The notes beneath the pieces were generated by a model. It searched no databases. It worked only from the letters and a program-made list of their open reading frames with translations, and had not been told where the DNA came from. Shown here one piece after another: positions 1 to 64,000 of a DNA stretch of 64,000 nt. Made by a program: the position numbers and the translations under genes. Every line of letters begins with the position of its first letter. Positions within the stretch are counted from its first letter, which is position 1. Source of the DNA: Emcibacter sp. (GTDB lineage Bacteria > Pseudomonadota > Alphaproteobacteria > Sphingomonadales > Emcibacteraceae); assembly GCA_021774785.1 (NCBI GenBank), contig JAJFIQ010000025.1, forward strand, positions 62,001-126,000. Reading direction: 5' to 3'.

Positions 1-1
1 G

Positions 2-148
2 AAAGCTGGTGATCGTGCGGCAGTGATTACCCTGTTGCGGTCATTCAGTGATGCACCGCTTGATATACCTGCTGTAGTGACTCCAGAAGTTGAAGCCCCT
101 GATGCTGAAATTCAGGAAGAGGTTGCAGAAGAAGTTCCTGCTGAATAA
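2..148 (+). CDS. C-terminal end of an unidentified protein (5' truncated)
   Basis: An open frame enters from the left edge and ends at TAA 146-148. The 48 visible residues begin KAGDRAAVITLLRSF and end in a proline- and glutamate-rich tail (EIQEEVAEEVPAE). The tail looks like a disordered acidic extension. The frame is open throughout and has normal local codon use, but too little is visible to assign a family. It converges on the NlpC/P60 gene, whose stop lies only 6 bases away. Confidence 0.5.
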   Translation, partial: KAGDRAAVITLLRSFSDAPLDIPAVVTPEVEAPDAEIQEEVAEEVPAE

Positions 149-154
149 TCAGGC

Positions 155-1012
155 CTATGTTTCAAGGCGTTTGATGCAGGTTAGGGGGGATTCGTCAGTT
201 TGAAAACTGACGATGTCAATCACTTCCCGCAGGGGGTCAATACTAACCCGCATATGATGGACATTGGCATGCAGTAGATGCATATCATCAAGCATGAATC
301 CCACATGACCGGGGAAAAAAGCAATATCGCCTTTCTGGGGGATATCGTCATCCGAGAGCGTTGTGCCGATTACTTTCGCCTGTTGGTCACTGTCGCGCGG
401 AACCGATATTCCAACAGCGGCAAAGGCTAGTTGTACAAGTGCCGAACAGTCAAGGCCGGTGCTGGATTTCCCGCCCCATAAATAAGGGGCATAAAGAAAT
501 TTCAGGGCCTCAGATATGGGGCTATTTCCAAATAGTTTACTAATATGAGTGGCAAATATCCAGTTACCGTCTGCAAGTTGGACAAAACCCTTGTTGGGGA
601 CTTCGTCAATGACAGATACATTTGACATCATGAAGACCTGCCCGGCAGGGGGGCTTTTTGGGTCCGGTTCTGTGAAGATATGGCTGCAAAGATTTGTTAC
701 ATGATGGGTAGATTGAAAAAGGTCGGGGCTTAAGGCATCAGCCCGGCAATATCCCACGTAATTATCTTGTGTTGCCTGTCCCCATGCCCAGCCATCCTTG
801 ATTTCATAAACCATGAAATGTTCACCATAAAGAAGTTGGCTGGCAAGCGGGGATTTTTCATCTGGTTTATGGAAAAGGCTGGTTATGCTATGGACCAACT
901 GATATTCGTTGCCGTCACTATATTGATCAGCCGTAACGCGTCCTTTGAGCGAGCTTGCTGCCAAGTCGCTCCGCAGCGGGGTTACTCTTGGGTCCAGTTC
1001 CAGGTCAGACAT
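155..1012 (-). CDS. NlpC/P60 family cell-wall peptidase with SH3-type N-terminal domains
   Basis: Predicted cell-wall endopeptidase of 285 residues, of the class that cuts D-Glu-diaminopimelate bonds in peptidoglycan. Residues about 30-160 look like two bacterial SH3 repeats. Residues about 165-285 are the papain-like NlpC/P60 domain. The catalytic cysteine is C189 in GLDCSALVQ, the histidine is H236 in PGHVGF, and a third polar residue is near H248 in LHAN. There is no clear signal peptide, so the protein may leave the cell by another route or act on imported muropeptides. It is the last gene of a leftward cluster behind a MarR regulator (23-base gap) and a leucyl aminopeptidase. In many Alphaproteobacteria this peptidase neighbours the same aminopeptidase, which suggests joint breakdown of wall peptides (inference). 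Confidence 0.9.
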   Translation of the reverse strand: MSDLELDPRVTPLRSDLAASSLKGRVTADQYSDGNEYQLVHSITSLFHKPDEKSPLASQLLYGEHFMVYEIKDGWAWGQATQDNYVGYCRADALSPDLFQSTHHVTNLCSHIFTEPDPKSPPAGQVFMMSNVSVIDEVPNKGFVQLADGNWIFATHISKLFGNSPISEALKFLYAPYLWGGKSSTGLDCSALVQLAFAAVGISVPRDSDQQAKVIGTTLSDDDIPQKGDIAFFPGHVGFMLDDMHLLHANVHHMRVSIDPLREVIDIVSFQTDESPLTCIKRLET

Positions 1013-1035
1013 TTTTATACCTCTTCAGTCAATGG

Positions 1036-1386
1036 TCAGGCATCTGCTACACGATTGGCCTTTTCCATTGTTTCCGCAAAATCTGTCAAAAAGACAGCGC
1101 CTTTCACGGTGCGTTGAATCAGGACATTTCTTTTATCTGCGTCGTCCTTTATTCTTTTGACCAGCCCCTGTGCGCTTAACGTATCAACGGCTCTGGTAAT
1201 TACCGGTTTTGAAACATTCAGCGCTTTGGCCAGCCCCCGGACTGTATGTGGTTGTGGCTTCAGATAAATACGAAGCAAGAGAGCCAGTTGCCGGGACGTC
1301 AGGTCAGTATTCTTTGATCGGACCGTTTCTGTCAGGGTGTGCATCCATAATATTAACCCCCTATGACCGTCTAAATCCATATTCAT
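1036..1386 (-). CDS. MarR-family winged-helix transcriptional regulator
   Basis: Small regulator of 116 residues. The helix-turn-helix spans about 40-75 (VRGLAKALNVSKPVITRAVD), followed by a wing with the DKRNVLI pattern typical of MarR proteins. It lacks the long C-terminal dimer helix of full-length MarR members, so it is at the short end of the family. It sits between the aminopeptidase (85-base gap upstream) and the NlpC/P60 gene and is probably transcribed with them. Its ligand and targets cannot be told from sequence; control of this cluster is the simplest guess. Confidence 0.8.
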   Translation of the reverse strand: MNMDLDGHRGLILWMHTLTETVRSKNTDLTSRQLALLLRIYLKPQPHTVRGLAKALNVSKPVITRAVDTLSAQGLVKRIKDDADKRNVLIQRTVKGAVFLTDFAETMEKANRVADA

Positions 1387-1471
1387 GCTTTAAACCACTG
1401 CTTCATTCCCTGCTGGATATTGCCCTTATATTGGTCATTCTGCAACTTTTTTTAGTGCGTTTTATAATTTA

Positions 1472-2851
1472 TTACCCAAAACGCCCTTTTAGATAAGCAT
1501 AGACAGCACGCAATCCCATGGCTTCTCCGCCTTTGGGACGTCCGGGCAGGTCGGACATATTCCAGGCATAAACATCGAAATGCACCCATTTTTCTGGCTC
1601 ATCGACAAAATGTTTCAGGAAAAGTGCCGCCATGATTGCGCCGCCAAAAGGACCGGACCCCATATTATTCAGATCGGCACAGTTTGATTTAAGACCGGGC
1701 GCATAGGGGGCGTAAAGCGGCATGCGCCAGACAGGGTCATTTTCCTCTTCGGAACATTGCGAGAGGTCATAGGCCAGTACATCACCATCCGTGAAGAAGG
1801 GAACAATCGAAGGTCCCATGGCTACCCGCGCAGCACCGGTCAGAGTGGCGAAGTCAAGCATAAGGTCTGGCTTATCTTCCGATGCCAAGGTCAAGCAATC
1901 ACATAGAACCAGTCTTCCTTCCGCATCGGTATTATCCACTTCGACAGTGTCGCCTTTATAGGTTTTGATGATATCACCAGGCCGGAAGGCATCACCGGAT
2001 ATGTTATTTTCCACCGCCGGTATCAACAGGCGAAGCCTGACATCAAGGCCGGTTTCCATGATAAGCTGTGCCAGCCCCAAGGTATGGGCAGCCCCGCCCA
2101 TATCTTTCTTCATAATTCGCATGCCTGAAGAGGGTTTCAAATCCAGTCCGCCGGTATCAAAACACACCCCCTTACCGACCAGAGTTACTTTTGGGGCATC
2201 CGCGCAGCCCCATACCATATCCAACAGACGCGGCTGATTGACGGCAGCCCTTCCCACAGCATGAATGGTGTTATAGCCTTTGGCCAGCAGATCATCACCA
2301 ACGGTCTCGGTAAAGTCAGCGCCATATTTGTCCGATAGGTCTTTCATAACAGCTGACAGATGGCTCGGCCCCATATCGCAGGTGGGAGTATTAATCAAAT
2401 CCCGCACCATGGTGATGCCGCTTATCACAGCGGTGATTTCTGCCAGTTGGCCTTCGTTCTTCAGAACCAGAACGGCCCCGCTGTCATTCTTCTTTTGAAG
2501 ATAGCGATCAAATTTATATTGCGCTAAGGCCCAGACTATGGGGGTAAGTTTCTGGTCATTATCTTCATGCAAACGATAGTTGCCTTCTGGTAGGGACTTG
2601 ACCGCAGATGCAAGAGCCCAGGGATCCGCCAAACTGTCATCAGACCCAAGCCCGATGGCTACAGCGGCCAGTTCACCGCCGGAACCGGCAATCTTTAGGG
2701 TTTCATTTTTGTTGCCTTTAAATTTATTATTTTTTACCCATTTGAATTGTGCAGGGGTCAGGGTTTCAAGCCATGCGCTTAACCCTTCAGTGGATACGGT
2801 ATGAATGGGGGTGGCTGTATCATAGCCTTTGCAAGTCAGATATTCACTCAT
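1472..2851 (-). CDS. M17 leucyl aminopeptidase family protein
   Basis: Cytosolic two-metal aminopeptidase of 459 residues that removes N-terminal residues from peptides. The M17 signature NTDAEGRL is at 307-314. The expected metal ligands are present: K227 and D232 in GKGVCFDTGG, D250 in KKDMGG, and D309 and E311 in the signature. The N-terminal domain (about 1-130) is diverged, as is usual for the alphaproteobacterial leucyl aminopeptidase clade, so whether this is a PepA or PepB type is left open. The start lies 12 bases after the stop of the upstream membrane-protein gene, which suggests one transcript. Confidence 0.93.
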   Translation of the reverse strand: MSEYLTCKGYDTATPIHTVSTEGLSAWLETLTPAQFKWVKNNKFKGNKNETLKIAGSGGELAAVAIGLGSDDSLADPWALASAVKSLPEGNYRLHEDNDQKLTPIVWALAQYKFDRYLQKKNDSGAVLVLKNEGQLAEITAVISGITMVRDLINTPTCDMGPSHLSAVMKDLSDKYGADFTETVGDDLLAKGYNTIHAVGRAAVNQPRLLDMVWGCADAPKVTLVGKGVCFDTGGLDLKPSSGMRIMKKDMGGAAHTLGLAQLIMETGLDVRLRLLIPAVENNISGDAFRPGDIIKTYKGDTVEVDNTDAEGRLVLCDCLTLASEDKPDLMLDFATLTGAARVAMGPSIVPFFTDGDVLAYDLSQCSEEENDPVWRMPLYAPYAPGLKSNCADLNNMGSGPFGGAIMAALFLKHFVDEPEKWVHFDVYAWNMSDLPGRPKGGEAMGLRAVYAYLKGRFG

Positions 2852-2863
2852 AAATATATTCCA

Positions 2864-3562
2864 TTACAGGTCGCAGCTAATTACCGTGATATCAGCAAAG
2901 GACCGGCGACCAGAGATGATGGTGAAGCGATATTCTTTATCCTTGACGATTACACTATGGTAAAGGGGCAAAACACTGGTGGCTTTCTGTTCCTCGCCAC
3001 CGGGAAGGGTGAAGGTAGCCGTTACCTGTTTTAACGGATCAAACCAAGCTTCCGGATTTCCGGATTCATTCAATGTCGGACTGCCTTTTCCGGTCACTGT
3101 GATCAGGCCCCGGTAAAAGCTTACATTACTGTCAGTCTGTTGCGATACCGGCGTGGATATGACAAATCTTTTTGTCAGTGGCTGCTCGGAACATTGTGCG
3201 TCTTTTGACATTCCGGTTATCAGGGTTGTCATTCTTTCCGGATTAATTCCGTCAGCGGCTTTTTGATTGATCACGCGTAACAGGTCATGAATTTTATCAT
3301 TAGGCAATAGCTTTTGTATTTTATTCAGGGCGGCTTCGGTGTTGCCCAGTTCAATACGCATTTTTTCCAGATCTGCGGTTTGCAGTTCGAATTTATCCTT
3401 ACTATATACCATGCTGCGCAGAGCAATCTCCTGTCCGGTATCAAAGGCAAAATAACTACATCCGATAACGGTGGCCAGAAAGAGAATGATTTTGAAAAAT
3501 GTCCAGAATCTCTGGCTACGACGTTTCTGGAGTTCTTTTCTGCGGGCAAGGCCAAGTGACAT
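2864..3562 (-). CDS. Single-pass membrane protein of unknown function
   Basis: Protein of 232 residues that I do not recognise. A basic N-terminus (RRKELQKRRSQR) precedes one membrane segment at about 22-42, so the rest should face the periplasm. Residues about 55-90 have the heptad-like pattern of a short coiled coil. The C-terminal half (about 130-232) looks beta-rich and contains two cysteines, C152 near the domain start and C230 three residues from the end, that could form a disulfide. It is the first gene of the leftward cluster with the aminopeptidase. Nothing visible ties it to a pathway. Confidence 0.75.
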   Translation of the reverse strand: MSLGLARRKELQKRRSQRFWTFFKIILFLATVIGCSYFAFDTGQEIALRSMVYSKDKFELQTADLEKMRIELGNTEAALNKIQKLLPNDKIHDLLRVINQKAADGINPERMTTLITGMSKDAQCSEQPLTKRFVISTPVSQQTDSNVSFYRGLITVTGKGSPTLNESGNPEAWFDPLKQVTATFTLPGGEEQKATSVLPLYHSVIVKDKEYRFTIISGRRSFADITVISCDL

Positions 3563-3663
3563 ATTATGGGATGTCCTGAATGGTTAAGTTCAAGCATTGG
3601 ACATTAAACCAGAAAAACAAACTTCTCAATAGATTGGTTGTTTTTGTTTAGGGTTGTGTATCC

Positions 3664-4203
3664 TTAAATACGCCTGAACATTTTTGTCTCATATATTTTA
3701 TACATGGTTTCCACCCAAAGGCTGAAACCATGCTTTTCCGCTAGGCGGATTGAAGCGGCATTTTCCGGCGCAATGATGCAGGCAGTTTCTTTTTCCGGAT
3801 AAAAATCATCACGCCAGTCAAGGGCAACCTTTAAGGCTTCGGAAGCATAGCCTTTACCATGGGCTGCGGTGACCAGTCCCCATCCGGCCTCCATCATCCC
3901 CTCCAGAGAAGGTGTCAGGGTTCTTTTAAAATCAGCAAAGCCCATTTCCCCAATAAAATTTCCCGATGATTTTTCTTCTATGGCCCAATAACCGTATCCT
4001 AAAAATGACCAATGCCCGCCGTGCCGGATCATTTTTGTCCAGGTGTCTTCCCTTGAAAGAGGCTCCACAGTAGTATATCGGGTGAATGCCGGTTCTTGAA
4101 ACATTGCCAAATACTGATCAAAGTCGTCATATTTATGGGGACGTAAAATTAACCGCTCGGTTGTTATGATGGGTGCCGTTTTAAATTTGGCGGATGGAGA
4201 CAT
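3664..4203 (-). CDS. GNAT-family N-acetyltransferase (RimJ/RimL-like)
   Basis: Acetyl-CoA-dependent acetyltransferase of 179 residues. The opening TERLILRPHKYDDFDQYLAM is the usual start of the RimJ/RimL-type (Acetyltransf_3) branch. The acetyl-CoA-binding turn is seen in HGKGYASEALKVALDW (about 113-128). The late motif IIAPENAASIRLAEKHGF is typical of the fold. Substrate could be a protein N-terminus or a small amine. The gene stands alone between the aminopeptidase cluster and the paa operon. Confidence 0.85.
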   Translation of the reverse strand: MSPSAKFKTAPIITTERLILRPHKYDDFDQYLAMFQEPAFTRYTTVEPLSREDTWTKMIRHGGHWSFLGYGYWAIEEKSSGNFIGEMGFADFKRTLTPSLEGMMEAGWGLVTAAHGKGYASEALKVALDWRDDFYPEKETACIIAPENAASIRLAEKHGFSLWVETMYKIYETKMFRRI

Positions 4204-4291
4204 TGCTAACGTTCTTTTCTGTATGCATGTTCAGGAATTAGGATGAACTTTAAATCAGAAAAATGAACAGGATACAACCTCTCATTTCACC

Positions 4292-5374
4292 CTATCTTTC
4301 ATCAAAATCAACCACAATTTTTTCGGTTAGCGGATGGGACTGGCAAGTCAGAATGAAACCTTCGTTAATTTCTTCTTCCTCAAGAGAGTAATTGATTTCC
4401 ATATTGACCTTGCCCTCAATTAGTTTTGCACGGCAAGTACAGCATACGCCGCCTTTACAGGCAAAGGGAAGGTCGGCACCCTGTTCCATGGCCGCGTCCA
4501 GAATGCTCTCGGCACCCATGTCCAGTTCAAAATTAAACTCATCACCGTCTACGATTACGGTCACATTGCTCATCTTGCCGGACAGGTCGGCATTTTCCGC
4601 TTCTGAATCCTGTTCTTTGCCCTGTGCGGAGGAGGGGGAGGTGAAGAGTTCAAAATGGATATTATCCTTGGGCATGCCCTTGTTCTTCAGGGTTTGGGAT
4701 ACATCATTGATCATTTCTTCCGGGCCGCAGAGATAAACTTCATCGGCGCCGCTGCCGGGGATGAGCTTGTCCATAACCTGTGTTGCCTTTTCACCCGTAA
4801 TCCGGCCTGCAAAAAGGTCTATTTCCTGATCTTCACGGGACAGGACGTTGATCATGTTAAAGCGGCTGATGAAAGAATTTTTCAGATCAATCAGGCCTTC
4901 GCGAAAGATAATAGATTTGCGGTTTTTATTGCCATAAACCAGCGTGAATGTACTTTTTGGTTCATAAATTAGAATGGTGCGGATGATAGAAATTAACGGC
5001 GTAATGCCGCTGCCGGCGGCAAATCCCACATAATGTTTTTCATGGGCCGCATCCAGATGGGTGAAAAAATTCCCCATTGGTGTCATGACGTCAAGTGCGT
5101 CCCCCTCTTTAAGCACATCATTGGCAAAGCATGAAAATAGCCCACCCTTGATTTTCTTGACAGCCACCCGCAGTTCATCATCAAACAGTCCGCTACATAT
5201 GGAATAGGACCGCCGGGTGTCCTCGCCGCCGATTGTGGTTTTCAGGGTCAGATATTGACCGGCATTGAATTGATATTCCTCATGAAGGTCGCTAGGCACA
5301 TCAAAAGCAATGGAAACTGTATCGTCGGTTTCCTGCCTGATATTGGAAATTTTGAGGGAATGAAATACGGGCAT
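4292..5374 (-). CDS. paaE: 1,2-phenylacetyl-CoA epoxidase reductase subunit PaaE
   Basis: Reductase of 360 residues that passes electrons from NADPH to the PaaA/PaaC oxygenase. Residues about 1-100 form the FAD-binding domain (RRSYSICSG), about 105-235 the nucleotide-binding domain (GFAAGSGITPLISI, CGPEEMI), and the last 90 a plant-type 2Fe-2S ferredoxin with C-x4-C-x2-C in ACKGGVCCTC and a fourth cysteine in LTCQSH. The frame stays open upstream to 5536, but that extension overlaps paaD; ATG at 5374 begins MPVFHSLKI like other PaaE proteins and leaves a 10-base gap. It is the last gene of paaABCDE. Confidence 0.95.
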   Translation of the reverse strand: MPVFHSLKISNIRQETDDTVSIAFDVPSDLHEEYQFNAGQYLTLKTTIGGEDTRRSYSICSGLFDDELRVAVKKIKGGLFSCFANDVLKEGDALDVMTPMGNFFTHLDAAHEKHYVGFAAGSGITPLISIIRTILIYEPKSTFTLVYGNKNRKSIIFREGLIDLKNSFISRFNMINVLSREDQEIDLFAGRITGEKATQVMDKLIPGSGADEVYLCGPEEMINDVSQTLKNKGMPKDNIHFELFTSPSSAQGKEQDSEAENADLSGKMSNVTVIVDGDEFNFELDMGAESILDAAMEQGADLPFACKGGVCCTCRAKLIEGKVNMEINYSLEEEEINEGFILTCQSHPLTEKIVVDFDER

Positions 5375-5384
5375 TATATTTATC

Positions 5385-5903
5385 CTATATGCACTTGAAA
5401 TAATCGAAGGGTTCCAGACAGTCGAGACAGCGGTATAATGCTTTGCAGGCCGTGGAGCCAAATTCACTGATCTGCTCAGAATTGTCTGATTTGCATTTTG
5501 GACAGGATATCTTTTTTTGCCCGCCAAACAAGACACTTTTGTTGCTGGTTGTTTTTTCCGGCGGTGCTATGCCATAGGCTTCCAGCTTTTGCTTGCCCAC
5601 TTCCGTCATCCAGTCCGTTGTCCATGCTGGTGATAGCTGGGTCGTGACTATAGAATCCAGAAAACCGTGATGATTAAGTGTTTCCTTAATCTGTTCCTCA
5701 AGCATATACATGGCGGGGCAACCGGAATAAGTGGGAGAAATGATAATTTCCAATTTTCCCTCCTCACACTCATTGACCCCACGTGCGATGCCAAGGTCGA
5801 CAATAGATAGCACAGGAATCTCCGGGTCCTTCACTTCTTCAAGTATGGTCCAGACATCTGCGGGGTCAAAATTTCTGTTGGTTGATGCCACAGCTTCTAC
5901 CAC
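5385..5903 (-). CDS. paaD: Phenylacetyl-CoA epoxidase assembly protein PaaD
   Basis: PaaD, 172 residues, is needed for the epoxidase and is thought to help iron-sulfur maturation. The N-terminal half is a MIP18/DUF59 domain (VKDPEIPVLSIVDLGI, PTYSGCPAMYMLEEQI). The C-terminal half carries a zinc-ribbon-like set of cysteines, CPKCKS and CLDC. The start codon is GTG at 5903, the first possible start after an in-frame stop, and it overlaps the last 7 bases of paaC. That arrangement points to translational coupling. Confidence 0.94.
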   Translation of the reverse strand: MVEAVASTNRNFDPADVWTILEEVKDPEIPVLSIVDLGIARGVNECEEGKLEIIISPTYSGCPAMYMLEEQIKETLNHHGFLDSIVTTQLSPAWTTDWMTEVGKQKLEAYGIAPPEKTTSNKSVLFGGQKKISCPKCKSDNSEQISEFGSTACKALYRCLDCLEPFDYFKCI

Positions 5904-6667
5904 TCACATCCGGGATAACGGCGTTGCATATACTGCATGTCGGTGATGATATAACCCATATGCTCTGTATGCTGTCCTTTTGCTTTGCCACCCAACTGTG
6001 CCCAATCATTGGTGGGAAAGGTTAAAGTTGCTTGCTCAAGGATTTGAGCTACTAATGTAACCCAATCCGCTTTCAGGGCAGTGACATCTACGGCAATACC
6101 GTCTTCAAGTAACAGGTTTTCGGCGTCAGTCATGGTGAATAATTCACCCGTATAGGCCCACAGACTATCTATGGAGTTCTGTACACGTGTATGGCTTTCT
6201 TCTGTGCCATCGCCCAGACGGATCAACCATTCACTACTGAAACGCAAGTGGTAGGTTACCTCTTTCAGGGATTTAGCACCGATTGCGGCCAATTCTGAAT
6301 CTTTCGAACTTGTCAGTGCCGTAAAGAAAAGTTTGTTATAGGCGCTCATGAAAAACAGGCGGACAATAGTATCGCCCCAGTCGCCGTTAGGCACCTCTGT
6401 CAGCAGAGCGTTGCGGAAGTCCTGCTCATCACGCAGATAGGCAAAGTCGTCTTCTGTTTTTCCTTCGCCCTGTGTCGTCGCGGCATAGGTATAAAGCTCG
6501 CGTGCCTGACCGATCAGGTCAAGTGCGCAATTCATTAGGGCCATTTCCATCTCAATAGATGGTGCACGGAAACACCATTCGGACATTCGGTGGCCAATTA
6601 TCAGGCCATTGTCACCGATTTGGGCAGCATATTGGACAAGGGCTTTTTGTTTAGAAAGTTCAGTCAT
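5897..6667 (-). CDS. paaC: 1,2-phenylacetyl-CoA epoxidase structural subunit PaaC
   Basis: Ferritin-like helical subunit of 256 residues that forms the core heterodimer with PaaA but is the structural, non-catalytic partner. Family motifs seen are IGHRMSEWCFRAPSIEMEMA near the N-terminus, DFAYLRDEQDFRN, and KEVTYHLRFSSEWLIRLGDG. The C-terminus QYMQRRYPGCEW is also typical. It begins 40 bases after paaB and overlaps paaD by 7 bases. Confidence 0.95.
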   Translation of the reverse strand: MTELSKQKALVQYAAQIGDNGLIIGHRMSEWCFRAPSIEMEMALMNCALDLIGQARELYTYAATTQGEGKTEDDFAYLRDEQDFRNALLTEVPNGDWGDTIVRLFFMSAYNKLFFTALTSSKDSELAAIGAKSLKEVTYHLRFSSEWLIRLGDGTEESHTRVQNSIDSLWAYTGELFTMTDAENLLLEDGIAVDVTALKADWVTLVAQILEQATLTFPTNDWAQLGGKAKGQHTEHMGYIITDMQYMQRRYPGCEW

Positions 6668-6707
6668 TTATTTAACTCCTGTAATTATCTTCTGGAATTA
6701 TGGCAAA

Positions 6708-6998
6708 TTACATTTTGCCTGCACCCTTGGGGATGTCATAAAATGTTGGGTGGCGATAAATTTTATCGTCTGCTGGTTCAAACAGGCTTTCCTTGTCTTC
6801 TGGTTTGGAAGCGGTGATCGCGTTTGAAGGCACAACCCAGATGCTGATCCCTTCGCTACGGCGGGTATAGACGTCGCGTGCTGATTCCATAGCCATTTCC
6901 GCATCGCTGGCATGGACGCTGCCACAATGTTTGTGGTCAAGTCCTGCTTTGCTGCGGATAAATACTTCCCATAGTGGCCATTCTTGTTCATTGGTCAT
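6708..6998 (-). CDS. paaB: 1,2-phenylacetyl-CoA epoxidase subunit PaaB
   Basis: Small subunit of 96 residues that bridges the PaaA-PaaC complexes. Recognised from WPLWEVFIRSKAGLDHKHCG, the ARDVYTRRSEGISIWVVPS segment and the HPTFYDIPKGAGKM end. Length matches the family. It follows paaA by 32 bases. A second frame over the same bases (6698-6991) is a shadow without family resemblance. Confidence 0.95.
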   Translation of the reverse strand: MTNEQEWPLWEVFIRSKAGLDHKHCGSVHASDAEMAMESARDVYTRRSEGISIWVVPSNAITASKPEDKESLFEPADDKIYRHPTFYDIPKGAGKM

Positions 6999-7030
6999 TG
7001 TCTTAAATCCTTTTAAATTGTGCCTGTAGC

Positions 7031-8023
7031 TTAGGCGACTTGTTTGTTCTGTTGTTTCTCTGCATAAGCGGCGGCGGCTTCGCGAACCCAGGCGCCATCT
7101 TCATGGGCCTTGAGGTGGTTGGCGACGCGCTGTTTATTGCAGGGGCCGTTGCCGTTGATTACATTGCCAAATTCTTCCCAGTCAATTTCGCCGTAATCAT
7201 AATGGCCGCGTTCTTCGTTCCATTTCAGGTCCGGATCAGGCAGGGTGATGCCAAGGAATTCGGCTTGCGGGACGGTGGCATCAACAAATTCCTGACGCAG
7301 TTGATCATTGGATTTCCGTTTGATCTTCCATTTCATTGATTGGGCAGAATGGGGGCTGTCACTGTCATTGGGACCAAACATCATCAGGGAAGGCCACCAG
7401 AAACGGTTGACGGATTCTTGCAACATTTCTTTTTGTTCATCGGTACCTCTGGACAGGGACAGCAGCAGTTCGTAGCCCTGTCGCTGATGGAAGCTTTCTT
7501 CTTTACAAATACGGATCATGGCCCGTGAATAGGGACCATATGAACAGCGTGACAAGGCAACCTGGTTGGTGATGGCAGCGCCGTCAACCAGCCAGCCGAT
7601 GGTTCCCATATCAGCCCAGCTTAACGCCGGATAATTAAAGATAGAGGAATATTTGGCCTTGCCGGTCTGAAGCTGTTCGATCATTTCCGCACGGGAAGTC
7701 CCCAGTGTTTCCGCAGAGGAATAAATGTAAAGGCCATGACCACCTTCGTCTTGAATTTTCGCCAGCAAAATAACCTTTCGACGCAGGCTTGGCGCGCGGG
7801 TAATCCAATTTCCTTCTGGCTGCATGCCGATAACCTCGGAATGGGCATGTTGTGACATTTGACGAACCAGGGTTTTGCGGTAGGCAGCCGGCATCCATTC
7901 CTGTGGTTCAATTTTAATGTTGTCGTCGATCTTTTGTTGAAAAATTTCTTCCAGCCTTGCTTGTTCCTCTGACGTGGGTTCAGCAATTTCGATCGGCTTT
8001 TGTATTGACGTATCTCCGTACAT
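7031..8023 (-). CDS. paaA: 1,2-phenylacetyl-CoA epoxidase catalytic subunit PaaA
   Basis: Di-iron oxygenase subunit of 330 residues that epoxidises the aromatic ring of phenylacetyl-CoA, the committing step of aerobic phenylacetate breakdown. Ferritin-like metal-site motifs are present: [18 protein letters not shown] and [15 protein letters not shown]. The N-terminus [20 protein letters not shown] is slightly longer than in E. coli PaaA. A good ribosome-binding site (GAGAGGG) lies 5 bases before the ATG at 8023. This is the first structural gene of the operon; the ligase paaK and the later genes paaFGHJZ are not in the window. Confidence 0.96.
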
Positions 8024-8045
8024 GTCGGCCCTCTCTTGTCAAGAA

Positions 8046-8064
8046 ATGGGGATAAATTCCCCAT
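8046..8064 (-). promoter_or_regulatory. Inverted repeat in the paaA leader
   Basis: A perfect 7-bp inverted repeat (ATGGGGA / TCCCCAT, 5-base loop) lies about 20 bases upstream of the paaA start. The 193-base gap between paaX and paaA is otherwise very AT-rich and should hold the paa promoter. The repeat could be an operator half-pair or a leader hairpin. It does not closely match the E. coli PaaX operator as I know it, so the role is only suggested by position. Confidence 0.35.
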
Positions 8065-8216
8065 AAAATATCAGGATGAAAATGTTTAATATCTGTAATA
8101 AAACGCAATATGTAACATAAATTTATAAAAATCAAGAAAAAATGTATCATATTAAAATATTTTTAATGCCTATCCCCTGTCGGGCAATTACTAATATGCA
8201 GTACTAATTTATTTTT

Positions 8217-9140
8217 TTACAGTAAGCCGCTGAACCGTTGAAAGAATTCCTTATCCGGCGAGGGAAGGGACCCTTCTTCGGTCTCCATCATATTGCTGAG
8301 ACAATTTTCTGACTTACTTAACAACAACTGATAAATATCCCGACAAAGCTGATAGGCGGTATTGCCTTCCCAATGGGTGGGCATCAGCATGTCCGGCAAT
8401 CTTGGATCCCGTAACAGGATCTTGCGATATTCATGGACCATCAATATTCTGATTAACAGGCAATCCATTTCTCCCGGAATATCGCCGGAGGATAATTTTT
8501 GAAATACAGGGCGGTATCTTTCCAGAAATTTGCCGTATTTTACGCCTAGTTCTTCAAGGTTCCAGCATCCTTTTACCATTGTATCCAATGCGGAAGAGGA
8601 GGTCAATTCATGGGACGCCTGCTGTAGTATGATAACATCGTTTCTTATGCCCAGGCCATCTAATGTTTGTTCTAATGGTTGCATATCTGGCATTGGATGA
8701 GCTAAAATGCTTTTGGCAATTTTGCCAAACCCAAGCCAGCCCAATTCTTTAATGGTAACATCCTTATTAATGACCTTATTGTCGGGCAGAATCACCAGTG
8801 TCCAGGTCTTGTCCCAGTCGCTACGTGGCCCAGCGTAAATCTGTGGCGTGGCGTTTCTGAAACGCCGCCTGCCAGAATTGGTCAGGCTGTAATAGCTTTT
8901 CCGTCCCACCTGATGGGGGCTGATCCAGTTATCCTTGTTCAGACGGGAAACGGCAGTTCGCACGTGACGGGCATTGATGCCCAGTGGCTCTAATAGATTT
9001 ATGATATTGCCCAACCATACCGCGCCGCCGCGCTGTGCCAGCAGATCGCCATAAACCGTAATAATCAACGATCCTACTCTAAGGGGCTGTTGTTCCTGAA
9101 AAGCCTGTATCAATTTTTCTAATTGCTGTGCAACGGTCAT
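8217..9140 (-). CDS. paaX: Phenylacetate-responsive repressor PaaX
   Basis: Transcriptional repressor of 307 residues, released in other bacteria by phenylacetyl-CoA. The N-terminal winged helix (about 20-90) shows SLIITVYGDLLAQRGG and ARHVRTAVSRLNKDNWI. The middle domain carries SDWDKTWTLVILPD, a PaaX hallmark, and the C-terminal region has the usual RILMVHEYRKILLRDPRLP segment. It is on the same strand as paaABCDE and 193 bases upstream, so it may have its own promoter while repressing the one before paaA. Confidence 0.94.
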   Translation of the reverse strand: MTVAQQLEKLIQAFQEQQPLRVGSLIITVYGDLLAQRGGAVWLGNIINLLEPLGINARHVRTAVSRLNKDNWISPHQVGRKSYYSLTNSGRRRFRNATPQIYAGPRSDWDKTWTLVILPDNKVINKDVTIKELGWLGFGKIAKSILAHPMPDMQPLEQTLDGLGIRNDVIILQQASHELTSSSALDTMVKGCWNLEELGVKYGKFLERYRPVFQKLSSGDIPGEMDCLLIRILMVHEYRKILLRDPRLPDMLMPTHWEGNTAYQLCRDIYQLLLSKSENCLSNMMETEEGSLPSPDKEFFQRFSGLL

Positions 9141-9269
9141 TTTAAACTGTTATTTCACATGTTTTTTATAATACCATCTATTTTTGTATCACTTTACAGT
9201 CTTGGAGACAATGATTGATACGGTTCCTTAATTAATCGTGGTTTCAGAAAATATAAATCGACCTTAATA

Positions 9270-9608
9270 TTATTTTTTTGGTTTGTGACGCTTATAGCTG
9301 ACATGGATGTTACCATTATTATCATTCACATAAGCCGTGGCAACAAAATCCTTACGGTCTTTAATGGTGACAACCCATTTGTCATCAGATTTTTTGATTT
9401 TTTGTGCCTTATAGCCAAAACCATTATAATCTCTTTTTAATAATGCTTTTACAAGATTCCTAGCATTCTTTTTAGAGATTTCAATATACGCCTTTTCAAC
9501 TGATATTTTGTTGTATCCTGTTTCAATATTCTGTGCATATGCCGTTGATCCAAAAGATATGGCAAGGGCCAATGCGGTGGTTAGAGAGATGGTTGTAATT
9601 TTAGTCAT
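9270..9608 (-). CDS. Small secreted protein, paralog of the adjacent gene
   Basis: Protein of 112 residues with a clear Sec signal peptide (about 1-25, cleavage after STAYA). The mature part is short and lysine-rich. It shares with the gene at 9783-10106 the pattern NARxLVKALLKRxYNG, then WVVxIKDR, VATAxVN and GNIHV, so the two are tandem duplicates. It has an extra basic tail (SYKRHKPKK) missing from the paralog. I do not recognise the family. A periplasmic PepSY-like fold is possible but is only a guess. Confidence 0.78.
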   Translation of the reverse strand: MTKITTISLTTALALAISFGSTAYAQNIETGYNKISVEKAYIEISKKNARNLVKALLKRDYNGFGYKAQKIKKSDDKWVVTIKDRKDFVATAYVNDNNGNIHVSYKRHKPKK

Positions 9609-9719
9609 GGTATTTTCCTATTAGTTATGCGGGGTAGCTTACGCTTGATATATAATTGATCTAATATATGCAGAAGTGTTTTGCGATGAAAGAGGCCAGG
9701 GTAGCGGTGAGTGTGCCGG

Positions 9720-9756
9720 AAAAATAAAAGACCACCCAAATATTTGGATGGTCTTT
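9720..9756 (-). terminator. Rho-independent terminator after the 9783-10106 gene
   Basis: Read leftward, an almost perfect hairpin with stem ends AAAGACCA / TGGTCTTT (9749-9756 and 9727-9734) and inner CCAAA/TTTGG pairing is followed by a T-rich run. It lies 27 bases past the stop of the small secreted-protein gene, so each of the two tandem genes is probably a separate transcription unit. Confidence 0.85.
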
Positions 9757-9782
9757 CCAAACGTCATTTAAGATGTGGCGTC

Positions 9783-10106
9783 TTATTCGACGTGTATGTT
9801 TCCGGTCTTTGCATTTACAGAAGCCGTTGCGACAGTTTTTGCACGGTCTTTAATTGATACGACCCAGTTGTCGCCAATTCTGCGTGCGGCCCGTGCACTA
9901 TATCTGTCACCATTATATTCACGCTTTAACAAGGCTTTGACCAGGCTTCTGGCATTACTCTTTGAAACATTGTGGTTTTTTTCAACGGCAGATACATTTT
10001 GGTCGGCTTGGGAAAGTTCATGGGCAAATGCTGTTGAACCAAAGGATGCGGCTACTGCAATCACGGTTGCAAAAGATACGGCTTTAATTGTTGTGGCTTT
10101 AGTCAT
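9783..10106 (-). CDS. Small secreted protein, paralog of the adjacent gene
   Basis: Protein of 107 residues starting at ATG 10106, preceded by AGGAGA at the right distance. The frame is open to 10157 but that extension has no ribosome site. Signal peptide about 1-27 ends in STAFA. The mature part is about 80 residues and shares NARSLVKALLKREYNG, NWVVSIKDR and GNIHV with its neighbour at 9270-9608. Local identity over the core is high, consistent with a fairly recent duplication. Function unknown. Confidence 0.8.
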   Translation of the reverse strand: MTKATTIKAVSFATVIAVAASFGSTAFAHELSQADQNVSAVEKNHNVSKSNARSLVKALLKREYNGDRYSARAARRIGDNWVVSIKDRAKTVATASVNAKTGNIHVE

Positions 10107-10302
10107 GGTATTTCTCCTGTTTAGTGTTTCGGGGTGGCTAATGATTGTTTTATACATTGATTAAACGCTTATCAGAAGCTGAATGCGATGAAGGAGAGCA
10201 AGTTTGCGGTAGGATGTGAATTAGCGTGATGAAAGAATATTTTTTTGCGATAAGATGCAGTTTTGAATTGAAAAATCAAATAACTTTAGCGGTCCAGACT
10301 CA

Positions 10303-12366
10303 CTAAATATGTTGTGGAAAGGTAACCAAGACGGTAGTACCCACGCCCAGAGTGCTTTGTATTTTTATATTTCCGCCATGAAGTTCCATCAAGGATTTTA
10401 CCAGAGGCAAGCCGAGGCCGGTTCCTTCAAATTCTTTACTCAAACTGCTATCAGCCTGCCGGAAGGGTTCCATCATGGATTCAATATTAGACTCATCCAT
10501 TCCAATTCCGGTGTCTGCAACACTTATGATGGTTTCTCCGTCACCGTTTTTCTTGTGGGAAATATTTATACTTCCCCCCCGGGGTGTAAATTTTACAGAG
10601 TTTGACAATAGATTGATCATAATCTGCTTGAACATTCGTTTGTCAGCCTGAATTTCGGAGTGCGAATTCTCGACTTCGTTGGATATAGCTATTTCACCAC
10701 CAGTGGCGCGTATATCAAGAAATGTAACACATTCCTTAATAGAGTCTCCAAGATGGATGTGTTCAAGCTCAATTTCGGTCATGCCGGCTTCAATTTTCGA
10801 CAGGTCAAGAATATCATTTATGATATGAAGCAGGTGATGGCCACTCATATGAATATCATCGCTATATTCTCTTACCTTGTCAGCAGATGTTTCGGCGAAG
10901 GCACCTTTTGACATAATTTCTGAAAACCCAATGATCGCATTTAAAGGGGTTCTCAGCTCATGGGACATATTTGCCAGAAAATCAGTTTTGGCCTTATTGG
11001 CCTGTTGGGCATCCATAAGCGCACTTTGAATGGCTTTTTCTGCTTTTAGGCGTTCGGTGATTTCATGATAGATAACGATTATTTCGTCATCATTAGTATG
11101 GTTTTGAAAATATTCATAAGTACGTCCACTGGAAGGAGTATTCTGTCCTCGCGTAGTATTGGATTCTTCCAGTTCTTCCATGCGCAGTCTGACAATTTCA
11201 TCTGGATCACCGGGGCCATAATCCCCTCTTTTTGCTCTGAAATCCAACACTTGTTTGATATGGGCGCCCAGATGACATATTTCTATGGGCAGGTCGAATT
11301 TCTTCTGTAAATTTGTGGATAATACTTTAAACCGTCTGTCACGGTCAAGTAAGTATAGACCGCCGGACATGTGGTTAATTGCTATCTGGAGCCATTCTTC
11401 TCTTCTGCTCAGGGCATTTTTTATCTGTTTCTGATCAGCTATAATGATAGCCAGGATAAGTACCGTAACATGAAGAGCAATCAACCCCGCATTCATTTCA
11501 ATGACTTGATTGTATGTAGAGGCTGCCGAGGAGCCAAAGGGTATATGGCCAAGTGATGCAAGATATTTAATAAATAAGCTGGAAATGATAGCGCATGCCA
11601 GTGTAATGCGAATATCAAAACGAAATGTTGACCAGACCAGTAGAGGCAGAGACATATAAGGGAAAATATAATGAATTGGTGTTTGGCTATCTAAACTAGC
11701 CAATGTGAGCACGATGAAGAATAACAGGGAAAAAAACATAAGGGTCAATTCGATGGCCCTTTTCGAGGATTTTTTCTTAAGTGTTTTTTTATCAAGAATA
11801 GCCCAGCATAATATAGCTGGCAATAGCAGTATCTGTCCCAGAAGTGCGCTGGTAAAAACCCTTAAGGTTGTCACTAGTATTGGTATTTCTGATATTAGAA
11901 ATGAAAAAATAAAAACAAACAGGAGGGATGTTACCAATATTACAAGCGGTGTTGCCCACATGCCTGTAATGATGATTGATCTGATTTTTTTCCTTGTGGG
12001 AACCGGGCCAGTTACTTTTCTGATAATAAAGGCCAAAAGATAAATTTCGATAATATTTGCCACACAAAGCATGAGTGACAGATTTATACTAGTTTGTGTT
12101 GTCGGGAACTGACCGGCATGTAGTCCACCCCATAACCCAACAGCACAGAATAATAAGATTAGTGGCCAATATTTTGTGCGATTAAATAATAAGACAGCAA
12201 CTGGTATAGCATTGACTGACCACATTACAGGGGCAGTGGTAATTGGGAAAATAACTATGGTAGACAGATATATGAGCAATCCATATAGCAGTCCCGTCAT
12301 AAATCCATTTATGACGACACTCATGGTGTTGTTACGATAATTTTTCAATTGATCAGTGGTATTCAA
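10303..12366 (-). CDS. Membrane-bound sensor histidine kinase (MASE1-like, PAS, HisKA, HATPase)
   Basis: Kinase of 687 residues. Residues about 15-310 hold some eight membrane segments that resemble the MASE1 sensory domain. A PAS-like domain follows at about 322-440 (EEWLQIAINHMSGGLYLLD). The HisKA phospho-acceptor is H469 in FLANMSHELRTPLNAIIGF. The ATPase domain carries the N-box (NLLSNSVKF), DTGIGM and GTGLGLPLVK. There is no receiver domain, and no response-regulator gene lies nearby, so its partner must be elsewhere. It starts 103 bases downstream of the RND pump on the same strand but need not be in that operon. Confidence 0.9.
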   Translation of the reverse strand: MNTTDQLKNYRNNTMSVVINGFMTGLLYGLLIYLSTIVIFPITTAPVMWSVNAIPVAVLLFNRTKYWPLILLFCAVGLWGGLHAGQFPTTQTSINLSLMLCVANIIEIYLLAFIIRKVTGPVPTRKKIRSIIITGMWATPLVILVTSLLFVFIFSFLISEIPILVTTLRVFTSALLGQILLLPAILCWAILDKKTLKKKSSKRAIELTLMFFSLLFFIVLTLASLDSQTPIHYIFPYMSLPLLVWSTFRFDIRITLACAIISSLFIKYLASLGHIPFGSSAASTYNQVIEMNAGLIALHVTVLILAIIIADQKQIKNALSRREEWLQIAINHMSGGLYLLDRDRRFKVLSTNLQKKFDLPIEICHLGAHIKQVLDFRAKRGDYGPGDPDEIVRLRMEELEESNTTRGQNTPSSGRTYEYFQNHTNDDEIIVIYHEITERLKAEKAIQSALMDAQQANKAKTDFLANMSHELRTPLNAIIGFSEIMSKGAFAETSADKVREYSDDIHMSGHHLLHIINDILDLSKIEAGMTEIELEHIHLGDSIKECVTFLDIRATGGEIAISNEVENSHSEIQADKRMFKQIMINLLSNSVKFTPRGGSINISHKKNGDGETIISVADTGIGMDESNIESMMEPFRQADSSLSKEFEGTGLGLPLVKSLMELHGGNIKIQSTLGVGTTVLVTFPQHI

Positions 12367-12469
12367 ATTTAGTCCCTGATAAGTCAGCCGTAATCACATT
12401 GGAATTTACAAGAAAACCTTTAATTGTCTATTAATGTGCCGGGGTTTTGAATGCTGTGGTTATAAGATA

Positions 12470-15400
12470 TTATTCATCTGCCCCAGAGCTTTTCTTAAAG
12501 AAACTTTTTTCAATGGCTAGCCGCAAATTCTGAACGGTTTTGGGAGAGGACGAGTTACGGGCGATCACCAGATAAGCAACCGGGACGACAAATAAGGTGA
12601 AGAAGGTAGCAATGGCTACACCGAATATAATCACAATACCCAGCACAAAGCGCGTTTCCGCCCCCGCCCCGCTACCCACAATCAACGCTATCGATCCCAT
12701 AATGGTGGTGAATGATGTCATGATAATTGGCCGTAGTCTTTTGCGGGATGCATCAAGCAGGGCTTCCTTAAATTCCACGCCTTGATCCCTAAGCTGGTTG
12801 GCAAATTCAACAATCAATATACCATTTTTGGTGGCGAGCCCTACCAGCATGATCAGCCCAATCTGACTGTATATATTAATGGTTTGTCCCGTAAGATATA
12901 GCCCGAGCAGTGCTCCGACCATAGCGAAAGGTACGGTCAGTAAAATAACAAAGGGGTGGCGGAAACTTTCAAATTGTGCCGCCAGAACCAGAAAAACCGT
13001 TAGCAGTGCCAGAATAAAGACAAAATATATGGAATTACCGGCCTCCTTAAAATTCTTTGATTCACCATTAAAATCAATACTGGCGGAATCGGGTAGAATC
13101 TCACGGCTCGTCTCTTCCAGAAATTCAAGAGCCTGACCCAGACTGAATCCGGACTTCAGATTGGCGGTGAGGGTGATAGACCTCATGCGGTTGAAACGTC
13201 TCAAATCCGCTGGGCTTGCAGTTTCCTTTAATTTCACCAGATTAGACAGGGGGATCAACATGTTAGTCCGACCAGAACGTACATAAATATTGGTTAGGTC
13301 GTTCGGGGTCTGGTTTTCTGCTTTAATGCCCTCAAGGATGACAGGATATTCCTCTCCGCGCTGAATATAGGTGGTCACGCTGCGGGACCCGAGCATGGTC
13401 TCTAGGGTTCGGCCAATGGTAGCAACTGATACGCCAAGATCAGCCGCTCTGATCAGATCAATATCAATCAATAATTGAGGTTTGTTCGCCTCATAATCAC
13501 TGTCCAGTCCTACAAGGCCGGGATAGTTTTGGGCTCGTTCCATCATCAAATCCCGCCAATGGGCTAATTCCTTGTAATCTGTTCCCTTCAGCACAAAACG
13601 AACCGGACTGTTGGAACTACCCCCAATACCGCGCGGCATGGCAACAAAGACTTTCACATTGGGGTGCTGGGCCATTTTTTTGTTCAGGGCGACACGTATT
13701 TCCTGTGCCGAACGATCTCTGTTGCCCCAATTTTCGAGATCAATAATGCCAAAGCCTGAATTAACCGAAGCCGCCACACCAAAGCTTGGAACCCGCGCCA
13801 GCACACTTTTGGCTTCGCCACTATCCACAAGCGACATCATATCATCTTCCACAATTTTCATGTGGCGTTTCATATTATTATATCCGGTCCCTTCCGGCCC
13901 CTTAACGACCACATAGAAGCGTCCTTGATCTTCTAGTGGTATAAATTCCGAGGGTAGTGTTGTGAATAGTATATAAGCAAAGCCAATCACAGGAAGCAGA
14001 CTGACAAAGATGACGGTAGGATTTTTAAAAAGCCGTTTCAGCAGATTCACATAACCGCCTTCGAGAATCCGTAGAAATTTCATACCTTTTTCGTGAAACT
14101 TGTTATCACCACCTTCTTTTCGCAGGATACGGGAACACAACATAGGGGCCAGTGTTAAGGCAATGATAGAGGAGAATACGACGGCAGAAACCAGTGCCAT
14201 GGCAAACTCAGTGAATAATCTTCCGGTATCGCCTTCTATAAAAACAATGGGGACAAATACCGCAACCAGAACGAGGGTCGTGGCAATTACGGCAAAGCCT
14301 ACTTCCCGCGCACCATGATAGGCGGCTATCAATGGCGGCTCTCCCCGGTCAATACGTCTGTATATATTTTCAAGAACCAGAATGGCGTCGTCCACCACCA
14401 GCCCGATAGACAGAATCAGGGCCAGAAGGGTGAGTAGATTGATGGAATATCCGGCAATATTCAGTAATATAAAGGAAGCTATAATAGATACGGGCACTGT
14501 GATTGCTGGAATAAACATGGCGCGGGCACTACCCAGAAACAAATATATTATCAGCACCACCAGTGACATCGCGATGGCAAAGGTTTTATAGACTTCATTG
14601 ATGGCTGCCTCAATAAAGATAGATTGATCCATAACCACTTTAAGTTCCGCCCCGGGTGGCAGGGTTTTGGCTATTTTTTTAATTTCCTGCTTGATGCCGT
14701 GCGCCACTGACAAGGTATTGCCCTTGGATTGTTTGATGATACCAAGGCCAATCATAAATTCCCGGTTGCCGTGCATTTCACTGCGGTAGTCTTCCGCCCC
14801 CAGTTCCACTTGTGACACATCACCCAGTCGGGTCAGATGACCGTCATCGGATTGGCGAATGACCAGTTGTGCGAAGTCTTCGGGTTTTTTATATTTGCGG
14901 TCAATTCTGACGGTAAATTCCCGCTCCAGGGATTCTACCCTTCCGGCGGGTAGTTCAATATTCTCGGCCCGGAGTGCTCTTTCCACATCATCCACAGTCA
15001 CATTCCTGGCCGCCATTTGCTGCCGGTTTAGCCAAAGGCGCATGGCATAGGTACGCGAACTGGTGCGAATGCGGGCAACACCCTCCACCGAAGAAAGCCG
15101 GTCTACCAGAAAACGTTTGGCATAATCGCCCAGTTCCAGACGGGACATATTGGTAGAATTTAATCTTAGCCACATGATGGGCCGGTCATTGGTGTCCACT
15201 TTGGAAATTTCTGGTGGATCGGTTTCCTCGGGCAGATTATTCAGCAGTGTTGATACCCGTTGGCGAATATCATTGGCAGCCGCGTCAATGTCACGGCTGA
15301 TTTTAAATTCTATGGTGATGTTGGACCGGCCATCCTGACTGGTTGAGGAAATGGTCTTGATGCCTTCTATGCCGCTTATGCGGTCCTCAATCAGGCGGGT

Positions 15401-15589
15401 GATTTTACTTTCCACTATTTCGGCGGATGCCCCCCGGTAATTGGTGGAAACAGACACAATAGGCGGGTTAATATCAGGATATTGTCTAAGGGGAAGATCC
15501 ATGAAGCTCATCACACCAAAGGCCACCAGTAAAAGGCTGATTACGGTGGCAAAAACCGGACGGTCAACGGATATATCAGACAGGATCAC
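12470..15589 (-). CDS. RND efflux pump inner-membrane transporter (HAE1 family)
   Basis: Proton-driven exporter of 1039 residues, the usual length for AcrB/MexF-type pumps. The protein starts ILSDISVDRPVFATVISLLL, the common HAE-RND opening. The paired proton-relay aspartates are D400 and D401 in GLVVDDAILVLENI. The second half repeats the pattern (LVGLATKNGILIVEFAN). It overlaps the adaptor gene by 4 bases. No outer-membrane TolC-type gene is present in the window. Substrates are probably hydrophobic small molecules; they cannot be read from sequence. Confidence 0.95.
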   Translation of the reverse strand: MILSDISVDRPVFATVISLLLVAFGVMSFMDLPLRQYPDINPPIVSVSTNYRGASAEIVESKITRLIEDRISGIEGIKTISSTSQDGRSNITIEFKISRDIDAAANDIRQRVSTLLNNLPEETDPPEISKVDTNDRPIMWLRLNSTNMSRLELGDYAKRFLVDRLSSVEGVARIRTSSRTYAMRLWLNRQQMAARNVTVDDVERALRAENIELPAGRVESLEREFTVRIDRKYKKPEDFAQLVIRQSDDGHLTRLGDVSQVELGAEDYRSEMHGNREFMIGLGIIKQSKGNTLSVAHGIKQEIKKIAKTLPPGAELKVVMDQSIFIEAAINEVYKTFAIAMSLVVLIIYLFLGSARAMFIPAITVPVSIIASFILLNIAGYSINLLTLLALILSIGLVVDDAILVLENIYRRIDRGEPPLIAAYHGAREVGFAVIATTLVLVAVFVPIVFIEGDTGRLFTEFAMALVSAVVFSSIIALTLAPMLCSRILRKEGGDNKFHEKGMKFLRILEGGYVNLLKRLFKNPTVIFVSLLPVIGFAYILFTTLPSEFIPLEDQGRFYVVVKGPEGTGYNNMKRHMKIVEDDMMSLVDSGEAKSVLARVPSFGVAASVNSGFGIIDLENWGNRDRSAQEIRVALNKKMAQHPNVKVFVAMPRGIGGSSNSPVRFVLKGTDYKELAHWRDLMMERAQNYPGLVGLDSDYEANKPQLLIDIDLIRAADLGVSVATIGRTLETMLGSRSVTTYIQRGEEYPVILEGIKAENQTPNDLTNIYVRSGRTNMLIPLSNLVKLKETASPADLRRFNRMRSITLTANLKSGFSLGQALEFLEETSREILPDSASIDFNGESKNFKEAGNSIYFVFILALLTVFLVLAAQFESFRHPFVILLTVPFAMVGALLGLYLTGQTINIYSQIGLIMLVGLATKNGILIVEFANQLRDQGVEFKEALLDASRKRLRPIIMTSFTTIMGSIALIVGSGAGAETRFVLGIVIIFGVAIATFFTLFVVPVAYLVIARNSSSPKTVQNLRLAIEKSFFKKSSGADE

Positions 15590-16680
15590 GGGTTATTCAC
15601 TCCATCTGGAATCTTGGCATCAGAATTCTTGCTGTCGGTGTTTTTGATGATGACCTTGCTGTTATCCTGAAGTTTCAGGGTTCCTTCAATAATTATTTTC
15701 TGCCCTATTTCCAGTCCTTCCAGAATTTCAATGGCACCGGGACGGCGTCTGCCTATGACAACAGGCTGTTGTTTGACAATATTGCCATCCTGTAGCAGAA
15801 AAACATATTTCCGGTCTTCTGACGTGACCAGTGCTTCTTCTGGAATCATAATAGATTGGCTTTGATTTTTAATTAAATTTACACGCATGAGCATGCCGGG
15901 ACGCAGATATCTATCATCATTGGGTATAATAGCACGTACGGTTACAGCACGAGAGACCGGATCAATCCTGCTGCCGATATTACTAACCACGCCTTCAAAG
16001 GACATATTTATATAGGCATCGCTCAGTGCTTTTATAGTTTGTCCCACCTTTAAGGTGGCAAGAAAACCTTCCGGTACCGTAAAATCCAGCTTGATGACGG
16101 ATAGATCATCAAGTGTGGCAATTACCGTTCCAGGCGTTACCAATGATCCCAGACTAACCAGTCTTAGCCCAAGCTGCCCATCAAAGGGTGCGACAATCTG
16201 TCGGTCACGGATGCGGGACTGGGCAACCTGAACATCGGCCCGGGATTTTTTATAAAGTGTCCTCTGATCATCCAGTCTAGCTCTGGGCAGGGTACGGGCT
16301 TTGACCAACCCTTCAATACGGATGAGGTCGCGTTTCTGCTGTTCGGCATTGACAACCGCCGAGCGCAGGTCTGCTGTTTCCTCTTCACTGACCAGTTCCA
16401 CCAGAATTTGACCTTCTTTGGCGGTCATGCCATCCGTGAAATTAATTTTGGAAATTTTGTCAGTTGTTGTGGCACTAAGATTCACCGATTCATTGGCTTT
16501 GGTTGTACCCAATGCCTCAATCTTGTCCGTAAAAATATCTGAGATTACCGGAGCGACCACAACCGCAACTATACCAGGGCCACGGCGGAAACCTTGCGGG
16601 GGCTTATTGAGTTGGCCGATATAATATAGAGCCGCGCCAATAATAAGGATAAGGATGAGAACAAGAAGTTTTTTTATCAT
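15586..16680 (-). CDS. RND efflux periplasmic adaptor subunit
   Basis: Membrane-fusion protein of 364 residues. A single N-terminal hydrophobic segment (about 4-23) anchors it. It is followed by the split lipoyl domain, a short helical hairpin (about 105-165) and beta-barrel domain (RAIIPNDDRYLRPGMLMRVN). The membrane-proximal end has IIEGTLKLQDNSKV. It is the first gene of a two-gene operon with the pump, with the ATGA-type overlap that favours equal synthesis. Confidence 0.92.
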   Translation of the reverse strand: MIKKLLVLILILIIGAALYYIGQLNKPPQGFRRGPGIVAVVVAPVISDIFTDKIEALGTTKANESVNLSATTTDKISKINFTDGMTAKEGQILVELVSEEETADLRSAVVNAEQQKRDLIRIEGLVKARTLPRARLDDQRTLYKKSRADVQVAQSRIRDRQIVAPFDGQLGLRLVSLGSLVTPGTVIATLDDLSVIKLDFTVPEGFLATLKVGQTIKALSDAYINMSFEGVVSNIGSRIDPVSRAVTVRAIIPNDDRYLRPGMLMRVNLIKNQSQSIMIPEEALVTSEDRKYVFLLQDGNIVKQQPVVIGRRRPGAIEILEGLEIGQKIIIEGTLKLQDNSKVIIKNTDSKNSDAKIPDGVNNP

Positions 16681-16766
16681 TCATTGCCTGCTGTTCTGAA
16701 GCTGTCACTAAAGGGACTAGTATATTTTCTATAGTTTATTTCCAGTTTTTTCTAGTAACTTTTTTA

Positions 16767-17540
16767 TTACTCGATATTTTTCGGATCAATTTGATTACCT
16801 GCAATAGCTTGTCTGTGAACGCGCCGTGGTTCTTTAATTTTGAGACCCGTGGCATAAATCTGTTTTTCAGCCTCTACTATCAGGGCTCCGGCAAGATTAT
16901 GCCACCATCTTTGGCCGGTTCCCTCCAACGTTGTCATTAATGATAAAAGGGACCGGCTCTTAAAAGGCGGCATATGTAAGGCAGATATGGTGCGGGTAGG
17001 GGTCAACATATTATCGCGGAGCAATTGTCGGGCCTGATTTACTGAGAAAGGCTTGCCATGACCAAAAGGCGTGCGGTCTGTTCTTGCCCAAAACCCAAGA
17101 CGATTTGGTACGATCACAATCACCCGACCCCCCGGTGCCAATATGCGCCAGACTTCGCGCAACAAGTGTCGGCTTTGCTCGGTATGCTCAAGAATATGAA
17201 CCATTAAAATTCGGTCCATGACGGCATCTTTCAGTGGTAAGTTACCTTCATGGGCGATGGCGGTAAGGTTGCCCTTGTACCGATGGGCACCTGTATTTTC
17301 GGGACTGCCATTATGGCGGGGCCAACGGATGACCCCTTGGGGCGCGGGCATAATGCTGATCACATGATTGGCGCGGGCGCGGAAAGTATCAATATATGGC
17401 GTGGCATAGCCAAGCCCCAAGACATCCATACCACCTATATCGGGCCAGAGGGATGCTATTTGCTTGCGTACCAGACGTGCTGTGACCCGCCCAAGGGGCT
17501 GTTCATAAAAACTGCGCAGTTCAACCACATCCTGATACAT
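16767..17540 (-). CDS. Class I SAM-dependent methyltransferase
   Basis: Protein of 257 residues with a Rossmann-like methyltransferase core. The SAM-binding region is MDVLGLGYATPY (about 38-49, diverged from the usual GxGxG), the acidic post-motif region follows, and DRILMVHILEHTEQSRHLLREVWRILAPGGRVIVIVPN is the motif II-III stretch common to Methyltransf_11. The C-terminus is basic (LKIKEPRRVHRQA). It follows phaB by 54 bases on the same strand but has no evident link to PHA. The target molecule is unknown. Confidence 0.85.
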   Translation of the reverse strand: MYQDVVELRSFYEQPLGRVTARLVRKQIASLWPDIGGMDVLGLGYATPYIDTFRARANHVISIMPAPQGVIRWPRHNGSPENTGAHRYKGNLTAIAHEGNLPLKDAVMDRILMVHILEHTEQSRHLLREVWRILAPGGRVIVIVPNRLGFWARTDRTPFGHGKPFSVNQARQLLRDNMLTPTRTISALHMPPFKSRSLLSLMTTLEGTGQRWWHNLAGALIVEAEKQIYATGLKIKEPRRVHRQAIAGNQIDPKNIE

Positions 17541-17594
17541 CTATCCGGTTCTCAAATTTTGATCACGGACAGGGTAGCGGATATTATGCCATGT

Positions 17595-18317
17595 TTAAAC
17601 TATATATTGACCACCGTTGATAGTCATGGTGGAGCCCGTGACGAAACCGGCTTCGTCCGAAGCAAGGAAAGTCACGGCGCGACCTATTTCCTCCGCTTCG
17701 CCGAGGCGGCCAACAGGAATGCCTTTTATGATTTTTGCTAGAATTTCTTCTGGTACAGCCCGGACCATTTCGGTGGCGATATAACCTGGCGCAATGGCAT
17801 TGACAGTGATGCCGTGGCGGGCACCTTCCTGCGCTAATGCTTTGACGAACCCTATGGCGCCGGCTTTGGCGGCGGAATAATTGACCTGCCCGACCTGGCC
17901 CTTTTGACCATTGATGGAGCTAATGCAGATGATGCGGCCATATTTATTGGCCTTCATATCATCAAATACGGCCTTACACATATTAAAGTTAGAGGTCAGG
18001 TTGGTGTCTATGACCGCATCCCACATGTCTTTTGTCATGCGCCCAAAGCCCGTGTCGCGGGTGATACCGGCATTATTAACCAGAATTTCAACCGCGCCCA
18101 GTTCTTTCACCACATTGGCGACGCCCTTGGCACAGGCATCAAAATTGCCCACATCCCATTTGTATACATGGATGCCAGTGGCTTCCTTGAATTTTGCTGC
18201 GGCTTCATCATTTCCGGCATAGGAAGCGGCGACAGTGAAGCCCGCCTCTTTTAAACAAACGGAAATGGCGGCTCCGATACCACGGGTTCCACCCGTGACA
18301 AGTGCGACTTTAGACAT
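17595..18317 (-). CDS. phaB: Acetoacetyl-CoA reductase PhaB
   Basis: Short-chain dehydrogenase of 240 residues that reduces acetoacetyl-CoA to (R)-3-hydroxybutyryl-CoA with NADPH, the second step of polyhydroxybutyrate synthesis. The cofactor site is TGGTRGIG (8-15). The catalytic set is S134, Y147 and K151 (YSAAK). QKGQVGQVNYSAAKAG and GRLGEAEEIGRAV are characteristic of PhaB rather than FabG. It follows phaA by 35 bases. Confidence 0.94.
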   Translation of the reverse strand: MSKVALVTGGTRGIGAAISVCLKEAGFTVAASYAGNDEAAAKFKEATGIHVYKWDVGNFDACAKGVANVVKELGAVEILVNNAGITRDTGFGRMTKDMWDAVIDTNLTSNFNMCKAVFDDMKANKYGRIICISSINGQKGQVGQVNYSAAKAGAIGFVKALAQEGARHGITVNAIAPGYIATEMVRAVPEEILAKIIKGIPVGRLGEAEEIGRAVTFLASDEAGFVTGSTMTINGGQYIV

Positions 18318-18352
18318 ATTTTATACCCTCATATAAGTTAGAATTTATCTTT

Positions 18353-19528
18353 TTATGACCGCTCAACACACATGGCGACACCCATACCGCCCCCGATACA
18401 CAGGGTAGCCAGTCCTTTTTGGACATCTCGTCTTTTCATTTCGTGAAGTAATGTGGTCAACACCCGCGCGCCACTGGCACCAACCGGATGACCAATGGCA
18501 ATGGCGCCGCCATTGACATTCAGTTTGTCTGCCGGAATACCAAGGTCTTGGCCCACTGCACAGGCCTGTGAGGCAAAAGCTTCATTGGCTTCGAACAGGT
18601 CAACATCGTCTATTGACCATCCCGCTTTTTCCAAAGCCTTTTTACTGGCAGGGACCGGCCCGATTCCCATGATGGATGGATCAACACCTGCTGTGGCCCA
18701 AGATTTAATAATGGCAAGGGGGTTTAGGCCCCGTTTTTTGGCTTCTTCCACACTCATCAGCATCACTGCTGCTGCGCCATCATTAATGCCGCTGGCATTG
18801 GCGGCAGTTACCGTGCCTTCCTTTTTAAATGCGGGACGCATACCGGACAGGCCTTCTGCTGTCACACCCTTGCGGATATATTCGTCTTCGGATACTTCCA
18901 CATCACCGCGACGGTTCTTGATAGTTACGGTGACGATTTCATCCTGAAATTTACCAGCGGCCTGTGCGGCCTCGGCCTTATTCTGTGACAGAGCCGCGAA
19001 AGCATCTTGATCTTCCCGTGTGATCTGCCATTGTTCGGCAATATTTTCGGCTGTGATACCCATATGGGTTCCGCCAAATATGTCGGTCAATGCGTCCCAG
19101 ATCATGGTGTCCTTGAACTCAGCCGATCCCATTTTATAGCCACCGCGTAGATAAGCTGAATGTTGGGACTGGCTCATGCTTTCCTGACCGCCGGCAATGA
19201 TAATATCGGCATCGCCACATTGGACGGCCTGAAAGCCCATAGCTACGGCACGAAGACCTGATCCGCAAATCTGGTTAATGCCAAAGGCCGTTGTCTCGAT
19301 GGGAAGCCCCGCATTGATTGCAGCCTGACGGGCCGGGTTCTGTCCGGCACCTGCGGTTAATATCTGGCCAAGGATCACTTCAGTAATATCTTCTGCGGGT
19401 ACACCTGTCTCCGCCAGCAGACCCTTGATGACGGTTTCACCAAGATAATGGGCAGGAACCTTACTTAATGCTCCGTTGAAAGATCCAACCGGGGTACGTA
19501 GGGCGGCGATAATGGCAACTTCAGTCAT
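18353..19528 (-). CDS. phaA: Acetyl-CoA acetyltransferase (beta-ketothiolase) PhaA
   Basis: Biosynthetic thiolase of 391 residues that condenses two acetyl-CoA to acetoacetyl-CoA. The nucleophile is C88 in [10 protein letters not shown]. The C-terminal catalytic motifs are [14 protein letters not shown] (histidine) and LCIGGGMG (second cysteine). Length and motifs fit the PhaA/AtoB group. It is co-directional with phaB, and the synthase-like gene is upstream. A role in degrading acetoacetyl-CoA is equally possible chemically. Confidence 0.94.
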
Positions 19529-19746
19529 GGCTATATTCCTTAAATTTTTCTTTTTAAAGGGCAGGGACGTAGTCTTGATATTTCTATTACCAGTGTCCCG
19601 TCATATTATCTTTATACCGCACCGCAACATAAAAAAGCAAATTAAACTTATTCACGCTATTTTTATGATTTACCGATTCTAGTTTTTTTATAAAACACGG
19701 AATAATATTTTACAATAATTACTTTTTGAAATGAATTATTGAAATA

Positions 19747-20976
19747 TTATTTTAAGTATGAAGCTATTTTATGCCATAAAATTGTTTTAGCCTCTTCGCC
19801 GGCTATCATGGTGACATGGCCGCCAGGGGTCATGGTATGGCTGAAGTGGTGCAATTTTTTCTGTAAAGCCTTCGCAGATGCGGTGGGAACGATACGGTCT
19901 GCCTGCGGGGTTATGATATGACCGGGAAGGGTGAGCAGTGATGGATCAATGGATTGTCCCGCGATTTTCCAGTTGTTATTCTGTGGCTGGTTCTGTTGAT
20001 ACCAGTTTATCAGGCATTCTTTCGCCACCTTTGGTGAAAGGGGGGCACCATCATTTGCCCAATCTTCTATGGCGACAAAATTACGGGCTTTTTCACTATG
20101 GGGGTCCAGATTTGAAAATTTCCGGAACTTCCGGTCGGATAATGTGGGGTCCAGACTGAAAAAGAATAGCTGCATGATATTCATGGGAACGGCATCCATA
20201 TTCTGTGCCAGCGGTTCTATTTTTAGAAAATTCTCGATTATGGCCGACAGATGTTGCGGCTGGTCGGCATGAAAATCCCAGGGGGTGGCAATTAGGGTCA
20301 GGCTTTCAATAATATCTTCTTTTAGCAAGATTTGCGCCGCCGCAATGGATAAATTTCCCCCCATACAATAACCCAGAAGATGAATTTTCCTGTTATGATG
20401 CTTGTATACGGCACGGATCATGGGGATCATCCGTTTCAGGATATAATCTTCTAGGCCGAAACCCATTTCCTCATCTGAGGGCCTTGTCCAGTCCAGCAGG
20501 TAAGGATGGATAGCCTCTGACGCCAAATAACCCATGAAGCTATTATCCTGCATCAGGTCAAGGATATAGGCCGGATTGACCAATGATGGGATAGCAATAA
20601 TCACGGGCGCATCTTCTGTGACCTGTGTCCCATAATCCCGTAGTTCTGTTGTGCCAATCTGTTTAAAAAGAGGAACTGTTGGTGCTTCCCTCTTATAGGG
20701 ATGTTGCTGATAAATTTTGATTCCACTCAGCGTATCGGACAGGCGCGATTGTGCCTTTTGCATGATCAGGAGTAGTAATTTTTCCAGATCAACACCCACC
20801 AGATCATGGTGTAAATCCTTAGCCATCTGTTTCAGGTCGGGATGTATCTGCATGTCGCCAAGCTGAAACAAGGGGAATGCCGCGCCCGCCCCAGTCCAGT
20901 TCTGTGTAGCACTTGCCACATGCAAGGCCAGGGGGTGCGGCCCCGTTCTGTTCTGTTGTATCTCGTCGTCGGCCAT
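19747..20976 (-). CDS. Short class III-like polyhydroxyalkanoate synthase (PhaC-like alpha/beta hydrolase)
   Basis: Protein of 409 residues with an alpha/beta-hydrolase core. The nucleophile elbow has cysteine instead of serine, C204 in LLGYCMGGN, as in PHA synthases. The rest of the triad is D360 (PQADRIVP) and H387 (PGGHVTMI). The upstream stretch PSLVNPAYILDLMQDNSF with LLDWTRPSDEEMGFGLEDYI is very like class III PhaC. It is shorter than class I enzymes (about 590) and longer than typical class III PhaC (about 355). No PhaE is recognised nearby. It lies 218 bases upstream of phaA on the same strand. A PHA-related hydrolase remains possible, but the cysteine elbow favours synthase. Confidence 0.75.
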   Translation of the reverse strand: MADDEIQQNRTGPHPLALHVASATQNWTGAGAAFPLFQLGDMQIHPDLKQMAKDLHHDLVGVDLEKLLLLIMQKAQSRLSDTLSGIKIYQQHPYKREAPTVPLFKQIGTTELRDYGTQVTEDAPVIIAIPSLVNPAYILDLMQDNSFMGYLASEAIHPYLLDWTRPSDEEMGFGLEDYILKRMIPMIRAVYKHHNRKIHLLGYCMGGNLSIAAAQILLKEDIIESLTLIATPWDFHADQPQHLSAIIENFLKIEPLAQNMDAVPMNIMQLFFFSLDPTLSDRKFRKFSNLDPHSEKARNFVAIEDWANDGAPLSPKVAKECLINWYQQNQPQNNNWKIAGQSIDPSLLTLPGHIITPQADRIVPTASAKALQKKLHHFSHTMTPGGHVTMIAGEEAKTILWHKIASYLK

Positions 20977-21055
20977 ATTTTTTACCTTAAGTTATAACTA
21001 TAGGTAAAAGTGCAGAAGAATAAACAGATTTTACAGCGAAGGCGTTTTTATTAGG

Positions 21056-21463
21056 TCAGTTCTCCTTTATCGGGATAACCACAAAATCATATATGCCTGA
21101 GGCTCTTATCCGGTCTGCTACCTGTATCAGGATATTGCTTTGGGAATTGGGATGGGTCTTGATAATGACAGAAGGATTGCCCAGTTCGGACATTTTACGC
21201 CTCAGGTTGGCGCCGACCGCCCGAATATCGATTTGGCGCTTGCCAAACCAGACATCGTTCGTTTCTGATATTTGAATGATGAGGCTGACTTTATCCTGTG
21301 TGGCGGGCGGGGTGCCCTCTGGTATCGACAGATGGAACCCCATTTCCTTGATGAAGGATGCGGTAACGATGAAGAAAATCAGCATAATGAAAACGATATC
21401 CAGCATGGGTGTCATGTCTATTTTAGTGTCATCTTCCAAGGTGTGATATGTACGTGTACGCAT
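21056..21463 (-). CDS. ExbD/TolR-family biopolymer transport protein
   Basis: Protein of 135 residues with one N-terminal membrane segment (about 18-38). The conserved membrane aspartate lies in DMTPMLDIVFIMLIFFIV. The periplasmic domain follows. ExbD works with ExbB to harness the proton gradient for TonB. Here it is the second gene of a tonB-exbD pair, with a 20-base gap, and no exbB is present in the window. Confidence 0.92.
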   Translation of the reverse strand: MRTRTYHTLEDDTKIDMTPMLDIVFIMLIFFIVTASFIKEMGFHLSIPEGTPPATQDKVSLIIQISETNDVWFGKRQIDIRAVGANLRRKMSELGNPSVIIKTHPNSQSNILIQVADRIRASGIYDFVVIPIKEN

Positions 21464-21483
21464 GGTATTCTCCTATGGCTGGA

Positions 21484-22083
21484 TTAACTTTCTTCTATTT
21501 CAAAGCTTATTTTTTCCATCACACCCTGAACTTCAACGGACACACCATCAATTACACGGGGTTTATATTTGTATTTTTCAACGGCACGTATGGAAGGCCG
21601 TTCAAAAGCGTGGTTGGTGGATTCTACGATCATGACATTTTCAACGGCCCCCATTTTATTTACGGTGAATTGTACAATCACATATCCCTCAACCCCCCTT
21701 GATGCGAGGCTGCGCGGATATGTGGGGGCAAATTTTCGTATGGGCTGTATGTCGCCCTCTGATAACCCAAATGATTTTGGCGCAATGGGGTCAGTTGGTA
21801 CGGGGGTTGGGCGGATTCCGATTGTTATCGTATCTGATGTGGTTTCTTTTCGGGTCGGTTTGGTCCATTCTATGGGCTCTACTTCATCTTTGATTTTCTC
21901 AGGCTGTCTGACTTTTACAGGTGGCGGCGTCGCCTCTTCGACACGGCCGATGACAATAGGTCCATGTTGCTTGATTTGGACTTTCTCAGCGGAATCAGGC
22001 GCTATCAGCATATTCATGCCCAGAAATAGTAAGAATGTAATGGTGAAAGCCCCTAAAATAGATGTGAAATATTTTTTAATCAT
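21484..22083 (-). CDS. TonB-family energy transducer
   Basis: Protein of 199 residues. An N-terminal membrane anchor (about 8-27) is followed by a proline-rich periplasmic stretch (about 48-95) and a TonB C-terminal domain (about 110-199) with YPRSLASRGVEGYVIVQFTVNKMG. This delivers energy to outer-membrane receptors. The order tonB-exbD without exbB suggests a dedicated system that borrows ExbB from elsewhere. The 279 bases upstream hold only AT-rich sequence and the end of the small gene at 22363. Confidence 0.9.
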   Translation of the reverse strand: MIKKYFTSILGAFTITFLLFLGMNMLIAPDSAEKVQIKQHGPIVIGRVEEATPPPVKVRQPEKIKDEVEPIEWTKPTRKETTSDTITIGIRPTPVPTDPIAPKSFGLSEGDIQPIRKFAPTYPRSLASRGVEGYVIVQFTVNKMGAVENVMIVESTNHAFERPSIRAVEKYKYKPRVIDGVSVEVQGVMEKISFEIEES

Positions 22084-22362
22084 GTTTTTATCCTTATTTG
22101 AAATTTAGCAATAAACATCCTTTAGCGTTCAAATGAAATGAAGCTTGTTTGTGGCTGCTATTCTTAATGTTAAATGGAAAAATGAGTCGGAATCAGAATC
22201 GCGATCGCTCAATAGCATGGCGGTTAATGGGCAAACGGATTTTATTTTGATTTAAAATATGCATGAAACACTACCCCTATATGTAATGTAATAATATAAC
22301 AATATATGGTTGGTGCGATATTGTCAAGAACATAAGCATGACCATTGTAAAGCCAGTAGGGT

Positions 22363-22551
22363 TTAACGAGTGTTTTTGTCGGTAGGATTTATCTGATCTG
22401 AGGCCTCTTTGACCCATTTTTCCAATGCGTCCGGGTCCGTAGCCCAGCGTTTGACATTTTCCTGCCATAAATCCAGATAACGCTCGGCGAAAGATTCCAT
22501 CTCGGAGGTAGCTTTGGCGGTTGCGCTATGTTTATTTTTTTGATCCAACAT
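22363..22551 (-). CDS. Small helical protein next to phaR, possible PHA-synthase helper
   Basis: Predicted protein of 62 residues. Residues 18-55 (MESFAERYLDLWQENVKRWA onward) form a tryptophan-containing amphipathic helix of the style seen at the start of PHA synthases, PhaE and phasins. It is divergent from phaR, 154 bases away, and in the PHA block. The start at 22551 lacks a strong ribosome site, and an alternative ATG is at 22500. The call rests on helix pattern and position only. An overlapping frame at 22389-22589 looks like noise. Confidence 0.5.
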   Translation of the reverse strand: MLDQKNKHSATAKATSEMESFAERYLDLWQENVKRWATDPDALEKWVKEASDQINPTDKNTR

Positions 22552-22615
22552 GGCAGAAATATACCCGCTTCAGGTAATTTTAGAAGCAAAAACGCATTTA
22601 ATCACACTTTTTTAT

Positions 22616-22649
22616 TGTTGCGCAGCATTTTCTCTTGCGCTCTGCAACA
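22616..22649. promoter_or_regulatory. TGC-rich inverted repeat upstream of phaR
   Basis: An imperfect inverted repeat (TGTTGCGCAG at 22616-22625, CTCTGCAACA at 22640-22649) lies between the divergent 62-residue gene and phaR. PhaR proteins studied in Paracoccus bind TGC/CTGC-rich DNA, so this is a candidate autoregulatory PhaR site. The match is by composition, not by an aligned consensus. Confidence 0.4.
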
Positions 22650-22705
22650 TTTTAGCGTGATATAGCACACTTCAATGAAGTAAAATGATCAGAAGGTAAT
22701 ATAGA

Positions 22706-23359
22706 GTGGCAAAAAAGAGCAGGCAGGATGGCGATCCGATTATCATTAAAAAATATGCTAATCGACGGTTATATAATACCGACAGCAGTTGTTATGTTAC
22801 CCTTGATGACCTTGCCGTGATGGTTAAAGATAATGAAGATTTTGTGGTCAAGGATGCCAAAAGTGGCGAAGATATTACCCATTCCGTGCTGACTCAGATT
22901 ATTTTTGAAGAGGAAAGCAAGGGAGAGACACTTCTGCCCGTTAATTTCCTGCGCCAACTGATTGCATTTTATGGAGACGGTCTGCAAAAAGTCGTACCTG
23001 ACTATCTGGAAAGCAGCATGTCGGCCTTCACTCAAAATCAGGAAAAATTTCGTGGTTTTTTTGAGGATAACCTGACAAAGAGCGGTCTTTCCATACAACC
23101 TATGAAACCATTTGAAGAAATGGCTAAACAGAATATGGCTATTTTTGAACAGACGATGTCTATGTTTTCACCTTTTGGGGCCAGTAGGGGGGCCACAAAA
23201 GAGGAACAGACTGCGGCAGATGATTCCGCAGTTGAAACTGAGCCTGACCAACAGCCTTACAAGGGTTCAGATACCGGGGTAGATAATAACCAGTTGACCG
23301 ACCTTCAAAAGCAACTGGCTGAGATGCAGGCACAGATTAACAACCTGCAAAAAAAATGA
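22706..23359 (+). CDS. phaR: Polyhydroxyalkanoate synthesis repressor PhaR
   Basis: Regulator of 217 residues that binds DNA and PHA granules and controls phasin genes. The N-terminal PHB_acc_N domain is plain: IIKKYANRRLYNTDSSCYVTL and onward to about 75, then a PHB_acc repeat (LLPVNFLRQLIAFYGDGLQ). The C-terminal part is charged and ends in a short coiled coil (LTDLQKQLAEMQAQINNLQK). The start is GTG, preceded by AGAAGG at 8 bases. It is 27 bases upstream of the M13 peptidase gene and may be cotranscribed with it. Confidence 0.94.
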   Translation: MAKKSRQDGDPIIIKKYANRRLYNTDSSCYVTLDDLAVMVKDNEDFVVKDAKSGEDITHSVLTQIIFEEESKGETLLPVNFLRQLIAFYGDGLQKVVPDYLESSMSAFTQNQEKFRGFFEDNLTKSGLSIQPMKPFEEMAKQNMAIFEQTMSMFSPFGASRGATKEEQTAADDSAVETEPDQQPYKGSDTGVDNNQLTDLQKQLAEMQAQINNLQKK

Positions 23360-23386
23360 AATCTACTATCTAGGAGACGTAATAAA

Positions 23387-25447
23387 ATGAGACTATATAC
23401 GGGGATTAAACATGTAAGCATGGTAGCGGCGATTGCTCTACTCAGTGCTTGCTCCGCCGAACAATCAGCAGATGCCGAAAAACAAGCTGCCGTGCAGCTT
23501 AACTCAGGTGTTCTAACTGAAAATATGAATACTGCAGTAAAGGCGGGTGATGACTTTTTTGCCTATGTCAATGGTACGTGGCTCGACAGCTATGTCATAC
23601 CGGATGACAAAGCCAGCTTTGGTAATTTTTATATGCTGTATGAAAAATCACAAGCGGCTGTGAAAAAGATCATTGAAGAATCAGCTGCGGGCGATAATGT
23701 CGCAGGGTCCAATGAACAAAAGGTCGGGGATTTATATAATTCCTATCTGGACATGGAAAAGCGGAACGCCCTTGGTATAGCGCCGGTGACGGCCGCTTTC
23801 GCCGAGGTGGATGCACTGGCTGATCATAAGGCGTTAACAGCATATTTCGCTAAGTCAGTTCGGTCCGGTTTCGGGGCGCCGTTTGATTTCTATGTTGATG
23901 GTGATGCCAAAGACCCAACAAAATATGCTGTCTATAATTCTCAATCTGGCCTTGGACTACCGGACCGGGAATATTATTTGAAAACAGATGAAAAATCTGT
24001 CGGTATCCGTGCCAAATATCTCGCTCATATGGAGAAGATGCTGACCCTTGCTGGGGAGGAAAATGCTGCGCAGCATGCTGCAGCAATTATGGTACTAGAA
24101 ACAAGTCTCGCCACGGCCCAATGGAAGAAGGAAGATAACCGGGATACGGTTAAAACCTATAATGTTCGCGATCGTACGGCTCTGGCTGAAATGATGCCTG
24201 ACTTTGACTGGGACGGTTATTTTGCGGCGTTCAAGACGCCCGCTATGGTGGATATGATTATCTCACAACCCAGCTATTTTGAGGCGTTGAACGGGATTAT
24301 CACCGGAACGGAACTTGATACGTGGAAAGCCTATTTCAAATGGATGACCCTGAACCGTATGGATACTTATATGAACGCGGAACTGGATCAGCAGAATTTT
24401 GAATTCTATTCCAATACCCTGCGCGGCGTTCCCAAGCAACGGCCCCATTGGAAGCGGGCGGTGAGCACGGTGAATAGCAATCTGGGTGAGGTTATTGGCA
24501 AGGTTTATGTTGCGCAGCATTTTGTGCCCGAAGCCAAGGAACGCATGCTGGATTTGGTAGGCAATCTGTCCAAGGCCTATGAAGCCAGCATCAAGGAACT
24601 TGATTGGATGGGGGAAGAAACCAAGGTTAAGGCTCTTGAAAAACTGGGTAAATTTACCCCGAAAATTGGCTATCCTGATATTTGGAAAGATTATTCTGCA
24701 CTGGTAATCAAGGGTGATGATATTTTTGGTAATATTGTCCGATCCAATCAAGTGGTTCATGACCGGGAAGTGGCAAAATTGGGACAGCCAATTCAACGTC
24801 ATGAATGGTATATGAATCCACAGACCGTAAATGCCTATTATAATCCATCCATGAATGAAATTGTCTTCCCTGCGGCCATTCTGCAACCGCCTTTCTTTGG
24901 TATTTCAACCGATGATGCGGTGAATTATGGTGCCATCGGTGGTGTGATTGGTCATGAAATCGGTCACGGTTTTGATGATCAGGGCAGTACCTATGACGGA
25001 GACGGGGCATTAAAAGACTGGTGGACTGAACAGGATAAGGAAGAGTTCAAAAAACGTACTAGTTCCCTGGTTGAGCAATATAACGGCTTCAAGGTCTTTG
25101 ATGATCTAAATGTTAACGGGGAATATACCCTTGGTGAAAATATTGGCGACCTGGGTGGTCTCAGCATAGCTATCAAGGCATATCGTTTGTCTCTGGGCGG
25201 AAAACCCGCCCCCGTGATTGACGGCCTGACGGCGGAACAGCGTATCTTCATCGGCTGGGCGCAGGCTTTCATGGGCAAGAAACGCGAAGCGGCAGCCCGT
25301 CAACAGATTGCCACTGACCCCCATTCTCCAGCCCGTTTCAGGGTTAATGGTGTGGTGCGTAATATTCCGGAATTTTACGAGGCCTTTGGTGTTAAGGAAG
25401 GCGACAAGCTCTATCTTGCACCTTCAGAACGGGTTAAAATATGGTAA
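23387..25447 (+). CDS. M13-family zinc metallopeptidase, lipoprotein (PepO-like)
   Basis: Neprilysin-type endopeptidase of 686 residues that cuts short peptides. The signal peptide ends in a lipobox (LLSAC, cysteine about 22), so it should be a lipoprotein in the periplasm. The zinc site is HEIGH at 523-527 with the third ligand E584 in GENIGDLGGL. The NAYYNPSMNEIVFPAAILQPPFF-type substrate strand is also present (about 484-506). The C-terminus ends KLYLAPSERVKIW as in other M13 proteins. It is followed by a clear terminator. Confidence 0.95.
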   Translation: MRLYTGIKHVSMVAAIALLSACSAEQSADAEKQAAVQLNSGVLTENMNTAVKAGDDFFAYVNGTWLDSYVIPDDKASFGNFYMLYEKSQAAVKKIIEESAAGDNVAGSNEQKVGDLYNSYLDMEKRNALGIAPVTAAFAEVDALADHKALTAYFAKSVRSGFGAPFDFYVDGDAKDPTKYAVYNSQSGLGLPDREYYLKTDEKSVGIRAKYLAHMEKMLTLAGEENAAQHAAAIMVLETSLATAQWKKEDNRDTVKTYNVRDRTALAEMMPDFDWDGYFAAFKTPAMVDMIISQPSYFEALNGIITGTELDTWKAYFKWMTLNRMDTYMNAELDQQNFEFYSNTLRGVPKQRPHWKRAVSTVNSNLGEVIGKVYVAQHFVPEAKERMLDLVGNLSKAYEASIKELDWMGEETKVKALEKLGKFTPKIGYPDIWKDYSALVIKGDDIFGNIVRSNQVVHDREVAKLGQPIQRHEWYMNPQTVNAYYNPSMNEIVFPAAILQPPFFGISTDDAVNYGAIGGVIGHEIGHGFDDQGSTYDGDGALKDWWTEQDKEEFKKRTSSLVEQYNGFKVFDDLNVNGEYTLGENIGDLGGLSIAIKAYRLSLGGKPAPVIDGLTAEQRIFIGWAQAFMGKKREAAARQQIATDPHSPARFRVNGVVRNIPEFYEAFGVKEGDKLYLAPSERVKIW

Positions 25448-25471
25448 GAACATTGATCAAACTCTGATGAA

Positions 25472-25499
25472 AAGGGCGGCTTTCGGGCGCCCTTTTTTA
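25472..25499 (+). terminator. Rho-independent terminator after the M13 peptidase gene
   Basis: A stem of AAGGGCG / CGCCCTT (25472-25478, 25488-25494) with a 9-base loop is followed by a T run. It sits between the convergent peptidase and mnmC genes. In the reverse direction it also ends in several T residues, so it may serve both. Confidence 0.88.
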
Positions 25500-27269
25500 T
25501 TGGCCTTTTATGAGTTTCCGAATCTGAAATCTGGCCGGATGCAGACTTTCATAGACTGCTTTGGAAACCGGCAGCGGTTCACCTGAGATCAGGGCCGACA
25601 TAATTTCGGCCAGCAGAGGGGCTGCCATAAATCCCCGGCTACCCAACCCCGTAATAGCATATAGGTTTTTTTGATAGGGCGCCAATGTGAAGGCCTCATG
25701 CTTTGGCCCGTGTTTTAACATCTTATAGGCCGTTTTATATTTTTCAAAATCATGCACCGGACCACAGAATGGCAAATGGTCGGGGCTATAGGCGCGGATG
25801 GCACATCTGCCCCCTGTCACGGGCCTTTTGCTTATGCGTGGCCATAAAATTTCAGCATTTTTCAGGTTATCCCGATGATCCTCTTGCCGAATGTCTGTGT
25901 CCGTTTCATCCCTGTGAAAGCTTGCGCCCGTGACCATAACAGTCTTCCCGTTCAGGTTAAGGGGCGGGATAAGATAGCCTTTGCCGCATAAAACATGGGG
26001 TGGCGGGTCTTCATATTTTTCCGCTTCTAGAAAAGTGATTTGCCCTCTGACCTGATCAAGGGGAAAATGATTTGTTTCTGTGAAATGATTGCTTGCGGTG
26101 CCGCCGCATACTACAACTGCATCCGCATGTTCACCGGCCTCAAAAGGCGTGATATTCATGCCGCATTTGATATTAAGTTTGGCGGTGAGGGTGTCTCTTA
26201 TTTTTGGAGGCGATATGGCCCCGCAGTCAGGAAAGTGTCGTTGTTCTTCGCCCATAAATTTTATCAAGCCCTTTGTCAGAAAAATTTCAGGATCAAGGTA
26301 GCGGAAATACGCTAGGGCATGATTGAGAGCGGCATGGTAAAATAATGAGTCCGGTCCACCCCCCTTGTTAAGGTAAGGGTCAAGAATTCCGGCGGGATTG
26401 CCCGATGCCTGATTCATGGGGGCGTGATCGCGTTCATATATGGTGACCCCATAGCCATTATTCTGTAACGCCAGCCCGGCTGTCAGTCCGGCGATTCCGC
26501 CGCCGATAATAGCTATGCTGCTGCCTTTGGCCAAAGGGGCAGGTCTATGGTACCATGGCTTTGATGTGGCTGAAGGGGTACCAGAATATTCGCCGCGCAT
26601 ATTTTCCCGCTTGCTGCCATATCCTGCTGACTTCTGCATTTGGAAACCAACAGCCGTCAGACCCCGCCGGACACTTCCCGCTGCAGTGAAAGTGGCGAGA
26701 CGAGCTCCCGGTGTGGCAAGGCGGGCTATCTCCGCAAAAATAGCCTCTGACCACATATCCGTATTGCGGTTTGGGCTAAAGCCATCCAGATAGAAGGCGT
26801 CAACTGAGGCATCAAGTTGTGGCAGTGTCTTTGCACTGTCACCAAATAAAAGCAGAAGTTTTATCCGACCTCCGGCTAATTCGCTCAGGTGAAACCCTTC
26901 CCTGACGGCGGGATATTTCGCCAGCAAATCTTGTTTCACTACGGATAATACGGACCAGTGGGACAGGGCGCGGTCTATATCTTGTTTAGACAAGGGGTAT
27001 TTTTCAGTGGCGATATAAGTCATGCGGGCATCGGGCGGTGCCGTTCTTAACCATTCGTGGTAGGTTATGACAAAGTTCAGGCCAGTGCCAAAGCCATTTT
27101 CCAATAGCGTAAAATGGTCTTTATTTTGCCATATATCCGGTGCACCTATGGCATTCAGATAGACATGGCGGCTTTCATCAAGTCCATTATCTGAAGAGAA
27201 ATAAATATCATCAAACCGTCTTGAAGCGGGTGTTTTATTATTTTGCCAATAGAGATCTTTGTCGGTCAT
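25497..27269 (-). CDS. mnmC: Bifunctional tRNA wobble-uridine modification enzyme MnmC
   Basis: Fused enzyme of 590 residues that finishes mnm5s2U34 in tRNA. Residues 1-240 are the methyltransferase (MnmD) domain, with the SAM motif ENGFGTGLN at 57-65 and DAFYLDGFSPNRN at 158-170. Residues 250-590 are the FAD-dependent oxidoreductase, with IIGGGIAGLTAGLAL at about 254-268 and GLGSRGFMAAPLLAEIM near the end. Both halves look complete. It is a single gene convergent with the peptidase and divergent from the gene at 27333. Confidence 0.95.
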   Translation of the reverse strand: MTDKDLYWQNNKTPASRRFDDIYFSSDNGLDESRHVYLNAIGAPDIWQNKDHFTLLENGFGTGLNFVITYHEWLRTAPPDARMTYIATEKYPLSKQDIDRALSHWSVLSVVKQDLLAKYPAVREGFHLSELAGGRIKLLLLFGDSAKTLPQLDASVDAFYLDGFSPNRNTDMWSEAIFAEIARLATPGARLATFTAAGSVRRGLTAVGFQMQKSAGYGSKRENMRGEYSGTPSATSKPWYHRPAPLAKGSSIAIIGGGIAGLTAGLALQNNGYGVTIYERDHAPMNQASGNPAGILDPYLNKGGGPDSLFYHAALNHALAYFRYLDPEIFLTKGLIKFMGEEQRHFPDCGAISPPKIRDTLTAKLNIKCGMNITPFEAGEHADAVVVCGGTASNHFTETNHFPLDQVRGQITFLEAEKYEDPPPHVLCGKGYLIPPLNLNGKTVMVTGASFHRDETDTDIRQEDHRDNLKNAEILWPRISKRPVTGGRCAIRAYSPDHLPFCGPVHDFEKYKTAYKMLKHGPKHEAFTLAPYQKNLYAITGLGSRGFMAAPLLAEIMSALISGEPLPVSKAVYESLHPARFQIRKLIKGQ

Positions 27270-27332
27270 TTTTCAGCTATTGAGTTAAGTTTGAACTGGC
27301 TTTAAACTGTTCCAAAATTGGAGGAAAAACAA

Positions 27333-27893
27333 TTGAAAAATATTTTGGCTATTATTTGCATCATGGCAGGAATGAATCTGACGGCTCATGCCGGGGATAA
27401 ACAACGGCCTCTGGTGCCTTGTGCCCACCCCATGTTCAGAACGTTGGATTTCTGGGTTGGTGACTGGAAAGTATACCACCGGAAAAGTGGTGAGCTTGCG
27501 GGCTACGATAGGGTTGGGCGAATTTTGAAGGGATGCGCCATACAGCAGAACTGGGTATCACTGGATGATCATTTTTCCTCACCCGCTGTGCCATTTCGTA
27601 TGAATGGTAAAAGCCTGACCGCTTTTAACGGCAAACAATGGACTCAGTTCTGGGTCGATAATCAGGCTGGCTCCCAGATTATCGAGGGCGGGTTTAAAGA
27701 TAATATCCTCACCCTGAAATCACCAACGCCGGTCATGGGACATATTTATAAATTAACTTGGGAAAAACAGAAAGACGGAACCGTATACCATATTGCTCAA
27801 CGCAGGAAAATTGAAGAAAGTGTCTGGAAGATTTTGTTTGATTTCATTTATCGTCGCAATGCCAGTGAATTGCCGCTTCCTGAAGCAGAATGA
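27333..27893 (+). CDS. Secreted protein of unknown function
   Basis: Protein of 186 residues. The best start is TTG at 27333, 8 bases after GGAGG; the frame is open from 27318 but that start has no ribosome site. Signal peptide about 1-20 ends in LTAHA. The mature part opens with CAHPMFRTLDFWVGDWKVYH, and such DFWVGDW starts are common to DUF1579-like lipocalin-type domains. The rest is beta-rich (WTQFWVDNQAGSQIIEGGFKD). The role is unknown. The family is a lipocalin-like guess from the opening motif. Confidence 0.75.
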   Translation: MKNILAIICIMAGMNLTAHAGDKQRPLVPCAHPMFRTLDFWVGDWKVYHRKSGELAGYDRVGRILKGCAIQQNWVSLDDHFSSPAVPFRMNGKSLTAFNGKQWTQFWVDNQAGSQIIEGGFKDNILTLKSPTPVMGHIYKLTWEKQKDGTVYHIAQRRKIEESVWKILFDFIYRRNASELPLPEAE

Positions 27894-27997
27894 ACCAAGA
27901 CTAAATCCAATGTATTTTATGCGATCTTTACACTTTTACAAGGAAGTGACGTATAGAATAAGCCCAGAGCAGGAATAGGAATAGTAGAAGGCCGAAA

Positions 27998-30343
27998 GTG
28001 GATATGGGTATGATCAGAATTATTGTAAAATTATGTTTTCTGTTGATAAGTTGCCTTTATCTGGCTTCTTGCGGCACGGCGACCGGTAGGGGTACTTCAG
28101 GGATTACTGTCGGTTCCGCCCCGCCGCCGCCTGATCCAACGCCAACAGATTTTAATACGGTTGAATATCGTAACAATTATGGATTGCCTCAGATCAACGC
28201 CATTGTTGCTTATGAAGATGGTGCGACGGGACAAGGCATAACCGTTGCCGTTATCGATTCTGGCATAGATATTGATAACCCGCAAATTCAGGCCAATATC
28301 CATGTGGACAGTACTAATATAGTAACGGGAAATAAAGCCGACCTGAATGATATAGATGGTCATGGAACGGGGGTTGCCGGTGTGATTGCGACAATCCGTG
28401 ATCCGGGTAATAATACCAACACAAATACCCATGGCGTCGCTTTTGATGCCAAAGTTATGGCAATCAATACCGCAGGTACTGGCAGTTGCGAAAGTGTTGA
28501 TGGCTGTGCTTTCTCTGACAGCGATATTGCCGCTGCCCTTGATTATGCGCGTGTTCGCGGGGTGAAAGTTGTTAATATCAGTTTAGGCGGCGATGGATTT
28601 AATTCACTGGCTCTGGTTAATGCCTACAAGCGTGCGGTTGATGCTGGCATGCTTATTGTCGTTGCCGCAGGAAACCGGGAAGATACAGATACAGATATTA
28701 CCATAGCCCAGCCGGAAAATTCGGCTTCAGTGGCTTGGGCAGATTGGGCCAATGGGCAGATCATCGTTGCTGGTGCCGTGGGCCAGTCATCCACCATTAC
28801 AGACTTTAGTCACCGGGCGGGCAATATAGCCAAAGATGTATTTCTTGTGGCTGCGGGGGAGCGCATTTTGTCACTGGGGAAAGATGGTTTGTTCTTTCTG
28901 TGGGACGGAACATCCTTTGCCGCCCCGCATATTTCAGGGGCAGCGGCTTTGCTTATGGATGCCTTCCCTAATTTAGATGGTAAACAGGTCGCAGACTTGT
29001 TGTTCACGACGGCGACTGACCTTGGCGTTATCGGTGCCGATACAATCTATGGTCGGGGTCTTATAAATCTGGCAGAAGCTTTCAGACCACAAGGGACCAC
29101 ATCCATAGCGGTAAAAACGGCTAGCGGCGAAACAGCCGTTGTAGCTATGGAGGGCAGCACCCTCATTGGTGGTGAGGCCTTTGGTGGCTTTGCAAGTTTA
29201 TCAGTGGGCCTGAATGACAGTATGATGCTGGATGGTTATGACCGATCATTCCGGGTGGATCTTGGCCAAAGAATTTTCAGTCAGGCTGAGCCCATACGGC
29301 TTGAATCCCTTTTGGATTCCAGAAGGGGTAGTCGTACGTCATCACTTCAGCTTAGCTCGTCCGCATCGGTTAAATTTTCCTGGACAGAGGACTGGCGGTT
29401 TCAGGAGGTGGAAGAAAATTATTTTTCTCATCAAAATAATGTCAGAAACCGTGCTGATAATTTACGTATGAAACTGGGGTTGTCGCTCGGCGAAAATAAG
29501 GATATGACATTTGCTCAGGGACTATCCCTGAAAGAAGTTCTGGAGGATTATGATCAGGATGATTTCCTGACCATTGGTAAAGAGGATTTTGTCGCTCTTA
29601 TGGGGCGTAAAGGCAGCCAGAGCGCGATGTTTGGTCAAGAGTTTAACCCAGGAACCAGACTGGATCTGGTGGTTGGTCATGGGGAGCACCTATGGCAGCT
29701 GTTTAACCTGAAGGCCGATACATATGTTGTGATGGCTAGGTTGGACCACAGTCTGTCCAATTTAATAAATATGGGTTTTGATCTTGGGGTGATGAATGAG
29801 GATGGCAGTGTATTGGGCAGTCTGTCTAATGGTGCTATTGCGCTGGGTTCGGGTGCAACAACTACATTTGTCAACGCGCATTTTGATATGGGCATTACCA
29901 GCCAAGTGAATTTTTTTGCCAAGGCATCTTACGGGCTTACCGACGTGAAGACGGCGGATTTAAGTCTGGTGGAACAGGTGAATAGTCTAAGGTCTGGAAG
30001 CTTTTCCATTGGCGTGACCGGAGACTCCCTTTTCCAGAAGGGGGACCATTTGAGCTTTGCAGTAAGTCAACCGCTCAGGGTTATGGGGGGGCAGGCGGAT
30101 GTATCCTTTGTTGCGGCACGAGATTTCCGTAAAGGTTTGCAGGCAGGAAGCCTATCCTTCATCAGCAACCAGATATCACTGGCGCCTGATGGGCGGGAAA
30201 TAGATTTTGAACTGGTTTATCGTATTGCAGATCTTTTTGGTGCGCAGGTGGATTTTAATGTTCTGCATCAGATTAGTCCGGGTCATAGCAGTGTGAATCC
30301 TGATAATACTGGGGTATTGATCAGGTTCGGGTCTGAATTTTAA
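27998..30343 (+). CDS. Lipoprotein S8 (subtilisin-like) protease with beta-barrel-like C-terminal region
   Basis: Protein of 781 residues from GTG 27998 (GAAGG 6 bases upstream; ATG 28004 is possible). The signal has a lipobox LASC with cysteine 25, then a proline-rich linker. The catalytic triad is D87 (VIDSGIDID), H122 (DGHGTGVAG) and S306 (GTSFAAPH). From about 370 to the end the chain alternates polar and hydrophobic residues and ends in phenylalanine (RFGSEF), which suggests an outer-membrane barrel of autotransporter type. The lipidated S8 autotransporter NalP of Neisseria is the nearest known design. The barrel call is from pattern only. Confidence 0.85.
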   Translation: MDMGMIRIIVKLCFLLISCLYLASCGTATGRGTSGITVGSAPPPPDPTPTDFNTVEYRNNYGLPQINAIVAYEDGATGQGITVAVIDSGIDIDNPQIQANIHVDSTNIVTGNKADLNDIDGHGTGVAGVIATIRDPGNNTNTNTHGVAFDAKVMAINTAGTGSCESVDGCAFSDSDIAAALDYARVRGVKVVNISLGGDGFNSLALVNAYKRAVDAGMLIVVAAGNREDTDTDITIAQPENSASVAWADWANGQIIVAGAVGQSSTITDFSHRAGNIAKDVFLVAAGERILSLGKDGLFFLWDGTSFAAPHISGAAALLMDAFPNLDGKQVADLLFTTATDLGVIGADTIYGRGLINLAEAFRPQGTTSIAVKTASGETAVVAMEGSTLIGGEAFGGFASLSVGLNDSMMLDGYDRSFRVDLGQRIFSQAEPIRLESLLDSRRGSRTSSLQLSSSASVKFSWTEDWRFQEVEENYFSHQNNVRNRADNLRMKLGLSLGENKDMTFAQGLSLKEVLEDYDQDDFLTIGKEDFVALMGRKGSQSAMFGQEFNPGTRLDLVVGHGEHLWQLFNLKADTYVVMARLDHSLSNLINMGFDLGVMNEDGSVLGSLSNGAIALGSGATTTFVNAHFDMGITSQVNFFAKASYGLTDVKTADLSLVEQVNSLRSGSFSIGVTGDSLFQKGDHLSFAVSQPLRVMGGQADVSFVAARDFRKGLQAGSLSFISNQISLAPDGREIDFELVYRIADLFGAQVDFNVLHQISPGHSSVNPDNTGVLIRFGSEF

Positions 30344-30414
30344 TATCTGTTGATCATCACGGCAATAGAAATTACCCTGACCTAATCCAACCTTAAAATA
30401 TAATCAAAGAATTA

Positions 30415-32691
30415 CTAAAGTTTTTCTGAATGGGTGATTATCCATTCCTCGAATTCAACCGTGGGGATTGGTTTGCTGAAGAAATATCCCTGTAATACAT
30501 CACATCCTTTTTGACGTAGGATTTGGGCTTGTTCTTTGGTTTCAACGCCTTCGGCTACGATGGATAACCCAAGACTATGACCAAGCCTTATTATGGCATC
30601 CGTAATTGCGGCATCATCATGGTCTTCGGTGATGTCACGGATAAAGGACCGGTCGATTTTCAACTGGTGTACAGGGAAACGTTTCAAGTAAGCCAGAGAG
30701 GAATATCCGGTTCCAAAGTCGTCAATGGCAAGTGAAATGCCGAGGCTGGAGAAAATTTCCAGCTTGGCTGCTACCGCATCAGTGTCGCCGATCACCATGC
30801 CTTCGGTAATTTCAAGCTCAAGCCTTTTTGGATCAAGTCCTGATAATTTCAGAGCATTTTTCACATTATCCACAAAATCATTTGACTGAAACTGACGTGC
30901 AGAAATGTTAACACATACTCTAAAATGTGGCATATCCATATCCTGCCACTTTTTAGCCTGCTTACAGGCCATTTCCAGAATTCTCTGTCCCAAAGACAGC
31001 ATTAAATCAGATTTCTCTGCGATGGGAATGAAGGAAAATGGCGGGATCATGCCCTTTTCAGGATGTTGCCAGCGCACCAGTGCTTCGGCACCAATAATGC
31101 TATCATCAAGCGTGTTTAGGAGTGGTTGGTAATGCAATACCAATTCATCATTCTGGATAGCCTTTTCCAGATCAATTTCAATTTGTTTTTCAGTTTTTGC
31201 CTGGGCATCCATTTTAGGGTTATATAAGCGGTATACGCTTTTCCCGTCATTTTTTGCCTGATACAGAGCCACATCGGCCATTCTGAATAATTCTTCCGGG
31301 TCTTCAGAATCGAAGGGATAGAAACTGATGCCGATACTGGTACCTATCTGATGGGAATTGCCATTGATAATAATAGGTTTTTTCACTCTTTTTATAACCC
31401 GCTGCGCCGCTTTGATGACATCGGTTTCTTTATCGATGTTGGTGGAAAGAATTGCAAATTCATCACCTCCTATGCGGGCGACGGTGTCTATTTCCCGAGC
31501 GCAACTCTCAAGCCGGTTAGCCACGACCCTTAATAATTTGTCACCGGTAGCATGGCCGTACATGTCATTAACGGGTTTAAAGCCATCGAGGTCAAGAAAC
31601 ATGACGGATATTTTCTTATCCATTCTTCGTGCCATACGCATGGCGATATCAAGCCTTTGTTGTAACAGGTTACGATTTGCCAGCCCGGTCAAACTGTCAT
31701 GGAGAGCCATTTCCCGGATGAGCATTTCCGCTTCATGGCGTTCTGTTACGTCTGAAATAACGATCGTAAATTGTTTCTGCTCATTGATAGTGACTTCTCG
31801 AATATTCAGCTCAATGGGAAATGTTGAGCCATTTTTCTTGTGCCCGTTGCCACTTTGCTTTCTCAGTTGTTCATCTTCGTCAAGGTTTACGAGGAATTTT
31901 TCAATATCAATTTCTGGCATTATGTGGGTTGTATTAACTAGAAATGACAGATTTTTACCGATGACTTCTTCTGCAATATAACCAAACATGCTTTTTGCAG
32001 CACGGTTACAGGTTATGATATCGCCTTTAATATCCATCGTGACCAAGACGTCTGAAATGGCGTTCAGTATGGCCTCAATATGTTTAGCTGTGTTTTCCGC
32101 AATCTCACGGGTAACGGCCAGTTCTTCTGCCATCTGTACGGCATTGACGGCCTGCTGTTCCATCATTTCGCGGTCCGATTGAGCTTGCATAATAAGTATT
32201 TCATTTGATTCTTGCTCATGATCGGATGTGGGCACTGGTGTTGATGGCAGGTAATAATTTGGATTTGAACGCAATGAAATATCAGTAAAGGTCAATATCA
32301 GTCCGGCATTAGATTCTGAACCGGTCATAACTTCCCCCTTGATTTCAAGGCATTTTTCCTCTGTTATGCGATATTCATAGCTGAATGGAAATAAATCATC
32401 GGATGTTTTTACTTTAGATAGTTCGGATAGTATTTTTTCAGCGAAATTATTACATTCGTCCTTTTTTTGCGAATTCCGGTTAATATTCAGAATATCATTT
32501 AAAAGGATTTTTGATTTAAAAAATGACGGTTTGAGATCAAGCATGCCGGACAATTTCTTGTTCGAATGTTGAAGGACAAGATTGCGATCAAACAAGGCTA
32601 CACCATGGGGCAAGCCATCTAATATCTCTTGCAACCTACTCAACCCATGATTGTCTTGTTTCTGAAGTACACTTACTACTTTACTATTCAT
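30415..32691 (-). CDS. PAS-GGDEF-EAL cyclic-di-GMP signalling protein
   Basis: Protein of 758 residues. Two PAS domains occupy about 15-140 and 200-320 (the second is AILNAISDVLVTMDIKGDI) with a coiled linker between them. The GGDEF cyclase motif is intact at 408-412 (RIGGDEFAIL). The EAL phosphodiesterase domain starts with EAL at 536-538 (IGAEALVRWQHP) and retains IDDFGTGYSSLAYLKRFPV. Either activity, or both, may be used. No membrane segment is seen, so it is probably a cytoplasmic sensor of small ligands or redox state. It stands alone. Confidence 0.93.
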   Translation of the reverse strand: MNSKVVSVLQKQDNHGLSRLQEILDGLPHGVALFDRNLVLQHSNKKLSGMLDLKPSFFKSKILLNDILNINRNSQKKDECNNFAEKILSELSKVKTSDDLFPFSYEYRITEEKCLEIKGEVMTGSESNAGLILTFTDISLRSNPNYYLPSTPVPTSDHEQESNEILIMQAQSDREMMEQQAVNAVQMAEELAVTREIAENTAKHIEAILNAISDVLVTMDIKGDIITCNRAAKSMFGYIAEEVIGKNLSFLVNTTHIMPEIDIEKFLVNLDEDEQLRKQSGNGHKKNGSTFPIELNIREVTINEQKQFTIVISDVTERHEAEMLIREMALHDSLTGLANRNLLQQRLDIAMRMARRMDKKISVMFLDLDGFKPVNDMYGHATGDKLLRVVANRLESCAREIDTVARIGGDEFAILSTNIDKETDVIKAAQRVIKRVKKPIIINGNSHQIGTSIGISFYPFDSEDPEELFRMADVALYQAKNDGKSVYRLYNPKMDAQAKTEKQIEIDLEKAIQNDELVLHYQPLLNTLDDSIIGAEALVRWQHPEKGMIPPFSFIPIAEKSDLMLSLGQRILEMACKQAKKWQDMDMPHFRVCVNISARQFQSNDFVDNVKNALKLSGLDPKRLELEITEGMVIGDTDAVAAKLEIFSSLGISLAIDDFGTGYSSLAYLKRFPVHQLKIDRSFIRDITEDHDDAAITDAIIRLGHSLGLSIVAEGVETKEQAQILRQKGCDVLQGYFFSKPIPTVEFEEWIITHSEKL

Positions 32692-32803
32692 ACCAGAAAA
32701 CTCATTTTTAAATTTACTAATTATGGTGACAGTGTAGCCTGACAGGCTTAATAGGGAGTTAATAAAAAAGAGAACTAATTTCAGACGATACAGGAAATGT
32801 AAA

Positions 32804-33088
32804 ATGCCTAGTGAACCCTATTTTTTTTCAGAAAACCTGGACGTTATCGGACATAAATGCCCGGTGCCGGTCTTGCGGGTTCGGCGTTTGCTTGAAAGAC
32901 TGCGTCATGGGACCATATTAAGGGTAATGGCCAGTGACCCTATGACTCAGATTGATTTTCCTCATTTTTGTCAGGAAAGCGGTCATGACCTGTTGGAAAT
33001 GACGCAGGAGAATGGTATCTTTTTTTACCTGATACGAAAGTCTGGTGAAGCCAAAGGAAAAACTGGCCAAATAGAGTGTGAAGAATGA
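32804..33088 (+). CDS. TusA-family sulfur carrier protein
   Basis: Small protein of 94 residues with the TusA/SirA pattern LDVIGHKCPVPVLRVRR, where C19 would carry the persulfide. RVMASDPMTQIDFPHFCQESGHDLLE fits the rest of the fold. It overlaps the sufE gene by 4 bases (ATGA type). Together they suggest a local sulfur-relay pair, but the downstream acceptor is unknown. Distinct TusA-like clades have distinct partners, so no symbol is given. Confidence 0.88.
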   Translation: MPSEPYFFSENLDVIGHKCPVPVLRVRRLLERLRHGTILRVMASDPMTQIDFPHFCQESGHDLLEMTQENGIFFYLIRKSGEAKGKTGQIECEE

Positions 33089-33504
33089 GTGAAACATTAA
33101 ACGATGTGCTGGAAACATTCGAGTTTCTTGATGATTGGGAAGACAGGTACAAATATATTATTGACCTTGGCCGTGGTCTGCCCGAATTTGACGAAAAATA
33201 TATGGTCGAAGAAAACCGGGTTCATGGCTGTACAAGCCGGGTATGGCTGGTCCATGAGCTGGTTGATGGAAAAGTTGTCTTTAAGGGGGAAAGCGATGCC
33301 CATATTGTACGTGGGCTGGTCGCGTTAATTCTGATGATTTTTTCCGGTAAGATGCCCAAGGAGATAATCACGATCGAGGCTCGTGATACCTTAGATAAGT
33401 TGGGTCTGGAAAAACATCTTTCTCCCATGCGTACCAACGGCCTTTTTTCTATGGTGGGGAAAATAAAATCTATTGCTACTGCATATCAGAGCGTTTCCGC
33501 ATAG
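33085..33504 (+). CDS. sufE: SufE-family sulfur acceptor protein
   Basis: Protein of 139 residues that accepts sulfur from a cysteine desulfurase (SufS) and stimulates it. The active cysteine is C49 in RVHGCTSRVWLV, the standard motif. The N-terminal LEFLDDWEDRYKYIIDLG-like helix (about 12-29) and the late helix (LGLEKHLSPMRTNGLFSMV) are typical. It overlaps the TusA-like gene. No suf operon is in the window. Confidence 0.92.
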   Translation: MSETLNDVLETFEFLDDWEDRYKYIIDLGRGLPEFDEKYMVEENRVHGCTSRVWLVHELVDGKVVFKGESDAHIVRGLVALILMIFSGKMPKEIITIEARDTLDKLGLEKHLSPMRTNGLFSMVGKIKSIATAYQSVSA

Positions 33505-33517
33505 AGAGGACAGACCA

Positions 33518-33949
33518 ATTTCTTTTGACGGTATAGAACTTAAAGAACTGGTATTTATGATTCCCCATTCTCGGCGTTTGGGGCTTCAACTAATGGAAAA
33601 ACAAGGCGACAGCCTTCTGATTGAAATGCCCTTTAATACTGATCTGGAAGTTATTCCGGGAAGCGGGATTATTGCGAATGGGGCCATAACCGCTTTTCTG
33701 GATACGGCACTTGGTGCGGCTGTATATGATCAGTTTGAGTCATACCGAAGGATCGTGACTCTTGATTTGCGGGTGGATTATTTTGAGAAACCACTGCCTT
33801 TTTCTGCTGTGATGGTTAAAACCCGTTGCTTGAAAATTACCGACCAGATGGTATTCGTTCAGGGCGATGTCTATTGCGATGATGCTTCATCACCTATTGC
33901 CCATGGGGTTGCGGTATTTTCTTATGCAGAAATGGAGAAAAAATCATGA
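33518..33949 (+). CDS. PaaI-type hotdog thioesterase (upstream copy)
   Basis: Hotdog-fold acyl-CoA thioesterase of about 143 residues, with the PaaI pattern IPHSRRLGLQL, IIANGAITAFLDTALGAAV and RIVTLDLRVDYF. The start is uncertain. The open frame begins at TTG 33473, overlapping sufE by 32 bases, and the first ATG (33557) would cut the conserved first helix. The best ribosome site, GAGAGGA at 33504-33510, sits 7 bases before an ATT codon at 33518, which I use here. The next gene starts inside its stop codon (ATGA), so the two are coupled. Confidence 0.82.
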   Translation: MSFDGIELKELVFMIPHSRRLGLQLMEKQGDSLLIEMPFNTDLEVIPGSGIIANGAITAFLDTALGAAVYDQFESYRRIVTLDLRVDYFEKPLPFSAVMVKTRCLKITDQMVFVQGDVYCDDASSPIAHGVAVFSYAEMEKKS

Positions 33950-34377
33950 TATTGACGTTTTTGTCCAAATTGAAGGAACAAAAGTCTTTTGATGAGAGCC
34001 TTGATATCAGTCCTTATGCAAAAATGATGGGCTTCAGGCTCAAACGCCATGATGACAAGCTTATCACGGTCATGAAATTTAATTCTGACCTTATCGGTTC
34101 ACCCTACCCGCCGGTATTACATGGAGGGACAGTGGCTTCATTAATGGAAATGTCGGCTCTCATGCAGCTGTTTTGGGAACGGGAGCTTGTGCATATTCCA
34201 AAAACTATTGATATTACCATAGATTATTTAAGAAGCGGCAAGCCGGAAGATACCTTTGCCCGCGCCCGTGTTTTCCGAAGGGGGCGACGCTTTGCCACGT
34301 TACATGCGGAAGCCTGGCAGTCTGACTTAAACAAACCTATTGCATCGGCAATGTTGCATTATCAATTGATCAAATGA
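33946..34377 (+). CDS. PaaI-type hotdog thioesterase (downstream copy)
   Basis: Second hotdog thioesterase of 143 residues: ISPYAKMMGFRLKRH, YPPVLHGGTVASLMEMSAL and KTIDITIDYLRSGKPEDTFA. It resembles the preceding gene in fold but is diverged in sequence, and the HGG motif contrasts with the NGA of the first. Adjacent diverged hotdog pairs can form hetero-oligomers, so the two may act together (inference). Its 3' end overlaps the convergent ChaN-like gene by 16 bases. Confidence 0.88.
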   Translation: MILTFLSKLKEQKSFDESLDISPYAKMMGFRLKRHDDKLITVMKFNSDLIGSPYPPVLHGGTVASLMEMSALMQLFWERELVHIPKTIDITIDYLRSGKPEDTFARARVFRRGRRFATLHAEAWQSDLNKPIASAMLHYQLIK

Positions 34378-35240
34378 TGTTGGCACGGGCGAGGACGGGA
34401 TTCTTCCCCCGTATACCAGATATAGTCAGCCTGTCTGTCACGGACGTCTTGTCCCGTTTCAACAAATGACAGGCTAATGCTCTTGCCAGGCCCCGTTAAT
34501 TTATTGAGAAAATGGGGAACGCCTGTGTCTATGTTAACATGAGCATGAGGGGCAATGAGAACGGTCGTTTTATCCCTTGTTTCAGACATAGCCAGCGCAA
34601 AAAGACTATTCCGTGCATGACGGATTGTTATAAATTTTTCCACAACTTCTGGCGGCAGGGTCTCACAATTGGCCTTGTGTGTTTCCTGTTCTATCTGAGG
34701 GGTTGTTTTTAACAGTGGCAGAAGGGCTGGCTTCACATCATCTGGCAGTCCGTCAAGACCTTGCCCGTATAATTCACCAATTTCATAACGGGAAAAATTA
34801 ACCGCCTTCAGGGACAGGTTTTTAATCATTGCCATGTCAAACACGGGTCGTACAACTGACCATTCCGATTGACCGTTATTGGACCAGCCCAGTAGCATAT
34901 CAAGGCCTGTTGCATCATAATCTTTACCAGTTTTTTTATGCCTTTGGATGAAGATAGCAAAGGCATTTTGTTTGTTTCGTTCCACATAGCTCAATAAAAT
35001 AACAGGTTCCCGTCCCCCTTTGGTGAGTTTTTCAATAATTTTGGTGGCGCGGGCATGATGATCGGGATTATCAGGACTGATTCCCAAAAGTATATTCTTT
35101 GACAGTCTTAGTTTAGTGATCAATTTTTTTTCAGAAATGAATTTTTGATCTGCTACTGCCCATATTTTAACATCACTTGCCTGTGCAGCAGGAAGGATAA
35201 TCAGATACAAAATAAACAAGTTATAAAAAAAATATCTCAT
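34362..35240 (-). CDS. ChaN-family (Tiki-superfamily) secreted protein
   Basis: Protein of 292 residues with a Sec signal (about 1-21, ending AAQA). The ChaN-like start is ILLGISPDNPDHHARATKII, in which usual family members have GExHDNxxHH. The early glutamate is missing here while the DN and paired histidines are kept. ChaN proteins of the family bind heme or have been linked to iron uptake. A late segment, VLIAPHAHVNIDTGVPHFL, is also family-like. Its position and the overlap with the thioesterase gene say nothing about role. Confidence 0.8.
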   Translation of the reverse strand: MRYFFYNLFILYLIILPAAQASDVKIWAVADQKFISEKKLITKLRLSKNILLGISPDNPDHHARATKIIEKLTKGGREPVILLSYVERNKQNAFAIFIQRHKKTGKDYDATGLDMLLGWSNNGQSEWSVVRPVFDMAMIKNLSLKAVNFSRYEIGELYGQGLDGLPDDVKPALLPLLKTTPQIEQETHKANCETLPPEVVEKFITIRHARNSLFALAMSETRDKTTVLIAPHAHVNIDTGVPHFLNKLTGPGKSISLSFVETGQDVRDRQADYIWYTGEESRPRPCQHHLIN

Positions 35241-35270
35241 TGGTTCTCAAATAAATTAAATTTAACTATT

Positions 35271-35284
35271 AAAACGATCGTTTT
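35271..35284. promoter_or_regulatory. Putative TetR-type operator upstream of the NADPH oxidoreductase gene
   Basis: A perfect 14-bp palindrome, AAAACGATCGTTTT, lies 51 bases before the oxidoreductase start. Its core ACGATCGT is the same as in the three operators near the TetR gene at 55533. It also faces the divergent ChaN-like gene (start 35240). See the findings for the suggested shared regulon. Confidence 0.55.
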
Positions 35285-35334
35285 TATTTCATATTCTATC
35301 AACCGCCGATTCCATCAAGAAAGAGGATAACATC

Positions 35335-36342
35335 ATGAGTAAAATCAATCAGCAGATCGTACTAAACAGCCGTCCTGATGGCTGGGTAACACAAGATAAC
35401 TTTAAATTGGTTGAAGGGCAAATCCCTGAAATTACTGATGGCGAAATTCTGGTTCGCAATCTCTATATGTCTGTTGACCCCTATATGCGATCGCGGATGA
35501 ATGATGCTAAATCATATGTTCCGCCGTTTCAAATTGGTGAAGTTCTTGAAGCCGGGATCGTCGGTGAGGTCGTTACTTCGCAAAATCCGAAATTCAAGTC
35601 AGGCGATGTGGTTGTTGGTATGATGGGATGGGAAAATTATTCCAAATCTGATGGCACGGGATTATTGACCGTGGAACGGGGGCAAGTACCGCTGTCATAT
35701 TATCTGGGTATTTTAGGTATGCCGGGGATGACGGCATACGCCGGTCTTGTGGGAGTCGCCAACCTGCAACCGGGTGAACGTGTTTTTGTGTCTGCGGCTT
35801 CTGGTGCCGTGGGCAGCGTGGTTGGGCAGATTGCCAAGATTATGGGTTGTGAAGTTGTCGGTTGTGCCGGATCAGATGACAAGGTGGATTTTCTGGTCAA
35901 TGAGTTGGGTTTTGATCGGGCGTTTAACTATAAAACCTGTGGTTCTGTAGCCAAGACAATTGCCACACTTTGTCCTAAGGGTATTGATGTGAATTTTGAA
36001 AATGTCGGTGGCGAGATCATGGAAGCGGCCCTGTGGAATATGCGGGACTTTGGCCGTATTGCTCTGTGTGGAATGATTTCAGACTATAATTCCAAGGATA
36101 TGGCTCCAGGGCCAAGGGGCATGGGAATAATTATTCAGCGGCGTCTAAAAATTCAGGGTTTCATTGTTTTTGATAATCCGAAACTGAATATGAAATTTGT
36201 TCAAAAGGCTGTGGGCTGGTTAGCCGAAGGCAAATTAAAATATCGGGAAAGCGTGGTAGAAGGTCTTGAAAATGCGCCCTCTGCTTTCATAGGAATGCTG
36301 AAGGGTGAAAATTTCGGTAAACAGATTGTCAAAATCGTTTAA
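35335..36342 (+). CDS. NADP-dependent MDR-family oxidoreductase (alkenal/prostaglandin reductase type)
   Basis: Zinc-free medium-chain reductase of 335 residues. Start SRPDGWVTQDNFKLVEG and LYMSVDPYMRSRMND are hallmarks of the CurA/leukotriene B4 12-hydroxydehydrogenase-like group. The cofactor site is AASGAVGSVVGQIAKIMG (about 160-177). No zinc-binding cysteine set is seen. These enzymes reduce alpha,beta-unsaturated carbonyls and quinone-like compounds, with a detoxifying role. It is a single gene with a nearby palindromic operator. Its stop overlaps the convergent glycosyltransferase by 4 bases. Confidence 0.92.
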   Translation: MSKINQQIVLNSRPDGWVTQDNFKLVEGQIPEITDGEILVRNLYMSVDPYMRSRMNDAKSYVPPFQIGEVLEAGIVGEVVTSQNPKFKSGDVVVGMMGWENYSKSDGTGLLTVERGQVPLSYYLGILGMPGMTAYAGLVGVANLQPGERVFVSAASGAVGSVVGQIAKIMGCEVVGCAGSDDKVDFLVNELGFDRAFNYKTCGSVAKTIATLCPKGIDVNFENVGGEIMEAALWNMRDFGRIALCGMISDYNSKDMAPGPRGMGIIIQRRLKIQGFIVFDNPKLNMKFVQKAVGWLAEGKLKYRESVVEGLENAPSAFIGMLKGENFGKQIVKIV

Positions 36343-37484
36343 AGGGCTGATTTAAAACAGCTGTGTAGCTTCCGGGCGGTCTCATTCCAGTCCAGATAAT
36401 TCATGGATTCAGAAATCTGTTGCCTGTCCCATTTACGGGTGAGGGCTGTTTTCAAGGCATTTGTCAGGGCGTCGCTGGTGCGTTCGGTCAGCAAAATACC
36501 GTTGTCTTTTGTTACTACTTCTGCAATGCCGCCCACATTTGTTGTGATAACCGGGGTACCTGTGGCCAGGCTTTCCATAATCACATTAGGCATGCCTTCC
36601 ATGGATGACATCATGATTGTATATTTGGCACCGGCGTAATAATGTCCCAGTTCATCCTGTGAAACATGGGATAGAAAAATCACCCTATGGGAAATACCAA
36701 GCTGTTTGGCAAGGGCTTTCAGATGTGCTTCCAGTTCGCCCACGCCTATGAGAATCAGTCTTTCTTCCGGGAATTCCTTCAGGGATTTCAAAATATATTC
36801 ATGGCCTTTCAAAGGGATAAGATTGCCTATGGCTAAAAGATATTCATTTTGAACTTTGGGCTTAACGTCCGCATTAAATATTTTTTTATCAATGCCATTA
36901 AGCAGAACCAGAAGTTTATCTTCAGCAATGCCATGCTGGATCAGGCTATCTTTAAGGGCCTGGCTGACACAGGTCACTTTCGATGCATAATTTATGGCTT
37001 CCAGAATTCTTTCTTTATGCTGCGGTTGGTCCAGCCAGAAATTAACATCACTGCCCAGTGCCGTTAGGATGAGTGGTTTGTTATATTTTTTTGCCAGCTT
37101 ATAGGCCGCCACGCCATCGGGGTAAATGTAAAGACCGTCAATCAGGTCAAAAGTTTCTCCGTTGGGATATATTTTTCCCATAACCTTATGGGAAGCATTA
37201 GCCATGGCATCTGCGACATTTATCAGATTTGTTCCGGGAATGGTCATATAACGGGGATAGTAGATGTCTATTTCACCTTGCCGGTCTTCTTTTGGTATCT
37301 GATTATATTTGTGAAATCTGCTTTTGTGGTTTAGGCCAAGCAAGGGAAAATATTGAACAGGGGCGATGACCTTGCGGCAAGTACCTTCTATCTGATCAAA
37401 ATGAATCATACGGTTTTTGGAAAAAATGCCATGCCGTGGTTCTATTATGTTGGGGTATAATGATGTGAAGGTGAGAATCCGCAA
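36339..37484 (-). CDS. Family 4 glycosyltransferase (GT-B fold)
   Basis: Glycosyltransferase of 381 residues. The N-terminal domain starts MRILTFTSLYPNIIEPRHGIF. The C-terminal domain holds the donor-binding pattern SSMEGMPNVIMESLATGTPVI with two glutamates spaced as in GT4 (E-x7-E). The protein is probably cytoplasmic and acts on a lipid-linked saccharide. It begins 9 bases after the amidotransferase gene, so the two form an operon. Similar pairs are found in exosortase-A type exopolysaccharide clusters, but no exosortase or other exopolysaccharide gene is here. Confidence 0.9.
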   Translation of the reverse strand: MRILTFTSLYPNIIEPRHGIFSKNRMIHFDQIEGTCRKVIAPVQYFPLLGLNHKSRFHKYNQIPKEDRQGEIDIYYPRYMTIPGTNLINVADAMANASHKVMGKIYPNGETFDLIDGLYIYPDGVAAYKLAKKYNKPLILTALGSDVNFWLDQPQHKERILEAINYASKVTCVSQALKDSLIQHGIAEDKLLVLLNGIDKKIFNADVKPKVQNEYLLAIGNLIPLKGHEYILKSLKEFPEERLILIGVGELEAHLKALAKQLGISHRVIFLSHVSQDELGHYYAGAKYTIMMSSMEGMPNVIMESLATGTPVITTNVGGIAEVVTKDNGILLTERTSDALTNALKTALTRKWDRQQISESMNYLDWNETARKLHSCFKSAL

Positions 37485-37493
37485 AGTTTTTCC

Positions 37494-39380
37494 TTAAATT
37501 TGCCGCGATAGAAACTGATCAAACATCATAAGTGTCCAGAGGGGTGAACTATAATCCCTGAAGCCGTTTTGATGATGGTCCAGAAGAGTCCGTAAATAGT
37601 CGGCTTCAAAATAGCCGCAGTCCAACATTCGTTCACTGAGAACAGAGTCACGGATATTTTGTTTTAACACGCCCCGAAACCATTTGCCAAGGGGAACGGC
37701 GAAACCCATCTTGGGACGATAAAGTATATCATTCGGTAGCCGTCCTTCCAGTGATTTCTTGAAGATATACTTGCCTTCACCGCCCTGTAGCTTGAAATGA
37801 GATGGCAGGCTTGCAATCCATTCCACCAATTCATGATCAAGAAGCGGTACACGTACCTCCAGCGAATGAGCCATGGACGCCCGGTCAACCTTGGTTAGGA
37901 TGTCACCGACCAGATAGGTTTTAATATCTATATATTGCAAAATTGAAAGGGGGTCATTGCTGCCGGAATTCTCGCCATATTCTTTGAATAAGGACAGCGT
38001 ATTATACCCCTGCAGGTCATTTTTTAGATTGTTACTGAATAAGTTTTCCCGCATGTCGCCTTTCAGTATGGACATGCCGTGAAAATAACTTTCCACATGA
38101 TCACGGGCCAGCCCCTGAAAAGTTGTTTTTGCTCTGAAAACCCTTGGTGCCCAGTCTGCCTTGGGGTAAGCCTTACCCAAAAAGCCAAATAGAGGCCGCC
38201 GTATGGTGTTTGGGAATAACCCCCGCATCTGTTGTTCAAACATCTGTTGATGGTAACGTCTGTATCCCGCCAGATTTTCATCGCCACCGTCTCCGGATAA
38301 GGCAACGACTACTTTTTCACGGGCCAGCTCGCAAACCCGGTATGTGGGTAGGGCCGAACTATCTGCATAGGGCTCGTCATAGATATCAAGCAGTTCCTTA
38401 ACAAGCGAATAGTCCCCCGGATCTACAATGCGCGACCAATGGTTGGTATTATATTTTCGGGCGACCCGTTTGGCGTAGTCGGTTTCATTATAATTGGGGT
38501 CGGAAAAGCCAATGGAGCAGCTATTTACCGGATCATTGCTAATATCTGCCATGTCGGCGACAACAGCCCCGGAGTCCACACCACCGGACAGGAATGCACC
38601 AAGAGGTACATCCGCTACCATGCGAATTTTTGTGGCTTCACGCACACGTTCCCTAAGTTCGGCACGGGCATCCTCAAAGCTGCCTTGATAATCGCCAGTG
38701 AACTGCAAATTCCAATATTGGTTTTTCTTCAATTGTCCGGTTTGCAGATCAATAGTGATGCTATGGCCCGGTTCCAGCCTAAATACATTTTTATAGATAG
38801 TATTGGGTTCCGCCACATAGCCCAGAGAAAAATAATCCTCCATGCTTTTCGGCCGCAGGTTTTTAACAAAATCGGGGTGGGAGGTCAGTGCTTTTAATTC
38901 GGAACCAAACAGGATAGTTTTTTCTCCCACAGGGGCATAGAACAAGGGCTTGATTCCCAGCCTGTCCCGGGTCATGAAAACCCGCTTGCTGCGGTTGTCA
39001 TAAATGACATAGGCAAACATGCCCCGGAAATGTTTCACACTGTCCTCTCCCCAAGCGTGATAGGCATAGAGGATAACCTCTGTATCGCAACGGGTTTCGA
39101 AATGATAACCTTTTGCTTCCAGCTCGGCGCGGATTTCCACAAAATTATAAATCTCACCATTATAGACGACGGTGACATAACCATCCGTTGATGTCATGGG
39201 TTGCTGGCCGCTTTTTATGTCGATGATTGATAGACGGCGGTGACCAAGTCCGACTCCATCCGCAATATATATTCCTGATTCATCCGGCCCACGGTGGATG
39301 ATGGCATCGGTCATTTTTTTAATTATTGCTTGATCAGGTTTTCTGTCAAGTGAAGTAATTATACCGGCTATGCCACACAT
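37494..39380 (-). CDS. Asparagine-synthase-like glutamine amidotransferase
   Basis: Protein of 628 residues with two complete domains. The N-terminal class II glutaminase starts MCGIAGI, with C2 as nucleophile, and has RLSIIDIKSGQQPM and YNGEIYNF. The synthase domain has the ATP PP-loop LSGGVDSG (about 260-267). The length and pairing with a GT4 gene match the exosortase-A system-associated amidotransferase group better than housekeeping AsnB, so an aminated sugar or polymer may be the product (inference). Plain asparagine synthesis is not excluded. Confidence 0.88.
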   Translation of the reverse strand: MCGIAGIITSLDRKPDQAIIKKMTDAIIHRGPDESGIYIADGVGLGHRRLSIIDIKSGQQPMTSTDGYVTVVYNGEIYNFVEIRAELEAKGYHFETRCDTEVILYAYHAWGEDSVKHFRGMFAYVIYDNRSKRVFMTRDRLGIKPLFYAPVGEKTILFGSELKALTSHPDFVKNLRPKSMEDYFSLGYVAEPNTIYKNVFRLEPGHSITIDLQTGQLKKNQYWNLQFTGDYQGSFEDARAELRERVREATKIRMVADVPLGAFLSGGVDSGAVVADMADISNDPVNSCSIGFSDPNYNETDYAKRVARKYNTNHWSRIVDPGDYSLVKELLDIYDEPYADSSALPTYRVCELAREKVVVALSGDGGDENLAGYRRYHQQMFEQQMRGLFPNTIRRPLFGFLGKAYPKADWAPRVFRAKTTFQGLARDHVESYFHGMSILKGDMRENLFSNNLKNDLQGYNTLSLFKEYGENSGSNDPLSILQYIDIKTYLVGDILTKVDRASMAHSLEVRVPLLDHELVEWIASLPSHFKLQGGEGKYIFKKSLEGRLPNDILYRPKMGFAVPLGKWFRGVLKQNIRDSVLSERMLDCGYFEADYLRTLLDHHQNGFRDYSSPLWTLMMFDQFLSRQI

Positions 39381-39493
39381 ACTGCGGGGTTTTCCATCTT
39401 ATGAGGTTATTTTGAAATTCAGTGTTAGCGACAATAATTTAAAAGTCCTTTAATGTCAGTCAAAAAATATTTGGTCAAAAAGATGTGACCCTA

Positions 39494-39523
39494 AAGAAAA
39501 AAGCCCCGGCTAAAAGCCGGGGC
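39494..39523 (-). terminator. Rho-independent terminator of the ABC exporter operon
   Basis: Read leftward, a 9-bp perfect stem (GCCCCGGCT / AGCCGGGGC, 39515-39523 and 39503-39511) with a 3-base loop is followed by a run of T. It lies about 60 bases past the permease stop. Another 113 bases separate it from the amidotransferase start, which leaves room for that operon's promoter. Confidence 0.92.
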
Positions 39524-39584
39524 AGTCGGAAGATATCAGGTGGTAAGGGTTAAAACCCAAATTTCCTAATATGAGATAAGTTAA

Positions 39585-40520
39585 TTACATGCTGTTGCGT
39601 TTTCTGAGCATAACAGTCACGCAAAGCAGTGCGGCCGCTATGCCGAGGCCTACCCAAAAGGCGGGCTGGGTTGCAGACTGAATAATATCCAGTGTTGTTC
39701 TCGGGCTGAAATCGATAAAGTTTTGTGAGAAACCTTTGTTTGATTCCAGAATATGAGCCCCCGTCAGGCGCATTCCGACAAAGCGGACAAGATATTCTGA
39801 ATGGAAGAACAGGCCTTCAAACAGGGCAAGCAAAGCAACCGGTATTGTTGCAACCAATAAAGGTGTCCGTTTTGCGATCACGGAAGACAACATGAGCCAA
39901 GCAAATACCGGCAGTGCCCACAGACTGAACATGATCATATATACGATTTCATTTAATACCAAAGCCGGCAGGTTGGTGGAAGACCACAATAGGTCCCATG
40001 CGCTATATTCTGTTCCAATGGTGTGGAACGAGCCGACTATCAGTAGAAAAATCTGGAATATAAAGCTAAACCCTATGGCAACCATGGGGATAACCACTGT
40101 AACTGTCAGAATTTTTGACAGGATGGTCTGGACATCTGATATGGGCATGGATTTCCAGAACAGAATGCTATTGTCTTTTCTTTCGTCATAAAGTGACCCA
40201 AGGGTGGTAAAGACCATGCAGAACCAGACACCGATCATAATTGGTGCGACAGAGGCCAGCAGCAGATGATTGATATGGTCGCTTAATTCCTGGGCCTCAT
40301 GGGCGGACATGTTGGCAATAACTTCACTAAGGGTAAAGGATTCGCCGTCAATGTGAATGGCTCTACCCAAAACACCCATACTGATAATGATCAGGACCAT
40401 TGACGCAGCGGTAATCACCAGCGGTGTTGTGAAAATGGCGCGGCGGTTTTCCCAATATTCCCTAAGCATCAGGGTTTTAAAGGGGTTATATCCGTTTACT
40501 TTTACGATGGAGGCTAACAT
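39585..40520 (-). CDS. ABC transporter permease
   Basis: Membrane protein of 311 residues with about six helices: one at about 33-53, then five between 100 and 305. The DERKDNSILFWKSMPISDVQTILSK stretch links the second helix to the rest, as in ABC-2 type permeases. It is the last gene of a GntR-ATPase-peptide-permease operon. Such YtrA-type systems usually export or sense peptides or antibiotics. No second permease is present, so it may work as a homodimer. Confidence 0.88.
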   Translation of the reverse strand: MLASIVKVNGYNPFKTLMLREYWENRRAIFTTPLVITAASMVLIIISMGVLGRAIHIDGESFTLSEVIANMSAHEAQELSDHINHLLLASVAPIMIGVWFCMVFTTLGSLYDERKDNSILFWKSMPISDVQTILSKILTVTVVIPMVAIGFSFIFQIFLLIVGSFHTIGTEYSAWDLLWSSTNLPALVLNEIVYMIMFSLWALPVFAWLMLSSVIAKRTPLLVATIPVALLALFEGLFFHSEYLVRFVGMRLTGAHILESNKGFSQNFIDFSPRTTLDIIQSATQPAFWVGLGIAAALLCVTVMLRKRNSM

Positions 40521-40572
40521 TTATTTTCTCCGTTTTCTTTCGTTATACTTAATTGGTTCAAAATCTTAGGCG

Positions 40573-40740
40573 CTACACCAGCGTGCAAATGCTCAGGGCA
40601 CAGGAGGAGCCGGGTTGGTCAATATCCAATACTGATTTATGCTGTGCAGCATAGGACAGATTGGCAATTCCAGTGATCATAAGGGCGGTTATAAAACCGG
40701 CAATGATCAGGGCTTTAATTCTGGTGTGGTTGGTGGCCAT
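40573..40740 (-). CDS. 55-residue secreted peptide encoded inside the ABC operon
   Basis: A short gene from ATG 40740 to TAG 40573-40575, with GGAG 8 bases upstream inside the end of the ATPase gene. The product is 55 residues. Residues 1-31 look like a signal peptide (KALIIAGFITALMITGIA core, then LSYA). The mature part would be 24 residues with two cysteines four apart near the C-terminus (SSCALSICTLV). It lies 3 bases after the ATPase stop and 52 bases before the permease. Its spacing and signal argue that it is real. It could be the exporter's cargo, a secreted sensor peptide or a remnant. Confidence 0.62.
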   Translation of the reverse strand: MATNHTRIKALIIAGFITALMITGIANLSYAAQHKSVLDIDQPGSSCALSICTLV

Positions 40741-40742
40741 GA

Positions 40743-41594
40743 TTATTCTCCATCCATAAGGGTGACGAACAGGTCAGAAAGGTTGATTCTGTTTACCTCC
40801 CCCAGTTCGGCTAACTCAGCACGCGCTTTGCCGTTAAAGATAAAAGATGTCCTGCCCAGCAGTGTCTGTTCCGAAACCGGTGACAGGGCACGGGCAGCGG
40901 CGACATTTTCCTGTGGTGGGTTCAGCACCATCCATTGTTCACCAATGTCATCCATATCGGCTGTCAGTACAATATTTCCTTCACGGATGAAAACCACTTG
41001 CGAGAGGATATTTTCGATCTCGTCCACCTGATGTGTGGTAATCAGAATTGTGCGGTCTTCATCAAAGAAGTCTTCTAGCAACTGATGATAGAATTTTTTC
41101 CGGTAAATGATGTCGAGACCAAGGGTTGGTTCGTCAAGAACCAGAATTTTCGCATCAATGGCCATGATCAGCGCCAGATGAACCTGAACGATCATGCCTT
41201 TTGAAAGATGGCGGATTTTCTTATCAAACGGCACACTGGTTCCTGCGAGGAAACCTAGGGCCTTTTCCCGATCAAAACTTGGGTGAACACCTTCCACAAA
41301 GTCCAGAGCTTCGCATACTCTCATCCATTTTGGCAGGGTTGCCACGTCTGAGATAAAACAAATTTTCTTCATTAACTCATCACGCTGGACGTAAGGGTCA
41401 AAGCCCAGAACATCTAATTCACCGTCATAGGTTGTTAAGCCCAAAATGCTGTTCAGCAGGGTTGTTTTTCCGGCACCATTAGCACCGATAATGCCTACGA
41501 TCTGGCCCTTTTGGATAGTCAGGTCAACATTTTTCAGAGCCTGAAACGATCCGAAGGATTTGCTGAGATTTTGTGCAGTAATAATATTGGTCAT
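40743..41594 (-). CDS. ABC transporter ATP-binding protein
   Basis: ATPase of 283 residues. Walker A is GANGAGKT (37-44), Walker B is ILVLDEPTLGLD (about 150-161), and the H-loop is TTHQVDE. The signature motif reads LSKGM in place of LSGGQ, a variant found in some ABC-2 type exporters. It begins 12 bases after the GntR stop, so it is in the operon with regulator, 55-residue peptide and permease. Confidence 0.93.
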   Translation of the reverse strand: MTNIITAQNLSKSFGSFQALKNVDLTIQKGQIVGIIGANGAGKTTLLNSILGLTTYDGELDVLGFDPYVQRDELMKKICFISDVATLPKWMRVCEALDFVEGVHPSFDREKALGFLAGTSVPFDKKIRHLSKGMIVQVHLALIMAIDAKILVLDEPTLGLDIIYRKKFYHQLLEDFFDEDRTILITTHQVDEIENILSQVVFIREGNIVLTADMDDIGEQWMVLNPPQENVAAARALSPVSEQTLLGRTSFIFNGKARAELAELGEVNRINLSDLFVTLMDGE

Positions 41595-41606
41595 TGCTAA
41601 ATCCTT

Positions 41607-41975
41607 TTAATGGCTACTATTGGTATCAGCAGATTCAATCAACTGCTTGACATTAAGACCCAAGAGCGTAATGCGCTTGATTATTTCAGGCCATTCTTCA
41701 TTGAGGAACTTTTGCTGTTCCGCATTCAAAAGATTTTTTCTCGCCCCTTCAAGTATAAACATTCCAAGCCCTCTTCTCTTTTCTACCAGTCCCTCATCAA
41801 CAAGCTCGGCATAAGCCTTGGAGGCGGTAATGGGATTAATTTGATAATCTGCGGCAACTTTCCGCACAGAGGGAAGAGCTTCCCCCTCGCTTAGGATGTC
41901 ATCAATTATCATGGCCATGATCTGCTCTTTTAGCTGCAGATATATTGGCTGATCATTTTTCCACTGTGTAGCCAC
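41607..41975 (-). CDS. GntR-family regulator, YtrA subfamily
   Basis: Regulator of 122 residues. The winged helix has PIYLQLKEQIMAMIIDDILSEG-like opening, LPSVRKVAADYQINPITASKAYAEL and VDEGLVEKRRGLGMFI. It has only a short C-terminal tail (about 45 residues), which defines the YtrA group that controls neighbouring ABC exporters. It heads the operon. An operator-like inverted repeat overlaps its promoter (42036-42065), which suggests self-repression. Confidence 0.92.
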   Translation of the reverse strand: MATQWKNDQPIYLQLKEQIMAMIIDDILSEGEALPSVRKVAADYQINPITASKAYAELVDEGLVEKRRGLGMFILEGARKNLLNAEQQKFLNEEWPEIIKRITLLGLNVKQLIESADTNSSH

Positions 41976-42035
41976 TGTAAATTCCTATCTTTTTAAGTTG
42001 GCACTATAACTGTTGTGGTGTTTAAGTGTTGTACA

Positions 42036-42065
42036 AACATAGTACACTATATCAATAATAGTCAA
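42036..42065 (-). promoter_or_regulatory. Promoter and overlapping operator of the GntR-ABC operon
   Basis: Read leftward, TTGACT (plus strand 42060-42065) and TATGTT (42036-42041) are 18 bases apart and fit -35 and -10 boxes. The inverted repeat ATAGTGTACTAT (42039-42050) overlaps the -10 side. It resembles the short AT-rich palindromes used by YtrA-type regulators. Position relative to the gene start at 41975 leaves a 60-base leader. Confidence 0.55.
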
Positions 42066-42203
42066 CAACTTTTTTGAACTTTTTCATTAAATGATTTATT
42101 TTCATAGTGTTACGGTATAATTTTTTTGAAATCAGGGTGTTATAAACTGTGTTGTAGAAGGCATGGAATAAGGATATAGTGACCTAAACAACAAGGAAAA
42201 GTG

Positions 42204-43640
42204 ATGCAGATAAAAATCAGGCATGAAATATTGTCATATGCTAGCTTGCTGATTTCAGGGATTGTAATGTCATTATCCATACAGACTTTCGGAACGCAGG
42301 CGGAAGAGATTAAAACTGTCGATCTTATTGTTCATGGACGCTATGTGGTGACCATGGCAGGCGACAATCAAGTGATTGAACATGGGGCTGTTGCGGTCGA
42401 TGATGGTGTTATCGTGGCCGTTGGGCATGGTAGCGAGATAGCGGCAAAATTCTCAGCAGAAAAAGAGATCACGGGCAAGGACCGTATCCTGATGCCGGGC
42501 CTTGTCAATGGTCATACCCATACGGCAATGGTACTGTTCCGGGGTATGGCGGATGATCTGACCTTGATGACATGGCTGCAGAATTATATCTTTCCCATGG
42601 AGGGTAAGTTCGTTGATCCTGAGTTTATAGAGGTTGGCATGAGCCTAGCCTGTCATGAAATGATTAAGGGTGGTACAACCTCATTTGTCGATATGTATTT
42701 TTATGCGGATACGGGGGCAGATGTTATCGAACAATGTGGACTTCGGGCAATTTTGGGGTCGCCATCCATAGATTTTCCAAGTCCGGGTTTTAAAGGCTGG
42801 GACGATTCTTTTGCGGCGGCAGTGAAGTTTGTCAAGAACCGCAAAAGCAAATCGGGACGCGTTATACCGGCCTTTGCCCCCCATGCGCCCTATACTGTAT
42901 CAGCGGATCATATGGCTCAGGTGTCTAAATTGGCCAAAGAATTGGACGCACCCATCACAACGCATCTATCAGAAGACCGTGCGGAGCTGGCATTGGTTCT
43001 GGACCGTTATAATACGACGCCGATCAAACATGTGGAAAGTCTGGGACTGCTAGAGAATAAATTGATTGCGGCTCATGTGGTTCACCCCACAGACGGAGAA
43101 ATAAAAATACTTGCCAAATATAAAGTCGGTGTGATTCATAACCCCACTTCAAATTTGAAAACGGCAGCGGGGATTTCGCCAGTTCCTGAAATGTTGAAAC
43201 AGGGTGTCAGGGTTGGTCTGGGCACTGATGGCGCGGTATCCAATAATGATCTGAATATGTGGGAAGAAATCCGTCTTGCGGCTTTATTGCACAAGGGTGT
43301 CAATTATGATGCTACGGCGATGCCCGCTGAAACCGTCATGTATATGGCGACAAAGGGTGGTGCGGTTGCCGTGGGTCTTGATCATCTTGTGGGTGATATT
43401 GCGGTGGGTAAAAGGGCCGACCTTATTCAGGTCGACCTTTCGGGCCCTCATATGACACCGCTTTATGATGTGATCTCACATCTTGCCTACGCGGCCAGTA
43501 GTAGTGATGTTGTCACCACCATCGTTGATGGCAATATTCTGATGGATAACGGTAAGCTTCTTACCCTTGATGCTGAAATAATCCGGCAAAAAGCCAATGA
43601 AATTGCCGCCCGGATCACGAGAGCATTAAATAAGGAATAG
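42204..43640 (+). CDS. Exported amidohydrolase (MTA/SAH deaminase-like)
   Basis: Metal-dependent deaminase/hydrolase of 478 residues from ATG 42204 (AAGGA 6 bases upstream; a GTG lies just before). The N-terminus carries a hydrophobic segment (about 12-30) ending in FGTQA, so it appears to be secreted. The metal sites are NGHTHTAMV, PHAPYT, THLSED and GTDGAVSNND. Closest pattern is the 5-methylthioadenosine/S-adenosylhomocysteine deaminase and TRZ/ATZ group. It lies beside purine-salvage genes, so deamination of an adenine nucleoside in the periplasm is plausible. The substrate is not proven. Confidence 0.87.
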   Translation: MQIKIRHEILSYASLLISGIVMSLSIQTFGTQAEEIKTVDLIVHGRYVVTMAGDNQVIEHGAVAVDDGVIVAVGHGSEIAAKFSAEKEITGKDRILMPGLVNGHTHTAMVLFRGMADDLTLMTWLQNYIFPMEGKFVDPEFIEVGMSLACHEMIKGGTTSFVDMYFYADTGADVIEQCGLRAILGSPSIDFPSPGFKGWDDSFAAAVKFVKNRKSKSGRVIPAFAPHAPYTVSADHMAQVSKLAKELDAPITTHLSEDRAELALVLDRYNTTPIKHVESLGLLENKLIAAHVVHPTDGEIKILAKYKVGVIHNPTSNLKTAAGISPVPEMLKQGVRVGLGTDGAVSNNDLNMWEEIRLAALLHKGVNYDATAMPAETVMYMATKGGAVAVGLDHLVGDIAVGKRADLIQVDLSGPHMTPLYDVISHLAYAASSSDVVTTIVDGNILMDNGKLLTLDAEIIRQKANEIAARITRALNKE

Positions 43641-43642
43641 GT

Positions 43643-44203
43643 TTAGATTTTTTTATCGAGAAGCTCTGCTACCTGCGGTGATTTGAATTTAGAAATTTCA
43701 TCTCTGGTCAGGCCATGTAATTCATGGGGAAAGACAAGCCAATCATCGGTTTCATGGATGTAATAGTTTGGCACCCGTTCTGTTTTGCGCTTTTCCGGCT
43801 TGTAATAAACGGTGGCGACTCTTGTATCTTCAGGCATATTGCGGCGACATTGTTCCTGAAGATCACGGATGATGGCATCGACACTGAGTCCCGAATCAAA
43901 CACATCATCAACGATCAACAGCTTGTCATGGGCATTGATATTATCCACAATATAGCCCAGCCCATGTACCCGTACTGTGGAAGTCCGGGTGGCAATTCCG
44001 GTATAGGATGATGTGCGGATGGCGATATGGTCAGACTTAAGCCCCCGGTAATCCAGATATTCCTGTACGGCAATTCCAATGGGCGTACCACCGCGCCAAA
44101 CCCCAACAATATAATCAGGTTCGAACCCGCTTTCCAAGATCATATGAGCCATTTTGAAGCTGTCGTCCAGCAAGGCATCGGCAGATATATATACTTTATT
44201 CAT
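43643..44203 (-). CDS. Phosphoribosyltransferase of the purine type
   Basis: Protein of 186 residues with the PRPP-binding motif LLIVDDVFDSGLSVDAII and a preceding VGVWRGGTPIGIAV loop. Together they mark a type I phosphoribosyltransferase of the hypoxanthine/xanthine kind. It would convert a purine base, released by the nearby phosphorylase, to its nucleotide. Leftward operon: PNP, PfkB kinase, phosphoribosyltransferase, with 18 bases before this gene. It converges on the amidohydrolase. Confidence 0.87.
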   Translation of the reverse strand: MNKVYISADALLDDSFKMAHMILESGFEPDYIVGVWRGGTPIGIAVQEYLDYRGLKSDHIAIRTSSYTGIATRTSTVRVHGLGYIVDNINAHDKLLIVDDVFDSGLSVDAIIRDLQEQCRRNMPEDTRVATVYYKPEKRKTERVPNYYIHETDDWLVFPHELHGLTRDEISKFKSPQVAELLDKKI

Positions 44204-44221
44204 CGTTTATCCATTTTTGTT

Positions 44222-45349
44222 TTATGTTAGATCCCAACGGGTAATTGCCGTGGTAATATCAGTGGTTCCCAGTGCATCTTCCAAAGCTTCAAATGTTAAC
44301 AGTCCCGCCTGCGTATCAACTTGCGAGATGACAGACACGGCGTTAAGAGATGCAGCATATAGGGCAATATCAGGCGCATTACCAGCGGAAATCAAACTGG
44401 CCAATGTTGATGAGAAGCTATCCCCGGCCCCTGCGGACCCTTTCATGTCCACTTTTTGCGGCGGACTGTAAAATAAGGTATCTCCCTGTAACAGATAGGC
44501 CCCTTTGCTGCCATCGGTGATAACCACATAATCCGGCCCATGATCAGACAGGATTTGCATAAAATCAACCAGCCCTAAAGAAAAGCCGCCAAATTTAAAC
44601 CCATTCTTGAGCAGGGGCGGAATATCACCGGACAGGGTAAGTGTCGGTTTGCTATGTTTACGGTCCTCGGAAATTAGTTTTGGTACCAGAGATTCACATT
44701 CCACTTTATTAATAGAAATCAAGGTGATAGCATCCAGGCTCGAAAGGAAATCATCACACAGTCTGGTTAGCTGCCGGATTCCGGGATTGGAGGCAATGAA
44801 ACAATTGGCCTTTTCGGCTTGTCTGATTATGAGAGGGAAGTGATCAGCAGATTGGTTGCTAAGGTTTGTCACATATACCAGATCATATTTTGTGAAATCT
44901 ATGGCCTTGACGTCTTCTTCAGTTAGGTTGCAGTTGGCACCCCGATGGGTAAAAATGGCTGCATTGCGGTCATGTGATGCAATATGAACCGCGACCCCGC
45001 TACCCACATCTTCAACCACCTTCATTAGGGGCAGGGATATATTTTCCTGTCTCATACGGTTCAGAATTTTTTCCGCATTCAGGTCTTTACCGACCAAGGC
45101 CAATATATCCATTTTCATACCCAAACGGCTCATGGAGACAGCAGTATTGGCACCGCCGCCGCCCACATAGGTATCAATGCTTTGGGATTCTACTTTTCGG
45201 CCCTGTTCCAGCATCAGAAAGGATGAGGTCATATTATGCAATGTCATTAATTCGACATCGTTATCGGCAATAACAGTAATGATATCGATCATTACTGTGC
45301 CGATCGACAAGGCAGGTTGTTGTGGCTTTAGTAGTTCTTTTTGGGTCAT
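44222..45349 (-). CDS. PfkB-family carbohydrate/nucleoside kinase
   Basis: Kinase of 375 residues. The first PfkB signature is GGGGANTAVSMSRLGMKMDIL (about 62-82). The second is DMKGSAGAGDSFSSTLA, with the catalytic aspartate in GAGD. The start used is ATG 45349, one base after the PNP stop; a longer frame to 45382 overlaps PNP. The C-terminal domain has LYAASLNAVSVISQVDTQAG. In context the substrate could be ribose, deoxyribose or a nucleoside, but motifs do not decide it. Confidence 0.9.
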   Translation of the reverse strand: MTQKELLKPQQPALSIGTVMIDIITVIADNDVELMTLHNMTSSFLMLEQGRKVESQSIDTYVGGGGANTAVSMSRLGMKMDILALVGKDLNAEKILNRMRQENISLPLMKVVEDVGSGVAVHIASHDRNAAIFTHRGANCNLTEEDVKAIDFTKYDLVYVTNLSNQSADHFPLIIRQAEKANCFIASNPGIRQLTRLCDDFLSSLDAITLISINKVECESLVPKLISEDRKHSKPTLTLSGDIPPLLKNGFKFGGFSLGLVDFMQILSDHGPDYVVITDGSKGAYLLQGDTLFYSPPQKVDMKGSAGAGDSFSSTLASLISAGNAPDIALYAASLNAVSVISQVDTQAGLLTFEALEDALGTTDITTAITRWDLT

Positions 45350-45350
45350 A

Positions 45351-46175
45351 CTATTTAGAAAGTCCGTCAATAAAATGTACAAGGAGGCGACTGATATTTC
45401 CGAAAGCCTTTTCGGCTTCGGTCAGTGTTTCGTGGTGTGATAGGGGGTTTGGTGATAGTCCAGCCCCCAGATTGGTGATCAGCGACAGGCCCGCAACATC
45501 CATGCCAGCGTGGCGGGCAACCAGACATTCCTGAACTGTTGACATACCAACCGCATCGATTCCAAGCTTGCCAAGCATTCTGATCTCTGCAGGCGTTTCA
45601 AAATTGGGACCCGGTAGTTGAACGTAAACACCGCTGTGGAGGTGAATATTAAGGGCCCTTGCGGATGTGGCAATTCTTTCCCGCATATCCCGGTCATAGG
45701 CCTCTGTCATATCAAAGAAGCGTGGTCCCACATCATCATCATTGGGACCGGTCATGGGGTTTTGGCCGGACATATTTACATGATCTTTTATGCTCATAAG
45801 CGCGCCAGCGGGCATATCCATATGCAGACTTCCCGCCGCATTAGTGATGATCAGCTTTTCCACACCAAGCCCTTTAAAGGTTCGGATAGAAATGGCAAGT
45901 TTTTCTGCGGGATGTCCTTCATACAAATGCATGCGCCCCTGCATGCAGACTAATGGTGTATTGCCCACTTTGCCAATCAACAACCGTCCCGCATGGCCCG
46001 CAACGGTTGGTTGGGGAAAGTCGGGTATCTGGTCGTATGAGATAATGGTTTCAATATCCATCACATCACCAAATTTGCCAAGCCCACTTCCCAGAATAAG
46101 GGCAACCTTGGGAAAGCTTCCTTTATGGACAGCTTTGATGGCGGCTATGCTTCTTGTCACTTCTTGCGCAATCAT
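45351..46175 (-). CDS. Purine nucleoside phosphorylase (trimeric type)
   Basis: Enzyme of 274 residues that splits purine (deoxy)nucleosides with phosphate to base and (deoxy)ribose-1-phosphate. Motifs of the trimeric PNP family are LILGSGLG, MQGRMHLYEGH, GMSTVQECLVARHAGM and SLITNLGAG. The asparagine in ITN suggests 6-oxopurine preference. A strong ribosome site (CAGGAGC) precedes the ATG at 46175. It is divergent from deoB. Confidence 0.93.
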   Translation of the reverse strand: MIAQEVTRSIAAIKAVHKGSFPKVALILGSGLGKFGDVMDIETIISYDQIPDFPQPTVAGHAGRLLIGKVGNTPLVCMQGRMHLYEGHPAEKLAISIRTFKGLGVEKLIITNAAGSLHMDMPAGALMSIKDHVNMSGQNPMTGPNDDDVGPRFFDMTEAYDRDMRERIATSARALNIHLHSGVYVQLPGPNFETPAEIRMLGKLGIDAVGMSTVQECLVARHAGMDVAGLSLITNLGAGLSPNPLSHHETLTEAEKAFGNISRLLVHFIDGLSK

Positions 46176-46218
46176 ATTTTCTAGCTCCTGATCATACCAA
46201 GTATGAATAATCCACTAT

Positions 46219-46257
46219 GATAATAGGGGTATAATATAAAAGATAATAGGGGTATAA
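46219..46257. promoter_or_regulatory. 16-bp direct repeat between divergent PNP and deoB genes
   Basis: The sequence GATAATAGGGGTATAA occurs twice without mismatch, at 46219-46234 and 46242-46257, 23 bases apart in phase. The intergenic region is 219 bases, and the repeat is 44 bases from the PNP start. Two same-face, same-orientation copies are typical of a regulator that binds direct repeats. The remaining DNA towards deoB is AT-rich without a clear element. Confidence 0.6.
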
Positions 46258-46394
46258 ATTAATATTCAAAAGCAATAAATTGAAATTTTTTTACCATCTG
46301 GACAAATTTTTTAATAAATTGTAGTATGGGCTAAAATAATTCCTCTATAATTTAGTCCCTGAATATTATGTGAGGATTTTCTGGAGCGTGGGAA

Positions 46395-47609
46395 ATGCGT
46401 GCAATAATTATTGTACTTGACTCTTTTGGTGTTGGTGAGACCGATGATGCTGCCCTGTTTGGCGATCAGGGGGCCAATACCTTTGGTCATATTGCGGAGC
46501 AATGTGCATTGGGTCTGGCGGATGTCAAGGGGCTACGGTCTGGCCCGTTACAAATTCCAAATCTTATGGAATTGGGATTGGGTCTGGCGGCGGAGGCATC
46601 GGCGGGTCATGAGATTAAAGTCGCCAAGGCTGCAAAAATTACTGGAAAATACGGCTATGCTGCTGAAAAGAGCAAGGGCAAGGATACACCGAGCGGCCAT
46701 TGGGAAATGGCTGGCGTGCCGGTCATGATTGATTGGGGATATTTTTTAGATGAGACATCGAGTTTCCCTGAAAGTTTATTGGATGATCTGATTACGCAAT
46801 GTGGGCTGCCTGGTGTGTTGGGAAATTGCCATGCTTCGGGTACGGTTATTATTGATGAACTTGGGGAAGAGCATATTAAAAGCGGCAAGCCTATTGTTTA
46901 TGCCTCCACCGATTCGGTGATACAGATTGCCGCTCATGAGGAGTATTTTGGTCTGGATCGTCTTTATGAGATCTGTGATGTGGCGCGGAAGCTTGTGGAT
47001 GATTATAATATCGGGCGCGTGATTGCGCGGCCATTTATAGGGGCTGGCCCCGGCGAATTTGTCCGCACCGGTAATCGCAGAGATATTTCAGTTTTGCCGC
47101 CGGAACCAACACTATTGGATAAATTTGCAAATAGTGGTGGTGAGGTAGTTTCCATAGGCAAGATTGCCGATATTTTTGCCCATCAGGGTATCACCCAGAA
47201 ATTCAAGGCTCACGGTAACAAACAGATATTTGAAGTGCTGATGGAACAAGTGAATGGTTCAGACGACAACGCCATTCTATTTGCCAATCTTGTTGATTTT
47301 GACATGCTTTACGGTCATCGGCGTGATGTGCAGGGATATGCGGCGGCTTTGGAAGCATTTGACCGTTCGTTACCTGATCTGTGGGCGGCATTGCGGCCCG
47401 ACGATGTGGTTATCCTGACGGCGGATCATGGTTGTGATCCCACCATGCCCGGATCAAATCATACCCGGGAACATATTCCGGTTATAGCCTTTGGACCAAA
47501 AGTTACCCCCGGCTCCATCGGAAAAAGAGAAACATTTGCAGACATAGGAACCAGTCTGGCGGGGCACCTTGGGCTTGATCCCATGCCCGCCGGTACGTCA
47601 TTCCTGTAA
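46395..47609 (+). CDS. deoB: Phosphopentomutase DeoB
   Basis: Metal enzyme of 404 residues of the alkaline-phosphatase superfamily that converts (deoxy)ribose-1-phosphate to the 5-phosphate. The opening [19 protein letters not shown] holds the first metal ligands. The phospho-acceptor threonine is in [12 protein letters not shown]. The last ligands are in [24 protein letters not shown]. It links the phosphorylase to deoC, which starts 16 bases downstream. Confidence 0.95.
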
Positions 47610-47625
47610 AGAGATAGAGAGAATA

Positions 47626-48606
47626 GTGAGCGCGACAAAACAAATATTGATTAACAGCTTACCCAGAGTAGAGGGGTGTGACTTTCATCCTGACTGGGTT
47701 GATGAGATAAAAATCAACAAATCGGCAGTTGACCGACGAATTTCTTCGCTGGGCGGACGGCGTACCGTTAAAAAGAAATGGCAGGCAGCATGGTTGCTCA
47801 AGGCTATCTCCTGCATCGACCTGACCACCCTGTCCGGCGACGATACGGCGGGTCGCGTGAAGCGTCTTTGTGCCAAGGCCCGCTATCCGGTACGGCCCGA
47901 CATTCTGCTCGCTCTGGGTTTTGAGGATATGCAGCTAACTACGGGTGCGGTCTGCGTTTATCATGAAATGGTTGAAACGGCTGTGGCGGCATTAAAAGGC
48001 AGCGGCATTCCGGTTGCGGCGGTTTCTACCGGTTTTCCGGCGGGACTTGCCCCTTTGGAAACGCGCTTGGCTGAAATTCGGGCTTCTGTTGCGGCGGGTG
48101 CCGAGGAAATTGATATCGTGATTAGCCGTCGATATGTGCTAACCGGAAACTGGCGCGCTCTATACGATGAGGTCAAGGCATATCGTGAAGCCTGTGGCGA
48201 TGCTCATATGAAAGCCATTCTTGCCACCGGACAATTGGGTTCGATTACCAAAGTGGCCAAGGCATCCATGGTTTGTATGATGGCGGGATCTGATTTTATT
48301 AAGACATCTACAGGTATGGAAGGGGTCAATGCCACATTGCCCGTTAGTCTGGTGATGATCCGCATGATCCGGGAATTTTACGCAAAAACCGGACAGAAAG
48401 TAGGCTATAAGCCCGCCGGTGGCATTGGTACCGCCAAGCTGGCCCTGCAATATCTGACGCTGATCAAAGAAGAATTGGGTGATGAGTGGCTCAGCCCGCA
48501 TATGTTCCGTTTTGGGGCATCCAGCTTGCTGGGCGATATAGAGCGACAGCTTGAACATTTTGTAACGGGCCGTTATTCTGCGGCTAACCGCCATTCGATG
48601 GGCTAG
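47626..48606 (+). CDS. deoC: Deoxyribose-phosphate aldolase DeoC
   Basis: Class I aldolase of 326 residues that splits deoxyribose-5-phosphate to acetaldehyde and glyceraldehyde-3-phosphate. The Schiff-base lysine is in SDFIKTSTGMEGVNAT and the second active lysine in VGYKPAGGIGTAK. The N-terminal extension and length match the longer, eukaryote-type branch, not the 259-residue E. coli enzyme. The start is GTG at 47626. A frame open to 47569 overlaps the end of deoB and is not used. A good GAGAG site precedes it. Confidence 0.95.
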   Translation: MSATKQILINSLPRVEGCDFHPDWVDEIKINKSAVDRRISSLGGRRTVKKKWQAAWLLKAISCIDLTTLSGDDTAGRVKRLCAKARYPVRPDILLALGFEDMQLTTGAVCVYHEMVETAVAALKGSGIPVAAVSTGFPAGLAPLETRLAEIRASVAAGAEEIDIVISRRYVLTGNWRALYDEVKAYREACGDAHMKAILATGQLGSITKVAKASMVCMMAGSDFIKTSTGMEGVNATLPVSLVMIRMIREFYAKTGQKVGYKPAGGIGTAKLALQYLTLIKEELGDEWLSPHMFRFGASSLLGDIERQLEHFVTGRYSAANRHSMG

Positions 48607-48614
48607 GATTTTTT

Positions 48615-50993
48615 ATGAACATCTCAGAAATATTTGAAACTATGTCTTACGGTCCTGCACCAGAACAATCCGATTATGTCCATGACTGGCTGAAAAGTCA
48701 TTCCAAAGGCTTCAAGCTTTACATTGGCGGCAAATGGGTAAAAGCAAAATCATCGGATAGTTTCATGGAAAGCCATAATCCGGCAACCGGAGAATATCTG
48801 GCAAAATTCTCAGTGGCGGGTGCGGATGACGTGGACAGGGCCGTGAAAGCAGCGGCGAAAGCCTTTCCCGAATGGTCAGGCCTTGCGGGACACGAACGGG
48901 CAAAATATTTGTACACCTTGGCGCGTCTGATACAAAAAACATCCCGCTTTATATCGGTACTGGAAACGCTTGATAATGGTAAGCCGATCCGAGAAAGTCG
49001 TGATATTGATATTCCGCTTGTGGCGCGGCATTTCTATTACCATGCTGGCTGGGCACAGCTCATGGATCAGGAATTGCCGGATCAGGAAGCCCTTGGCGTC
49101 GTGGGTCAGGTTATACCGTGGAATTTTCCCTTGTTGATGATGGCATGGAAAATTGCCCCTGCCATTGCGGCGGGCAACTGCGTGGTGTTGAAACCTGCGG
49201 AATATACCAGCCTGACCGCACTTTATTTTGCCGAGCTTTGTGAAGAAGCCGGAATACCGCCAGGGGTAGTAAATATCGTCACCGGAGCCGGAGATACGGG
49301 TGCTCAGATCGTCAATCATCCTGATATTGCCAAGATTGCTTTTACGGGTTCAACGGGCGTTGGCCGTTATATCCGCGAAGCCACGGCGGGGTCTGGCAAG
49401 AAGTTGACGCTGGAACTGGGTGGCAAGTCACCTTATATCGTGTTTGAGGATGCGGATATTGATGGCGCGGTTGAGGGACTTGTGGATGCGATCTGGTTTA
49501 ATCAGGGACAGGTATGTTGTGCTGGTTCAAGGCTTTTGGTTGAAGAAGGTATTGCGGACCGCCTGATTGAAAAAGTTAAGGCCCGCCTTAACAAATTCCG
49601 TGTTGGCGATCCGTTGGATAAGACCATTGATATGGGTGCTATCGTTGATCCCATACAGTTGGAGCGCATCACGACCCTTGTGAATAAGGGCGCGGATGAG
49701 GGGGCAGAAGTATGGCAACCGGATGTTAGCCGTCCTGATAAAGGCTGTTTTTATCTGCCCACATTGATCACCAATGTCAGCCCAAGTAATATTGTTGTCC
49801 GGGAAGAAATTTTCGGCCCGGTGTTGACGGTAATGACTTTCCGTACGCTTCAGGAGGCGGCTGACCTTGCCAATAATACCCGTTTTGGTCTGGCATCCAG
49901 TGTCTGGTCCGAGAATATCAACCGGGCTCTGGAAATTGCATCTATGATCAAGGCTGGCGTGGTTTGGGTGAACAGCACGAACCAGTTTGATGCGGCCTGC
50001 GGTTTTGGCGGCTACCGCGAGAGCGGCTTTGGCCGTGAAGGTGGCAAAGAGGGCATGTATGAGTATCTGAAGCCTGCCGGTGAATGGGATTCAGATAAAG
50101 GCAATCTGATTCGAAGCCCTAAAGCAACGGGACAAAACCCTGTGGGTCTGGGCATTGATAGAACAGCCAAAAATTATGTTGGTGGCAAGCAGGCACGGCC
50201 TGATGGTGGCAATACCCGCCTGATTTTAACCCATGATGGTAATGTTGCGGGCCGGGTTGGTGACGGCAACCGCAAAGACATCCGTAACGCAGTAGAGGCT
50301 GCTTTCAAAAATCCTGGCTGGTCATCGGCCACAGCCCATAACCGGGCGCAGGTTATCTATTATATTGCTGAAAATCTCAGTTACCGGGAAAATGAGGTTG
50401 TTGGGCAGTTAATGAGTCATACGGGTGTTACCAAAAAAGCCGCAAAAGCAGAATTTGATATGTCGGTCAGCCGCCTGTTCAGCTACGCGGCCTGGGCCGA
50501 TAAATATGATGGTTTGGTCCATACACCACCGGTGAAGAATGTGGCACTGGCTGTTCATGAACCTAACGGCATTATGGGCATTGTGTGCCCGGACGTGATG
50601 CCGTTATTGTCCTTTATCTCTTTATTGGCACCCGCCATTGCCATGGGCAATCGGACTGTGGTGATCCCATCAGAGCGTTACCCCTTACTGGCAACGGATT
50701 TTTATCAGATACTGGAAACATCCGATGTTCCAGCGGGTGTTGTCAATATAGTGACCGGGGACCGGGAGGAACTGGCACAGGTTATGGCTCGGCACGATCA
50801 ACTGGACGCGATCTGGTATCATGGATCATCTGAGGGAAGTCAGATGGTAGAAAAGGAAAGTGCTGCCAATCTGAAACGTACATGGGTTAATGATGGTCGG
50901 GCGCGGGACTGGATGTCAGTGCATGGCGAAGGACGTCGTTTCCTGCGTGAAGCGACACAAGTGAAGAATATCTGGTTGCCTTACGGGGATTGA
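48615..50993 (+). CDS. Double-length aldehyde dehydrogenase family protein
   Basis: Protein of 792 residues, about 1.6 times a normal aldehyde dehydrogenase. Residues about 30-490 are a full catalytic domain with LELGGKSP and the nucleophile in FNQGQVCCAGSR. Residues about 530-792 repeat the fold's N-terminal part (GIMGIVCPDVMPLLSFISLL, PAIAMGNRTVVIPSE, VPAGVVNIVTGDREEL) but have no matching LELGG or catalytic cysteine. It is 8 bases after deoC, so it most likely oxidises the acetaldehyde that DeoC releases to acetate. Confidence 0.93.
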   Translation: MNISEIFETMSYGPAPEQSDYVHDWLKSHSKGFKLYIGGKWVKAKSSDSFMESHNPATGEYLAKFSVAGADDVDRAVKAAAKAFPEWSGLAGHERAKYLYTLARLIQKTSRFISVLETLDNGKPIRESRDIDIPLVARHFYYHAGWAQLMDQELPDQEALGVVGQVIPWNFPLLMMAWKIAPAIAAGNCVVLKPAEYTSLTALYFAELCEEAGIPPGVVNIVTGAGDTGAQIVNHPDIAKIAFTGSTGVGRYIREATAGSGKKLTLELGGKSPYIVFEDADIDGAVEGLVDAIWFNQGQVCCAGSRLLVEEGIADRLIEKVKARLNKFRVGDPLDKTIDMGAIVDPIQLERITTLVNKGADEGAEVWQPDVSRPDKGCFYLPTLITNVSPSNIVVREEIFGPVLTVMTFRTLQEAADLANNTRFGLASSVWSENINRALEIASMIKAGVVWVNSTNQFDAACGFGGYRESGFGREGGKEGMYEYLKPAGEWDSDKGNLIRSPKATGQNPVGLGIDRTAKNYVGGKQARPDGGNTRLILTHDGNVAGRVGDGNRKDIRNAVEAAFKNPGWSSATAHNRAQVIYYIAENLSYRENEVVGQLMSHTGVTKKAAKAEFDMSVSRLFSYAAWADKYDGLVHTPPVKNVALAVHEPNGIMGIVCPDVMPLLSFISLLAPAIAMGNRTVVIPSERYPLLATDFYQILETSDVPAGVVNIVTGDREELAQVMARHDQLDAIWYHGSSEGSQMVEKESAANLKRTWVNDGRARDWMSVHGEGRRFLREATQVKNIWLPYGD

Positions 50994-51070
50994 GGCGACT
51001 GAGAAATATTAAATATAAAACCAGTCCAGAAGGGCACTCTGGAGGATAAATACAGGGAGGAATTAGCATC

Positions 51071-52303
51071 ATGCTAATCAGTATAGTAGGGATTATAGTA
51101 TTACTTAGTCTGGCTTTTCTTTTGTCGGGTGATAAGAAAAATATCAATTACCGTGTGGTGGGTAGTGCATTTTTGCTGCAATTGTCGGTTGCCGCTTTTG
51201 TGTTAGTGGTGCCTTTTGGCAAAGATATTCTGAAGGGAATGTCAGACGGTGTAACCAAAGTGATTGATTATTCCAAAGTGGGCATTGAATTTCTCTTTGG
51301 TGGCCTGGCGAACGCATCAGACAGTATTGGTTTTATTTTTGCGGTCAATGTATTGCCGATTATTATTTTTGCGTCGGCCTTGATGGCGGTCCTTTATTAT
51401 CTTCATGTCATGCAATGGGTGGTCAAGATTTTTGGCGGCATTCTTCATAAGGTTATTGGCACGAAAAGGGTCGAGTCTCTTTGCGCGGCGGCGAATATCT
51501 TTCTGGGTCAGACAGAGGCACCGCTGGTCATTCGACCTTATCTTGGCAAGATAAGCGATGCCCAATTCTTTACCGTTATGGTATCTGGACTAGCCTCCAT
51601 TTCCGGGACCATTCTTGCGGGTTATGCGGCCATTGGCGTTAGTATGGAATTTCTGATTGCCGCAAGCTTCATGGCCGCCCCCGGTGGTCTGTTGATGGCT
51701 AAGATTATCATGCCCGACCCGGAGCCAAATATATCAGACGCACATCTGCTGGATGTATCCGGATTTGACGAAGGTGAAATGCCTGCCAATGTCATTGAAG
51801 CGGCAGCCAATGGCGCGGCGGATGGACTAAAACTAGCGGCCAATATTGGTGCTATGTTGTTGGCTTTTGTGGCCTTGATAGCCATGTTGAATGGAATGCT
51901 TGGCGGCATTGGCGGCTGGTTCGGATATGCTGACCTCACATTCAATATGATCTTGGGAAAAATCTTTTCGCCCCTGATGTATGTGATGGGAATTCCGTGG
52001 TCTGAAGCCGATGTTGCGGGCAATCTGATAGGGACAAAATTGATCCTTAATGAGTTTGTTGCTTATGTGGAATTATTCAGACTGCCGGAGGGTGCCTTAA
52101 GCCCTCATTCAACTATGGTCGTGACTTTTGCTCTATGTGGTTTCGCCAATTTAAGCTCCATTGCTATTCTTATGGGCGGTTTTGGGGTTCTGGTACCAAA
52201 GCGGCGACATCTGATCGCCAAATGGGGTTTGAAAGCGGTTGCTGCTGGATCTTTGTCTAACCTGATGAGTGCTGCTTTGGCGGGCCTGTTAGTAGCAGTA
52301 TAA
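51071..52303 (+). CDS. Concentrative nucleoside transporter, NupC/CNT family
   Basis: Membrane protein of 410 residues with about ten helices. The core motif GQTEAPLVIRPYL and the repeat-domain LGTKLILNEFVAYVEL-like stretch (GTKLILNEFVAY) are CNT hallmarks. It uses a proton or sodium gradient to import nucleosides. It follows the aldehyde dehydrogenase by 77 bases with an AGGAGG-like site near the start, so it belongs to the deoxynucleoside operon. Confidence 0.94.
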   Translation: MLISIVGIIVLLSLAFLLSGDKKNINYRVVGSAFLLQLSVAAFVLVVPFGKDILKGMSDGVTKVIDYSKVGIEFLFGGLANASDSIGFIFAVNVLPIIIFASALMAVLYYLHVMQWVVKIFGGILHKVIGTKRVESLCAAANIFLGQTEAPLVIRPYLGKISDAQFFTVMVSGLASISGTILAGYAAIGVSMEFLIAASFMAAPGGLLMAKIIMPDPEPNISDAHLLDVSGFDEGEMPANVIEAAANGAADGLKLAANIGAMLLAFVALIAMLNGMLGGIGGWFGYADLTFNMILGKIFSPLMYVMGIPWSEADVAGNLIGTKLILNEFVAYVELFRLPEGALSPHSTMVVTFALCGFANLSSIAILMGGFGVLVPKRRHLIAKWGLKAVAAGSLSNLMSAALAGLLVAV

Positions 52304-52336
52304 AAGCATACTTCATTTTTTATTATTAAAATTCGA

Positions 52337-52379
52337 ATTCTTGTCATCAAATGTATAATATACATTTGATGACAAGAAT
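52337..52379. promoter_or_regulatory. Perfect 43-bp palindrome upstream of acs
   Basis: Two 21-base arms pair without mismatch around one central base (left arm begins ATTCTTGTCATC, right arm ends GATGACAAGAAT). It lies 33 bases after the nupC stop and 30 bases before the acs start. No T run follows on either strand, so it is not a classical terminator. It could be an operator or an RNA hairpin that stabilises or separates the two messages. Confidence 0.6.
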
Positions 52380-52409
52380 ACATGACGTGCCAAAAAGACA
52401 GGATGAACA

Positions 52410-54353
52410 ATGACTGATATAATCACCTATGATGTGCCGGCAGATTTTGCGGAAAAAGCCCATGTGGATAATGCAAAATATTTAGAACTTTATCAGCAGT
52501 CGATGGATGATCCCGAAATCTTCTGGGGAGAAATGGGCAAGCGTCTAGACTGGATCAAACCCTATACAATGGTGAAGGATGTTTCCTTCGCAAAGGATGA
52601 TCTTCATATTAATTGGTATCAGGACGGCACGTTAAATGTGAGCGTTAATTGTATTGATCGCCATTTGCCTGGGCGTGCTGACCAGACCGCGATCATTTTT
52701 GAAGGTGATGATCCGACGAATTCCCGTCATATATCCTACCGTGAACTTTATGAGGAAGTCTGCCGTTTTTCCAATGTTTTAAAATCACGCGGCGTGAGTA
52801 AGGGCGACCGGGTTACCCTTTATATGCCTATGATACCGGAAGCCACCTATGCCATGTTGGCTTGCGCGCGCATAGGGGCGGTCCATTCCGTGGTCTTTGG
52901 CGGTTTTTCACCGGATGCTTTGGCGGGACGTATACATGATTGTGACAGTCATGTGGTTATTACTGCTGATCAGGGGGTTCGCGGCGGCCGTGCGGTACCG
53001 CTGAAAGCCAATGTAGATGCTGCCTTGACTAGAGACGGTGTTGAGGTTAGCAGTGTAATTGTGGTGCGTAATACCGGCGGTGATATAGCCATGACAGAAG
53101 GCCGTGACTTTTATTATCAGGACGCGGCAGCACAGCAGCCCTCCGATTGTGTGCCTGTCGAGATGAATGCGGAAGACCCGTTGTTTATTCTTTATACATC
53201 CGGCTCTACGGGGACGCCAAAAGGCGTGCTCCATACTACGGGTGGTTATCTTGTTTTCGCTGCGATGACCCACGAGTTGGTGTTCGATTACCATGATGGT
53301 GATATATACTGGTGTACGGCAGATGTGGGCTGGGTCACGGGCCACAGCTATATTGTTTATGGTCCCTTGGCCAATGGGGCGACAACGCTTGTTTTTGAAG
53401 GTATCCCCACCTATCCCGATGCGTCACGCTTCTGGCAGGTTTGTGAAAAGCATAAGGTCAATATATTTTATACGGCACCCACGGCCCTTCGCGCCCTGAT
53501 GGGGCAGGGGGATGATTTTGTTAATGCCTGTGATCTTTCGTCGCTCAGGTTGCTGGGCACGGTGGGAGAACCGATCAATCCCGAAGCCTGGAACTGGTAC
53601 CATCATATTGTTGGCAAGGAAAAATGCCCCATTGTTGATACATGGTGGCAGACAGAAACCGGCGGCATAATGATCACGCCTCTGCCGGGGGCAACTGCCC
53701 TGAAGCCGGGCTCTGCAACACGACCTTTCTTCGGGGTTCAGCTTGAATTGGTTGATGGCGACGGTAATGTACTGGAAGGGGCCTCAGAGGGTAATTTGGT
53801 CATAACAGACAGCTGGCCCGGTCAAATGCGCACGGTTTATGGCGACCATGAACGCTTTGTCATGACTTATTTTTCTACCTATGATGGTAAATATTTCACC
53901 GGAGACGGATGCCGGCGGGACGCGGATGGTTATTATTGGATCACGGGCCGGGTGGATGATGTGATCAATGTTTCCGGTCACCGTATGGGCACGGCCGAGG
54001 TGGAAAGTGCATTGGTCGCTCATGATCATGTGGCGGAAGCAGCCGTGGTTGGTTACCCCCATGACATCAAAGGGCAGGGCATCTATGCCTATGTCACCCT
54101 GATGGGCGGTGTGGATGCCTCTCACGAATCCCATCAGAAGTTAAAAAACTGGGTACGTCAGGAAATTGGCCCCATTGCCACACCTGATCATATCCAATTT
54201 GCGCCCGCCCTGCCCAAAACCCGATCAGGCAAGATCATGCGCCGAATCTTGCGGAAAGTTGCCGCAAATGAGCATGATAGCCTGGGGGATATTTCAACTC
54301 TGGCAGATCCTTCGGTGGTTGAGGATATTATTGCGAATAGGAAAAATAAATAG
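52410..54353 (+). CDS. acs: Acetyl-CoA synthetase Acs
   Basis: AMP-forming acetate-CoA ligase of 647 residues. The adenylation motif is [36 protein letters not shown] binds acetate and AMP. The catalytic, acetylation-regulated lysine is in [13 protein letters not shown] near the C-terminus. AGGA lies 7 bases before the ATG. It is downstream of a palindrome and of the nucleoside cluster, and can consume the acetate that pathway makes. Confidence 0.96.
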
Positions 54354-54355
54354 AG

Positions 54356-54724
54356 CTACTGTCTTTCGATGAGTTCTATTTTATAGCCATCGGGGTCTTT
54401 GATGAAGGCGATGATTTCTGAGCAATCAAATGACATAGGCCCGGGCTGGCGAGTGATTATTGTCCCTGCTGCGTCCAATGCGGTGCAAAGTTGATAGATA
54501 TCCTGCACCGCAAGGGCCATATGACCATAGGCTGAGCCAATATCATAGCCATTTTCATCCCAGTTATGGGTCAGCTCTAAGACTGTCGTATTGCTCTCTG
54601 GGCCGAAGCCCAGAAAGGCGAGCGTAAATCGGCCTTCCTGATAATTCTGCCGCCTTAACAAGGTCATACCCATAAGGTCTGTGTAAAATTCCAATGACTG
54701 TTTCAGGTCATTCACGAGTAGCAT
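54356..54724 (-). CDS. gloA: Glyoxalase I (lactoylglutathione lyase), start disrupted
   Basis: Metal-dependent lyase that isomerises the methylglyoxal-glutathione adduct. From the internal ATG at 54724 there are 122 residues. Ligands seen are E in VLELTH, H in YGHMAL and E in KIELIER. The first ligand histidine is not in this frame's product: the bases just upstream still encode HRLLHS, the normal GloA start, but that stretch has no start codon and a TAA directly before it. A one-base change would join it to ATG 54750 (next entry). As read, the gene may give an inactive protein. Confidence 0.85.
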   Translation of the reverse strand: MLLVNDLKQSLEFYTDLMGMTLLRRQNYQEGRFTLAFLGFGPESNTTVLELTHNWDENGYDIGSAYGHMALAVQDIYQLCTALDAAGTIITRQPGPMSFDCSEIIAFIKDPDGYKIELIERQ

Positions 54725-54750
54725 GCTATGGAGTAGGCGGTGGGGGGCAT
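54725..54750 (-). other. gloA: Frameshifted 5' end of gloA at a six-base homopolymer
   Basis: An ATG at 54748-54750 has AGGA about 10 bases upstream. It is separated from the gloA frame by a run of six G on the plus strand (54742-54747). With seven bases in the run the protein would read MPPHRLLHSMLLVND, which matches the family start. The cause is either sequencing error or a real indel. Confidence 0.75.
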
Positions 54751-54772
54751 CTTATCAGATTTCCTGTTCAGA

Positions 54773-55402
54773 TCAGTTAAAGAAGGGCGAGTTCATGTCC
54801 CTACTGGCATCTTCAACGACAGATGCATCAAATACCCGCGTAGAGAAAGCAGCGTTTAGCTGGGCTGCTTCTGTGGGGAAATAATCAATTGTAAAATTCT
54901 TGGCATTTTCGATAGAATCAAAAGCATACAGGCCACCAACAGTGTTTGTATGAAGGCCGCTGAGCCAAGTTTTTGCCAGAAAGCCGGGCTGCTGCCTTAA
55001 AACTGGATTAAGGTCTATCCATGGGGCGGTGTTAAATGGGATATTCAATTGTACCTCTGTATATACAAATGCACCGGGGACCTGATTGATTTTTGCCCCA
55101 AAATGAACGGAGTTCATTTCTTTACTGGCGTCTTCAACTATTTCGGCATTAAAAATACGGGTAGTGTGGGCAGCATTTATTCCTCTTGCTTCAGCGGGGA
55201 AATAGCCGGTTACAAATTTTTGGGCATCTTCAATGTTGTCAAATGTGTATAGACCACCCACTGAATTATTTCCAATGCCGGACAGCCAGGTTTTATTCAG
55301 AAACCCTGGCTGCTGTTTGATGGCTTTATTGATTTCTTCCCATGGGGCATCATGGAAAGGGAGTGAAATTTGTACTTCTGTATAAATGAATGCTTTAGTC
55401 AT
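54773..55402 (-). CDS. Tandem-duplicated YdhR-like (dimeric alpha-beta barrel) protein
   Basis: Protein of 209 residues made of two copies of one domain, about 1-100 and 108-209. Each copy repeats YTEVQ, APW, QQPGFL.KTWLSG, VGGLY.FD and the ending EDAS..MNS. The QPGFLxKxW and GGLY pattern matches the YdhR mono-oxygenase-like family, which normally has one domain and forms a dimer; here the two subunits are fused. It is divergent from a TetR gene, with three operators between, so it is probably the regulator's main target. Substrate unknown. Confidence 0.85.
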   Translation of the reverse strand: MTKAFIYTEVQISLPFHDAPWEEINKAIKQQPGFLNKTWLSGIGNNSVGGLYTFDNIEDAQKFVTGYFPAEARGINAAHTTRIFNAEIVEDASKEMNSVHFGAKINQVPGAFVYTEVQLNIPFNTAPWIDLNPVLRQQPGFLAKTWLSGLHTNTVGGLYAFDSIENAKNFTIDYFPTEAAQLNAAFSTRVFDASVVEDASRDMNSPFFN

Positions 55403-55459
55403 GGTTTTATCCTTGGTTTATTGCCTATAGCGGCGTTGACTTTTATGTAATTTTTATAT

Positions 55460-55473
55460 ATAACGATCGTTAT
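55460..55473. promoter_or_regulatory. TetR operator copy 1
   Basis: Perfect palindrome ATAACGATCGTTAT in the 130-base gap between the YdhR-like and TetR genes. It is closest to the YdhR-like gene, inside its leader. Confidence 0.8.
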
Positions 55474-55486
55474 AAAATTAAATAAT

Positions 55487-55500
55487 ATAACGACCGTTAT
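55487..55500. promoter_or_regulatory. TetR operator copy 2
   Basis: ATAACGACCGTTAT, one mismatch from the other two copies. Read leftward it directly follows a TTGACA box (plus strand 55502-55507), where it would block the promoter of the YdhR-like gene. Confidence 0.78.
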
Positions 55501-55515
55501 TTGTCAACTAAAAAT

Positions 55516-55529
55516 ATAACGATCGTTAT
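55516..55529. promoter_or_regulatory. TetR operator copy 3
   Basis: Perfect palindrome ATAACGATCGTTAT ending only 3 bases before the TetR ATG. The three copies are 27 and 29 bases apart, close to whole helical turns. Confidence 0.8.
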
Positions 55530-55532
55530 TTA

Positions 55533-56138
55533 ATGGAATTTATGATGACAAAACAATCTGTTACAAAAAAAGAAGAAACTCGACAACGTATGATAGAAGC
55601 TGCGGGAAGAAGTTTCCGGCGGTTTGGATTTGCGGGAATCGGTGTTGATGGCATCGCAAAATCAGCGGGTGTTACGTCAGGGGCTTTTTACGCTCATTTA
55701 GGATCAAAAGATGCCGCATTCCATATGGCCGTTGCGGCGGGACTTGATGAAGTAATCACCAGCGTGCCGGAATTTCAGAAAGTATATGGTGCTGACTGGG
55801 TCATGGCCTTTGCCGACTATTATCTTGGACATGCCCACCGTGAAGACCTGGCAAGTGGTTGCGCCATGACCACATTGACGCCGGAAGTGGTAAGGGCCGA
55901 TGAAGACCAGCAGGCATCTTATGAAGAAAAAATGACCATAATTGTAAATTTGGTGGTGGCGGGACTGGCGGGTGGGTCAGAAGAAGACCGACGGGCAAGA
56001 GCGTGGGCGATGCTGTCTATTCTTATTGGTGGTTTAAATGTCGCCCGCGCCATGAACGGCGCGCCTGTAACAGATGAAATTGCACAGGCCGTTATGAAGG
56101 CCGCCGTTCAGGTAGCCGGACCGACGTTAAAACAATAA
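55533..56138 (+). CDS. TetR/AcrR-family transcriptional regulator
   Basis: Repressor of 201 residues. The DNA-binding domain has TRQRMIEAAGRSFRRFGFAG and SAGVTSGAFYAHLGSKDAAF, typical of TetR. The ligand domain (about 75-201) has CAMTTLTPEVVRAD, as seen in TetR_C_16/YcdC-like relatives near quinone- or electrophile-responsive genes. Other in-frame ATGs lie at 55542 and 55545, and no strong ribosome site precedes any of them. Three operators sit just upstream, so it likely represses itself and the divergent gene. Confidence 0.92.
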   Translation: MEFMMTKQSVTKKEETRQRMIEAAGRSFRRFGFAGIGVDGIAKSAGVTSGAFYAHLGSKDAAFHMAVAAGLDEVITSVPEFQKVYGADWVMAFADYYLGHAHREDLASGCAMTTLTPEVVRADEDQQASYEEKMTIIVNLVVAGLAGGSEEDRRARAWAMLSILIGGLNVARAMNGAPVTDEIAQAVMKAAVQVAGPTLKQ

Positions 56139-56149
56139 GTCGGCTAAAC

Positions 56150-57934
56150 TTAGTGGGACAGATGATGGTGGTATGAGGCACCGGCACCTTTGGGAATGCG
56201 GATATTTTCAACCATGTCCTGCACTTGCTTAGGCGGGGCGGCGGTCACGCGGCTAACCCCATAAGCCACAACGAAATTAAAGACCATACCCAAGGTTCCT
56301 ATACCTTCCGGTGATATGCCAAATAACCAATTGTCAGCGTTATTATCACCAGGATTTATGAATTTGAAATAGATAATATAGGCCGAAGTAAAGGCGATCC
56401 CTGTGATCATGCCGGTAATGGCTCCTTCCTTATTCATCCGTTTATAGAATATACCCATGATGATGATCGGGAAGAAGGACGATGCGGCAAGCCCGAAAGC
56501 AAAAGCCACCACCTGCGCCACAAATCCCGGTGGATTAATGCCGAAATATCCGGCAATAGCGATGGCGATGGCCGCCGCCATGCGGGCAAACATCAATTCC
56601 TGTTTGTCGGTGATACTGGGCAGGAGTATTTTCTTGAACAGGTCATGGGATATGGAGGTTGAAATCACCAGCAACAGCCCCGCTGCCGTGGACAGTGCCG
56701 CCGCTAGCCCACCAGCCGCCACCAGAGCGATAACCCAGTTGGGCAGGCCGCCAATTTCCGGATTGGCGAGCACAATAATGTCACGATCGATATAAAGTTC
56801 ATTTTCACCCGCCGTAGGTGTGTTGTGTAGGAGGCGTTCACCGTGGTCGCCGCGCGCTTCTGAAAAGCTAGGCTTGCCGTCAAAGGCCTTGCCCGCCACA
56901 TATTGAATCTTACCGTCTTTGTTTTTGTCAACCCAGCCGATCAGATTGCTGTTTTCCCAGTTTTTAAACCATTCCGGTGTCGTAACATATTCTGCATTGC
57001 TCACCGTATTGATAAGATTTACCCGCGCGAACGATGCGATGGCCGGGGCAGTGGTATAGAGGATTGCAATAAGTATAAGCGCGTAACCGGCTGAAATTCT
57101 TGCATCTTTAACTTTTGGTACGGTAAAGAAACGAATTATAACATGGGGCAGACCCGCCGTACCCACCATGAGGGCGGCTGTGATAAAGAAGATATCAATG
57201 GTCGATTTTGTACCGTCCGTATAGGTGTTGAAGCCTAGCTGTCCAGACAGGCCATCCAGCTTATCCAGCAGGTAAATGCCGGCCCCGTCATTCAATGTAC
57301 TGCCAAACCCAAGCTGTGGTATCGGGTTTCCGGTCATCATGATGGAGATAAAGATCGCCGGAACCATAAACGCAAATATCAATACGCAATATTGCGCCAC
57401 CTGGGTATAAGTAATCCCTTTCATGCCACCAAGAACCGCGTAGAAAAACACAACCGTCATGCCAATCAGAACGCCGGTTTCAATTTCCACTTCCAGAAAG
57501 CGGGAAAAGACGATACCCACACCGCGCATTTGCCCCGCCACATAGGTAAAGGAGACAAATATAGCGCAGACCACAGCCACCAACCGAGCCGTATCGGAAT
57601 AATAACGGTCGCCGACAAAGTCAGGTACGGTGAATTTGCCAAATTTACGCAGATATGGCGCCAAACACAGGGCAAGTAGGACATACCCCCCTGTCCAGCC
57701 CATCAAATACATACCGCCGTCGCGCCCCATGAAAGAAATCAGCCCCGCCATTGAAATGAACGAAGCCGCCGACATCCAGTCTGCCGCCGTTGCCATACCG
57801 TTGGCCAGCGGGTGAACATTGCCGCCCGCCACATAGAATTCATCTGTGGAGCCCGCCCGTGACCAGACAGCAATGCCAATATAAAGTGCAAAAGTCAGCC
57901 CGACGATAATATAGGTTAAGGTCTGTACATCCAT
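56150..57934 (-). CDS. Sodium:solute symporter, VC_2705-type large subunit
   Basis: Transporter of 594 residues with about 13 membrane segments. It has EFYVAGGNVHPLANGMATAADWMSAASFI-like core sequence (TEFYVAGG in family members, DEFYVAGG here). It pairs with a DUF4212 subunit 2 bases upstream. The pair is related to ActP and is often linked to acetate or other short-chain acid uptake. A polar extracytoplasmic insert at about 325-395 holds an EF-hand-like loop (DKNKDGKIQYV). Confidence 0.92.
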   Translation of the reverse strand: MDVQTLTYIIVGLTFALYIGIAVWSRAGSTDEFYVAGGNVHPLANGMATAADWMSAASFISMAGLISFMGRDGGMYLMGWTGGYVLLALCLAPYLRKFGKFTVPDFVGDRYYSDTARLVAVVCAIFVSFTYVAGQMRGVGIVFSRFLEVEIETGVLIGMTVVFFYAVLGGMKGITYTQVAQYCVLIFAFMVPAIFISIMMTGNPIPQLGFGSTLNDGAGIYLLDKLDGLSGQLGFNTYTDGTKSTIDIFFITAALMVGTAGLPHVIIRFFTVPKVKDARISAGYALILIAILYTTAPAIASFARVNLINTVSNAEYVTTPEWFKNWENSNLIGWVDKNKDGKIQYVAGKAFDGKPSFSEARGDHGERLLHNTPTAGENELYIDRDIIVLANPEIGGLPNWVIALVAAGGLAAALSTAAGLLLVISTSISHDLFKKILLPSITDKQELMFARMAAAIAIAIAGYFGINPPGFVAQVVAFAFGLAASSFFPIIIMGIFYKRMNKEGAITGMITGIAFTSAYIIYFKFINPGDNNADNWLFGISPEGIGTLGMVFNFVVAYGVSRVTAAPPKQVQDMVENIRIPKGAGASYHHHLSH

Positions 57935-57936
57935 GA

Positions 57937-58305
57937 TCAGTCCCCCTTCTTATCATTTGGCATTTCATCATGCTCGGAAATGCTGTCGATGAAGCTTTCA
58001 TCATGGCGGTAATAATCCTCATCCTCCACATAATCATCTTCGTCCTCATCGACGCCGTATTTGTGGTCCAGTTTGTTCATTCTATGGACATAGATGAATA
58101 TAAGGGCAACAAACACATAGATTGACCCTTGCTGTGCCATCCAGAAGCCAAGTTTGAAACCAAAAAAGCGGAATTGGTCTAATTCATCGGCAAATAATAT
58201 TCCCATGCCGAATGAGGCGATGAACCACACTACAAGCAGTGAAAGCATCAGGCGAATATTTTCTTGCCAATAGGCTATTGCGTTATCTTTTCCCAGAGTA
58301 CCCAT
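57937..58305 (-). CDS. DUF4212 small subunit of the sodium:solute symporter
   Basis: Protein of 122 residues with two membrane helices (about 17-37 and 58-76). The YWQENIRLMLSLLVVWF start and GFWMAQQGSIYVFVALIFIYV segment match the family. The C-terminal 40 residues are unusually acidic (DEDEDDYVEDEDYY). It precedes the large subunit by 2 bases. Confidence 0.92.
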   Translation of the reverse strand: MGTLGKDNAIAYWQENIRLMLSLLVVWFIASFGMGILFADELDQFRFFGFKLGFWMAQQGSIYVFVALIFIYVHRMNKLDHKYGVDEDEDDYVEDEDYYRHDESFIDSISEHDEMPNDKKGD

Positions 58306-58386
58306 GAAACGTTCCTTTATTTATTTAATAAAAGACTAGCAAATATTTTTTGGCATAACATCGAAAATCTAATGAATTCGAAATCA

Positions 58387-58662
58387 CTACAAAAGAAAGA
58401 TCAGCATGATAATGCCAAGAACTGCAAAGAGGTAACTGTTAAAAGTCTTGTTCCAGCCTGTGGAAGCACTGGCCAAATTCAGGTAATAGCGCAGTATTAT
58501 CATAGACTTAAACCATGTGATAAAGCCGAGGGTGATGATCAACACACTGCTTAGGGCAACGTCTGAGGTAACGCGGCCTGATATCATTGTGCCGATGGTT
58601 AATATCATCAGAGCCAGCCAGCAGAATATCAGGGTACGAATGCTTGGGTTTTTGAATTTCAT
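58387..58662 (-). CDS. NorF-like / cytochrome oxidase subunit IV-like membrane protein
   Basis: Protein of 91 residues from ATG 58662 (the frame is open to 58710 but that overlaps the norE-like gene). It has three predicted helices. The TFNSYLFAVLGIIMLIFLL end and IRTLIFCWLALMILTIGTMISG start fit the prokaryotic subunit IV/NorF group. It lies 8 bases after the NorE-like gene. Confidence 0.72.
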   Translation of the reverse strand: MKFKNPSIRTLIFCWLALMILTIGTMISGRVTSDVALSSVLIITLGFITWFKSMIILRYYLNLASASTGWNKTFNSYLFAVLGIIMLIFLL

Positions 58663-58670
58663 ATGCCCCC

Positions 58671-59258
58671 CTAGCGCAATAGATAAACAAGAGGGAATAA
58701 AATAATCCAAATCAGGTCAACCATATGCCAGAAGGTTGCGCCAATCTCCAGATTTTCATTGCTGTTTTTCCAGGCAACAATGACCAGTATGACAATCCCA
58801 AAGATAACATGGAAAGCATGAAACCCGGTCAGCAGGAAATAAAGCGTATAGAATATATTGGTCTCTAACCCTATGCCCTGAGAAAATTTTTCGGCATATT
58901 CCAGATATTTAACCCACAGGAAAATGCAGCCCAAAATGATCGCTCCGCCAATCCAAAGGCGCATTTGTGTCTGTTTCCCGTTATGTTGAGCCGTGACCGC
59001 TAATGCCGCGCATAGACCACTTGTGACCAGAACCATGGTATTGATGCCGCCTAAGAATCGGTTCAGGCTGCCTTGTGACTGAACAAAAACATCCGGCTGC
59101 AGGACATGGGCAATGGCGAAGCCGATAAAGGATACGCCAAAGACCACAAGCTCGCTCCAGATCAAAACCCACATCATGGGATTGCCGGGCAGGCGCGACA
59201 AGGCCCCCCAATCGTCTTGGGAAGAAACCGTGGTGGTTGCTGGATCTATATTATGCAT
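58671..59258 (-). CDS. NorE-like / heme-copper oxidase subunit III family protein
   Basis: Membrane protein of 195 residues from ATG 59258, preceded by AAGG; a longer frame from TTG 59312 is less likely. Five helices and the motifs GFHAFHVIFGIVILV and WHMVDLIWIILFPLVYLL mark the subunit III superfamily. Length and the NorF-like partner point to NorE, an accessory of nitric-oxide reductase. NorC and NorB are not in the window. Confidence 0.83.
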   Translation of the reverse strand: MHNIDPATTTVSSQDDWGALSRLPGNPMMWVLIWSELVVFGVSFIGFAIAHVLQPDVFVQSQGSLNRFLGGINTMVLVTSGLCAALAVTAQHNGKQTQMRLWIGGAIILGCIFLWVKYLEYAEKFSQGIGLETNIFYTLYFLLTGFHAFHVIFGIVILVIVAWKNSNENLEIGATFWHMVDLIWIILFPLVYLLR

Positions 59259-59337
59259 CTGTTCGTACCTTAAGTTCCCTGTCTTATCCAATAAGAGGGA
59301 ACCATTTGACAAGACTTATTTTATAGGGGTAAAGAGA

Positions 59338-59814
59338 ATGATGGATAAAGAACAAAAATATATCGACGTGACCGGGCAGATTAAAGCTGTGACAGAGGGT
59401 GAGGAAAACCTCATTGCTCGTATGGCAACCATGTCTTGTCTGTTATCAGAGGCTTTTGAAGATTTTTTCTGGACCGGATTTTATATGGTGGATGGTGAAG
59501 AACTCGTGGTAGGGCCTTATCAGGGGTCATTGGGATGCCTGCGTATTGCCTTTGGTCGCGGTGTCTGCGGTACAGCGGCGGCAACGGGCCAGACACAATT
59601 GGTGGATAATGTCCATGACTTCCCCGGCCACATTGCTTGTGACAGCCGCAGTCTTTCCGAGATCGTTGTGCCAGTTTTTGATCAGGATAAAGACCTGATA
59701 GCCGTGTTGGATGTGGACAGTGAAAGCGAAGCAACTTTCGATGAAATTGACAAACAATATCTGGAACAGATTGTCGGGCAGGTTTTTGCCCGTTGCACTA
59801 TCAGTCCGAATTAG
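59338..59814 (+). CDS. msrC: Free methionine-(R)-sulfoxide reductase (GAF domain)
   Basis: GAF-domain enzyme of 158 residues that reduces free Met-R-SO. All three expected cysteines are present: GSLGCLRIAFGRGVCGTAA and HIACDSRSLSEIVVPV. The frame is open well upstream, but ATG 59338 (next ATG 59341) has a ribosome-like site and begins as other family members (YIDVTGQI). It is 79 bases divergent from the norE-like gene and 47 bases before ettA. Confidence 0.93.
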   Translation: MMDKEQKYIDVTGQIKAVTEGEENLIARMATMSCLLSEAFEDFFWTGFYMVDGEELVVGPYQGSLGCLRIAFGRGVCGTAAATGQTQLVDNVHDFPGHIACDSRSLSEIVVPVFDQDKDLIAVLDVDSESEATFDEIDKQYLEQIVGQVFARCTISPN

Positions 59815-59861
59815 GTAATAAAGGGCAAATTTATCAATCTTTTTAAAAGTGAAGAACAATA

Positions 59862-61541
59862 ATGGCGTCTTATCAATATAGTTTTGTAATGAAGGGTCTC
59901 AGCAAGACCTATTCCGGTGCTAAACCGACCCTTAAGGATGTAACCCTGTCTTTCATGCCCGACGCCAAGATTGCCGTGATCGGTGTCAATGGTGCGGGTA
60001 AATCCACACTTATGCGGATCATCGCAGGACAGGATAAGGATTTTCAGGGTGAGGCATGGGCCGCAGAGGGCGTTAAAGTGGGTTATCTGGAGCAGGAACC
60101 GCACCTTGATGAAACCAAGAATGTCTTTGATAATGTCATGGAAGGACTGGGTGAACTGAAGGCGGTTGTTGATGAATTTAATGAGATCAGCCTAAAATTT
60201 GCCGAACCAATGTCTGACGATGAAATGAATGACCTGATTACTAAGCAGGGCGAGTTACAGGAAAAAATTGATGCCGCCGATGCCTGGGATCTGGACAGCC
60301 GTGTTGAACTTGCTATGGAGGCGTTGCGTTGTCCGCCGAAGGATGCGGATGTGACCGTACTGTCCGGCGGTGAGCGTCGTCGGGTGGCGCTGTGTCGTCT
60401 GCTATTGTCCAAACCTGAAATTTTACTGCTTGATGAACCGACCAACCATCTGGATGCGGAATCTGTGGCATGGCTGGAAAATCATCTGAAAGAATATGTC
60501 GGTACCGTTATTTTGGTGACCCATGACCGTTACTTCCTTGATAATGTCGTGAACTGGGTGCTTGAAATTGACCGCGCCCGGGCGATCCCTTACCAGGGTC
60601 ATTATTCTGACTGGCTGGAGCAGAAAGAAAAGCGTATCGCTCAGGAAGAGAAGATCGAAGCCTCGCGCAAAAAAACCATGAAACGTGAGCTGGCATGGAT
60701 CAGGCAATCGCCAAAAGCGCGACAGGCAAAAAGTAAAGCCCGTATCAATGCCTATGATGACTTGTTGGCGGCTGCTCAGGAAGGGCGCAATGCAGATGCG
60801 CAAATTCAGATTCCAGTGGGGCCACGTCTTGGTAATGTGGTCATTGATGCTGAACATCTGACGAAGGGCTTTGGTGACAAGCTATTGATCGAGGATTTAA
60901 ACTTCAAGCTGCCGCCCGGTGGTATTGTCGGTATTATCGGCGCCAACGGAGCTGGTAAAACCACATTGTTTAAAATGATAACAGAGCAGGAAAAGCCGGA
61001 TTCAGGTTCTTTGAAAGTGGGTGAGACTGTTCTTCTTGGCTATGTGGACCAAAGCCGGGATGATCTGGATGACAATAATACCGTCTGGCAGGAAATTTCA
61101 GATGGTCTTGATGTTTTTGATTTCAATGGACGTGATGTGCATTCTCGGGCTTATGTGGGGAACTTTAATTTCAAAGGCACAGATCAGCAAAAAAAGCTGG
61201 GCCAGCTATCGGGCGGGGAACGGAACCGGGTTCATTTGGCTAAAATGCTACGCACGCCGGCTAATGTGTTACTGCTCGATGAGCCGACCAATGACCTTGA
61301 TGTGGAAACACTTAGTGCTTTGGAAGCGGCCTTGGAAGATTTCGCCGGTTGCGCCGTTATCATATCCCATGATCGCTGGTTCCTGAACCGGATCGCAACC
61401 CATATTCTGGCCTTTGAAGGCAATTCGGAAGTGGTCTGGTTTGAAGGCAATTATGAGGATTATGACAAGGACCGTCACAGAAGACTTGGTGCTGCTGCTG
61501 ATCGCCCCCATAAGTTGCAGTATAAGAAGTTGACCCGTTAA
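59862..61541 (+). CDS. ettA: Energy-dependent translational throttle protein EttA (ABC-F)
   Basis: Cytosolic ABC-F factor of 559 residues that binds the ribosomal E site and gates early elongation by ATP/ADP ratio. It contains two ATPase domains with Walker A GVNGAGKST and GANGAGKTT, and signatures LSGGERRRVALCRLL and LSGGERNRVHLAKML. The arm and linker region EKRIAQEEKIEASRKKTMKR lies between. No membrane segment. A terminator follows. Confidence 0.96.
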   Translation: MASYQYSFVMKGLSKTYSGAKPTLKDVTLSFMPDAKIAVIGVNGAGKSTLMRIIAGQDKDFQGEAWAAEGVKVGYLEQEPHLDETKNVFDNVMEGLGELKAVVDEFNEISLKFAEPMSDDEMNDLITKQGELQEKIDAADAWDLDSRVELAMEALRCPPKDADVTVLSGGERRRVALCRLLLSKPEILLLDEPTNHLDAESVAWLENHLKEYVGTVILVTHDRYFLDNVVNWVLEIDRARAIPYQGHYSDWLEQKEKRIAQEEKIEASRKKTMKRELAWIRQSPKARQAKSKARINAYDDLLAAAQEGRNADAQIQIPVGPRLGNVVIDAEHLTKGFGDKLLIEDLNFKLPPGGIVGIIGANGAGKTTLFKMITEQEKPDSGSLKVGETVLLGYVDQSRDDLDDNNTVWQEISDGLDVFDFNGRDVHSRAYVGNFNFKGTDQQKKLGQLSGGERNRVHLAKMLRTPANVLLLDEPTNDLDVETLSALEAALEDFAGCAVIISHDRWFLNRIATHILAFEGNSEVVWFEGNYEDYDKDRHRRLGAAADRPHKLQYKKLTR

Positions 61542-61612
61542 TTACACACATAACTTGTAATTATTTAAATTTTCTGATATTGCTTAATATCTAAAGTAGT
61601 TTAGGGCATTTA

Positions 61613-61647
61613 GGACCGCGATAAGCGGCTCCTTTTTTCTTTTTTTT
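61613..61647 (+). terminator. Rho-independent terminator of ettA
   Basis: A stem of GGACCGC / GCGGCTCC (one bulged base) with the 5-base loop GATAA (61620-61624) is followed by a long T-rich tract. It lies about 70 bases past the ettA stop. Confidence 0.82.
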
Positions 61648-61743
61648 GTATCCTTTGTTTGTTGTGTAGTGCAGTTGCTTATGGCTTATCGCAGTCCGTA
61701 AGATATGCGGACATTTACACTTACCCCAGGAGGAGGGATAATA

Positions 61744-62223
61744 ATGCTTATCAGGAAATTATTAAAATTAACGGTCATCTCAACCATGGTGACATTTTTT
61801 GGGTTAACTCAAGTGGCTATTTCAGAGGAAATGCCGAAAGCCGGTAAAAGGGAGAATGTCGATTATTATGAAATTGTTCTGGTTAAATATAAAGCTGGCA
61901 TGGCCGGTAAAGCCGGAAAAATGATCAAGGAACATTTTGCACCAGCGAGCGAAACTGCTGGAACGCCTAAACCTTTTGTCATGCATATGCATACTGGGGA
62001 CTGGGATAGCGTATTCTTCTGGAAACAGGGTGGCAGCATGGGTGCCTTCGATTGGTATATGGATGCAGACAGTGAAAAATGGTTTGCGGAATTTTCCAAA
62101 CAAAGTGGTGGCAAAGATAAAGCCGACAAAATATGGGCTGACTATCAGGCACTGATCGCAAGAAGTAGCAGGCAGATAGGTCATCACCATAATCCGCCAA
62201 AGGAAGAAGAAGCTAAAAAATAA
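61744..62223 (+). CDS. Secreted protein of unknown function
   Basis: Protein of 159 residues from ATG 61744, with a very strong ribosome site (AGGAGGG) 6 bases upstream. Signal peptide about 1-27 (ending QVAIS or near). The mature part has YYEIVLVKYKAGMAGKAGKM and WDSVFFWKQGG, of a dimeric alpha-beta barrel pattern, and ends in a histidine- and glutamate-rich tail. Function unknown. It has its own terminator. Confidence 0.8.
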   Translation: MLIRKLLKLTVISTMVTFFGLTQVAISEEMPKAGKRENVDYYEIVLVKYKAGMAGKAGKMIKEHFAPASETAGTPKPFVMHMHTGDWDSVFFWKQGGSMGAFDWYMDADSEKWFAEFSKQSGGKDKADKIWADYQALIARSSRQIGHHHNPPKEEEAKK

Positions 62224-62240
62224 TTATATTCCTATTGGGG

Positions 62241-62278
62241 CAAAGGTCAGAAGAAATACCTCTGGCCTTTGTTTTTTT
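62241..62278 (+). terminator. Rho-independent terminator after the secreted-protein gene
   Basis: Stem arms at 62241-62251 (CAAAGGTCAGA) and 62261-62271 (TCTGGCCTTTG) pair apart from one G-T wobble. A run of T follows directly. Confidence 0.9.
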
Positions 62279-62301
62279 GAGTATAATCATATCTTATAGT
62301 T

Positions 62302-63147
62302 TTATTCGTCGTCGAAATCTTCATCAAACAGGTCGTCATCGGCCGTAGTATCCAAAACACCATTATTGATGTCATATATCCGATACTGTCGATAAGCACT
62401 ACGGATTGTGGCATAAAAATCTGTTGATGATTTTCCTAAGTCATCCAGTGTCTCCAGATTTTCTTCCCGATAAATCAGACCACGCAAGGCAAGTCGGCCA
62501 TAACGAACCTCTGTCCAGCCTTTATGGTCGAGCCAAAGGCTGACCGGATCATAGAAGAAATCAACAATGAAACCGGTAAGGTCGCGCGCATTTGAGGGTC
62601 CAAGGAACGGCAACATAATATAAGGTCCTTCGCTGAATCCCCAGACTGCAAATGTTTCGCCAAAATCTTCGGAATGATGCTCAACGCCCCAATAGGTGGC
62701 CGTGTCCAAAATCCCAAGCAATCCAAAAGTACTGTTGATCAGGAAACGGGATAGTGTGGTTCCGGCGCGGGATGCTTCACCCTGCAAGACATCATTGACA
62801 AAAGTAACCGGTTCACGCCAGTTGTTGACAAAATTTGAAATGCCTTTTCGAAGGTCCGGTGGCCCGAACTGCCTGTAAAAACGGGCGGCAGGCTCCAGTA
62901 AAATTTCATCAAACCCCTGATTAAAGGAAAAAATTGCTCGGTTCATGGGCTCCAAAGGGTCATTGGATTCCAGATATGCAGAGAGGGCCTGCGGATCAGA
63001 ATCCGGGGGACGCTTCGCGCAGCCTGCGGTAAATAGCAGAGCGGTGCCAAGAAGAATTACAGTAAAATTCCGAAAAGAAAATTTTTCTCCCCAGAAAAAA
63101 ATACCGCGTAATTCACGGGTAAAAAACATTAAAAAATCTTTCTGCAT
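62302..63147 (-). CDS. mlaA: MlaA (VacJ) family outer-membrane lipoprotein
   Basis: Lipoprotein of 281 residues that removes misplaced phospholipids from the outer leaflet, working with the Mla pathway. The lipobox is LLFTAGC (cysteine about 43). Family motifs are NDPLEPMNRAIFSFNQGFDEILLEP-like region at about 60-84, GISNFVNNWREPVTFVNDVLQG and EDFGETFAVWGFSEGPYIMLPFLGPSNARD. The C-terminal tail is acidic (DDDLFDEDFDDE). The signal region is long, so ATG 63129 is an alternative start. No other mla genes are nearby. Confidence 0.93.
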   Translation of the reverse strand: MQKDFLMFFTRELRGIFFWGEKFSFRNFTVILLGTALLFTAGCAKRPPDSDPQALSAYLESNDPLEPMNRAIFSFNQGFDEILLEPAARFYRQFGPPDLRKGISNFVNNWREPVTFVNDVLQGEASRAGTTLSRFLINSTFGLLGILDTATYWGVEHHSEDFGETFAVWGFSEGPYIMLPFLGPSNARDLTGFIVDFFYDPVSLWLDHKGWTEVRYGRLALRGLIYREENLETLDDLGKSSTDFYATIRSAYRQYRIYDINNGVLDTTADDDLFDEDFDDE

Positions 63148-63244
63148 ATACTTATAATTAAAGTTGTAATGGACATGTTAACCATTTGCAACACACCTTA
63201 GCGGGTAAATAATCACGATTTCGTTAATTTCAATTCTTTACTTT

Positions 63245-63280
63245 ATATAAATATATCTTTATATATATCTTTGTAAAGAT
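63245..63280. promoter_or_regulatory. Two inverted repeats upstream of the ArsR-methyltransferase gene
   Basis: A palindrome with arms ATATAAA / TTTATAT (63245-63264, 6-base gap) is followed by ATCTTTGTAAAGAT (63267-63280). Both precede the gene by 29-64 bases in an AT-rich region. They are candidate sites for self-control by the ArsR-domain regulator. Confidence 0.5.
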
Positions 63281-63308
63281 AGCAGGGTGAAGTCAGGTAG
63301 ATATAGTT

Positions 63309-64000
63309 ATGGAAATTGGTTTTGACAGAATATTGAATGCGCTGAAGGCCGTGGGCGAAGAAACCCGTCTTCGTATTTTGGCATTATTTAAAACAGGGGA
63401 ATTAACGGTTACGGAGCTGGTGACGATTTTGCGTCAGTCTCAACCGCGGGTTTCCCGACATCTGAGGCTATTGTGTGAAGCCGGCCTTTTGGAACGCTAC
63501 CGGGAAGGTACATGGATTTTTTACCGCCTGGCAGAAGGCGGCCCCGAAGGTGATCTAGCCCGTGCCATCATGAAATATATCCCTTTTTCTGAGCAGATAT
63601 TAACCCATGACAGTGAACGCCTTCAAGAGATTAAGGAAGAACGCAAGGGCAAGGCCATTAGATATTTCAGCGAAAATGCGGCAGATTGGGATCGTATTCG
63701 TTCGTTATATGTATCGGAAGAAGATGTGGAGAAAATCCTGCTTGAGGCCACATCCGACATGAAAATTGATGATTTTCTGGATGTTGGTACGGGAACAGGC
63801 CGTATATTAGAGGTTTTTGCCGATCGCATAGGCCGCGGTACAGGCATTGATCTTAGTCGGGAAATGCTGGCCGTTGCCCGGGTAAATCTGGAAAAATCCG
63901 CTCTCCATAATTGTCAGGTACGACAGGGGGATATGTATGACCTTGCGCTGAATAGTGGCTCTATGGATTTGATTTTAATTCATCAGGTGTTGCATTTTGC
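63309..64000 (+). CDS. ArsR-family regulator fused to a SAM-dependent methyltransferase domain (3' truncated)
   Basis: The reading frame from ATG 63309 is open to the right edge, 230 residues visible. Residues about 1-85 are an ArsR-type winged helix (LKAVGEETRLRILALFKTGE and QPRVSRHLRLLCEAGLLERY). From about 118 a methyltransferase begins, with the SAM motif FLDVGTGTGRILEVFADRI and the acidic residue in GTGIDLSREML. Fused proteins of this kind in Alphaproteobacteria are often linked to methionine and S-adenosylhomocysteine genes, which would lie past the edge (inference). Confidence 0.9.
   Translation, partial: MEIGFDRILNALKAVGEETRLRILALFKTGELTVTELVTILRQSQPRVSRHLRLLCEAGLLERYREGTWIFYRLAEGGPEGDLARAIMKYIPFSEQILTHDSERLQEIKEERKGKAIRYFSENAADWDRIRSLYVSEEDVEKILLEATSDMKIDDFLDVGTGTGRILEVFADRIGRGTGIDLSREMLAVARVNLEKSALHNCQVRQGDMYDLALNSGSMDLILIHQVLHF

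Follow-up and report, generated by a model that had tools for sequence, protein, structure and literature searches.

A small two-cysteine protein encoded between the ATPase and permease genes of a YtrA-type ABC operon in Emcibacteraceae

Between the ATPase and permease genes of a GntR-regulated ABC exporter operon in an Emcibacter genome lies an open reading frame of 55 residues. Is it a gene and, if so, does its product leave the cell or stay with the exporter? The operon is part of a 64,000-nucleotide stretch of DNA that was analysed as a whole and is called the window here (assembly GCA_021774785.1, contig JAJFIQ010000025.1, positions 62,001 to 126,000). A first-pass annotation had proposed a real gene for a secreted peptide, for instance an antimicrobial, a signal or the inducer sensed by the system. 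The frame is called protein B below, and its surroundings are listed in Table 1.

Table 1. Features of the exporter operon and its flanks, in window coordinates
Feature	Position	Strand	Remarks
Asparagine-synthase-like neighbour	37494-39380	minus	
Terminator-like hairpin	39503..39523	minus	3' of permease
ABC permease	39585..40520	minus	311 aa; predicted fold nearest transmembrane subunits of NosDFY and PmtCD
Protein B	40573..40740	minus	55 aa from an ATG; N-terminus short and basic; hydrophobic stretch around residues 8-28; C47-X4-C52-X3-stop at C-terminus
ABC ATPase	40743..41594	minus	283 aa; best NCBIfam model PmtA, 134.1 bits (cut-off 350)
YtrA-type GntR regulator	41607..41975	minus	122 aa, GTG start
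Operator GTGTTGTACAAACATAGTACAC	42026..42047		palindrome GTGT-N14-ACAC; only other exact copy in genome at G000:C11:787815-787836
Promoter-like TTGACT-18-TATGTT	42036..42065	minus	second hexamer inside operator
TRZ/ATZ-type amidohydrolase	42201-43640	plus	divergent; best model below cut-off

A protein-coding gene within the operon

The start codon of B lies 2 nt past the ATPase stop, with GGAG seven bases ahead of the ATG, and 52 nt separate the B stop from the ATG of the permease (at 40520). The coordinates first given for the frame are exact. A search with the ATPase in 99 related genomes gave 67 positives, and 30 of these loci were read. An intact B homologue occupies the ATPase-permease gap in all 26 loci with an ATPase of the own family (genera g1, g2, g3 and g5); none contains the stop codons or frameshifts that had been named beforehand as grounds for rejecting the gene.

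The pattern of substitution is that of a protein. In an alignment of 13 own-genus sequences, pN is lower than pS in all 78 pairs, which is the synonymous bias that a frame conserved between ATPase and permease had been predicted to show. For the twelve pairs with the lowest pS, dN/dS is 0.11 to 0.63. Divergence at codon positions 1, 2 and 3 is 0.34, 0.25 and 0.46, and both other same-strand frames across B are interrupted by stops in every one of the 13 sequences. Low pN, the third-position excess, stops in the other frames and conservation of the slot together argue, from sequence comparison, that B is a genuine protein-coding gene, as had first been supposed.

It is highly improbable that the segment is a mere spacer or regulatory RNA with no protein product: it does sit among closely spaced genes, and in sister families ATPase and permease adjoin with no such segment, but substitution pattern and intact frame speak for a protein, Rfam gives no match within the frame at E up to 1, and a B paralogue with an operator of its own exists at another locus. 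The Rfam matches at E<=1, six in all, begin at the terminator and fall below the gathering score.

The regulator matches Pfam GntR (E 5.4e-13, residues 12-74) and has a PDB relative in 3tqn (residues 4-113, E 5.2e-34). It is short, with a winged-helix domain and a small C-terminal domain, as in YtrA-type proteins. The predicted structure of the permease is similar to a membrane chain of NosDFY (Z 11.1, rmsd 5.0, 221 aligned), PmtCD (Z 10.8, rmsd 4.5, 219 aligned) and chain B of CcmABCD (Z 9.7, rmsd 4.5, 194 aligned), scores to be read with the moderate quality of the model (mean pLDDT 70.2) and the fact that helical bundles can reach a Z near 11 without kinship. Foldseek returned no match for this model at E<=0.001.

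Two neighbouring genes deserve separate comment. The asparagine-synthase-like protein passes the cut-off of the XrtA/PEP-CTERM amidotransferase model (952.1 against 816.9 bits), so an exosortase or exopolysaccharide cluster may adjoin the operon. A lasso-peptide system, considered because of this neighbour, was rejected, since the protein scores 255.7 for lasso cyclase, where the cut-off is 525. Among the 13 own-genus loci L002-L014, 12 have the gene next to the operon, compared with none of the 13 family loci from other genera (L015-L027); these counts cover roughly 1.5 kb beyond the ATPase match, and the contig of L010 ends in the permease. As to the earlier statement that no modification enzyme is present, the unit conserved with B contains no modification gene, and the amidotransferase-like gene was found alongside it in the own genus only. 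The amidohydrolase shares its intergenic region with the operator and could be co-regulated with the operon. In the flank covered, 12 of the 13 own-genus loci L002-L014 have this gene too next to the operon, and none of L015-L027 does.

Anatomy of B and the question of secretion

Both cysteines of B are also retained in four paralogues, described below, and they form the only invariant columns in the alignment of 26 B sequences. The first-pass annotation was right to single them out. In 25 of the 26 sequences the stop comes exactly three residues after the C-X4-C motif (eight in G016). Helix length was measured solely by a hydropathy scan with a fixed, analyst-set window of 19 residues. All 30 homologues (26 B and 4 paralogues) contain such a stretch, with mean hydropathy 1.79-2.81, and 17 to 28 residues lie between its end and the first cysteine. 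Of the 30, 29 have an N-terminal charge of at least 1 and 25 a neutral or negative tail, a pattern expected for an N-in topology. An AlphaFold2 model of B consists of a single helix over residues 3-35 followed by a low-confidence tail, and does not inform on the cysteine ring.

Conservation is uneven along the protein. Within the own genus, identity is 0.67 in the helix, 0.62 in the ring region, 0.50 in the linker and 0.34 at the N-terminus. The ratio pN/pS is lowest in the ring region (0.33), which is under purifying selection rather than hypervariable. The B proteins of G016 and G017, from two other genera, and one paralogue have 29-48 residues ahead of the helix, including an SFxGL-type motif that the B of the window lacks.

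The proposed signal peptide is less certain. The N-terminus of B looks like one, but of the 30 homologues 14 carry a strict signal-peptidase site (A/V/S/T-x-A), where shuffled sequences would be expected to yield 9.0. Loose sites are present in 30 of 30, where shuffling predicts 26.8, and are therefore uninformative. An SYA site follows the helix in 7 of 13 own-genus sequences and an AxA-type site occurs in 4 of 4 paralogues, so cleavage and release are possible there, although not as a trait of the family.

B could be a prepeptide. Signal peptidase would then cut off a mature peptide of ~24-27 residues, closed by one disulfide ring, and this peptide would pass into the periplasm or medium to serve as a signal or antimicrobial, perhaps being sensed or cleared by the GntR-ABC system. 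A very short, cysteine-bearing tail of fixed C-terminal length would suit such a product, as would the signal-like N-terminus and the SYA and AxA-type sites. There is also a precedent in the nearest named system, Staphylococcus aureus PmtR-Pmt, where some of the modulins carried by the exporter are described as dislodging PmtR from DNA (PMC5080381). Against these points must be set the strict site in only 14 of 30 homologues, the selection on the ring, the long segments before some helices and a conserved unit that carries no peptidase or modification gene alongside B. We regard the prepeptide as unlikely. The poorly conserved cleavage site, the constrained ring and the extended N-termini fit a membrane-resident partner of the exporter better than the freely secreted antimicrobial or signal first envisaged, and this part of the original proposal is not supported in the form given.

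One operator at two loci

DNA ahead of the regulator gene and DNA ahead of an unlinked gene, A, contain a common element, TAGTGTACTAT...ACAC, behind a TTGAC box. As in the published YtrA-type sites AGTGTA-N13-TACACT and GGTG-N16-CACC, the operator is a long palindrome with GTG/CAC ends at the promoter of the regulator itself. The promoter-like TTGACT-18-TATGTT that overlaps it comes from a consensus scan with 10 sites in the region against 6.0 expected. A search of 32 family genomes for the palindrome GTGTNNTANNNNNNTANNACAC gave 44 exact sites, spread over 26 genomes and never more than two in one, versus 5 sites for a reversed control pattern. Forty of the 44 precede an ABC operon or gene A. 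Two others are at contig ends (G006:C135 and G001:C208), and the last two, in G026 and in a probable contaminant copy in G030, precede an RND system. With one mismatch allowed, the window contains one operator site against 0.09 in shuffles, a control that covers the window only. One-mismatch operators, which are outside the count of 44, stand before A in G023 and G027 (no exact site) and at the second loci of G016 and G023.

The RND-linked sites are second operators in one species of genus g5 (L161, G026:C89, position 2464; L162, G030:C5, position 2500), where they stand ahead of the pump genes and not of A. They are followed by genes for a membrane-fusion protein (HlyD_D23, E 8e-24) and an RND pump (ACR_tran, E 1e-82). 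Contigs C236 and C5 of G030 equal G026 letter for letter where compared (204/204 bases of B, 1944/1944 around the second operator) and were for this reason treated as probable contamination.

In the own genome the second operator lies ahead of A and a B paralogue, and the two-locus pattern recurs in the family. The genome has exactly two copies of the operator. By sequence, the predicted GntR regulon there spans two transcription units: the exporter operon, which includes B, and the unit of A and the B paralogue. A common operator at both loci strengthens the proposed link between B and a regulated system.

Protein A is a small one-helix protein (MNTIFTNxIExNSFMGLV...) without cysteine, encoded upstream of the B paralogue. 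Of 296 order genomes, 25 match its profile at E<=2e-21; every one belongs to the own family, and among the matches listed there is one other genome, with E=0.006. Within the SFxGL-type motif, F14 and L17 are the same in all 25 A sequences, and the serine and glycine are variable. In genus g5, A is the first operon gene, before GntR, in 10 of 11 ABC loci; the exception, G030, has an ABC operon with B but without A. The A of the own genome (L061:5358-5744, G000:C11) has 128 aa and is about 46 residues longer at its C-terminus than near relatives of 82-83 aa. A conserved small frame, MTHFLSSDxNPxGxKLE..., comes after an unlinked, operator-bearing A in three g5 genomes (L158, L159, L160).

A B-profile search found B paralogues at the A locus only in G000, G004, G011 and G013. 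They have 76-89 residues from an inner ATG, one helix and a C-X4-C-X3 end (C..EACKMV), and their N-terminal segment resembles ILISKTDPxSFxGL, a resemblance shared by the B proteins that G016 and G017 encode in their ABC operons. With a profile built from A alone, E values of 9.6e-4 to 7.6e-3 are obtained for three of these paralogues and for the B of G016. In the same search three apparently unrelated places score E 0.005-0.008, so that the kinship of A and B is only suggested.

A further reading is that A and B act as sensors or in feedback. In A and in long B proteins, the cytoplasmic segment with the SFxGL-type motif would bind either GntR or the ATPase; the redox or envelope state would be read by the periplasmic ring of B, and the state of a repressor without a clear ligand pocket would be set in this way. 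The small C-terminal domain of YtrA has been suggested to be unable to form such a pocket (PMC6746942), both proteins are under the GntR operator, and two positions of the motif are invariant in A. However, the profile matches that would unite A with B are no stronger than the chance-like ones, the B of the window has no such motif, and of the 13 own-genus genomes in which A is unlinked, 9 yielded no B paralogue. An inducer that is itself repressed would also require basal expression. We consider this sensor role improbable. A fuller version, in which A and B form a membrane relay from two loci under one operator and, in place of a soluble ligand, inform GntR of exporter activity and of the envelope or redox state, seems more doubtful still.

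The phylogenetic distribution of B and A is narrower than that of their operator. B-profile matches at E<=1e-15 occur in 26 of 396 order genomes, all in the own family, and the best match in another family has E=0.003. At E<=1 some match appears in 170 of the 396, mostly short membrane-helix matches. Across the class, a search of 289 genomes (E<=0.001) returned only the own genome and one match in a 738-residue frame of G527, which is spurious. Another match, at G011:C1:427822, is unrelated and by eye a Flp-type pilin. These searches indicate no credible homologue of B outside the family. Neither Pfam nor NCBIfam gives a match for the B of the window at E up to 1; among the 26 B and 25 A members, matches are scattered (Pfam for A and B, NCBIfam for B), with E at least 0.007 and in one or two members.

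In other families the transporter occurs without B. B is absent from the 4 other-family loci among the 30 read, where 2 to 26 nt separate ATPase and permease, and from 20 further other-family loci examined by a script for frames ending in C-X4-C; the four such frames, in three sister loci (L081, L083 and L088), do not resemble B. The transporter without B in these 24 sister-family loci means that B is not essential to this transporter type. An exact operator nevertheless lies upstream of GntR, 195-717 nt away, in 16 of 20 sister-family loci (L071-L090), whereas L087, L088 and L090 have one-mismatch sites only and L089 has none. The operator is thus older than B and A, and the two small proteins have the appearance of additions that this family made to an exporter regulon of YtrA type.

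Some sister-family loci have a small frame of their own at this place. The distance between operator and GntR leaves room for another gene, and in 13 of the 24 sister-family loci, Kordiimonas included, the frame just before GntR encodes a very arginine-rich peptide of 33-52 residues (L028, L029, L030, L031, L071, L072, L073, L074, L077, L079, L081, L082, L085). It reads roughly KRxxRRxRRxAR, has a ribosome-site-like sequence and is unlike A or B.

Absences within the family are also informative. Six family genomes have no ATPase match (G003, G006, G015, G018, G025 and G031), and four of these are incomplete. G018 and G025, which are 99-100% complete, are without ATPase, B, A and exact operator; the one B-profile match in G018 (E=0.35) falls inside a 661-residue frame. 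G006 and G015 have no ATPase match, yet A and exact operators are present, probably because these assemblies are incomplete (85% and 77%).

B as a candidate partner of the exporter

On balance we favour, with modest confidence, the view that B is a small bitopic partner of the exporter, either an accessory subunit or a modulator, with its cysteine ring in the periplasm. What is observed is the gene, its conservation and selection, its position in the operon, its joint absence with the transporter and the operator in common. From these we infer an inner-membrane protein with its N-terminus inside and its C-terminus in the periplasm. The lack of a conserved strict AxA site makes a membrane anchor likelier than free secretion. 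A predicted single helix in 30 of 30 homologues and linkage to the transporter in 26 of 26 loci are what a small bitopic subunit would display, and the complete genomes that lack the whole set support partnership.

B would work with the ATPase and permease encoded on either side of it, its helix lying next to the permease. The cysteine ring, probably closed by oxidation to a disulfide, would lie in the periplasmic tail with a constant spacing to the C-terminus, and B may stabilise or modulate the exporter or aid substrate handling at its outer face. The YtrA-type GntR protein would switch the operon, repressing it by covering the promoter. Through the same operator at the second locus it would co-induce A, with its SFxGL-type motif in common with some B homologues.

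Among the systems that can be compared, the S. aureus phenol-soluble modulin exporter PmtR-PmtABCD also combines a YtrA-type GntR protein with an ABC exporter, and the permease model resembles PmtCD. The Pmt operon has two ATPases and two permeases, unlike the one of each found here, and we know of no B-like gene in pmt. The equivalog cut-offs are unmet as well, by the ATPase for PmtA (Table 1) and by the regulator for PmtR, its second-best NCBIfam model (58.6 against 200 bits). For small single-helix proteins that attend transporters, the parallels are CcmD and AcrZ, for neither of which is a C-X4-C end known to us. CcmD is described as a single-helix small subunit of the CcmABCD transporter (PMC10457321) and AcrZ as a small single-helix modulator of AcrB (PMC7267776); the likeness proposed for B is one of role.

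The YtrA regulon of Bacillus subtilis consists of ytrGABCDEF and ywoBCD. There, ytrG lies upstream of ytrA, a position like that of A in genus g5 and unlike that of B, and YtrG is described as of unknown function (PMC12772383). The regulon differs in its transporter set, YtrBCDEF, and in a second operon that encodes other proteins. YtrASa of Sulfolobus acidocaldarius is reported to repress only two membrane-protein loci through a semi-palindromic site (PMC6746942), in which it resembles the regulon predicted here; it differs in being archaeal and in its 14-bp core operator. A literature search found no small protein encoded between ATPase and permease in a GntR operon, although an earlier report may be in print.

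We read the arrangement as a YtrA-type ABC regulon in variant form: it includes two small membrane proteins for which the libraries searched gave no named family. It ties tiny membrane proteins to a YtrA-type regulator in another lineage, by position, operator and joint absence. The finding touches on what YtrA-type systems sense and what their tiny membrane proteins do, and it offers a small, sharply testable system in which to ask.
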